A stretch of 32,819 nt of DNA from Rhodospirillales bacterium (GTDB lineage: Bacteria > Pseudomonadota > Alphaproteobacteria > Acetobacterales > Acetobacteraceae): assembly GCA_947447625.1 (NCBI GenBank), contig CANFKS010000048.1, positions 1 to 32,819 of the forward strand, read 5' to 3'. Position numbers and translations under genes: made by a program. Shown piece by piece: positions 1-32,819 of this stretch (position 1 is its first letter; every line of letters starts with the position of its first letter). The notes beneath the pieces were generated by a model. It had not been told where the DNA came from. It did not search any database and saw only the letters and a list, made by a program, of their open reading frames with translations.

Positions 1-86
1 GGATCAACGGCCAATCCGCCTATGTTGCCGCTACCGGCGCCACCGAAAACCGCGCCGGCCGCCTCGTCACCCGCAACCGGAAATAG
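1..86 (+). CDS. 3' end of an unidentified protein (partial)
   Basis: An open frame enters from the left edge and stops at TAG (84-86). The visible tail reads INGQSAYVAATGATENRAGR and then LVTRNRK. The frame has the usual high-GC coding character, but 27 residues are too few to assign a family. The basic end (RNRK) looks like an ordinary C-terminus. The next gene on the same strand starts 60 bases later, so co-transcription is possible. Whether this is a real gene end can be settled only with the upstream sequence. Confidence 0.45.
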   Translation, partial: INGQSAYVAATGATENRAGRLVTRNRK

Positions 87-146
87 CGCATCAGGCGTGC
101 GGGAATATTATTTGCCATTATGGGTCACAACTGCTGACCTATAACG

Positions 147-737
147 ATGACAATCCCGTACGCCGCCTTTACCCTCTTCGCCATCGCCGGCTCCGTCACC
201 CCCGGCCCCAACGTCCTGCTGGTCGCCGCCGGCGCCGCGCGCAACGGTGTGCGCGCCACCCTGCCGCACATCATCGGCATCGCCTTCGGCTTCGCGGTCA
301 TGATCCTGCTGGTCGGCACCGGTCTCGCCGTCCCGCTCACCGCCTTCCCCGCCGCCCAGGCCGCGATGCGCTGGATCGGCGCGGCCTGGATCGGCTGGAT
401 CGCCTGGCAGATCGCCACCTCCCCCGCCCCCGGCGAAGGTCCGCCCCGCCCGCCAATGTCCTTCCTGGCCGCAGCCCTGTTCCAATGGGTCAACCCCAAG
501 GCCTGGATGCTCGCCTTCGGCATGATCACCGCCTGGAGCACGCCTGGCGAGCCCATGCTCCCCCAGTTCATCGAAATGGCCGCCATCTTCGGCCTCGTCG
601 GCGCCCCCTGCAGTCTCGTCTGGGCCGTCCTCGGCGAACAGGCCAGCCGTTTCCTGCGCTCCCCCCGGCACATCCACGCCTTCAATATCGCCATGGCGAT
701 CCTGCTCGTGCTCTCGATGGTCCCGGTGCTACTCTAA
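147..737 (+). CDS. LysE/RhtB-family amino-acid exporter
   Basis: This is a 196-residue polytopic inner-membrane protein of the LysE/RhtB superfamily, whose members export amino acids or their derivatives using the proton gradient. The length is normal (about 200). The N-terminal helix carries the family GPN turn (SVTPGPNVLLVAAGAARNG, residues 16-34). Hydrophobic segments lie near residues 5-25, 38-65, 70-87, 105-130, 140-165 and 178-196, and a WVNPKAW motif in the middle is typical of the family. No clear Shine-Dalgarno precedes the ATG. A TATTAT box at 106-111 could be a -10 for a very short leader. The substrate cannot be read from the sequence. It runs towards the leftward gene cluster and ends 19 bases from it. 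Confidence 0.9.
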   Translation: MTIPYAAFTLFAIAGSVTPGPNVLLVAAGAARNGVRATLPHIIGIAFGFAVMILLVGTGLAVPLTAFPAAQAAMRWIGAAWIGWIAWQIATSPAPGEGPPRPPMSFLAAALFQWVNPKAWMLAFGMITAWSTPGEPMLPQFIEMAAIFGLVGAPCSLVWAVLGEQASRFLRSPRHIHAFNIAMAILLVLSMVPVLL

Positions 738-756
738 AATTGGATGAATTCACCTC

Positions 757-960
757 TCAGAAGGCACCCCGCTCCGGGACTTCAGCGCCGCGATCGACGT
801 CAGGAACAGCCGCCACACGGCGCCCCGCCCCGCGGCAGCGATCCGAACAGAACTTCACCGCCTCCCAGTCCTTCAGCCATTTGCGCCGCCATGCGAACGG
901 GCGCCCACAGCCAAGGCAGTCCTTGGTCGGAAGGTCAGCCTTCCGGCGCATTTTCCCCAT
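757..960 (-). CDS. DUF2256 small zinc-finger-like protein
   Basis: A 67-residue basic protein with the DUF2256 signature: KADLPTKDCLGCGRPFAWRR at residues 7-26, then WEAVKFCSDRCRG. Two Cys pairs (CLGC and CSDRC) probably bind one zinc ion. The function of DUF2256 is unknown; small treble-clef-like proteins of this type may bind nucleic acid or protein. The family core is about 45-55 residues, and the acidic/basic tail after CRGAGRR is extra. The start lies three bases after the stop of the upstream C-factor-like SDR, so translation is probably coupled and this is the last gene of the leftward operon. M4 is an alternative start. Confidence 0.8.
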   Translation of the reverse strand: MGKMRRKADLPTKDCLGCGRPFAWRRKWLKDWEAVKFCSDRCRGAGRRVAAVPDVDRGAEVPERGAF

Positions 961-963
961 CGA

Positions 964-1641
964 TCACCACGGCACCGGCGCACCGCGCCAGTCAAAGAAA
1001 TTGCCGCTATCCGCGGCCTGCAACCCGTTCAACACCCCGAGCAGATGCCGCGCCGCCTCCTGCGGCGACAACAGCGCCTGCCCCTGGCGCACAAACGGCG
1101 CCGACAGCCGCGTCGCCACCGTGCCCGGATGCAGCGCCACACAAACCGCCTCCGGATGCGTGCGCGCCAACTCGATCGCCGCCGTCCGCACAAATTGGTT
1201 CAACGCCGCCTTCGACGCCCGATACCCATACCAACCACCCAGCCGATTATCCCCGATACTGCCGACGCGGGCGGACAAGCAGGCGAACACCGCCCGCCCC
1301 TTGCGCGGCAAAATCGGCAGCACATGCTTCATCAGCAGCGCCGGCCCGATCGCATTGACCGCGAATCCCCGCGCAAGCCGCCCCGCATCGAGATCCCGCA
1401 AACTCTTCTCCGGCCGCTGCCCGCCATCATGCAACAGCCCGGCGGCATTGATCACCAACCGCAGCGCCCCCGCAGGCAACCCCGCAACCGCACGCGCGAT
1501 ACTGTCCTCGTCGCACAAATCCAGATCGCCCCGGCCAAACCCGATCACCCGATCAATCCCGGTCGCCACCGCGATCTCTGCACACAAAGCCGCACCGATG
1601 CCGCCACCGGCACCCACGACCACCGCCATCGCCTCGCCCAT
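964..1641 (-). CDS. C-factor-like short-chain dehydrogenase/reductase
   Basis: A 225-residue SDR with a Rossmann N-terminus (MAVVVGAGGGIGAALCAEIA), an INAAGLLHD segment in place of the usual NNAG, and a catalytic YRASKAALN motif. The LSARVGSIGDNRLGGWYGYR stretch and the C-terminal FFDWRGAPVPW are typical of the CsgA/C-factor branch, first known from Myxococcus. Bacterial members are NAD(P)-binding oxidoreductases of mostly unknown substrate. The frame is open further upstream, but the ATG at 1641 has a good ribosome site (GCGAGGGGGCGGGTG) and sits just before the Rossmann strand. M at 1629 is the alternative. It is leftward, 125 bases after the CoA-transferase and three bases before the DUF2256 gene. 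A role in the sarcosine operon is not evident. Confidence 0.85.
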   Translation of the reverse strand: MGEAMAVVVGAGGGIGAALCAEIAVATGIDRVIGFGRGDLDLCDEDSIARAVAGLPAGALRLVINAAGLLHDGGQRPEKSLRDLDAGRLARGFAVNAIGPALLMKHVLPILPRKGRAVFACLSARVGSIGDNRLGGWYGYRASKAALNQFVRTAAIELARTHPEAVCVALHPGTVATRLSAPFVRQGQALLSPQEAARHLLGVLNGLQAADSGNFFDWRGAPVPW

Positions 1642-1766
1642 CACCCGCCCCCTCGCCTGGCGGGAGGATGCGTGAAGCAGGATCTCGGCGCAGGCCTGTC
1701 GGAAAAATCGCACATCGGTCAGACATGGCGCCGCTTGACCAAACCGCAAGCGCCACGCCCGCGCCC

Positions 1767-2939
1767 TCACACCACCTTGCGCGCCCGCAACCCCGCAATC
1801 GCGGCAGCATCATACCCCAGCCCCGCCAAAATCGAATCCGTATGCTCCCCCGCCTCCGGCGTCGGCGTGCGCACCTCCCATTTCGAGCGGCTCAACGCAA
1901 TCGGCTGCCCGATCACCTCGACATCCCCAAGCGCCGGATGTGCCACTTTGCGCGTGATGCCGAGATGCTGCACCTGCGGATCCGCGAACACCTGGTCCAT
2001 CGTATAGATCGGCCCGCCCGGCACGCCCGCCTTGTTCAGCAATTCGATCCATTCCGCCGATGTCCTGCCCACCGTCACCGCCGCGATCGCCGCATTCAGT
2101 GCCTTGCGATTGGCCGAGCGCTTCTTGTCGGTATTGAACGCCGCGTCATCCGCCAATTCCGGCCGCCCCAGCGCCACGCACAGCCGCCGATAGATCTCGT
2201 TCCCCGCCGCCGCGATGTTGATATGCCCATCCGCCGTCGCAAACACTCCCGTCGGGATCGACGTCGGATGATCATTCCCCGCCTGCCCCGGCACCTCCCG
2301 CCCGATCGTCCACCGCGCCGCCTGGAAATCCAGCATCGAAATCTGCGCCGCCAGCAACGAGGACTGCACCCACTGCCCCTCGCCCGAAACCTCCCGCTCC
2401 AGCAGCGCAATCAATATCCCCTGCGCCGCAAACAACCCGGCCGTCAAATCCGCAACCGGAATCCCCACCCGCATCGGCCCCTGCCCGGGCTCCCCGGTGA
2501 TCGACATCAACCCGCCCATCCCCTGCGCGATCTGATCGAACCCCGGCCGCGTCACATACGGCCCATCCTGCCCAAACCCCGAAATCGACGCATACACAAT
2601 CCGCTTGTTGATCTTCGCCAGGCTCTCGTAATCGATCCCCAACCGGAACTTCACATCCGGCCGGTAATTCTCCACCACCACATCCGCACCCTCCACCAGC
2701 CCCCGCATGATCGCAATCCCGTCGGCCGACTTCAGATCAAGCGTCAGACTGCGCTTGTTGCGATGCAAATTCTGGAAATCCGGCCCATGCCGCGCCCCAC
2801 CCAAGCCCGCATCCCCGTCCGGGGACTCGATCTTGATCACATCCGCCCCCCAATCCGCCAACTGCCGCACACAGGTCGGGCCGGCGCGCACACGGGTCAG
2901 ATCGAGAACTTTGAAGCGGGCCAGCGGGAGAGTGCTCAT
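1767..2939 (-). CDS. CaiB/BaiF family CoA-transferase (class III)
   Basis: A 390-residue class III CoA-transferase, the family of formyl-CoA:oxalate, carnitine and succinyl-CoA-dependent transferases. The N-terminus has the family opening (LARFKVLDLTRVRAGPTCVR) followed by LADWGADVIKIESPDGD. NKRSLTLDLKSADG and VVVENYRPDVKFRLGIDYES are further family motifs. Asp164 in VADLTAG is the expected catalytic aspartate that forms the acyl-anhydride. The frame continues upstream through a hairpin repeat, but that extension is low-complexity. The ATG at 2939 is preceded by GAGGATATTTCCGTG and starts directly at the conserved domain. It follows the dimethylglycine dehydrogenase-like gene, with only the repeat between them. 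The acyl group moved is unknown; family subclass and context do not fix it. Confidence 0.92.
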   Translation of the reverse strand: MSTLPLARFKVLDLTRVRAGPTCVRQLADWGADVIKIESPDGDAGLGGARHGPDFQNLHRNKRSLTLDLKSADGIAIMRGLVEGADVVVENYRPDVKFRLGIDYESLAKINKRIVYASISGFGQDGPYVTRPGFDQIAQGMGGLMSITGEPGQGPMRVGIPVADLTAGLFAAQGILIALLEREVSGEGQWVQSSLLAAQISMLDFQAARWTIGREVPGQAGNDHPTSIPTGVFATADGHINIAAAGNEIYRRLCVALGRPELADDAAFNTDKKRSANRKALNAAIAAVTVGRTSAEWIELLNKAGVPGGPIYTMDQVFADPQVQHLGITRKVAHPALGDVEVIGQPIALSRSKWEVRTPTPEAGEHTDSILAGLGYDAAAIAGLRARKVV

Positions 2940-2966
2940 CACGGAAATATCCTCGAACAAGAAGGG

Positions 2967-3010
2967 AAGCGCTTCTTTTTTGAAAAAAGAAGCAAAAAAC
3001 TTTTGGCCGT
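2967..3010 (-). repeat. Hairpin repeat, family 1 copy A (terminator-like)
   Basis: GCTTCTTTTTT (2971-2981), one base, then AAAAAAGAAGC form a perfect inverted repeat. It is flanked by AAGCGCTT at one end and by the rc of ACGGCCAAAAGTTTTTTG at the other. In the leftward direction it begins at the TGA stop of the 3011-5428 gene, so it can act as an intrinsic terminator or attenuator between that gene and the CoA-transferase. The same unit recurs at 12526, 16113, 16154, 26145 and 30476. Confidence 0.85.
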
Positions 3011-5428
3011 TCAGCTTCGCATGCGGATGCCGGAGGGATCGAACAACGGCTCCGGCGCAACAACCGCACGACACATCCGACCCAGAATCTCCACCTCGAA
3101 GGCAGCCCCCCCAACCGCCAACCCGCGCTCCACATAGGCCATCGCCACCGACTTCCCGACCCAATGCGCATACCCACCCGACGTCACCCACCCCACCGAA
3201 CGCCCCTCCAGCCGAACCGGCTCATCCCCCGCCACATCCACCCCATGATCCTCCACCACCAGCATCACCAACGCCCGCTTCGCCCCCCCGTCCCGCTCCC
3301 GCAACGCCGCCTCGCGCCCGACAAAATCCCCCTTCTTCATGCTTACAAACCGCGACAACCCCGCCTCATGCGGCCCATAGAGCGGCCGATACTCCCGCGC
3401 CCAACTCCCCCACGACTTCTCCAGCCGCAAACTGTCCATCGCCCGCGCCCCCGCCATCTTCACCCCAAACCCGGCCCCCATCAGCCGCTCATACAACCCC
3501 ACCAGATCATCCGGCCCCACCCAGATCTCGTAGCCCAAATCCCCCGTGAACGTCAGTCGCCCCACCATCGCCGGAATCGGCCCGATCTCCATCGCCCGAT
3601 ACGCCATGAACCCGAACGCCGCCGTCGAACAATCCGCCCCGCTCACCGCCTCCAGCAACGCCCGCGCCTGCGGCCCCGCAATCGACAGCCCCGCCCGAGA
3701 CTCCCGCAAATTCTCGATCCGCACCCCCGATGCCGGGCGATGCGCCTCCCACCAGCGCAAATGATACGCCTCCGCCCCCCCGCTGCCAAAGACGTCGAAC
3801 ACATCCCCATCCACCCGCGCCACCGTAAAATCCCCGATCAGCTTGCCCGCCTCGTTCAACATCGGCGCCAACACGATCCGCCCCGGCTCCGGCATCCGGT
3901 TCGTCAGCATCCGCGACAGGAACGCCTCCGCCCCACCGCCGGAAAACCGGTATTTCGCATACCCCGTCGTCTCGATCAGCCCCACCCCGGTGCGAATGGC
4001 ATGACACTCCGCCCCCACCGGCCCATGCGCATTGGTCCGCCCGAAACTGACCCGCTCCACCGCCTCCGTCCCCGCCTCGGCGAACCACAACGGATACTCC
4101 AATCCCCATGCCGCCCCGAACACCGCCCCCGCATCCTTCATCCGGTCATACAACGCCGACGTCCTGAGCGGGCGCCCCGCCGGCAATTCCTCGTTCGGAA
4201 AACGCACCCGAAACCGCCGCCCATAATTCTCCCGCACCTTCGCGTTCGTATACGCCGGCGTTGCCCAATCCCCGAACCGCGCCACATCCATCGCCCACAC
4301 ATCAAACCCCGGATCCCCCGCCACCATCCACCCCGCCAGCGCCAGCCCCACGCCGCCGCCCTGGCTGAACCCCGCCATCACGCCACACGCCACCCAGTAG
4401 TTCCGCACCCCCCGCACCGGCCCCACCAGCGGATTGCCGTCCGGCGCAAACGTGAACGGTCCATTGATCACCCGCTTGATCCCCGCCGTCTGCAACCGCG
4501 GAAAATGCCGGAACCCGACCTCCAGGTTCCCCGCGATCCGCTCCAGGTCCGGCGGCAGCAATTCCGCCGCAAAATCCCACGGCGTCGCCTTGGGTGACCA
4601 CGCCACCCCGTCACGCTCATACGTCCCGAGCAACACGCCCCTGCCCTCCTGGCGCAGATAGATCTCCCCCTCGAAATCGATCGTATGCGGCAACTCCCCG
4701 CCCGGCAGCGAACTCGCGGGCAGATCCTCGATATCCTCGGTGACGAGATAGTGATGCTCCATCGCCAATATCGGCAATTCGAGCCCGACCATCCGCCCCA
4801 CCTCGCGCGCCCACAGCCCCCCGGCATTGACCACATGCTCGGCCATGATCGTCCCGCGATCCGTCACCACATCCCACGCCCCATCCGCGCGCTGGATCGT
4901 CTCCAGCACCCGGGTCTGGCGATAAATCTCCGCTCCCCCCAAAGTCGCCGCCTTGGCATAGGCATGCGTCACCCCGGACGGATCGACATGCCCCTCCAGC
5001 GGATCCCACATCGCGCCGACAAACCGCGACTTGTCGATCAGCGGCAACATCCGGTGCGCCTCATCCACCGAAATCAAGCGCGCATCCATCCCGAGATACG
5101 ACCCCCGCGCCGCCGCCATCCGGAGCCAATCCATGCGCTCCCGCGTGCCCGCCAGCATGATCCCCCCGGTCATGTGCACGCCGCAGGATACCCCCGAAAT
5201 CCGCTCGATCTCGGCATAAAGCTCGATCGTGTACTTCTGCAGCTTGGCAACATTCGGATCGCCGTTCAGCGTATGCATCCCCCCCGCCGCATGCCAGGTC
5301 GAGCCGCACGTCAACGCGCCCCGCTCCAGCAACACCACATCGGACCAGCCGAGCTTGGTCAGATGATACAACACCGAGCAGCCCACCACGCCGCCCCCGA
5401 TAACCGCCACCCGGACATGCGTTCTCAT
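3011..5428 (-). CDS. Dimethylglycine/sarcosine dehydrogenase-type flavoprotein with GcvT domain
   Basis: An 805-residue cytoplasmic flavoenzyme. The N-terminal FAD domain starts VAVIGGGVVGCSVLYHL (residues 8-24). CGSTWHAAGG carries His46, the position that is covalently flavinylated in dimethylglycine and sarcosine dehydrogenases. An FAO-M linker domain and a C-terminal aminomethyltransferase (GcvT-like) folate-binding domain follow (from about residue 425; GDLGYEIWVGPDDLVGLYER near residue 655). Family members oxidatively demethylate N-methyl amino acids and pass the one-carbon unit to tetrahydrofolate. The ATG at 5428 has GAGGA ten bases upstream and abuts the dinucleotide-binding strand. 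The open frame upstream overlaps soxG and is not needed. It lies 13 bases after soxG in the same operon. The exact substrate (dimethylglycine, sarcosine or another N-methyl compound) is unresolved. Confidence 0.92.
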   Translation of the reverse strand: MRTHVRVAVIGGGVVGCSVLYHLTKLGWSDVVLLERGALTCGSTWHAAGGMHTLNGDPNVAKLQKYTIELYAEIERISGVSCGVHMTGGIMLAGTRERMDWLRMAAARGSYLGMDARLISVDEAHRMLPLIDKSRFVGAMWDPLEGHVDPSGVTHAYAKAATLGGAEIYRQTRVLETIQRADGAWDVVTDRGTIMAEHVVNAGGLWAREVGRMVGLELPILAMEHHYLVTEDIEDLPASSLPGGELPHTIDFEGEIYLRQEGRGVLLGTYERDGVAWSPKATPWDFAAELLPPDLERIAGNLEVGFRHFPRLQTAGIKRVINGPFTFAPDGNPLVGPVRGVRNYWVACGVMAGFSQGGGVGLALAGWMVAGDPGFDVWAMDVARFGDWATPAYTNAKVRENYGRRFRVRFPNEELPAGRPLRTSALYDRMKDAGAVFGAAWGLEYPLWFAEAGTEAVERVSFGRTNAHGPVGAECHAIRTGVGLIETTGYAKYRFSGGGAEAFLSRMLTNRMPEPGRIVLAPMLNEAGKLIGDFTVARVDGDVFDVFGSGGAEAYHLRWWEAHRPASGVRIENLRESRAGLSIAGPQARALLEAVSGADCSTAAFGFMAYRAMEIGPIPAMVGRLTFTGDLGYEIWVGPDDLVGLYERLMGAGFGVKMAGARAMDSLRLEKSWGSWAREYRPLYGPHEAGLSRFVSMKKGDFVGREAALRERDGGAKRALVMLVVEDHGVDVAGDEPVRLEGRSVGWVTSGGYAHWVGKSVAMAYVERGLAVGGAAFEVEILGRMCRAVVAPEPLFDPSGIRMRS

Positions 5429-5441
5429 GCGATCGAGGTCC

Positions 5442-5882
5442 TCACACGAATGACGTTGCGGCCTGCCTGAGCCAGTCGAGCAGCCAGGCCGAAAGCGGCC
5501 GCTCCACAAAAACCCTGATCCCCCCATCCCGCCCGGCAATCAGCATCCGCACCCCGGCAAACAGCGTCTGCGCGCACATCCCGGGCTCCAGCGCCCCCGC
5601 AGGCAGCGTCCCCGCCATGGCCAGGATCTCGCGCCACCGCGCCCCCCCGATATCCAACACCACAAACCCATCCCCCACCTCCGACACCAGCGCCCCCTCC
5701 GGCACCGCCCCGCCCACCACCAGCACCCGCCCCGGCGCCAGCCAATACTGCCCGCCGGCCACCGTATTGGCCGGCATCTCCACCCCTGAGACCAGCCATA
5801 TCCGCCCCGCCTCCACCGGCGTCACCCGCACCCCCGCACCCGCGATCCCCTCCGCCAACCCGGCCGCCGCCATCTCAGCCAT
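5442..5882 (-). CDS. soxG: Sarcosine oxidase gamma subunit
   Basis: A 146-residue protein identified as the gamma subunit of heterotetrameric sarcosine oxidase by its position directly after soxA and by recognisable family features: the central VLDIGGARWREILA segment with its ALEPGMCAQTLFAGV continuation, and the C-terminal SAWLLDWLRQAA. In characterised enzymes gamma packs against the alpha C-terminal folate-binding domain. The start ATG overlaps the last eight bases of soxA, a usual arrangement for coupled subunits. The sequence is divergent and alanine/glycine-rich, as this subunit often is, so the call depends partly on context. M4 is an alternative start. Confidence 0.85.
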   Translation of the reverse strand: MAEMAAAGLAEGIAGAGVRVTPVEAGRIWLVSGVEMPANTVAGGQYWLAPGRVLVVGGAVPEGALVSEVGDGFVVLDIGGARWREILAMAGTLPAGALEPGMCAQTLFAGVRMLIAGRDGGIRVFVERPLSAWLLDWLRQAATSFV

Positions 5883-8766
5883 GCAACCGCTCCCCCGCCC
5901 GATCGAAATGGCACGCCTCGCCGATCACCGCCCGGCTGGTCTTGCCCAAATGGAAAATCTCCATTGTCTCGCCGATCCGCCCCCGCCCGCCCTCGATCAT
6001 CCCAAGCCCGATCGAGCGCCCCAGCGCCGGGCTATGGCATGATGTCGTCACCCACCCCACGCTGCGCCCATCCACCATCGCATGGCTCCCCACTGCCGGC
6101 ACAAACCCCGGATCCTCCGGCAGAACGCCCACGAATTGCCGCCGATCCGCCCTGAGCGCATCCGGCGTCAGCAAGGATCGCTTGCCCACGAAATCCACCG
6201 CCTTGTTGCGCAGCGGTGCCGTAATCCCGAGATCGGCCGGCAGCGTCATGCCATCCGTATCCGTCCCGATCAGGATAAACCCCTTCTCCGCCCGCAGCAC
6301 CGACAGCGCCTCGATGCCATACAGCGTCACATCCTCCCCCAGCCCCAACAGATGCCGCCACATCGCCGCCCCATGCCGCGCCGGCACCGAAATCTCATAG
6401 CCCCGCTCCCCCGTGAAACTCACCCGCGCAATCCGCCCGGGCAGCCCCTCGATCACCCCCTCCGCCACCGCCATATGCGGCAACGCGCCATCCCCGATAT
6501 CGATATCGCTCGACAGCCGCCCCACCAGCACCCCCGCCCGCGGCCCGCTCACCGCAAACGTCGCCCACGCCGCCGTCACATCATGAAACACCACCCGCAT
6601 CGCCGGAAACTCGGTCTGCTGCCACGCACGCAGCATCGCCAGCACCCCCTCGGTATGGCTCGACGACGGCGACAGCAGATACCGCTCCGCCGCCAACCGC
6701 GCCACCACCCCGTCGTCGAACACCACCCCGGTCTCGCGCAGCATCAGGCAATAGCGCAGCCGCCCCACCTTGAGGTTCGCCACCTCGTTGTAGAACATGA
6801 CATTAAGGAACGCCGCCGCATCCGGCCCCGCCACCTCGATCTTGCCCAGGCTCGATCCGTCGAACAGTCCCACCCCCTGGCGCACCGAAGCCGCCTCGCG
6901 CGCGATCGCCGCCGCCACCGTTTCACCGATCCGCAAATAGGCCGCCGGCCGCCGCCAGCCCCCGTATTCGCGCATCACCGCGCCATTGGCCAGATGATCC
7001 GCCGCCGCCGGAACCTCCCGGATCGGCGCGAACAACCGCCCATGCCGCATCCCCGCCAATGCGCCCAACGACACCGGCACATAAGGCGGGCGGAACGTCG
7101 TCGTCCCGACCTCGCCGATCGCCCGCCCCGTCATCGCCGCCAGCGCAGCGATCCCGTTGATATTGCTGGTCTTCCCCTGATCGTTCGCCATCCCCAGCGT
7201 GGTGTAGCGCTTGAGATGTTCGACCGAGGCATAATTCTCGCGCGCCGCCAGCGCCACATCGCCCAGCGTCACGTCATTCTGGAAATCGATCCACTGCCGC
7301 CGATCCGCCACATCGACGAACCACATCGCCCCAATCGGCGCCTCCACCGCCCGCGCCGGGGTCTCCGGCGGCGCCACATGCACCACCCGGCCCAGCGCCG
7401 CCGCCGCCGCCACCCCCGCCGCATGCCCCTGCCCCAACGCCGCCCCAAGCCCCACCGGCCCCGTCACCGCCCCCGCCAAATGCCACCCCTCCCGTGCCAC
7501 GCCCGGCAGGAACGCCGCCGCCGCATCGTCCCAGCGCAATGTTCCGCCGGCCTGGCTGTGCAAATGCACCGACGGCGACCACCCCCCCGAAATCGCCAGC
7601 AAATCGCACCTGACCCGCTCGCGGTTCGACAACGCATCGCGCAACGCCAGGTCCACCCATTTCACCCCATGCCGCCCCCCCGTACCAACCGGCACACACC
7701 CCGCCCGCACCCGCAACCCATCCCGGCCCGGCGCCTCCGGCCGCGCATCCGCCACCGTCACGCTGGCCCCCGCCGCCACCAGCGCCGCGGCCGTCGCATA
7801 GGCAGTGTCATTGTTGGTCGCGATCACCACCTCGCGCCCCGGCAGCACCGCGTAGTGCCGCACATACTGCAACACCGCCGCCGCCGACATGATCCCGGGC
7901 CGGTCATTGCCCGGAAACACCAACGGCCGCTCGATCGCGCCTGCCGCCAGCACCACCTGCCGCGCCCGCACCAGCCACACCCGCTCTTCCGCCCATCCCC
8001 CCGCCGCATCCCGCCGCTGCTCCAGCAGCCCGAATGCATTATGGTCGTAGGCGCCAAACACCGTCGTCCGCCCCAGCAAAGTGGCGCCGCGCATCTCTCC
8101 CACCGCCGCCGCCGCCCACGCCGCCGCCTCCATCCCGTCGATCACCCCGCCCTCGGCCTGCAACACCCCGCCCCACGCCGCCCGGTCATCGGCCAGCATC
8201 ACCCCGAGCCCCGCACTTGCCGCCGCCCGCGCCGCCGCAACCCCCGCGGCACCCCCGCCCACCACCAGCACATCGGTCTCGACATGCCGCGTATCGTACA
8301 GCAGCCGGTCCGGCTCGGGCCGCATGACGCCCAACCCCGCCATCGCCCGGATCCGCGTCTCGAACGCCCCCCAAGACGGCGATTTGAACGTCTTGTAGTA
8401 GAACCCCGCCGGGATGAAGCGATGGAACAGGTCGATCAGCCCCAAAGCATCGCGCCGCACATTCGGCCATGCATTGACCCCGCCGACCACCATCCCCGCC
8501 TCAAGCGGCACCAGGCTCGCCCGCGCGTTCGGATCGTGCCGCGCGCCCAGCGCCACATCGACAATCGCGTTCGGCTCCTCCGTCCACGCGCCATAAACGC
8601 CGCGCGGCCGGTGATACTTGAAGCTGCGCCCGATCACCCCGATGCCATTGGCCAGCAGCGCCGAAGCAATCGTATCCCCCGCGAACCCGCTGAGCTTGCG
8701 CCCCTCCCAGATGAACCCCAGCGGCCGCGTCCGATCGATCGCCCCGCCCGCCGCCAACCGCCTCAC
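5875..8766 (-). CDS. soxA: Sarcosine oxidase alpha subunit
   Basis: The 963-residue alpha subunit of heterotetrameric sarcosine oxidase, which converts sarcosine, oxygen and tetrahydrofolate to glycine, peroxide and 5,10-methylene-THF. In order: an N-terminal ferredoxin-like domain (LGFIWEGRKLSGFAGDTIAS, GRSFKYHRPRGVYGAW, EEPNAIVDV); a signature VNAWPNVRRDAL and IPAGFYYKTFKSP; an NAD-binding Rossmann motif (DVLVVGGGAAGVAAARAA, about residues 165-182); a second pyridine-nucleotide oxidoreductase stretch; and a C-terminal GcvT-type folate domain with FTGERGYEISVPARHG. The start chosen is GTG at 8766, which overlaps the soxD stop (GTGA) and follows GGGGGAGGCGTC. The upstream ATG at 8916 would lie entirely inside soxD. 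The length fits the family (about 965-1000). Confidence 0.95.
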   Translation of the reverse strand: MRRLAAGGAIDRTRPLGFIWEGRKLSGFAGDTIASALLANGIGVIGRSFKYHRPRGVYGAWTEEPNAIVDVALGARHDPNARASLVPLEAGMVVGGVNAWPNVRRDALGLIDLFHRFIPAGFYYKTFKSPSWGAFETRIRAMAGLGVMRPEPDRLLYDTRHVETDVLVVGGGAAGVAAARAAASAGLGVMLADDRAAWGGVLQAEGGVIDGMEAAAWAAAAVGEMRGATLLGRTTVFGAYDHNAFGLLEQRRDAAGGWAEERVWLVRARQVVLAAGAIERPLVFPGNDRPGIMSAAAVLQYVRHYAVLPGREVVIATNNDTAYATAAALVAAGASVTVADARPEAPGRDGLRVRAGCVPVGTGGRHGVKWVDLALRDALSNRERVRCDLLAISGGWSPSVHLHSQAGGTLRWDDAAAAFLPGVAREGWHLAGAVTGPVGLGAALGQGHAAGVAAAAALGRVVHVAPPETPARAVEAPIGAMWFVDVADRRQWIDFQNDVTLGDVALAARENYASVEHLKRYTTLGMANDQGKTSNINGIAALAAMTGRAIGEVGTTTFRPPYVPVSLGALAGMRHGRLFAPIREVPAAADHLANGAVMREYGGWRRPAAYLRIGETVAAAIAREAASVRQGVGLFDGSSLGKIEVAGPDAAAFLNVMFYNEVANLKVGRLRYCLMLRETGVVFDDGVVARLAAERYLLSPSSSHTEGVLAMLRAWQQTEFPAMRVVFHDVTAAWATFAVSGPRAGVLVGRLSSDIDIGDGALPHMAVAEGVIEGLPGRIARVSFTGERGYEISVPARHGAAMWRHLLGLGEDVTLYGIEALSVLRAEKGFILIGTDTDGMTLPADLGITAPLRNKAVDFVGKRSLLTPDALRADRRQFVGVLPEDPGFVPAVGSHAMVDGRSVGWVTTSCHSPALGRSIGLGMIEGGRGRIGETMEIFHLGKTSRAVIGEACHFDRAGERLHG

Positions 8767-9020
8767 GACGCCTCCCCCGGCCGCAGCGCGCGCAGCACCG
8801 CATGGCTCACCGTATCGCGCTCCAGCAGGAAAAACTGCCCACACCCCCCGGCATGGGACCACACTTCGCGATGCGGCCCCTTCTCGTTGGAGCGCATGTA
8901 AAGATAGGCGGCCCACACCGCATCCCCCACATCCGAACCCGGCCGCACCGCCGGCTCTCCGGCAAAACGAAACTCCGGCTCATCCCGCTCGCCGCAATAC
9001 GGACAGGGCAGTCTCAACAT
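8763..9020 (-). CDS. soxD: Sarcosine oxidase delta subunit
   Basis: An 85-residue protein beginning MLRLPCPYCGERDEPEFRF. This is the delta subunit of heterotetrameric sarcosine oxidase, which carries a structural zinc. The CPYC pair plus the WSHAGGCGQFFLLERDT motif supply the expected Cys/Cys/His/Cys ligands. Length and motifs match the family. The ATG at 9020 is preceded by GGGGGAG at good spacing and lies 16 bases after the soxB stop. An in-frame ATG at 9047 would overlap soxB and adds residues not seen in the family. The stop overlaps the GTG start of soxA. Confidence 0.95.
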   Translation of the reverse strand: MLRLPCPYCGERDEPEFRFAGEPAVRPGSDVGDAVWAAYLYMRSNEKGPHREVWSHAGGCGQFFLLERDTVSHAVLRALRPGEAS

Positions 9021-9036
9021 GCGGATTGCTCCCCCA

Positions 9037-10284
9037 TCAATGCGCAATCCCCGCGCCCGCCGCCTCGTCGATCAGCCGCCCCGACGTGAACCGCCCGAGG
9101 TCGAACGGCGCCGAAATCGGATGATGCCGCCCGGTCGCCAGCAAATGCGCCAGCATCCACCCCCCCGCCGGGATCGCCTTGAACCCCCCGGTCCCCCAGC
9201 CGCAATTCAGATACATCCCCCCAACCGGCGCCGGCCCGATGATCGGCGAATAATCCCAGCACACATCGACCAACCCCGCCCACGCCCGCAGCAGCTTCAA
9301 GCGCCGAAACGCCGGAAACATCTCCAGCATCCCCGCGATCACATCGCGCTCCACCGGCAGATTGCCGCGCTGCGCATACGAGGGATACAAATCGAGCCCC
9401 GCCCCGAACACCAGCTCCCCCTTGTCGGACTGGCTGACATACATCCCCGTCGCCGCCGACATCACCACCGTATCCAGCACCGGCTTCACCGGCTCGGACA
9501 CCATCGCCTGCAACGCGTAGGACTGGATCGGCAGCGTGAACCCCGCCATCCCCGCCAACACCCCCGAATGCCCCGCCGCACACAACCCCACACTGCCCGC
9601 CGCAATCCGCCCCAAACCGGTCCGCACCCCCGCAACCCGCCCATCCACGATATCAAACCCCGTCACCTCGCAGCCCTGGATGATATCCACCCCCAGCGCC
9701 GACGCCGCCCTGGCATAGCCCCACGCCACCGCATCATGGCGCGCAATCCCGCCGCGCCGCTGGGTAAACCCGCCATGGATCTCGTAGCGCGCCCCCGGCT
9801 CGAAATTGAGCAGCGGCACCTCGGCGCGCACCTGCGCGGCATCGAGCAGCTCGACATCGATGCCATTGAGCAGCATCGCATTCACGCTGCGCGTCATCAG
9901 CTCCATATCATGCTCGCTGTGCCCCATCATCAGGATGCCGCGCTGGCTCAGCATGATATTGTAGTCCAGATCCTGGCTCAGCCCCTCGTAAAGCCGCAGC
10001 GCGAAATCATAAATCGCCGCACTCTCGGGGAAAAAATAGTTCGACCTGACGATCGTCGTATTCCGCCCCGTATTGCCGCCGCCCAGCCACCCCTTCTCCA
10101 GCACCGCGATCCGCCGCCGCGGATGGTTCTTCGCCAGGTAATACGCCGTCGCCAACCCATGCCCGCCGCCCCCCACGATCACCGCGTCATAGACCGAACG
10201 CGGCGACGGCGAACGCCACGCCTGCGGCCAGCCGGTTTGCCCGGCCAGCCCCTGACGCACCAAGGAGAGCGCGGAATACCGCAT
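9037..10284 (-). CDS. soxB: Sarcosine oxidase beta subunit
   Basis: The 415-residue beta subunit, which holds the sarcosine-oxidising FAD and the covalent FMN of heterotetrameric sarcosine oxidase. FAD-binding motif: YDAVIVGGGGHGLATAYYLA (residues 32-51). The family sequence QRRGGIARHDAVAWGYARAA contains His183, aligned by motif with the histidine that binds FMN covalently in characterised beta subunits. NTGRNTTIVRSNYF and the C-terminal LNCGWGTGGFKAIPAGG are further family hallmarks. Length is standard. The ATG shares its first base with the TGA of the upstream SDR (TGATG), so the two are translationally coupled. It is the first of the four subunit genes. Confidence 0.96.
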   Translation of the reverse strand: MRYSALSLVRQGLAGQTGWPQAWRSPSPRSVYDAVIVGGGGHGLATAYYLAKNHPRRRIAVLEKGWLGGGNTGRNTTIVRSNYFFPESAAIYDFALRLYEGLSQDLDYNIMLSQRGILMMGHSEHDMELMTRSVNAMLLNGIDVELLDAAQVRAEVPLLNFEPGARYEIHGGFTQRRGGIARHDAVAWGYARAASALGVDIIQGCEVTGFDIVDGRVAGVRTGLGRIAAGSVGLCAAGHSGVLAGMAGFTLPIQSYALQAMVSEPVKPVLDTVVMSAATGMYVSQSDKGELVFGAGLDLYPSYAQRGNLPVERDVIAGMLEMFPAFRRLKLLRAWAGLVDVCWDYSPIIGPAPVGGMYLNCGWGTGGFKAIPAGGWMLAHLLATGRHHPISAPFDLGRFTSGRLIDEAAGAGIAH

Positions 10285-11039
10285 CAGCTATAGAGCAACT
10301 GGCCGCCATCGACGGTGATCGTCTGCCCCGTCACCCACCGCGCCATCGGCGAGGCCAGGAACAGCACCACGTCAGCCACCTCCTCGGGCAGCCCCAGACG
10401 CCCGAACTTGTTGGCATTCAACACCGCCTGATAAACCGGCGAACCCTCTTCCTTGCGCTTCTCCCAGGTTCCGCCCGGAAATTCGATCGAGCCCGGCGCC
10501 ACCGCATTCACCCGGATATGCTTGGGCGCATACGCCATCGCCTGGCTCTGCGTGTAATTCACCACCGCCGCCTTCACCGCGGCATAGGGGGCGCTGCGCA
10601 ACGAGGACCGATACGCCGAAATCGACGACACCGACACCACCGCCGCCTCGCGGGCCTTCTCCAAATGCGGCAGCGCCGCCTGCGTCGCATGCACGATCGC
10701 CATGATGTCGACCTTGAATCCGGCCGTCCAGCCCGCCTCGTCATCCGTCATACCGAAGCCCGACGCATTGTTGACCAGGATATCCACCCCGCCCAGCGCC
10801 GCCGCCGCCGCCCCGATGTAAGCGCGGATCGCATCCCCATCCGCCAGATCACACACCCCGGCATGCGCGACACGACCATGCCCCGCCACCTCCTTGCGCG
10901 TCGCCTCCAGCGTCTCCACCCCGCGCGCACAAATCGACACATCCGCGCCGGCGGCCGCAAACGCCAGCGCCGTCGAACGGCCAATGCCGCGGCTGCCGCC
11001 GCACACGATAACGCGACGGCCAGTGAAATCGAGGGCCAT
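10284..11039 (-). CDS. SDR-family oxidoreductase (3-oxoacyl-ACP reductase-like)
   Basis: A 251-residue classical short-chain dehydrogenase. Coenzyme site VIVCGGSRGIGRSTALAFAA (residues 10-29), NNAS at 90-93, catalytic Ser139 in SVSSISAY, and YAAVK with Tyr152 and Lys156. The C-terminal ASPMARWVTGQTITVDGGQ is the usual SDR ending. The Arg at 39 after SICA suggests a preference for NADP(H), which is an inference. The ATG has GGAG seven bases upstream. It is the first gene before soxB and overlaps its start by one base. It could process an aldehyde or hydroxy-acid relative of the operon's substrate, but nothing in the sequence fixes the substrate. Confidence 0.93.
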   Translation of the reverse strand: MALDFTGRRVIVCGGSRGIGRSTALAFAAAGADVSICARGVETLEATRKEVAGHGRVAHAGVCDLADGDAIRAYIGAAAAALGGVDILVNNASGFGMTDDEAGWTAGFKVDIMAIVHATQAALPHLEKAREAAVVSVSSISAYRSSLRSAPYAAVKAAVVNYTQSQAMAYAPKHIRVNAVAPGSIEFPGGTWEKRKEEGSPVYQAVLNANKFGRLGLPEEVADVVLFLASPMARWVTGQTITVDGGQLLYS

Positions 11040-11084
11040 GAACCTGCTCCGCTTCGGGTCTGATAGGAACGCTGTGAGGGAAAC

Positions 11085-11843
11085 TCAGTCGCTGAGGGCA
11101 AACAACGCATCGCGCATCGGCGCACTCGAGACGATGATAACCCCCTCATACGGGTCTGCATACTCAACCGCAAGAAACACCGCGCTCCCCAGCACCCCCG
11201 CGCAAACCCCCAACACCCCGAGCGCCAAACGCGACCGCTGGCTCGACACCCCGAGCGTTGCAAACGTCACCATGAACCACACCACCAGCATGCTCACCAT
11301 CCACGGCGACACCGACCGCCCCGTCCGCTCATCGAGCGTCCACCGCGCCCGACCCACATCGCGCAACTGGCTGCGCGCCGCCTGCTGCGCCTCCCGCGCC
11401 TCCCCCTCCGGCACACGGATTGCGATCACCGCAGTCTCCAGACCGGTGAACAACACGCTCGCATGGGTGTCGTTCGCCCCCATCCGCGGCTGCGTCTGCG
11501 GCCACACATCCTTCATCGTCCGCGCCGCATAGCGAAACAGCATCGCCCGAGCCGGCTCCCCCGCCGCCCCGACCCGGCGCAACGTATGGTCCAGATCGAC
11601 GATCTGGAACGAAAACGCCAGCACATCGCGATTGGCGATATCGAACTGGATCTTGAGATACACCGTCAACGCCGCCAGCATGATCGCGGCCATGATCGTG
11701 ACGATCCAAACCGCCCGGCGCATCACCGTCACAATCGGCTCCGCCAGCAGCATCAACCCGCCATGGCTCACCGCCCGAGCCCCGCCCAGCGCGGACAGGA
11801 ACAGGCAACCGAATGCCACCATTCCCGCCACAGCCCCGTTCAT
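11085..11843 (-). CDS. DUF4239 (bestrophin-like domain) membrane protein
   Basis: A 252-residue inner-membrane protein. Predicted membrane segments: about residues 5-24, 42-64 (VWIVTIMAAIMLAALTVYLK), 180-200 (WMVSMLVVWFMVTFATLGV) and 207-227 (LALGVLGVCAGVLGSAVFLA). A roughly 110-residue soluble stretch separates the second and third. The ending EYADPYEGVIIVSSAPMRDAL is the recognisable DUF4239 C-terminal motif. Some members are annotated as bestrophin-like, but transport activity is not established. No strong Shine-Dalgarno precedes the ATG; M8 is possible. It sits between the isochorismatase-type gene and the sox operon, 45 bases from the SDR, and a functional link to either is not evident. 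Confidence 0.8.
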   Translation of the reverse strand: MNGAVAGMVAFGCLFLSALGGARAVSHGGLMLLAEPIVTVMRRAVWIVTIMAAIMLAALTVYLKIQFDIANRDVLAFSFQIVDLDHTLRRVGAAGEPARAMLFRYAARTMKDVWPQTQPRMGANDTHASVLFTGLETAVIAIRVPEGEAREAQQAARSQLRDVGRARWTLDERTGRSVSPWMVSMLVVWFMVTFATLGVSSQRSRLALGVLGVCAGVLGSAVFLAVEYADPYEGVIIVSSAPMRDALFALSD

Positions 11844-11880
11844 GCCGCGCTATTCAGTACCATTGTGTTACATAGCCACC

Positions 11881-12486
11881 TCATCCCCGCGCGGTAAAGC
11901 CCTCCGTCTCGCGCAACTGCGCCGCAATCGTCGCAATCCGCGCCACCGGCCGCAGCGCCGCAATCGCCGTCTCATGCACCTCCCGATCGAACGCCGCACA
12001 GCCATCCTCCAGCACCGTCACCTCGAACTCCCGCACATGCGCATCGCGCACCGTGCTCGCCACCCCGCCATTGGTGACAATCCCCGCCACCAACAACCGC
12101 TTCACCCCCGCCCGGCTCAACACCCATTCGAGCCGCGACATATAAAACGCCGAGAAATTCACCTTCTCGACCGCCATGTCCGCCACCCCCAACGCATCGA
12201 CCATCGCATGGCCCCACCCCCCCGGCACGAAATCCCCCTTCGTCAGAAACGGGCGCACCCCCCGCAAATGCGGCGATATGAACGGCACGCCCCCCTTGCC
12301 CGGCACCAACGTGAAATGCGTCGAAACCACCCACCCCCCCTTCGCCCGCATCGCATCCACCAGCGGACGCAACCGCGGCACCACAGCCGCAATATCGGCA
12401 TTGCCAAGCCCGGCCCGGCCATAGGCGCCATCGGGGTGGATGAAGTCGTTCTGCAGGTCGCACAGCAGCAGGGCGGTGTCGTTCAT
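11881..12486 (-). CDS. Isochorismatase-fold hydrolase lacking the catalytic Cys
   Basis: A 201-residue member of the isochorismatase/cysteine hydrolase superfamily, which includes N-carbamoylsarcosine amidohydrolase, nicotinamidase and isochorismatase. Visible active-site residues are Asp10 (LLLCDLQNDF) and Lys108 (VEKVNFSAF). The third position reads TNGGVASTVRDA, so Gly141 occupies the place of the nucleophilic Cys. Isochorismatases proper also lack this Cys, so the protein may not be a thiol amidase. It may be an ether or other hydrolase, or inactive. The ATG at 12486 precedes the conserved strand. A longer frame to 12555 only translates the neighbouring hairpin repeat. It is downstream of the HpcH-type aldolase in the same direction. 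Confidence 0.88.
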   Translation of the reverse strand: MNDTALLLCDLQNDFIHPDGAYGRAGLGNADIAAVVPRLRPLVDAMRAKGGWVVSTHFTLVPGKGGVPFISPHLRGVRPFLTKGDFVPGGWGHAMVDALGVADMAVEKVNFSAFYMSRLEWVLSRAGVKRLLVAGIVTNGGVASTVRDAHVREFEVTVLEDGCAAFDREVHETAIAALRPVARIATIAAQLRETEGFTARG

Positions 12487-12525
12487 TTCGAAGTCCGGGT
12501 TTGATATTCCATTGAGAAGACAAGC

Positions 12526-12571
12526 AAGCGCTTCTTTTTTGAAAAAAAGAAGCAAAAAACTTTTATCCGTT
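12526..12571 (-). repeat. Hairpin repeat, family 1 copy B (terminator-like)
   Basis: Same unit as at 2967: AAGCGCTTCTTTTTT, GA, AAAAAAGAAGC, then AAAAAACTTTTATCCGTTA on the + strand. Read leftward, the TAA stop of the aldolase gene is part of the repeat (TAACGGATAAAAG). A stem of about eleven pairs follows, preceded by a T-run. It lies between the aldolase and isochorismatase-type genes and may reduce read-through. Confidence 0.85.
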
Positions 12572-13514
12572 AATCCGGTAATGTCCGGTTTTGATGCGCG
12601 CGGCCCACTCTTGCGGTCTCGGGGTTGTTGCCGGCAACCACGCGCACCCCCTCATCGATCCGCCCCGCCACATTCGCGGGCGAACACCCTTCCAGAAACG
12701 CCAGCCCATACTTAAGGCACATCGCCAGCACATGATCCCTGGCCGCCTTCATGTGCGGCGGATACGGATCGTTCAACACCGCGACGGACCCGAACGACAG
12801 GCTCAAATCCCCCGGCCCGATCTCCGCATAGCCCAGCCCCGGCGTCGCCAGTATTGCCTCGCAATTGGCAATCCCCTCCGGACTCTCCAACTTCACCCCC
12901 AACAACAACTCCCCCGCCGGATTGAGCGGCCACGGATCGGCCAACCCGAAATACGCCGCCTCCGAAACCCCCCATATCGGCGCCGCACACGGCTCCGACC
13001 CCCGCCCCCGCGCCCCAATCCCCAACAACCCCGGCCCCGCCCGCCCCCGCACAGCCCCACCCATCCGCTCCAACGGCGTCGGCAACCCCGGATCCACCCC
13101 GATCGTGTTGTGCGGATACCGGCACGACTCGACAAACGCCCGCACCGCCGCCGGATCCTCCGCCTGGCACAAAATGATCCCATGCACCCCCCGCCCCAGG
13201 ATCTGGCGAAACTGCCACGCATTATGCCGCACATTGGCCTCGTCCGTGCCGTTCACCGGCGCCTCCACCACCACCGCCGGCGTCCGATGGCCCGACCGCG
13301 TCGCCCCCGCCTCCGCCATCCCCCGCATATAGGCCTCCAGCCCCGACATATCGAAGCAGCCATGCTCCATGCCGATATTCATGTAATCCGCCCACGTCGC
13401 AGCATCCGCCATCCCCTGCTCGCGCGTCAGCACATGGCCGCAATGATGCCCGTCATAATAGACCGCCTGATCCTGGCTCAGCAGTTCGACAAGACGATTG
13501 ATCCGTGCGGCCAT
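12570..13514 (-). CDS. HpcH/HpaI aldolase-family protein
   Basis: A 314-residue protein of the HpcH/HpaI (class II, metal-dependent) aldolase/citrate lyase superfamily of TIM barrels, which cleave or form C-C bonds in 2-oxo acids. HGIILCQAEDPAAVRAFVES in the middle and LLLGVKLESPEGIANCEAIL with GPGDLSLSFG near the C-terminus carry the expected Glu/Asp metal ligands. The sequence is longer than HpaI itself (about 260) and has an inserted GRAGPGLLGIGARGRG loop, so it is a divergent branch. The ATG at 13514 has a very good ribosome site (GGAGGAACGGGC). It is divergent from the lyase/hydantoinase operon with an 82-base shared intergenic region. The substrate is unknown. Confidence 0.85.
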   Translation of the reverse strand: MAARINRLVELLSQDQAVYYDGHHCGHVLTREQGMADAATWADYMNIGMEHGCFDMSGLEAYMRGMAEAGATRSGHRTPAVVVEAPVNGTDEANVRHNAWQFRQILGRGVHGIILCQAEDPAAVRAFVESCRYPHNTIGVDPGLPTPLERMGGAVRGRAGPGLLGIGARGRGSEPCAAPIWGVSEAAYFGLADPWPLNPAGELLLGVKLESPEGIANCEAILATPGLGYAEIGPGDLSLSFGSVAVLNDPYPPHMKAARDHVLAMCLKYGLAFLEGCSPANVAGRIDEGVRVVAGNNPETARVGRAHQNRTLPD

Positions 13515-13537
13515 GCCCGTTCCTCCGATTGGCCGCG

Positions 13538-13566
13538 TTGACACATCCCGCAGCACGATGGCTAAA
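13538..13566 (+). promoter_or_regulatory. Candidate sigma70-type promoter for the lyase-hyuBA operon
   Basis: A perfect TTGACA (13538-13543) is followed after 17 bases by the weak -10 match GCTAAA (13561-13566). The position is about 30 bases before the ATG at 13597, inside the divergent intergenic region. Only the -35 element is convincing. Confidence 0.4.
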
Positions 13567-13596
13567 CCCTATGACAGATCAGCGGAGAATGGCGAG

Positions 13597-14454
13597 ATGC
13601 CCGATATGCGTGCCCGGCTGTCCGAAAGCCGCCCCCTCCTTGCCCCCGGCATCTACGACGCCCTCACCGCATCCCTCGCCGAACAGGCCGGTTTCGAGGC
13701 CGCCTACCTCTCCGGCGCCTCCATCGCCTACACCCTGCTCGGCCGCTCCGATATCGGCCTCGTCTCCCTCACCGAAGTCGCCGACGTCATGGCCCGCATC
13801 CGCGAACGCGTCGCCCTGCCCGTCATCGTTGACGCCGACACCGGCTTCGGCAACGCCCTCAACGTCGAACGCACCACCCGCGTCCTCGAACGCGCCGGCG
13901 CCTCGGTCATCCAACTCGAAGACCAGACCTTCCCCAAGCGCTGCGGTCACCTCAAGGACAAAACCCTGATCTCCGCCCAGGAAATGTCCGGCAAAATCAA
14001 AGCCGCCGTCGACACGCGCGACCGCGCCCTCATCATGGCCCGCACCGACGCCATCGCCGTCGAAGGCTTCGACGCCGCCGTCGAACGCGCCGAACGCTAC
14101 CTCGAAGCCGGCGCCGACATCCTCTTCATCGAAGCCCCCGAATCCCGCGCCCAGATGGATGCCATCTGCGCCCGCTTCGCCCCCCGCGCCCCCCTGCTCG
14201 CCAACATGGTCGAAGGCGGCAAAACCCCGCTCGCCTCCACCGCCGAACTCGGCGACATCGGCTACCGCATCGTCATCTTCCCCGGCGGCCTCGTCCGCGC
14301 CCTCTCCTGGGCCGCCCAGCACTACTTCGCCTCGCTGCACACAAACGGCTCCACCGAGCCCTTCCGCAACCGCATGTTCGACTTCAACGGCCTCAACGCC
14401 CTGCTCGGCACCGACGAAACCCTGGCCCGCGGCCGCCGCTACGAGGAAGGCTGA
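13597..14454 (+). CDS. Isocitrate lyase/PEP mutase-superfamily lyase
   Basis: A 285-residue TIM-barrel protein of the isocitrate lyase/phosphoenolpyruvate mutase superfamily. Mg-binding motif VIVDADTGFGNALNVERT (residues 77-94) and LEDQTFPKRCGH ending at residue 118. The KRCGH signature with Cys116 is the one found in 2-methylisocitrate lyases and related C-C lyases. IMARTDAIAVEGFDAAVERA and the FPGG turn are also typical. Family reactions include cleavage of methylisocitrate, oxaloacetate or dimethylmalate; the substrate here is not determined. The ATG at 13597 has GGAG nine bases upstream. Upstream in-frame codons cover the promoter. Its TGA overlaps the ATG of the hydantoinase B-type gene, so the two are coupled. 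Confidence 0.92.
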   Translation: MPDMRARLSESRPLLAPGIYDALTASLAEQAGFEAAYLSGASIAYTLLGRSDIGLVSLTEVADVMARIRERVALPVIVDADTGFGNALNVERTTRVLERAGASVIQLEDQTFPKRCGHLKDKTLISAQEMSGKIKAAVDTRDRALIMARTDAIAVEGFDAAVERAERYLEAGADILFIEAPESRAQMDAICARFAPRAPLLANMVEGGKTPLASTAELGDIGYRIVIFPGGLVRALSWAAQHYFASLHTNGSTEPFRNRMFDFNGLNALLGTDETLARGRRYEEG

Positions 14455-16106
14455 TGCATATCGATCCCGTTACCCCGGACCCTGTCACATTGGCCGTCCT
14501 CAAGGGCCGCCTGGAACAAATCGCCGACGAGATGGACGCCACCCTCTTCCGCGGCGCCTTCAACCCCACCATCGCCGAAGCCCACGACGCCTGCCATGGC
14601 CTCTACGACGCCACCACCGGCGCCACCCTGATCCAAGGCAAATCCGGCCTCCCCATCTTCGTCGGCGTCATGGCCTTCGGGGTCAAAGCCGTCATCGACA
14701 AATTCACCGCCGCCAACGCCCCCGTCGAGGGTGACGTCTTCATCTTCAACGACCCCTATCTCGGCGGCACCCACCTCTCCGACCTGCGCCTCATCAAGCC
14801 CTGCTTCCACAACGGCGCCCTGTTCTGCTGGCTCGCCTCCGTCGGCCACTGGCATGACGTCGGCGGCGCCGTCCCCGGCAACTACAATCCCGCCGCCACC
14901 GAATACTTCCAGGAAGGCGTCCTCATCCCCCCCGTCCGCCTCTACAGCGCCGGCCGCCTCAACCAGGACATCGTCGACATCATCATGGCGGCCTCCCGCC
15001 TCCCCGTCAGCGCCTTCGGCGACCTCAACGCCCATCTCTCCGCCCTCGACCTCGGCACCGCGCGCGTCGCTGCCCTGCTGTCCGACTACAGCGCCCCCCT
15101 CGTCACCGCCGCCTTCGCCGAACTCACCGCCCGCGCCGCCTCGATGCTGCGCGCCGAAATCGCAGCCCTCCCCGACGGCACCTGGCACGAGGAGGATTTC
15201 CTCGACAACGACGGCCGCGCCGACGCGCCCCTGCGCATCGCCTGCGCCGTCACCGTCATGCAGGACCGCCTGACGCTCGATTTCACCGGCTCCGCCCCCG
15301 CCTGCGCCGGCCCCGTCAACATCAGCCGCGCCACCACCATCGCCTCCGTCTACGTCGCCCTCAAACACCTCTTCCCCGACGTCGCCGCCAACTCCGGCGT
15401 GCTCGACCCCGTCGACATCATCCTCCCCCCCGCCTCCCTGCTCGACGCCCAACGCCCCAAACCCACCGGCGGCTACACCGAAACCATCCTGCGCATCATC
15501 GACGTCCTGTTCTGCGCCTTCGCCCGCATCCGCCCCGGCCACGCCATCGGCAACGCCTACGGTACCATCAACGCCCTCTCCATCGCAGGCCTGCGCCCGG
15601 ATGGAACCCGCTGGGTCATGTTCTCCTTCTTCGGCGGCGGCCACGGCGGCAACCCCGAAGGCGACGGCCTCAGCCACGGCAACCCCCCCATCGCCACCGC
15701 CATCATCCCCCCCGTCGAAATCATGGAAGCCGCCTACCCCATCCGCTTCACCCAATGGGCCCTGCGCCCCGATTCCGGCGGCCCCGGCACCCACCGCGGC
15801 GGCCTCGGCGCGATCTACGAAATCGAACTCCGCGCCCCCGAAGCCGAACTCTTCGTCTTCGCCGAACGCGCCCGCTTCGCCCCGCGCGGCGTCCTCGGCG
15901 GCCAGCCCGGCGCCAAAAACATCGTCACCTACCAACAGACCGACGGCTGGCACACCCCGGCGCTCGGCTCCAAAGTGGTTGGCGTCAAACTCGCCGAAGG
16001 CCAGAAAATCCGCCTCGAAAGCCCCGGTGGCGGCGGCTGGGGAGACCCCGCCGCCCGCGATCCCGCTGCCACCGCACGAGATGCGAAGCTCGGCTACATC
16101 AGGTGA
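14454..16106 (+). CDS. Hydantoinase B/oxoprolinase-family subunit (HyuB-like)
   Basis: A 550-residue protein of the HyuB family, the partner of HyuA-type ATPases in ATP-dependent hydantoinases, N-methylhydantoin amidohydrolase, 5-oxoprolinase and acetone/acetophenone carboxylases. Typical features: the start DPVTLAVLKGRLEQIADEMD; FNDPYLGGTHLSDL (about residues 98-111), whose Asp/His residues are metal ligands in the family; GHWHDVGG; and the Gly-rich SFFGGGHGGNPEGDG and ESPGGGGWGDP motifs. Length is normal (520-600). It overlaps the lyase stop by the TGATG arrangement. The cognate A subunit follows after 109 bases that are filled by a double hairpin repeat. Substrate class cannot be fixed from sequence alone. 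Confidence 0.93.
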   Translation: MHIDPVTPDPVTLAVLKGRLEQIADEMDATLFRGAFNPTIAEAHDACHGLYDATTGATLIQGKSGLPIFVGVMAFGVKAVIDKFTAANAPVEGDVFIFNDPYLGGTHLSDLRLIKPCFHNGALFCWLASVGHWHDVGGAVPGNYNPAATEYFQEGVLIPPVRLYSAGRLNQDIVDIIMAASRLPVSAFGDLNAHLSALDLGTARVAALLSDYSAPLVTAAFAELTARAASMLRAEIAALPDGTWHEEDFLDNDGRADAPLRIACAVTVMQDRLTLDFTGSAPACAGPVNISRATTIASVYVALKHLFPDVAANSGVLDPVDIILPPASLLDAQRPKPTGGYTETILRIIDVLFCAFARIRPGHAIGNAYGTINALSIAGLRPDGTRWVMFSFFGGGHGGNPEGDGLSHGNPPIATAIIPPVEIMEAAYPIRFTQWALRPDSGGPGTHRGGLGAIYEIELRAPEAELFVFAERARFAPRGVLGGQPGAKNIVTYQQTDGWHTPALGSKVVGVKLAEGQKIRLESPGGGGWGDPAARDPAATARDAKLGYIR

Positions 16107-16112
16107 ACCTCG

Positions 16113-16195
16113 AACGGATAAAGTTTTTTTGTTTCTTTTTTTTCAAAAAAAGAAAGCGCTTCTTTTTTGAAAAAAAGAAGCAAAAAACTTTCATC
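16113..16195. repeat. Two opposed copies of hairpin repeat family 1 sharing one core
   Basis: Copy C1 (16113-16161) reads AACGGATAAAG, a T-run, a hairpin and AAGCGCTT in the + direction. Copy C2 (16154-16195) is the same unit in the opposite direction. The two share the self-complementary core AAGCGCTT (16154-16161). The whole makes a compound palindrome-rich element of about 80 bases between hyuB-like and hyuA-like genes. It could cause partial termination or stabilise the upstream mRNA. It also supplies most of the gap before the hyuA-like ribosome site. Confidence 0.85.
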
Positions 16196-16215
16196 TCTGC
16201 CTGGAACGAATACTC

Positions 16216-18249
16216 ATGACCAAGCTTATTGTTGGCGTTGACGTTGGCGGAACCTATACCGACCTCTTTGTCTATGACGAGGCAACCGGACAGGCCAAAG
16301 TCGGCAAAGTCCCCAGCACCCGCGGCCGCGAAGCCGACGGGTTCGCCGCCGGCATCGCAGCCCTCGCCCCCCTGCCCGCAATCGGCGCCATCGTTCACGG
16401 CACCACCGTCGGCACCAACGCCCTCCTCGAACGCAAAGGCGCCCGCGCCGGCCTCATCACCACAAAAGGCTTCCGCGACGTCCTCGAAATGCGCCGCCGC
16501 GACCGCCGCCAGACCTGGGGCCTCACCGGCACGTTCATCCCCCCCATCGACCGCGACCTCCGCCTCGAAGTCACCGAACGCACCAACCCCGACGGCACCA
16601 TCCTTCACCCCGTCGACGCCGGCGAAATCCAACACGCCGCCCGCCACCTCCTCGCCCAGGGCGCCGAAGCCCTTTGCATCGTCTTCCTCCATTCCTACGC
16701 CAACCCCGCCAACGAACAGGCCGCCCTCGCCGCCGCCTGCGCCGTCTGGCCCAACCCTCACGTCACGATTTCCTCCGACATCCTCCCCGAAATCCGCGAA
16801 TTCGAACGCACCAGCACCGCGGCGCTCAACGCCGTCCTGCAACCCGTCGTCGGCGGCTACCTCGCCAAACTCGACACCCGCCTGCGCGCCGAACATTTCG
16901 CCGGCGAATTCCTCATCGTCCAATCCAACGGCGGTGTCATGTCCGTCGAAACCGCCGCCCGCCTCCCCGTCCGCACCGCCCTCTCCGGCCCCGCCGCCGG
17001 CGTCATCGCCGCCGCCCACATCGCCATCTCGGCCGGCTTCCCCGACGTCATCACCGGCGACATCGGCGGCACCTCCTTCGACGTCTCCCTCATCGCCGCC
17101 GGCACTCCCGCCCTGGCCGCGCAAACCACCCTCGATTTCGGCCTCGTCGTCCGCACCCCGATGATCGAAATCCTCTCCATCGGCGCCGGCGGCGGCTCCA
17201 TCGCCTGGGTCGACAAAGCCGGCATCCTGCAAATCGGCCCCGAATCCGCCGGCTCCATCCCCGGCCCGGCGTGCTACGCCCAAGGCGGCACCCGCCCCAC
17301 CGTCACCGACGCCAACGTCGTCCTCGGCCGCATCAACGCCGCCCGCCCCATCGGCGGCAGCCTCGCCAGCCTCGACGTCGCCGCAGCCCAGGCCGCCATC
17401 CTGCGCGACGTCGGCACCCCCCTCGGCCTTGACGCCACCGCCGCCGCCGAAGCCATCCTGCGCGTCGCCAATGCCCGCATGGCCGGCGCGCTGCGCCTCG
17501 TCTCCATCGAGCGCGGGCACGACCCCAAACACTTCTCCCTCATGCCCTTCGGCGGCGGCGGCGCGCTCCACGCCGCCGCGCTCATCCGCGAAGTCGGCCT
17601 CGCCCGCGCCCTCATCCCCCGCTACCCCGGCGTCACCTCCGCGCTCGGCTGCGTCATCGCCGACATGCGCCATGACCGCGTCCAAACCCTCAACCGCCCC
17701 CTCGCCACGCTCGACGGCCCCGCCCTTCATGCCGCCATGCAGGCCGCCGAAACCGAACTCTCCCCCCTGCTCGACCGCGCCGGCGTCGCCTTCATTGCGC
17801 GGCGCACCGAACACGCGCTGGACATGAACTATATCGGCCAAACCCACACCGTCTCCGTTCCCCTCCCCGATACCGCGCTGACCGCGCAAACCATCCTCGC
17901 CGCCTTCGAAACCACCTATGCCAGCACCTATGGCCGCCTCATGCCCGGCGTCCCCGTGCGCATCCTCAACCTCAAAACCACGATCATCGGCGAACGCCCC
18001 AAAATCGACCTCCGGGCCCTCGCCCCCTCCCCCGCCACCACGCTCGACGCCGCCCGCCGCCCCCCCCGCCAGGTCTGGTTCGACACCTGGACCGCCACCC
18101 CCGTCTTCGACCGCCTCGCCCTCCCCGCCGGCTCCACCATCCAAGGCCCCGCCATCCTCGAACAACCCGACACCACCATCATCGTCGAACCCCACACCAC
18201 CGCCCACACCGACCCCCTCGGCAACATCATCCTCGCCTGGACCGACTGA
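16216..18249 (+). CDS. Hydantoinase A/oxoprolinase-family ATPase subunit (HyuA-like)
   Basis: A 677-residue HyuA-family protein. The N-terminal Hydant_A_N domain starts TKLIVGVDVGGTYTDLFVYD (residues 2-21), with the phosphate-binding GGTxTD loop and HGTTVGTNALLERKGA near residue 65. The Hydantoinase_A ASKHA-fold domain follows (VMSVETAARLPVRTALSGPA, DIGGTSFDVSLI, SIGAGGGSIAWVD, GPGP-type loop as SIPGPACYAQGG). A C-terminal domain ends with EQPDTTIIVEPHT. With the B subunit it hydrolyses or carboxylates its substrate at the cost of ATP. Length matches the family. The ribosome site is weak (GGAACGAATACTC). It ends 14 bases before the convergent sensor kinase gene. Confidence 0.94.
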   Translation: MTKLIVGVDVGGTYTDLFVYDEATGQAKVGKVPSTRGREADGFAAGIAALAPLPAIGAIVHGTTVGTNALLERKGARAGLITTKGFRDVLEMRRRDRRQTWGLTGTFIPPIDRDLRLEVTERTNPDGTILHPVDAGEIQHAARHLLAQGAEALCIVFLHSYANPANEQAALAAACAVWPNPHVTISSDILPEIREFERTSTAALNAVLQPVVGGYLAKLDTRLRAEHFAGEFLIVQSNGGVMSVETAARLPVRTALSGPAAGVIAAAHIAISAGFPDVITGDIGGTSFDVSLIAAGTPALAAQTTLDFGLVVRTPMIEILSIGAGGGSIAWVDKAGILQIGPESAGSIPGPACYAQGGTRPTVTDANVVLGRINAARPIGGSLASLDVAAAQAAILRDVGTPLGLDATAAAEAILRVANARMAGALRLVSIERGHDPKHFSLMPFGGGGALHAAALIREVGLARALIPRYPGVTSALGCVIADMRHDRVQTLNRPLATLDGPALHAAMQAAETELSPLLDRAGVAFIARRTEHALDMNYIGQTHTVSVPLPDTALTAQTILAAFETTYASTYGRLMPGVPVRILNLKTTIIGERPKIDLRALAPSPATTLDAARRPPRQVWFDTWTATPVFDRLALPAGSTIQGPAILEQPDTTIIVEPHTTAHTDPLGNIILAWTD

Positions 18250-18263
18250 CCCCCGAAACCGTG

Positions 18264-20474
18264 CTACGAAGCCCCCCGGCTCCGCGGCACCCATTTGCGC
18301 ACCGCATCCCTGATTTCGGTGATCGCGACCGGCTTGGTCAAATAATCGTCCATGCCTGCTGCCAGACACGCTGCGCGGCCCACATCCTGGGCATCGGCCG
18401 AAACCCCAACAATCGGCGTGCGGCGGCCGCGCCCGACCTCAAGCGCCCGGATCTGCCGCGTCGCCTCCCTTCCATCCATCTTGGGCATGTGATTGTCCAT
18501 CAGGATGATATCGTAGCTGCTCGCGTGCCACTGCCGGATTGCCGCCTCGCCATCTTCTGCCACATCGACATCGCATCCGGCCGTGCGCAGCAACGCAAGT
18601 TCGACCATCACGTTGACCTGATTATCCTCCACCAGCAAAGCCCGCACCCGCGCCGCCGGCGGCGCGGCAACCGCAGCTTCTGGCCCCGCCAGCGCCGCAC
18701 GGCGCGCGACACCGCGCAGCACCGTCACGAGTTGATGGACCATCAACGGCGTATCGAGCCAGGCATGAACCGGAATACCCAAATGATGCTGACGGTCCCC
18801 AACCAGCACAAGCGGCGGCATGGAGACGCCCCGGCGTCCGCCAGCCGGTGCCATCTCCGCCGCCTTCACCGCAAGCCCCGTCAAAGTGATGTCGGCGATG
18901 ATCGCGGCAAACGGGCGCTGCGCCGCACTGGCGCGCGCCACCATCCCCATGGCGTCATCCCAGCTTTCGGCAGCCATCGAGTAGATGCCGAGCCCCGACA
19001 GGCTCTCCACCATGCCGCGCTGCTCCACCTGGGCATGGCTCGCGACAAGCACGGACAGCCCGCGCAATGCGGCCCGGTCCTCCTCGCTCACCGCCGGATC
19101 GGCCGGCGCGACGCCGAGCCGCGCCGTAAACCAGAACACCGCGCCCGCCCCCGCGCTGCTCCGCACCCCGATCGCCCCGCCCATCAGATTCACCAGTTGG
19201 CGGGCAATCGCCAGACCCAACCCCGTGCCGCCGAACCGGCGCGTGCTTGACAGGTCTGCCTGCACAAAGGGTTCGAAAATCTGGACCTGCTTCTCCGCTG
19301 GGATCCCGATCCCGGTATCGCGCACTTCGAAGCGGAACAACCCGGGCGTGCCGGGATCGCCGGCGACTGTCACGGTGATCCGCCCGGACGGCGTGAACTT
19401 GATCGCATTGCCGATGATATTGGTCAAAATCTGCCGCAGCCGCACCGGATCGCCCATCAAGGTGCCGGGCAGATCGGGCGCAATCTCGGCCACGAGGTCG
19501 AGCCCTTTGATGCGGCACTGTGCGCCCATCAGATCGACGATATCCTCCACCAGCCGGCGCAGGCCGAACGCCTGGCGATCCAGCTCAAGCCGCCCGGCAT
19601 CGATCTTGGAGAAGTCGAGAATGCCCGCGATCAGATCGAGCAGCATCACGCCGGACTCGCGGGCGACATCGATATAGCGCTGCGCGGTGGCCGGCAGCGT
19701 CTCAAGCGCCACGACATCGAGCATGCCCAGCACGCCGTTCATCGGCGTGCGCAGTTCATGGCTCATATTGGCCAAAAACTGAGACTTCGCCGCATTCGCC
19801 GCCTCGGCCGCCTCCTTGGCGCGCATCAAATCCCGGATCAGCCCGGTACGCACCCAGATCACCACCCACACCAGGGAGGCCGCGGTGCCCATGATGGCAA
19901 AGAGCAGTGCGGTCAGTGTCCAATGCAACAGGTTGAGTTCGCGCTGGTCGGCCGCAACGATGTCTCCGCTGCGCACATTGGAGGCAGCGGCGAGTTCCGC
20001 CATGCGGGGCAACATCGGCTCGACCAGACCGCGCAGCCGGATCGCCGCCTCCGGCCGCGGCAGTTGCGCAATCAACGGGCGCGCCGCAGCCAGCATCGCG
20101 CGCATGCCGAGGACACTGTCCTGCAAATCCCGTCGGGTGGCGATGAACTCGGCCGCCTCTCCGGCCGTCAAGAGGTTGAGCCGGTTCTCCAGCACATCGG
20201 CCCGCAGGTCGACATCATCGCCATCGACCTTGCTGCCCGGCACCGCGGCCGCCGAGATCGCCTCGGCGAAGCGCAGGGTTTCACTCACCGCCTGGCTCAG
20301 CAACCATGTCAGATTATAGCGGGACACCCGCTGCAACGCGGCCTGCCGCTCCACGATCAGGAACGAGGTGACCACCGCCGCAACGGCCAGAAACGCCAGC
20401 ACAAACCCCAACACCCAGCGCAGGGTTCCTCCAGCCCAGACATCCGATGCCGCGGGGCTAGGGGCTGTGGCCAT
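18264..20474 (-). CDS. Hybrid sensor histidine kinase/response regulator with periplasmic domain
   Basis: A 736-residue membrane-bound hybrid kinase. TM1 is about residues 19-41, a helical periplasmic domain about 42-182 ([32 protein letters not shown]), and TM2 about 183-208. A HisKA domain with His239 ([15 protein letters not shown]) and a HATPase domain ([30 protein letters not shown]) follow. Next comes a degenerate receiver-like domain lacking the N-terminal acidic pair ([10 protein letters not shown]). The C-terminal true receiver runs from about residue 609, with Glu-Asp in LLVEDNQ, phospho-acceptor Asp660 ([12 protein letters not shown]) and Lys714 (YLTKP). No HPt or output domain is present, so a separate phosphotransfer partner is implied. 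It starts five bases after the stop of the exported pterin-binding-fold gene, so the two are an operon and probably one signalling unit. Confidence 0.93.
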
Positions 20475-20479
20475 CGCGC

Positions 20480-21022
20480 TTACTTCAGAACCATGCGCGC
20501 GACCTGCCAGGCCGAGCGGCTATAGAAGCGCTGGTGCTTGAGTTCCGGGTCCGAATCATAGGGATAGACGATGAACAACGGCCCCTTGTCCTTCACCGGC
20601 ATATACGCACCGTCCCGCTTGAGGGCGAGCAGCACCTCGTATTTGCGGAAATCCTCCACCGGAATATCGGTGCTGTAGTCATTCAGCGCGCGCGCCGTCA
20701 GCATGGACCCTGTCGCCCCGACCCGGTCCAGCAGCGCCGCCATGCGCACGCCCTCGAATGTCACCGCGCCGGTATACCACGGCGTCGTCGTCGTGAAGGA
20801 TTTCAGGCCCAGCGCCTCAAGCATCGCGATGTCGAATTCTGCGACGCCCTCGCCATTGGTCTCTTTGATGAGGCCCGACAGGGTCAAAATCACCTTGCCC
20901 TGCGGCTTTGCCAGATCAGCCGCCCGCGCCGGCCGCGTGTGCATCAGGCTCGCCATCACCACTCCGGAGGAAACCCCCATCGTGGCGGACAGCACGCCAC
21001 GCCGCGTCACATTTATTGACAT
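20480..21022 (-). CDS. Tat-exported pterin-binding (PruR-like, sulfite-oxidase-fold) protein
   Basis: A 180-residue exported protein. The N-terminus has a twin-arginine signal ([12 protein letters not shown]), a hydrophobic stretch and a likely ARA-A cleavage near residue 35. The mature part matches the molybdopterin oxidoreductase/sulfite-oxidase-like domain: [40 protein letters not shown], then [15 protein letters not shown]. There is no cysteine anywhere, so it cannot carry the Cys-ligated molybdenum of true sulfite oxidases. This agrees with the PruR group, which in Agrobacterium binds tetrahydropterins and controls a membrane partner (knowledge from memory). It has AAAGG seven bases before the ATG. 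The following gene is the sensor kinase; the divergent gene is a pterin synthase homologue. Inference: periplasmic pterin receptor for the kinase. Confidence 0.85.
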
Positions 21023-21307
21023 TTGTCGCCTTTAGTGTTAAGGAGGAATTGTTGTGCTGAGACTTGTTGGTGCGCAATCCTAACGCAGCCTGGATCATTT
21101 ACAACACGCATAATCACGCATACTCGCTGTTGTTTCGAGGGTCAGCATGCACACAGCACCATTCGGCTTGCCGGCACTTCAGTATGGACCCGCAACTGCG
21201 ACCATGACCTCGCAAGTGACCCGCACCGCACCGCAGCCCATGGCGCCGCCGTCTTCGTCTCAGAACCGGCCCGGACCGCGCGCCCCGCACGCATCAGGGT
21301 GCGCGGC
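21023..21307. promoter_or_regulatory. Divergent control region between pterin-binding/kinase operon and PTPS gene
   Basis: These 285 bases separate the two divergent units and are clearly more AT-rich near 21010-21130 than the neighbouring genes. On the + strand, TTTACA (21098-21103) with TACTCG 17 bases on is a weak promoter candidate. A strong AAGGAGG (21040-21046) precedes a nine-codon GTG frame (21054-21083). A 54-codon frame starts at 21147 (listed separately). No convincing repressor palindrome or known riboswitch was recognised. Confidence 0.4.
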
Positions 21308-21311
21308 ATGA
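21147..21311 (+). CDS. Possible small upstream ORF coupled to the PTPS gene
   Basis: ATG at 21147 is preceded by GAGGG at suitable spacing (CGAGGGTCAGC). It opens a 54-codon frame (MHTAPFGLPALQYGPATATM, then a Pro/Ser/Arg-rich tail ending ASGCAA). Its TGA at 21309-21311 overlaps the ATG of the PTPS-family gene as ATGA, the classical coupling arrangement. Composition is low-complexity, with no domain and no signal peptide. It could be a translational regulator or simply a chance frame in GC-rich DNA. Confidence 0.3.
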   Translation: MHTAPFGLPALQYGPATATMTSQVTRTAPQPMAPPSSSQNRPGPRAPHASGCAA

Positions 21312-21766
21312 GCGGCCTCTACCGGTCGACCAAAACCTACGATCACAACGAAGGCCTGTCCTGCTGCTTCCGCCAATGGCGCGCCACCCACTCGCATTGC
21401 CGGCTGCTCCATGGCTATGCGCTGGCCTTCCACTTCGTCTTCGCCACAAGGGAACTCGATGCCAACAATTGGTGCCTCGATTTCGGCGGGCTCAAGCCGG
21501 TGCGGGCCTGGTTGCATGAGATGTTCGACCATACCGTTCTGGTTGCCCAGGATGACCCCGATCTCGACGCGTTCCGTCATATGGCCGAGCGCCAATTGAT
21601 CGACCTGCGCGTGCTCGCCGCCGTCGGCTGCGAGGCGATTGCCCGCCTGGCGCACGACCATGTCGCCGCCTTCGCACGCGAACAGACCGGCGGGCGGGTC
21701 TGGCTCGACAGCGCCGAAGTGCGCGAGCATTCCTCCAACTCCGCGATCTACCAGCCGGATCGCTAG
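21308..21766 (+). CDS. 6-pyruvoyl-tetrahydropterin synthase / QueD-family protein
   Basis: A 152-residue protein of the PTPS/6-carboxytetrahydropterin synthase fold, which acts on 7,8-dihydroneopterin triphosphate. Recognisable parts are FRQWRATHSHCRLLHGYALA (residues 21-40) with the catalytic-type Cys31 and zinc-ligand-type His35, NNWCLDFGGLKPVRAWL, the FDHTVL motif with Asp74-His75, and VREHSSNSAIY with Glu140. The usual LHGH is LHGY here, so the third zinc histidine is replaced by Tyr37. His28 or His30 would be the first ligand. The reaction product may therefore differ from that of classical QueD. The start at 21308 fits the family N-terminus; the open frame extends far upstream without similarity. 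A GTG at 21299 is an alternative. It is divergent from the pterin-binding protein/kinase operon. The stop TAG is the first triplet of a repeat element. Confidence 0.82.
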   Translation: MSGLYRSTKTYDHNEGLSCCFRQWRATHSHCRLLHGYALAFHFVFATRELDANNWCLDFGGLKPVRAWLHEMFDHTVLVAQDDPDLDAFRHMAERQLIDLRVLAAVGCEAIARLAHDHVAAFAREQTGGRVWLDSAEVREHSSNSAIYQPDR

Positions 21767-21864
21767 AGCTGGATGCCTTCTGGTAGGCGACTTCATCCCG
21801 CTCTCACTCTTTGTTTGAGCGCCTGACGGCTTTTGCCGATTCGGCCAAACGCCGTCAGGCTCTA
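21764..21864. repeat. TAGAGC...GCTCTA double-hairpin repeat, family 2 copy 1
   Basis: A 101-base element with terminal TAGAGC and GCTCTA. The first part, GAGCTGGATGCCTTC to GACTTCATCCCGCTC, is an imperfect hairpin. The second, GCCTGACGGC to GCCGTCAGGC, is a perfect ten-pair stem around TTTGCCGATTCGGCCAAA. It fills exactly the gap between two convergent genes, and each terminal TAG is the stop codon of one of them. A second copy is at 28711. It can act as a bidirectional terminator. Confidence 0.85.
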
Positions 21865-22578
21865 GGCAAAGAGGAACGCCACCCTGTCGGTCTCCAGGAT
21901 GGCGCAGGTCAGGCGCCCCCCATAGACGGCACCGGTGTCGATGCCGATGCGGTTGTGTTTGATCACCGGATCCTGCTTGGGCGTATGGCCATGAACCACC
22001 GTCACGCCGAAATCGGCTTCCGAATAGAGGAAGGCTTGGCGGATGCTGATGAGGTCCTGGCGCGTTTGGTCTTCGATGGCGATCCCGGGCCGGATTCCGG
22101 CATGGGCGAAAAGATAGCTTCCTTCGCGGTGGGTCAAAGCAAGGTTTTTCAGGAAGCCCATATGGGCGTCCGGCACATGGCCGGGCCAGGTGGGCCGCGG
22201 CGCATCAGGATCGCCACCCCAGCTTTGCAGCGCCTCGCGCCCACCCTGGATCATCCAATCCGTCATCGAGGCGCCAAGTCCGGAAAGTGCGTCGATCATG
22301 GTCTGCTCGTGATTGCCGAGCAGATTGACGCTCGGCACGCCCGGCAATGGATCGCCGCCAGCAAGCCGCGCCACCACGCCACGGCTGTCCGGCCCGCGAT
22401 CGACGTAGTCGCCGAGGTGCAGCAGCAGCGGAGCGCCGCAGGGCCGATGGGCCAGGTCATCGGCAATCGCCGCATGCAATTCGGCCAGACGGCTGTCGCA
22501 GCCATGGACATCGCCAATGGCATAGATCCGGCGACCGGCGGGAAGGGTCCCGGGTGCCTTCGTGAACTCAAGACTCAT
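21862..22578 (-). CDS. PPP-type metallophosphoesterase (serine/threonine phosphatase-like)
   Basis: A 238-residue cytoplasmic phosphatase with the full PPP-family metal and phosphate motifs: GDVHGC (residues 22-27), GDYVDRGPDSRG (56-67), LLGNHE (86-91), a histidine in YLFAHAGIRPG and VVHGHTPKQDP. Bacterial relatives remove phosphate from Ser/Thr/Tyr or hydrolyse dinucleotide polyphosphates (ApaH/PrpA-like); the target is unknown. The ATG at 22578 has GGGAAG upstream. The frame extends to 22626, but the extra residues are unlike the family. Its TAG stop is provided by the family-2 repeat. It is divergent from the phosphonate monoester hydrolase gene across 65 bases. Confidence 0.92.
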   Translation of the reverse strand: MSLEFTKAPGTLPAGRRIYAIGDVHGCDSRLAELHAAIADDLAHRPCGAPLLLHLGDYVDRGPDSRGVVARLAGGDPLPGVPSVNLLGNHEQTMIDALSGLGASMTDWMIQGGREALQSWGGDPDAPRPTWPGHVPDAHMGFLKNLALTHREGSYLFAHAGIRPGIAIEDQTRQDLISIRQAFLYSEADFGVTVVHGHTPKQDPVIKHNRIGIDTGAVYGGRLTCAILETDRVAFLFA

Positions 22579-22643
22579 GCGTCGTCTTCCCGCCGTGCTG
22601 CTTCCGGGACAGGATAGGGGCGACATGCCAGCGGGACAAATCC

Positions 22644-24200
22644 ATGACCAAACACGTGCTCTTCATCTGCGTCGACCAATGGCGCGGCGACAGTCTCGGC
22701 ATCCTCGGCCACCCCGCCGCGCGCACGCCCCATCTCGATGCCCTGGCGCGAGACGGCGTGATGTTCACCGCGCATTGGGGCCAGGCCGCACCCTGCGGCC
22801 CCGCGCGCGCCTCGATGCTCACCGGGCAATACGTCATGAACCATCGCGTGACCGCCAATGGCGTGCCGCTCGATCACCGCCACCCCAACCTTGCCACCGA
22901 AGTCCGCCGCATCGGCATGGACCCGCAGATCATCGGCTACACCACAACCATCCCCGATCCGGTCAAGACCCATCCGAATGACCCGCGCTACAGCGAAATC
23001 GGCGACATCATGGCGGGTTGGCAGGTCTTCGCCCATTTCGACGAGGTCGATCTGCGCAACTATTTCGGCTGGGTCGCCAGCCGCGGCGTGGCTTTGCCCG
23101 ACAACCCGTTCGCCCTGTGGCATCCCGACACCGGCCCCTGCGGCCCGACCGCCGCCCCCAGCGTGGTGGGCGCCGAGGCTTCGGACACCGCCTGGACCGG
23201 CGAGCACGGATTGGCCTTCCTGCGCGGTGTCAAAATCTCCCGCGCCGAGCGGCCCTGGCTGCTGCATCTGGGGTTCCTGCGCCCGCACCCGCCGTTCATC
23301 GCTCCCGCGCCCTATCACGATCTGATTCCCACCGCCGACATCCCCGCCCCCCTCCGCGCCGCCAGCGCCGCCGAGGAGGCCGCCCAGCATCCGGTGCTGG
23401 CGCATTGGCTCGCCAGCCAGCAGCAAGCCTCCTATTTCGAAGGCGCCAGCGGCACTGTGGCGGCCATCTCCGACGCGGGCATCGCCCTCACCCGCCGCGC
23501 CTATTACGGCCTGATCGCCGAAATCGACGATTGGATCGGCCGTATCCTGGCCGAACTGAAATCGACCGGGCTCTACGAGGACACCCTGATCGTCTTCACC
23601 TCCGACCACGGCGAGCAACTCGGCGATCATCGCCTGCTCGGCAAAATCGGCTGGTTCGACCAGAGCTACCATTTGCCCCTCATCATCCGCGCCCCCGGCG
23701 GCCCGCGCGGCCGCGTGGTCGATGCGTTCACCGAATCGGTCGATCTGATGCCCACCATCCTCGACTGGCTCGGCCAGGACATCCCTGCCGCCTGCAACGG
23801 CGTGAGCCTGCTGCCCTGGCTCAAGGGCGAGACGCCCTCGCTGTGGCGGCAGGAAGTCCATTTCGAATACGACCTGCGCGGCGGCTGGCCGCAGCCCTCG
23901 GCCCTGCCGCCCGGCACCCCGCCGGAAGCCGGCCCGATGGCGGCGCTGCGCACGAAAGACTGGAAATACGTCCACCTCCCCGGCTTTTCGCCCGTGCTCT
24001 ACGACCTGCGGGCCGATCCGGGCGAGACGCGCAACGTGGCCGCCGAGCCCGCCTATGCCCCCCTGCTGCTCGAAGCGACCCAGCGTCTGCTCAGCTTCCG
24101 CATGAGTTTCGCCGCGGTCGATCACACGCACCGTGTCGCGACACCCACGGGGCAGGTGGCGCGGCGGATCCCGGGGCGCGGCTCAGAAGTTGAACTGTAG
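22644..24200 (+). CDS. Phosphonate monoester hydrolase/phosphodiesterase of the sulfatase superfamily
   Basis: A 518-residue alkaline-phosphatase-superfamily enzyme. FICVDQWRGD carries metal ligand Asp11. CGPARASMLTG at Cys51 is a CxPxR sulfatase motif whose Cys is expected to become formylglycine. The second metal site is in TSDHGEQLGDHRLLGKIG. The stretches VMNHRVTANGVPLDHRHPNL, IIGYTTTIPDP, YFGWVAS and LGFLRPHPPF closely resemble the phosphonate monoester hydrolases of Rhizobium and Burkholderia (PehA type, about 514 residues). These cleave phosphonate monoesters, phosphodiesters and, promiscuously, sulfate esters. No formylglycine-generating enzyme is in the window, so maturation needs one elsewhere. 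The last 18 bases overlap the convergent outer-membrane gene. Confidence 0.9.
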   Translation: MTKHVLFICVDQWRGDSLGILGHPAARTPHLDALARDGVMFTAHWGQAAPCGPARASMLTGQYVMNHRVTANGVPLDHRHPNLATEVRRIGMDPQIIGYTTTIPDPVKTHPNDPRYSEIGDIMAGWQVFAHFDEVDLRNYFGWVASRGVALPDNPFALWHPDTGPCGPTAAPSVVGAEASDTAWTGEHGLAFLRGVKISRAERPWLLHLGFLRPHPPFIAPAPYHDLIPTADIPAPLRAASAAEEAAQHPVLAHWLASQQQASYFEGASGTVAAISDAGIALTRRAYYGLIAEIDDWIGRILAELKSTGLYEDTLIVFTSDHGEQLGDHRLLGKIGWFDQSYHLPLIIRAPGGPRGRVVDAFTESVDLMPTILDWLGQDIPAACNGVSLLPWLKGETPSLWRQEVHFEYDLRGGWPQPSALPPGTPPEAGPMAALRTKDWKYVHLPGFSPVLYDLRADPGETRNVAAEPAYAPLLLEATQRLLSFRMSFAAVDHTHRVATPTGQVARRIPGRGSEVEL

Positions 24201-24938
24201 TCCGGTGTAGTAGGACAATGCGTTGGTCCGCGACGCGTTCTGCAGGCCGCGTCCGGCCGAGGCCGTGAGGTTCATCGTCTCCGTCAGTTTCAGCACGGCA
24301 CCGAGATTGAACCCTGGCGCATCCTTGCCGCCCACCACGGGGGCGGTCTGGTGGAACATCTCGCCACCCAGCGCGAGATCAGGGGTCAGGCGGTAGAGCG
24401 CGGCCACGCCGGCATACCACCAATCCTTGTTGCCGATGCCCGGATTGGTCCAGCGCCCGCCGCCGGCGGCGAGCGTCAGGTCACCGAACTCCTTGCTGAG
24501 CCAGAGCGGCAGGAACACCTGGGCGTGCCCGCTGCTCAACCCGAGACTGCGATTGCCGGTCGGCACCTCGATCAACGGCGCGAAGGCCAGGCTGGGCCAC
24601 CACGCGCTCTCCTCGGCCTTGAGCAGACGGATTTTCAGGCCGAGTTCGGTATCGCCGGAGCCGAAGCCAAGCCGCTTGCCGCTCGAACGCGCATAGCCCA
24701 GGGGCTGGCTGAGATGGAGTTGCACCCCGTCGATCACCCCGTAATCCACTTCGAGCCCCGGCAGCACGCCGCTGCCGCCGCCCTGGACGATGGTGCCGCT
24801 GCTGAACAGATCGACTTCCCACTTCTGCGCGTCGGTCGGGTTGGCGTCATCGGTGCGCAACGGCGCCGCGGCGCAGGCGGGGCCGGCGCACAGCATCGCG
24901 CCAAGAAACAAAAGGATATGAGGCACAAGAGGTTTCAA
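24183..24938 (-). CDS. Outer-membrane beta-barrel protein (phenol-degradation MetA-type transporter family)
   Basis: A 251-residue exported protein. Starting from TTG at 24938 it has a signal peptide (LVPHILLFLGAMLCAGPACA, then AAPLRTDDANPTD). The mature part has alternating beta-strand patterns (EVDLFSSGTIV, VQLHLSQPLGYA, TELGLKIRLLK, LTLAAGGGRWTN) and ends in ...YYTGLQFNF with the terminal Phe typical of outer-membrane barrels. This fits the loosely defined transporter/MetA-pathway family (PF13557-like). TTG has GGGGAGCGCTGGC upstream. An ATG at 25010 would add a non-signal-like 24 residues and reach into the alanine dehydrogenase leader. The substrate is unknown. Its 3' end overlaps that of the convergent hydrolase gene. 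Confidence 0.72.
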   Translation of the reverse strand: MKPLVPHILLFLGAMLCAGPACAAAPLRTDDANPTDAQKWEVDLFSSGTIVQGGGSGVLPGLEVDYGVIDGVQLHLSQPLGYARSSGKRLGFGSGDTELGLKIRLLKAEESAWWPSLAFAPLIEVPTGNRSLGLSSGHAQVFLPLWLSKEFGDLTLAAGGGRWTNPGIGNKDWWYAGVAALYRLTPDLALGGEMFHQTAPVVGGKDAPGFNLGAVLKLTETMNLTASAGRGLQNASRTNALSYYTGLQFNF

Positions 24939-25027
24939 GCCAGCGCTCCCCGGTCTAGGGTGGTGCGCCGCACAAATGCGCGGCCGCCTATGGATTTTTT
25001 CGCATTGCATGGAATGGAGTTCCCCCG

Positions 25028-26146
25028 ATGAAGGTCGGCGTCCCCAAGGAAATCAAGACACACGAGTACCGGGTGGGGCTGACCCCGGGCGCGGTTCGCG
25101 AGTTGACCGTGAACGGCCATGACGTGACGGTGCAGCAGGATGCGGCGGCTTCCATCGGGTTTTCCGATGACGACTACCGCGCCGCCGGCGCCACCATCGT
25201 TGTGACCGCGGCCGAGGTGTTTGCCGCCGCCGACATGATCGTCAAGGTGAAGGAGCCGCAGGCCTCCGAGATTGCCGCGCTGCGGCCGGGCCAGGTGTTG
25301 TTCACCTATCTCCATCTCGCGGCCGACAAGGCGCAGACCGAGGGGTTGATGCAGTCTGGCGCGACCTGCATTGCCTATGAGACGGTGACGGATGCCAGGG
25401 GCGCGCTGCCGCTGCTGGCGCCGATGAGCGAAGTGGCGGGGCGGATGTCGGTTCAGGTCGGCGCGCATTGCCTGGAGAAGGAGCAGGGCGGCGCCGGGGT
25501 GCTGCTCGGCGGCGTGCCGGGGGTTCCCGCCGGCAAGGTGGTGGTGATCGGGGGCGGCGTGTCCGGCACCAATGCGGCGCGCATGGCGATCGGCATCGGC
25601 GCACAGGTCACGGTGATCGACCGCTCGATCACGCGGCTGAAGGAGTTGGATCAGCAGTTCGGCTCGCAGATCCATACGCTGTATTCGACGACGGCGGCGA
25701 TCGAGCATGCCGTGGTCGAGGCCGATCTGGTGATCGGGGCGGTGTTGGTTCCGGGCGCTGCGGCGCCGAAGCTTGTGACGCGTGCGATGGTCAGGAAGAT
25801 GCGGCCAGGTTCGGTGGTGGTGGATATCGCGATCGACCAGGGCGGGTGTCTGGAGACGAGCCGGCCGACGAGCCATTCCAATCCGACCTATGTCGAGGAG
25901 GGCGTGGTGCATTACTGCGTCACCAACATGCCGGGTGCGGTGGCCCGGACATCGACGATTGCGCTGGGCAATGCGACGCTGCCGTTTGTGATGGCGCTCG
26001 CCAACAAGGGCTGGCGGCAGGCGATGATGGACGATCAGCATTTGTTGAACGGGCTCAATGTCCATGCCGGCGTGGTGACCTACAAGGCGGTGGCCGATGA
26101 TCTCGGCCTCGCCTTCAAGACCGCCGCCAGCGCCCTCGGCGCGTAA
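25028..26146 (+). CDS. ald: Alanine dehydrogenase
   Basis: A 372-residue NAD-dependent L-alanine dehydrogenase, interconverting alanine with pyruvate, ammonia and NADH. The family start [20 protein letters not shown] has substrate-binding Arg15. Lys75 (IVKVKEP) and catalytic His96 (FTYLHLAAD) sit at the numbering known from the mycobacterial enzyme. The Rossmann motif is [18 protein letters not shown], and [20 protein letters not shown] holds the conserved Asp. Length is exactly as expected. GGAG lies nine bases before the ATG. It stands alone, followed directly by a hairpin terminator, and provides pyruvate from alanine. Its wobble positions are more G-rich than those of genes further left. 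Confidence 0.97.
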
Positions 26147-26192
26147 CGGCCAAAAAGGTTTTTTGCTTCTTTTTTCCTCAAAAAAAGAAGCC
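26145..26192. terminator. Hairpin repeat family 1 copy D: convergent bidirectional terminator
   Basis: AACGGCCAAAAAGG, TTTTTT, then GCTTCTTTTTT-CCTC-AAAAAAAGAAGC (26165-26191). The TAA stop of ald overlaps the repeat start (TAACGGCC), and the convergent TPP-enzyme gene's stop begins right after it. The hairpin with T-runs on both strands fits bidirectional intrinsic termination. The loop (CCTC) differs from the other copies. Confidence 0.85.
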
Positions 26193-27839
26193 TTACTCTC
26201 TTTTCTTGTCATACGGCGCATAAGGCGGAAACACGCCGATCGCGGTCATATCGACTTCGACGAGCGAGGGTCCCTTGGCTTTCGATGCCGCGGCGACGGT
26301 TGATCCGAACGCCTCCGCGCGGTCGATCCGCCAGAACGGGATGCCGGCGAGGGCGGCGAGTTTTTCGAGATCCGGGCCCATCAGGTCGGCAAAGAAGTTG
26401 CGTCCGCCGTAGAGGGCGTTCTGGATGTGTTTGATGACGCCGTAGCCGTTGTCGTTCATCACCAGGATGGTGATGTCGACATTGTCCTGCACGGCGGTCC
26501 AGAGTTCGGAGAGGGTGAGGAAGAAGCCGCCATCGCCGGTCATGATGACGGTGCGCCGGCCCGGCGCTCCAACGGCGGCGCCGATGCCGAGGGGCAGGCC
26601 GGCGCCGATGGCGGCACCGATCGGGTAGACGCTGTCATGCGGGGTGAAGAGGTCGAACAGGCGGTTGCCCCAGGTGGAGTGGTTGATGGTGATGTCCCGC
26701 GCCCAGACCGTGTCGCGCGGCAGGGCGGCGCGGAGTTGGGCGGGGAAGGTTTCGTAGGGGCCGAGGGAGGCGGCGAAGGCGGCGCGGGCTTTTTGTTTCA
26801 TGGCCGCGAAGGCTTCGGGGTAGCCGGGTTCGGGGGCCCAGCCCTTGAGGCGTTCGGCGAGGCCGGCGAGGACGAGGGTGATGTCGCCGTTGACGAACAT
26901 CGTGCAGGGGTAGGTGCGGCCTTCGGCGGTGGGGTCGATGTCGATCTGGACGCGGTTTGCGGGGAGTTTGACGCTGAATTCGGCGGTTTCGTGGCCGCGC
27001 AGGCGGGAGGCGCAGACCAGCATGAGGTCGGCGGTAGCGTAGAATTCCTGCACGGCGGGGACGCCGTTGCCGTTGAGGCCGCCGAGGTTGCGGGGGTGGT
27101 CTTCCTCGATGGTGCCGCGGCCGGCCCAGCTGGTGACCATGCCGAAGCCCATGTCGAGGAGGGCACGGGCGGGGATTGCGGCCTGTTTCGCGCCGGCGCC
27201 GAGCCAGAGGATGGGGCGTTTGGCCTGGCGGACATGGGCGGCCAGGGCGTCGAGCGCGGCAGCGGAGGGGGCAAGAGGGCCGGGGAGGATGAGTTCGAGG
27301 CTGTCGAGGGCGGCGGGGCGCTCGATCGGGGTGCGCTGAACGTCTATCGGGATTTCGATGCTGACGGGGCCGCGCGGGGGCGTGAGGGCGGCGATGGCGG
27401 CCTGGGTGAGGATGCCGAGGGCCTGCGGGGCGTTGAGGATCTGGTAGGCGGCTTTGCCGACGGATTTCAGCATGCCGATCTGGTCCGGCACTTCGTGGGC
27501 GGTGCCCATGCCGCGGCCGATGAATTTGGTGCCGGTTTGGCCGGTGATGTGCAGGACCGGGGAGGCGGCGAAGCCGGCTTCGACGAGGCCGGGGACGGCG
27601 TTGGCCGCTCCGGGGCCGGTGCTGCTGAAGACGACGCCGAGGCTGTTGTTCGTACGGGCGTAGCCGTCGGCCATGTGGGCGGCGCCGGCTTCGCCGCGGG
27701 CCATGACGAAGCGGATGGTGTTGCGGCGGCCGATGCCGTCAAGCATCGGGATGTTGTGGACGGAGACGATGCCGAAGACGGTGGTGACACCGATGGCCGA
27801 GAGGAATTCGGCGACGAGATCGCCAACATTGTAAGACAT
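26193..27839 (-). CDS. Thiamine-diphosphate-dependent enzyme (acetolactate synthase-like)
   Basis: A 548-residue ThDP-dependent enzyme of the acetolactate synthase/benzoylformate decarboxylase family. The N-terminal PYR domain has GIVSVHNIPMLDGIG and the catalytic Glu50 in MARGEAGAAHMADGYAR. A central Rossmann-type domain follows (PILWLGAGAKQAAIPARALL). The C-terminal PP domain carries the GDGGFFLTLSELWTAVQDN ... MNDNGYG motif that binds Mg-ThDP. The reaction (synthase, decarboxylase or oxalyl-CoA-like) is not fixed; the family is often mis-annotated as acetolactate synthase. The ATG at 27839 has GGAGG eight bases upstream, and the extension to 27926 covers the promoter. Coding-strand wobble bases are C-rich. 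Confidence 0.9.
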   Translation of the reverse strand: MSYNVGDLVAEFLSAIGVTTVFGIVSVHNIPMLDGIGRRNTIRFVMARGEAGAAHMADGYARTNNSLGVVFSSTGPGAANAVPGLVEAGFAASPVLHITGQTGTKFIGRGMGTAHEVPDQIGMLKSVGKAAYQILNAPQALGILTQAAIAALTPPRGPVSIEIPIDVQRTPIERPAALDSLELILPGPLAPSAAALDALAAHVRQAKRPILWLGAGAKQAAIPARALLDMGFGMVTSWAGRGTIEEDHPRNLGGLNGNGVPAVQEFYATADLMLVCASRLRGHETAEFSVKLPANRVQIDIDPTAEGRTYPCTMFVNGDITLVLAGLAERLKGWAPEPGYPEAFAAMKQKARAAFAASLGPYETFPAQLRAALPRDTVWARDITINHSTWGNRLFDLFTPHDSVYPIGAAIGAGLPLGIGAAVGAPGRRTVIMTGDGGFFLTLSELWTAVQDNVDITILVMNDNGYGVIKHIQNALYGGRNFFADLMGPDLEKLAALAGIPFWRIDRAEAFGSTVAAASKAKGPSLVEVDMTAIGVFPPYAPYDKKRE

Positions 27840-27911
27840 GGGTTTTGCCTCCGGTCGTGGTGGTGGAAGAATGCCAGGGGGTTCGGTTGCGCGCCAGGGG
27901 GGCATATAATT

Positions 27912-27926
27912 TTGTATGTGGAACAA
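27912..27926. promoter_or_regulatory. Candidate operator upstream of the TPP-enzyme gene
   Basis: TTGTATGTGGAACAA is a partial palindrome (TTGT-7-ACAA) in a short AT-rich island about 75 bases before the ATG, in otherwise very GC-rich DNA. The half-site GTTCCACAT on the minus strand resembles sites of IclR-type regulators, from general recollection only. A TATAAT-like hexamer (27904-27910) lies beside it. The evidence is weak. Confidence 0.25.
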
Positions 27927-27952
27927 TTAGGGCGGAAATATGCGGGTGGGCG

Positions 27953-28612
27953 TCAGGCGGGTTTTTTGAGCGAGGGGCGGGGGTGGAGGGCCAGGTCGTC
28001 GGCGAGAATGGCTGACCAGGAGCGGGAGCGCGATTTGCGGGGGCGCGGCTTGCTGGTTTCCGGGGGGCGCGGTGTGCGCGGTCCGCGCGTTGCACGCGGT
28101 GTGCGCGGTCCGCGCAACGGGTCGGATGGGGGCCGGGGCGCGCGCGGTTTGCGGGTGGTGGGGAGGCCGAGGAAATGGCGGATCGGGTTGAGAATACGGT
28201 GCGCGGCCGGGTGGGCGGCGAGGAATTCCGGGACACCGGGCGCTGCGAGGAGATGGGCGAGGTGGCTCCCGAAGGCGGCGGCGTTGTGGCGTTCGGGGTG
28301 GTCACGCATGGCGTGAAGGAGCCAGGCCTTGCGGGCCGGAAGGCGGGGGTGGAGGGTTTTGGGCTCGGTCGTGCGGGGGGCGGACGGGCGGGGGGGGCGC
28401 AAGCGGGGGGGGCGAGGGGGCTTGCCGGCGGCGATGCGGGCCATGAGGGCGGCGAAGCGGCGGGCGGCACGGTTGAGGAGGCCGTAGAAGGGGGCAATGC
28501 GCAGGGCGATGGCGGGGTTGCGGCAGAAGGCGCGCGCCATCAGGGCGAGGACGCCGCGAATGATGGAGGCGAGGGCCGGGGCCAGATCAGGGGCGGGTTG
28601 GGCGGCGGACAT
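27953..28612 (-). CDS. Pro/Arg-rich hypothetical protein, Acetobacteraceae type
   Basis: A 219-residue protein without a known domain. The N-terminal third is helical and hydrophobic/basic (IIRGVLALMARAFCRN, LNRAARRFAALMARIAAGK). A proline-rich linker (PPRPPRLRPPRPS) follows, then a conserved-looking core: LPARKAWLLHAMRDH, FGSHLAHLLAAPGVPEFLAA and HRILNPIRHFLGLP. A very basic Pro/Arg/Ser tail ends in SLKKPA. The same layout (MARIAAG-PPR, LP-R-AWL, LL--P-M--LL, R-L-P---ML) is familiar to me from hypothetical proteins of Acetobacteraceae. The tail includes a nine-residue tandem repeat (RGPRTPRAT/RGPRTPRPP). There is no clear ribosome site. It may bind nucleic acid or membranes through its charge, which is a guess. 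Confidence 0.7.
   Translation of the reverse strand: MSAAQPAPDLAPALASIIRGVLALMARAFCRNPAIALRIAPFYGLLNRAARRFAALMARIAAGKPPRPPRLRPPRPSAPRTTEPKTLHPRLPARKAWLLHAMRDHPERHNAAAFGSHLAHLLAAPGVPEFLAAHPAAHRILNPIRHFLGLPTTRKPRAPRPPSDPLRGPRTPRATRGPRTPRPPETSKPRPRKSRSRSWSAILADDLALHPRPSLKKPA
28068..28115. repeat. In-frame tandem repeat, 27-base period
   Basis: A 21-base block (CGCGGTGTGCGCGGTCCGCG plus C) occurs at 28068-28088 and again at 28095-28115. The period is 27 bases, exactly nine codons of the leftward hypothetical gene, so it encodes two RGPRTPR-type units. Confidence 0.85.
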
Positions 28613-28678
28613 GTCACATCAAATGACGGTGCGCGTTAGTTTTTTCAAGGGGGCGGGCGGGGATTTTTAGGGTGAGGT

Positions 28679-28701
28679 GGTGCAGCGCTGCGCACTGCAC
28701 C
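28679..28701. repeat. Small inverted repeat in the 28613-28824 intergenic region
   Basis: GGTGCAG (28679-28685), a nine-base loop, and CTGCACC (28695-28701) form a perfect seven-pair stem. It lies upstream of the Pro/Arg-rich gene and next to the family-2 repeat. No T-run follows on either strand, so it is not a standard terminator. It could be an operator or chance. Confidence 0.4.
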
Positions 28702-28710
28702 TTGCGGATT

Positions 28711-28813
28711 TAGAGCGGGATGCCTTCTGATTGCGAAGGCATCCCGCTCTAACGCTTTGTTTGATCGCCTGATTCAGATTTTTGGTGATTCCACCAAAAA
28801 TCATCAGGCTCTA
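28711..28813. repeat. TAGAGC...GCTCTA double-hairpin repeat, family 2 copy 2
   Basis: A 103-base element with the same ends as the one at 21764. The first hairpin is a perfect 16-pair stem (AGAGCGGGATGCCTTC / GAAGGCATCCCGCTCT). The second pairs GCCTGA with TCAGGC and GATTTTTGGTG with CACCAAAAATC. It lies just beyond the TGA of the DAO-family oxidase gene. The shared linker CTTTGTTTGA joins the two hairpins in both copies. Confidence 0.88.
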
Positions 28814-28824
28814 ATGTGGATTTG

Positions 28825-30000
28825 TCAGACGATGCCGAGTTCGAGCAGGGGGCGGTTTTCGGACAGGCGGGTGGTGGCCAGGGGGGTCAGGTCCAGGGTT
28901 TGGAAGGCGCCGTGGGTGATGAGTTCGCTGACGGCGCGGCCGGTGGCGGGGCTGTGTTGCATGCCGTGGCCGGAGAAGCCGGTGGCGAAGATCATGTTGG
29001 GGCAGGCGGGGTGGGGGCCGACGAAGCCGTTGTAGTCCCAGGTGTTCAACTCGTAGTAGCCGGCCCAGCCGCCGGTGAGTTTGAGGGTTTCGAGTTGCGG
29101 GATGCGGTGGGCGAGTTCGGGCCAGACATGGTCATGGAACATCGCGTCCTCCATTTCCAGGGGCGGCTCATCGGGGTCGGGCTCGGTTTCGCCGGGGGAG
29201 CGGCCGCAGATATAGCCGGGGCCTTCCGGGCGGAGGAAGTTGCCGGAGCTGTCGATCAGCATGGGGCAGTTTTCAAGCGTGCCGGGGATGCGCACGACGT
29301 AGACCATGCGTTTGCGGGGGCGGATGGGCAGAGCGATGCCGAGCCATGCCGCGACGCGCCAGGACCAGGGGCCGGCGGCGTTGACGACGAGGTCGGCCGG
29401 TACGGTGGTGCCGTCGGAGAGGGTGATGCCGGTGATTTTATCGGCGTGGGTGGTGAGGCCGGTCGCGTCGGCGGCGCGGTAGGTGACGCCGAGGGCGCGG
29501 GCTTTACGGCGGAAGGCGGCGAGGAGGCCGGGGCCGTCGAACCAGCCTTCGGAGGAGAGGCCGAGGGAGCCGCCGGCGAGATCATCGGTGTTGATGTAGG
29601 GGTAGCGGGCGGCGATTTCGGATGGGGTGAGGAGGGCGACATCGGCGCCGGCTTGTTTTTGGATGGTGTGGACGTGGCGCAGTGTGTCGATGTTTTGGGC
29701 GGTGGCGAGGAAGAGGTAGCCTTGGCGTTTGAGGGCGATTTCGGCGGGTTCGGCGTTGACGGCGAGGAGGTGGTGGGCGTTTTCGAGGAAGTGGAAGCCG
29801 AAGCGCGACATGGCCACGTTTACGGGGGTGGAGAATTGTTGGCGGATGGAGGCGCAGGAGAGGGAGGAGGAGGCGATGCGGTAGGTGGGGTCGCGTTCGA
29901 TGACGGTGATGGTGCCGCGGAATGCGGGGTTGGCGGCGAGGTGATAGGCGGTGGAGGAGCCGACGGCGCCGCCGCCGATGATGACGATGTGTTGGGTCAT
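28825..30000 (-). CDS. DAO-family FAD-dependent oxidoreductase
   Basis: A 391-residue flavoprotein of the D-amino-acid oxidase/glycine-sarcosine oxidase family. The FAD site is HIVIIGGGAVGSSTAYHLAA (residues 4-23), followed by ASSSLSCASIRQQFSTPVNV, where FAD contacts usually lie. LVVNAAGPWSWRVAAWLGI and the C-terminal NTWDYNGFVGPHP with ATGFSGHGMQHSPATGRAVSELI are typical of the FOXRED1/DadA-like group. It oxidises an amine or amino acid with release of ammonia or an aldehyde; the substrate is unknown. The ATG overlaps the stop of the DUF5662 gene as ATGA, so the two are coupled. An apparent longer frame upstream is only an arginine/proline-rich out-of-frame reading of that gene. Confidence 0.92.
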   Translation of the reverse strand: MTQHIVIIGGGAVGSSTAYHLAANPAFRGTITVIERDPTYRIASSSLSCASIRQQFSTPVNVAMSRFGFHFLENAHHLLAVNAEPAEIALKRQGYLFLATAQNIDTLRHVHTIQKQAGADVALLTPSEIAARYPYINTDDLAGGSLGLSSEGWFDGPGLLAAFRRKARALGVTYRAADATGLTTHADKITGITLSDGTTVPADLVVNAAGPWSWRVAAWLGIALPIRPRKRMVYVVRIPGTLENCPMLIDSSGNFLRPEGPGYICGRSPGETEPDPDEPPLEMEDAMFHDHVWPELAHRIPQLETLKLTGGWAGYYELNTWDYNGFVGPHPACPNMIFATGFSGHGMQHSPATGRAVSELITHGAFQTLDLTPLATTRLSENRPLLELGIV

Positions 30001-30464
30001 TTTGGGGGTGTCGTTTCGGTTGGCCAGCGGGCGATGGTGTTTTCGAGGATTTGGGCGAGTTGGGGGGCGATGGTGTAGATGCGGGCGTTGTGGTCGATTT
30101 TGACGCCGTCTGTGGGGTTGCGTTCGGAGGCGGCTTTCCAGTCGCAGAGCATTTCGACGAGGTCGAGCAGGTCCATGCCGGCGATGCCGTTTTCGTGGTG
30201 TTCGGGGTGGTGGCTGTTGTGGGCATAGTGGTGGGCGAGGCCGGGGCGGGCTTCGCGGACGAGGTCCATGTAGGGAGGGGAGCCGTAGGCGAGGCCACGG
30301 AGGCGGGGGTAGATGCGGTCGAGGATGGGTTTTTCGATGTCGGAGAATTTGGAGGCGTCGTGGACCCGGCCGCGTTCGAGGAGGGCCGCGATGATGGTGT
30401 TGAGGTGATCCCTGACGCGATGGATGTGTTTCAGGGTCTCGGCGGTGCTGTCGTAGCTGTCCAT
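29997..30464 (-). CDS. DUF5662-family protein
   Basis: A 155-residue soluble protein. HIHRVRDHLNTIIAALLERG, then HDASKFSDIEKPI, and the His-rich AHHYAHNSHHPEHHENGIAG followed by MDLLDLVEMLCDWKAASERN are the DUF5662 signature. The spaced HD and HH motifs suggest a metal-binding, possibly HD-like hydrolase, but function is not established. It ends in the ATGA overlap with the DAO-family oxidase, so the two are expressed together. The family-1 repeat copy E sits 12-59 bases upstream of the start, between it and the acyl-CoA dehydrogenase gene. Confidence 0.88.
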   Translation of the reverse strand: MDSYDSTAETLKHIHRVRDHLNTIIAALLERGRVHDASKFSDIEKPILDRIYPRLRGLAYGSPPYMDLVREARPGLAHHYAHNSHHPEHHENGIAGMDLLDLVEMLCDWKAASERNPTDGVKIDHNARIYTIAPQLAQILENTIARWPTETTPPK

Positions 30465-30475
30465 TGTGCACTCTT

Positions 30476-30523
30476 AACGGGTAAAGTTTTTTTGCTTCTT
30501 TTTTTTCAAAAAAAGAAGCGCTT
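30476..30523 (+). repeat. Hairpin repeat, family 1 copy E
   Basis: AACGGGTAAAG, a T-run, GCTTCTTTTTTTTC and AAAAAAAGAAGCGCTT in the + orientation. It lies between two leftward genes, so its AACGG end points away from the stop of the acyl-CoA dehydrogenase (whose TAA is three bases from the GCGCTT end). This is the opposite polarity to copies A, B, C1 and D. The hairpin can still terminate leftward transcription, because the AAAAAAG side reads as C-T-T-T on the other strand. Confidence 0.85.
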
Positions 30524-30525
30524 GC

Positions 30526-31692
30526 TTAATACGACTTCGGAAGTCCCAGCACCTTCTCCGCGATGTAACAAAGCACAAGCTGCGGAGAAACCGGCGCGAT
30601 GCGGGGGAGGATGACTTCGCGGAGGTAGCGTTCGACGTGGTATTCCTTTGCGTAGCCGAAGCCGCCATGGGTCATGACGGCTTGTTGGCAGGCTTTGAAG
30701 CCGGCCTCGCCCGCGAGGTATTTGGCGGCGTTGGCGGCGGCGCCGCAGTTGAGGCCTTGGTCGTATTGCCAGGCGGCGTTCATGGTCATGAGGCGGGCGG
30801 CTTCGAGTTCCATCCAGTTTTCGGCGAGCGGGTGTTGGATGGCCTGGTTTTGGCCGATGGGGCGGCCGAAGACGACGCGGTCTTTGGCGTATTGGGTGGC
30901 GCGTTCGAGGGCGACGAGGCCGAGGCCGACGGCTTCGGCGGCGATGAGGACCCGTTCGGGGTTGAGCCCGTGGAGGATGTATTCGAAGCCCCTGCCCTCT
31001 TCGCCGATGAGGTCTTCCTGGGGGATGATGAGGTTGTCGATGAAGAGTTGGTTTGAATCGACGGCTTTGCGGCCCATTTTGTCGATTTCGCGGACTTCGA
31101 CGCGGGTGCGGTCGAGTTTGGTGTAGAAGAGGCTGAGGCCGTTTGTGCGTTTTTTGACGTGTTCGATCGGGGTGGTGCGGGCGAGGAGGAGCATGCGGTC
31201 GGCGACCTGGGCGGTGCTGATCCAGACTTTTCGGCCGTTGGCGATGTAGTGGTCGCCGTGTTTTTCGGCGCGGGTTTTGAGGTGGGTGGTGTCGAGGCCG
31301 GTGTCGGGTTCGGTGACGGCGAAGCAGGCTTTTTCGCGCCCGGCGATGAGGGGGGGGAGGAAGCGGCGTTTTTGTTCGTCGGTGCCGTAGACGACGACGG
31401 GTTGGAGGCCGAAGATGTTGATGTGGACGGCCGAGGCGCCGGACATGCCGGCGCCGGATTGGGAGATGGCCTGCATCATGATGGTGGCTTCGGCGAGGCC
31501 GAGGCCGGCGCCGCCGTATTCCTCGGGCATGCAGACGCCGAGCCAGCCGCCGGCGGCGAGGGCTGCGTGAAATGCGGTGGGGAAGCCGGCGCCCTGGTCG
31601 TGGGCGCGCCAGTAGTCGTCGCCGAAATCGGCGCAGATGCGTTCGATGGCGGCTTTGACGCTGCGTTGCTGGTCGGTGAGTTCGAAGTTCAT
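30526..31692 (-). CDS. Acyl-CoA dehydrogenase
   Basis: A 388-residue FAD-dependent acyl-CoA dehydrogenase. N-terminal helical domain (MNFELTDQQRSVKAAIERIC, MPEEYGGAGLGLAEATIMMQ), then the middle beta domain with CFAVTEPDTGLDTTHLKTRA (FAD-contact motif). The C-terminal domain has ERATQYAKDRVVFGRPIGQN and the GGFGYAKEYHVERYLREV motif, where the Glu after YAK is at the catalytic base position of short-chain enzymes. Its tail (ILPRIAPVSPQLVLCYIAEK) lacks the common EGTSEIQ, which suggests a non-standard substrate. GAGG precedes the ATG. It is divergent from the ornithine cyclodeaminase-family gene and followed by repeat copy E. The chain length or branched-acyl substrate is not determined. Confidence 0.93.
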   Translation of the reverse strand: MNFELTDQQRSVKAAIERICADFGDDYWRAHDQGAGFPTAFHAALAAGGWLGVCMPEEYGGAGLGLAEATIMMQAISQSGAGMSGASAVHINIFGLQPVVVYGTDEQKRRFLPPLIAGREKACFAVTEPDTGLDTTHLKTRAEKHGDHYIANGRKVWISTAQVADRMLLLARTTPIEHVKKRTNGLSLFYTKLDRTRVEVREIDKMGRKAVDSNQLFIDNLIIPQEDLIGEEGRGFEYILHGLNPERVLIAAEAVGLGLVALERATQYAKDRVVFGRPIGQNQAIQHPLAENWMELEAARLMTMNAAWQYDQGLNCGAAANAAKYLAGEAGFKACQQAVMTHGGFGYAKEYHVERYLREVILPRIAPVSPQLVLCYIAEKVLGLPKSY

Positions 31693-31802
31693 GGAGGCCT
31701 CGGCTGGTTCGGACTTGTAGTTTGCCGGGGGGGGAGGCGTGAGGGAAGGCTGTTCTTTTGCGGGGAAGCGCGGCAGAACGGGTTGATCAGGGCGAGGGTT
31801 GG

Positions 31803-32771
31803 ATGATGGGTGTTGATGGGGGTGTTGATGGGCCGGTGATGGTGGATTTGGCGACGGCGCAAGCGAGCCTGGGGTTTGCGCGGCTGGTGGGGGCGTTGCG
31901 GGCGGCGTTTGTGGCGGGGGCGGTGGTGCCGTTGCGGCATCGCCATGCGGTGACGGGGGGGACGGTTTTGTTGATGCCGGCGTGGCAAGAGGGGGCGGCG
32001 ATGGGGGTCAAGATCGTGACGGTGTTTCCAGGGAATGGGGCGCTGGGGCTGAATTCGGTGTTTTCGACGTATTTGTTGTGCGATGGGGCGACGGGGCGGC
32101 ATTTGGCGCTGATCGATGGCAATGAGATCACGGGGCGGCGGACGGCGGCGGCTTCGGCGTTGGCGGGGGATTATTTGGCGCGGCGGGATGCGGAGCGGTT
32201 GTTGATTGTGGGGAGCGGGCATGTGGCGGGGATGATGGCGCAGGCGTGGTCGGCGGTCAGGCCGATCCGCACGGTGGAGGTGTGGAACCGGCGGGGGGCG
32301 GGGGCGGAGGCTTTGGCGGGGCGGTTGCGGGCGCAGGGGTATGCGGCGATTGCGGTGACGGATTTGGAGGCGGCGGTGGGGCGGGCGGATGTGGTGTCGT
32401 GTGCGACGTTGGCGGAGGCGCCGCTGGTGCGGGGGGAATGGCTGAGGCCGGGGTGTCATGTCGATTTGATCGGGGGGTATCGGCCGGATATGCGGGAGGC
32501 GGATGATGGGGCGGTGGCGCGCGCGCGGGTGTTTATCGATACGGAGGCGGCGCTGGCGGAGGCGGGGGATTTGACGCAGCCGATGGCGTCGGGCGTGTTG
32601 CGGCGCGAGGGGATCGTGGGGGATTTGTTTTCGCTGTGCCGGGGGGAGGTGGCGGGGCGGGGGAGCGATCAAGAGATCACGCTGTTCAAGTCGGTGGGTT
32701 CGGCGATCGAGGATTTGGCGGCGGCATTGTTGGTGTGGGGGGATGTTTCAGCGTCGCATGAGGCGGGCTGA
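31803..32771 (+). CDS. Ornithine cyclodeaminase/mu-crystallin-family protein
   Basis: A 322-residue NAD(P)-binding protein of the ornithine cyclodeaminase/mu-crystallin family. LRHRHAV and MGVKIVTVFPGN (Lys70) belong to the substrate domain. ALIDGNEITGRRTAAASALA has the conserved Arg pair. The Rossmann motif is LLIVGSGHVAGMMAQAW, and the C-terminal part has HVDLIGGYRPDMREADD and TLFKSVGSAIEDLAAA. Members include ornithine cyclodeaminase, alanine dehydrogenase of archaea and ketimine reductases, so the reaction is open. ATG at 31803 follows GAGGG. ATG codons at 31806 and 31839 are alternatives. The coding strand is extremely G-rich, unlike the leftward genes nearby. Confidence 0.9.
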   Translation: MMGVDGGVDGPVMVDLATAQASLGFARLVGALRAAFVAGAVVPLRHRHAVTGGTVLLMPAWQEGAAMGVKIVTVFPGNGALGLNSVFSTYLLCDGATGRHLALIDGNEITGRRTAAASALAGDYLARRDAERLLIVGSGHVAGMMAQAWSAVRPIRTVEVWNRRGAGAEALAGRLRAQGYAAIAVTDLEAAVGRADVVSCATLAEAPLVRGEWLRPGCHVDLIGGYRPDMREADDGAVARARVFIDTEAALAEAGDLTQPMASGVLRREGIVGDLFSLCRGEVAGRGSDQEITLFKSVGSAIEDLAAALLVWGDVSASHEAG

Positions 32772-32819
32772 GAGGCGGGCGAAGCGCCACCAGAGGAGGA
32801 GGGCGGCGGCGGAAAGCCC
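32748..32819 (-). CDS. 3' end of a gene entering from the right (partial)
   Basis: The minus strand shows 23 codons open to the window edge: GLSAAALLLWWRFARLSARL, MRR, then TGA. The hydrophobic stretch followed by an arginine-rich end looks like the last helix of an inner-membrane protein. It would overlap the end of the ornithine cyclodeaminase-family gene by 24 bases, which is plausible for convergent genes. The piece is too short to name. Confidence 0.4.
   Translation of the reverse strand, partial: GLSAAALLLWWRFARLSARLMRR

Follow-up and report, generated by a model that had tools for sequence, protein, structure and literature searches.

The window, a stretch of 32,819 nucleotides from a bacterium of the Acetobacteraceae, carries a pair of genes for a putative pterin receptor and a hybrid histidine kinase, together with a divergent gene of the PTPS/QueD family. 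The three-gene arrangement proposed by the first-pass annotation is borne out, with all of its genes lying at the positions given there:

18264..20474, minus strand: hybrid histidine kinase of the PruR-DTB type, 736 aa (Pfam and NCBIfam matches, motif alignment)
20475..20479, minus strand: gap of 5 bases between the pruR stop and the kinase start (ORF coordinates)
20480..21022, minus strand: predicted periplasmic protein of the PruR type that would bind pterin, 180 aa, without Cys (Pfam and PDB match)
21023..21307, no strand: divergent intergenic region of 285 bp between pruR and the PTPS gene
21308..21766, plus strand: 152-aa member of the PTPS/QueD family, rare CxxxHGY type (PF01242 match, alignment)

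The pruR and kinase genes lie on the same strand, and the 5-base gap is consistent with a single transcript. The gene described earlier as a PTPS/QueD-family gene divergent from this pair is indeed one, its product matching PF01242 (5e-13; 49.5 bits against a cut-off of 22.4) and its start lying 285 bp away; judged from aligned relatives, the ATG at 21308 is a likelier start than the TTG at 21023. Two PF01242 matches are found in the genome as a whole.

The product of 20480-21022(-) is, by its sequence, a PruR-type protein that putatively binds pterin. It matches PDB 7kos ('Pterin Binding Protein') over residues 34-179 (4.7e-59) and PF00174 (1.3e-07), and contains no cysteine, in keeping with its earlier description as a cysteine-free protein of the sulfite-oxidase fold. 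The domain, of about 170 aa, is close in sequence to the solved PruR; the Moco-ligating Cys is absent, and the Trp and Tyr of the pterin site are present. Tyr116 and Trp172 are 56 residues apart, as are Tyr104 and Trp160 of Agrobacterium tumefaciens PruR, whose roles in the pterin site are described in a section of PMC13259868. A twin-arginine start, TRRGVLS, was spotted by eye.

The kinase comprises HisKA (229-294), HATPase (341-453) and C-terminal receiver (613-726) domains by Pfam, a TorS/BaeS-like module in which His239 and Asp660, of HisKA and the receiver, are named from their motif position; its best NCBIfam matches, TorS and BarA, are both below their cut-offs. Hydrophobic windows of 19 residues start at residues 12-29 and 185-192, and the two stretches therefore predict that some 140 residues lie in the periplasm, as had been proposed. 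This part is 23-55% identical to 14 partner domains, including that of A. tumefaciens UMA610 (L059), among which Trp57 and Glu65 are invariant; these two residues form the WX7E motif of a DcpA-type domain, a motif that lies within the first 130 residues of 66 of the 79 PruR partner proteins. The sensor domain is modelled as a helical bundle (pLDDT 89), for which no PDB match was found at E<=0.001 and none below E 0.17. The kinase has no HPt match, and four HPt matches occur elsewhere in the genome, which agrees with the suggestion that it ends in a receiver only and relies on an HPt protein encoded elsewhere. TorT-TorS and LuxP-LuxQ also couple a periplasmic binding protein to a hybrid kinase, which the protein informs of its ligand; the working would be analogous, whereas receptor fold and ligand differ.

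With its kinase downstream of pruR in a two-gene layout, the pair belongs, as judged from these features, to the published class PruR-DTB (PMC13259868), and the kinase half is therefore not new. The review puts the number of unique PruR sequences above 5500. The PruR-DTB system of Ruegeria pomeroyi DSS-3, as far as the review describes it in the sections used here (PMC13259868), shares the two-gene layout, the periplasmic PruR, the DcpA-type periplasmic domain with WX7E and the TorS-like kinase with receiver, whereas the window kinase has no PAS domain by Pfam, and the window adds a divergent gene of a pterin-synthesis family that is absent from that account. The PruA-PruR-DcpA system of A. 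tumefaciens has the receptor family and periplasmic domain family in common with the window, whose genome also encodes a PruA-like protein, but its output is a GGDEF-EAL protein rather than a kinase.

The co-occurrence check proposed with the first-pass annotation is positive, since PTPS genes, and often GTP cyclohydrolase genes, recur beside pruR. PTPS lies within 5 kb of pruR at 32 of the 80 best pruR loci of named genomes, comprising 32/59 alphaproteobacterial and 0/21 gammaproteobacterial loci, and none was found in the shell of 5-10 kb around these 80 loci. By manual sorting, the 32 linked loci fall into eight gene orders. A linked PTPS-pruR pair occurs in 42 of 68 genomes against 0.23 expected, in a set that was chosen rather than random and deliberately included all 32 linked genomes; G017 and G116 are one genome, and merging them gives 41/67. 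The linkage exceeds chance. In a sample of the family to which the window belongs, PTPS is adjacent in 10 of 18 pruR loci (18 of 19 loci were taken in; G072 was left out), and PTPS also stands beside pruR on annotated plasmids of a second collection. No earlier report of this linkage was found in the literature searched, outside which lay the primary PruR paper, the 2015 pterin paper and supplements; the terms QueD, PTPS, 6-pyruvoyl and methyltransferase have no match in the main text of the review (PMC13259868), and terms for PF00174, molybdenum and GGDEF have none in the main text of PMC5445326. PruR or DcpA is named a few times in other papers, among them PMC10530663, PMC4646962 and PMC9933640.

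The partner of pruR is a GGDEF-EAL protein at 29 and a kinase at 3 of the 32 PTPS-linked named loci. Therefore, the enzymes go with the receptor and not with the kinase branch, and PTPS as a kinase-specific component is ruled out. PTPS was not seen at 27/59 alphaproteobacterial and 21/21 gammaproteobacterial pruR loci, some of them on short contigs. Loci with pruR and a kinase without PTPS include L040, L041, L042 (kinases by Pfam) and L126, probably L116 and L117, where kinase matches are weak, and a Ruegeria plasmid locus without an annotated PTPS. PruR systems therefore do not need PTPS in general.

Apart from pruR, its partner and clusters taken for antisense shadows, the leading clusters in an unsupervised clustering of neighbours are FolE, present in 18 genus groups, and two of PTPS, present in 17 and 13. 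GTP cyclohydrolase is present at 16 of the 80 best named pruR loci and at 15 of the 32 PTPS-linked loci, a joint linkage that argues for a role of PTPS in synthesis. Of the 17 genomes with the linked FolE type, 16 also encode a canonical FolE, the linked one being an extra copy, and in G109 it is the sole FolE. The window has no adjacent folE, whereas near relatives carry one; in L030, L031, L032, L051 and L052 it occupies the position of the 285-bp intergenic region, in which no remnant was detected, the linked FolE type matching the window at E 0.36 at best. As for a linked pterin exporter, neighbour clustering gave only the ABC-ATPase superfamily at scattered distances.

An FkbM methyltransferase of one lineage occurs at 16/80 named pruR loci, disjoint from the PTPS loci, and the order folE2-pruR-EAL-fkbM is found on an annotated plasmid of the second collection. 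Agrobacterium loci of the set have FkbM beside pruR where the window has PTPS. Many loci carry such enzymes, GTP cyclohydrolase and PTPS in Acetobacteraceae and many Hyphomicrobiales, FkbM in Agrobacterium, Brucella/Ochrobactrum and Paracoccus.

The best reading of these arrangements is that the loci make or tailor a reduced pterin, with PruR presenting it to its partner, be this a kinase or an enzyme of c-di-GMP turnover; that the window holds a pterin receptor locus carrying part of its own ligand supply is rather probable. Of the earlier proposal of a receptor feeding a kinase, with a pterin gene of its own, the PruR assignment and the coupling of receptor to kinase are supported by sequence, but the kinase variant was already published and PTPS is not specific to it.

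Profile and fold place the window PTPS in the PTPS/QueD family (COG0720), the fold being taken from the one confident AlphaFold2 model of five (mean pLDDT 82.3; the other four 34.5-49.4). In this model, residues 24-29 fall below pLDDT 50; it matches 33 PDB chains at E<=0.001, of which 32 bear a PTPS or QueD title, and the top match, 3jyg, is titled uncharacterized. Alignment identifies C31, H35, Y37, D74, H75 and E140, with the motif CRLLHGY in place of the CxxxHGH of PTPS-I (QueD), and the QueD equivalog score is 30.1 against a cut-off of 89.25 bits. C31, the D74-H75 pair and E140, which we take to be the catalytic residues of active PTPS types, are all kept; at the positions that presumably bind Zn, H35 is clear, H28 is plausible and the third is occupied by Y37. 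The type is rare, being found in 2 of 289 genomes of the class at E<=1e-20, the window's own included, and lies within 1.5 kb of pruR in 5 of 8 carriers in a family sample of 100. It resembles the PTPS-II-like subgroup delineated with AGeNNT, as far as described in PMC5445326, in its CxxxHGY motif and, among near relatives, in the adjacent FolE.

It is unlikely, if conceivable, that the linked PTPS-fold protein is a degenerate non-synthase that removes, stores or senses pterin and so tunes or ends the signal. Its Zn-ligand and Cys positions differ from those of QueD, with HGY in the window type and no Cys in other linked lineages, and the reaction may therefore differ or be lost; the poorly modelled residues 24-29 point the same way. 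Retention of Cys31, Asp74-His75 and Glu140 in the window lineage, and the joint linkage of GTP cyclohydrolase, point instead to synthesis. We consider it quite improbable that the PTPS gene serves queuosine, folate or a hydroxylase cofactor and stands beside pruR through shared regulation or hitch-hiking. COG0720 proteins do have several roles, as parts of PMC5041015 and PMC5445326 report, and 3 of the 8 family carriers of the type have no pruR match; however, eight gene orders and several PTPS lineages beside the same receptor, the adjoining of FolE, FolE2 and FkbM, and the empty 5-10 kb shell argue against this explanation.

A PruA-like reductase (E<1e-50) is encoded in 57 of the 68 genomes, including 37 of the 42 PTPS-linked ones, with at most 38 candidates scored per genome. 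The query, an A. tumefaciens UMA610 protein, was assumed to be PruA because it carries the motifs TGX3RXG and YX3K and scores best with the FolM model. Because the reductase is usually present, PTPS is no simple substitute source of tetrahydropterin, and replacement of PruA by PTPS is ruled out. The genome of the window has a PruA-like protein (G000:C76:8668-9405, 46% to the query), and none of its 56 SDR matches exceeds the cut-off for FolM (NF005066). This reductase and the lack of an adjacent folE would suit a PruR-kinase pair that senses PruA-derived or outside pterins beside a relic PTPS gene, but this is very unlikely, because the PTPS gene has an intact reading frame with 64-72% identity to nine relatives, and because G090 likewise has PTPS, pruR and a kinase in a row without folE. 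Automatic annotation would read the pair as an ordinary molybdopterin oxidoreductase adjoining a kinase unrelated to it; the PF00174 match and plasmid records that name relatives molybdopterin-dependent oxidoreductase favour this, but it is hardly credible given the lack of Cys, the match to the solved pterin-binding PruR and the DcpA-type sensor domain of the kinase.

If the locus supplies part of its own ligand, a GTP cyclohydrolase encoded elsewhere in this genome would provide 7,8-dihydroneopterin triphosphate, which the PTPS-type enzyme may turn into a reduced pterin, perhaps finished by the PruA-like reductase. The pterin would arrive in the periplasm and bind PruR, the PTPS product probably being the PruR ligand. 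Pterin-loaded PruR would then touch the WX7E-bearing periplasmic domain and alter kinase activity, and phosphate would pass via the kinase receiver to an HPt protein and on to a regulator, both encoded elsewhere. The computations here show which families the proteins belong to, how the genes are laid out, which motifs are conserved and that pterin enzymes are repeatedly linked to pruR; for the PruR-DcpA pair of A. tumefaciens, earlier work has demonstrated pterin binding and contact of PruR with the periplasmic domain, according to the review (PMC13259868).

A wider reading, which we hold tentatively and at somewhat less than even confidence, is that pruR loci are make-and-sense cassettes, many of them with enzymes that produce or modify their own pterin. 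Different loci would then use private pterin signals of distinct chemistry, with a c-di-GMP enzyme or a kinase as the readout, and the FkbM gene would, as a corollary, make the 2'-O-methylmonapterin proposed for A. tumefaciens. The in vivo ligand of PruR is called unclear in the part of the 2026 review used here, where PruA efficiency is reportedly highest on dihydrobiopterin and A. tumefaciens is said to be without biopterin-synthesis genes (PMC13259868). If the pterin enzymes travel with the receptor, neighbouring genes would indicate which ligand chemistry to seek: for one set of loci the products of a PTPS-type enzyme, whether pyruvoyl, carboxy or biopterin-like tetrahydropterins, and for another O-methylated monapterin. 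Such joint travel would also agree with the reported preference of PruA for dihydrobiopterin. The pterin genes beside the receptor in related bacteria suggest that these cells make the signal they sense, and pterins would then be dedicated signals rather than leaked cofactors.

The first-pass annotation proposed that three genes of the window form a pterin-signalling module, and all three were confirmed at their positions:

18264-20474, minus strand: hybrid kinase of 736 aa (HisKA, HATPase, receiver at the C-terminus)
20480-21022, minus strand: PruR-type protein of 180 aa, with a PF00174 match and PDB matches
21308-21766, plus strand: PTPS/QueD-family gene (PF01242, 49.5 bits against a cut-off of 22.4)

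The pruR product is free of cysteine (0 Cys in 180 aa), as had been claimed, and its matches to PDB entries titled 'Pterin Binding Protein' (7kos, 4.7e-59; 7rkb, 4.4e-51; residues 34-179) are far stronger than its PF00174 match. According to a 2026 review (PMC13259868), 7KOS is the structure of Agrobacterium tumefaciens PruR, of which Tyr104 and Trp160 are named as pterin-binding residues. Their counterparts in the window protein, Tyr116 and Trp172, have identical spacing and are invariant across 15 aligned PruR sequences.

The kinase gene follows pruR after a gap of 5 bases, and its product is closest to the TorS and BarA models, with scores under both cut-offs. The N-terminal part has two hydrophobic segments about 140 residues apart and a WX7E motif (W57-E65). 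Of 79 proteins encoded after pruR in other genomes, 66 have this motif in their N-terminal 130 residues. When the sensor region was aligned with 14 partner domains (23-55% identity), W57 and E65 were invariant; the sensor part was modelled with confidence as a helical bundle (pLDDT 89), with no PDB match at E<=0.001. The kinase is of a known kind. The idea that a PruR-type receptor here feeds a phosphorelay is supported, and it is already in print as PruR-DTB, the class in which pruR accompanies a kinase with a DcpA-type periplasmic domain; judged by sequence, the window pair is a further member. The four HPt matches in the same genome all lie away from this locus. Kinase residues 455-612, between the ATPase and the receiver, are without a Pfam match and resemble a degenerate receiver by eye (ADITL at 527).

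Cys31, Asp74-His75 and Glu140, which we take to be functional residues, are kept in the window PTPS, and a tyrosine occupies the position of what is presumably the third Zn histidine. The protein is not QueD proper: it scores 30.1 bits, where the QueD model asks for 89.25. One of five AlphaFold2 models was confident (mean pLDDT 82.3; the other four 34.5-49.4), and Foldseek with the window PTPS model matched 33 PDB chains at E<=0.001, of which 32 are titled PTPS or QueD and the best, 3jyg (4.1e-09), uncharacterized. The motif CRLLHGY fits CxxxHGY, listed in PMC5445326 among PTPS-II-like clusters, which have FolE (GTP cyclohydrolase) in their neighbourhood. This type is otherwise scarce: a search of 289 genomes of the class at E<=1e-20 found it in two, one of them the own genome. 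The only other PF01242 match in the own genome (L001, G000:C28:35788-36168) bears FGPAQ, the PTPS-IV signature according to PMC5445326, and the CxxxHGH of QueD is absent from both matches. The genome also encodes a PruA-like protein (46% identity) and a single FolE, found away from the locus (146 bits; identity to the linked FolE type 41%); this FolE gene (L050, G000:C103) adjoins a short gene resembling a BLUF photoreceptor by eye. Just past the PTPS stop, 21764-21880 is a dispersed repeat of about 100 bp with at least 47 matches in the own genome, itself included and some in tandem (40 of 245 candidates scored). AT-rich repeats interrupt the otherwise GC-rich window at 2957-3007, 12517-12567 and 16145-16195, and, as a second group, at 16113-16154, 26148-26189 and 30476-30517.

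The co-occurrence check suggested earlier gave a positive outcome, with PTPS adjoining pruR repeatedly both in the family and in named genomes. Among 100 family genomes, with both genes scored at E<=1e-8, pruR occurs in 19 and the window's PTPS type in 8, and the two co-occur (Fisher p=0.006, adjacency left aside). They lie less than 1.5 kb apart in five of the eight carriers (own, G064, G088, G089 and G090); in the remaining three (G043, G049 and G080) pruR gave no match. In G064, G088 and G089 a GTP cyclohydrolase I gene (PF01227, E 1.1e-40 to 5.1e-42) stands between PTPS and pruR; it is absent from that interval in the window and G090. A PTPS of any lineage is adjacent in 10 of 18 family pruR loci (the 19th, G072, left out).

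Among the best 80 of at least 588 pruR loci from named genomes confirmed by profile search, a set drawn from the top of a longer ranking, PTPS lies within 5 kb of pruR in 32; between 5 and 10 kb the search gave none, contig-end loci being shorter. By record titles, the linked loci are 32 of 59 alphaproteobacterial and 0 of 21 gammaproteobacterial ones, PTPS not being found at 27/59 and 21/21, respectively. GTP cyclohydrolase is near pruR in 16 of the 80, 15 of them with PTPS; two of the 16 (L053, L129) match weakly and belong to a different type.

Gene orders of the 32 PTPS-linked loci, sorted by hand
PTPS-FolE divergent from pruR: 6 loci
FolE-PTPS-pruR: 1 locus
PTPS-FolE-pruR: 5 loci
PTPS-pruR: 3 loci
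PTPS divergent: 9 loci
PTPS downstream of effector: 5 loci
PTPS-FolE downstream, other strand: 2 loci
PTPS with another FolE type, divergent: 1 locus

In 68 genomes, selected so that the 32 linked ones are all among them, 114 PTPS matches give a chance expectation of 0.23 genomes with PTPS less than 5 kb from pruR, against 42 observed (41 of 67 distinct). All counts are inflated by kinship, and a stronger argument comes from how varied the gene orders are. The linked FolE type (139-161 bits) is accompanied by a canonical FolE (about 233-256 bits) in 16 of 17 genomes, and G109 has the linked type only. GGDEF-EAL partners are found at 29 of the 32 linked loci. Kinase-type loci without PTPS are L040-L042, L126, probably L116 and L117, and a Ruegeria plasmid (none annotated).

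When the reading frames up to 6 kb from pruR were clustered without supervision, the result, besides pruR and its partner, was FolE, two PTPS clusters, an FkbM-type methyltransferase and an ABC-ATPase superfamily at scattered distances; some clusters were set aside as presumed antisense shadows. One FkbM-type lineage occurs in 16 of the best 80 of at least 588 loci (Agrobacterium/Rhizobium, Phyllobacterium, Brucella/Ochrobactrum, Falsirhodobacter and Chelativorans), placed after pruR-dcpA and once upstream, as at L059:12579-13274 beside pruR-dcpA. PF05050 is present in all four members scanned (L059, L084, L127 and L128). PTPS is missing from all 16 loci (Fisher p=1.2e-07, with no correction for kinship); the FkbM-family gene beside the kinase of the PTPS locus L051 (5793-6548) belongs to a different lineage. 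PMC13259868 reports for A. tumefaciens a PruA-dependent pterin, proposed to be 2'-O-methylmonapterin, and its main text does not mention a methyltransferase; the FkbM neighbour is a candidate for this 2'-O-methylation. Annotated plasmids agree with such company of pruR: among eight regions from 116 matching records, two have PTPS, three FkbM and three neither annotated. In one of the three FkbM regions, on a Paracoccus liaowanqingii plasmid (L180:3229-7635), the genes run folE2-pruR-EAL-fkbM consecutively on the same strand, uniting GTP cyclohydrolase, receptor, effector and methyltransferase; the folE2 query had no match at the other loci examined.

Synthesis by PTPS, the identity of the ligand and control of the kinase are inferred. 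In the most likely scheme, FolE would convert GTP to dihydroneopterin triphosphate and the linked PTPS would convert this to a reduced pterin, with the own genome's PruA-like protein perhaps completing it. The pterin would pass to the periplasm, by a route that PMC13259868 calls unknown, and bind PruR, which would act on the kinase. Judged by eye in an alignment, the linked PTPS fall into three lineages (CxxxHGY, HGH without Cys, and a short HGH one in Belnapia-like genomes). Their active sites are unusual, and a non-synthetic role is possible. PTPS is not a substitute for PruA, because 57 of the 68 genomes, among them 37 of the 42 with linked PTPS, encode a PruA-like protein.

Relatives hint at the output of the kinase branch. 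At L042:4588-8609 an HD-domain response regulator (HD_5, HD-GYP kind) directly precedes pruR-kinase and the kinase carries its own HPt domain, a layout suggesting that here, too, the final output may be turnover of c-di-GMP. In Marinobacterium mangrovicola, a free HPt gene (L126:9385-9723; PF01627, 1.4e-17) is divergent from pruR-kinase.

Recurrent pterin-synthesis and methyltransferase genes beside pruR are unreported in the accessible parts of PMC13259868, PMC5445326 and PMC5041015, the primary PruR papers lying outside this comparison. Through these recurrent enzyme neighbours, the identity of the PruR ligand can be put to a direct test.
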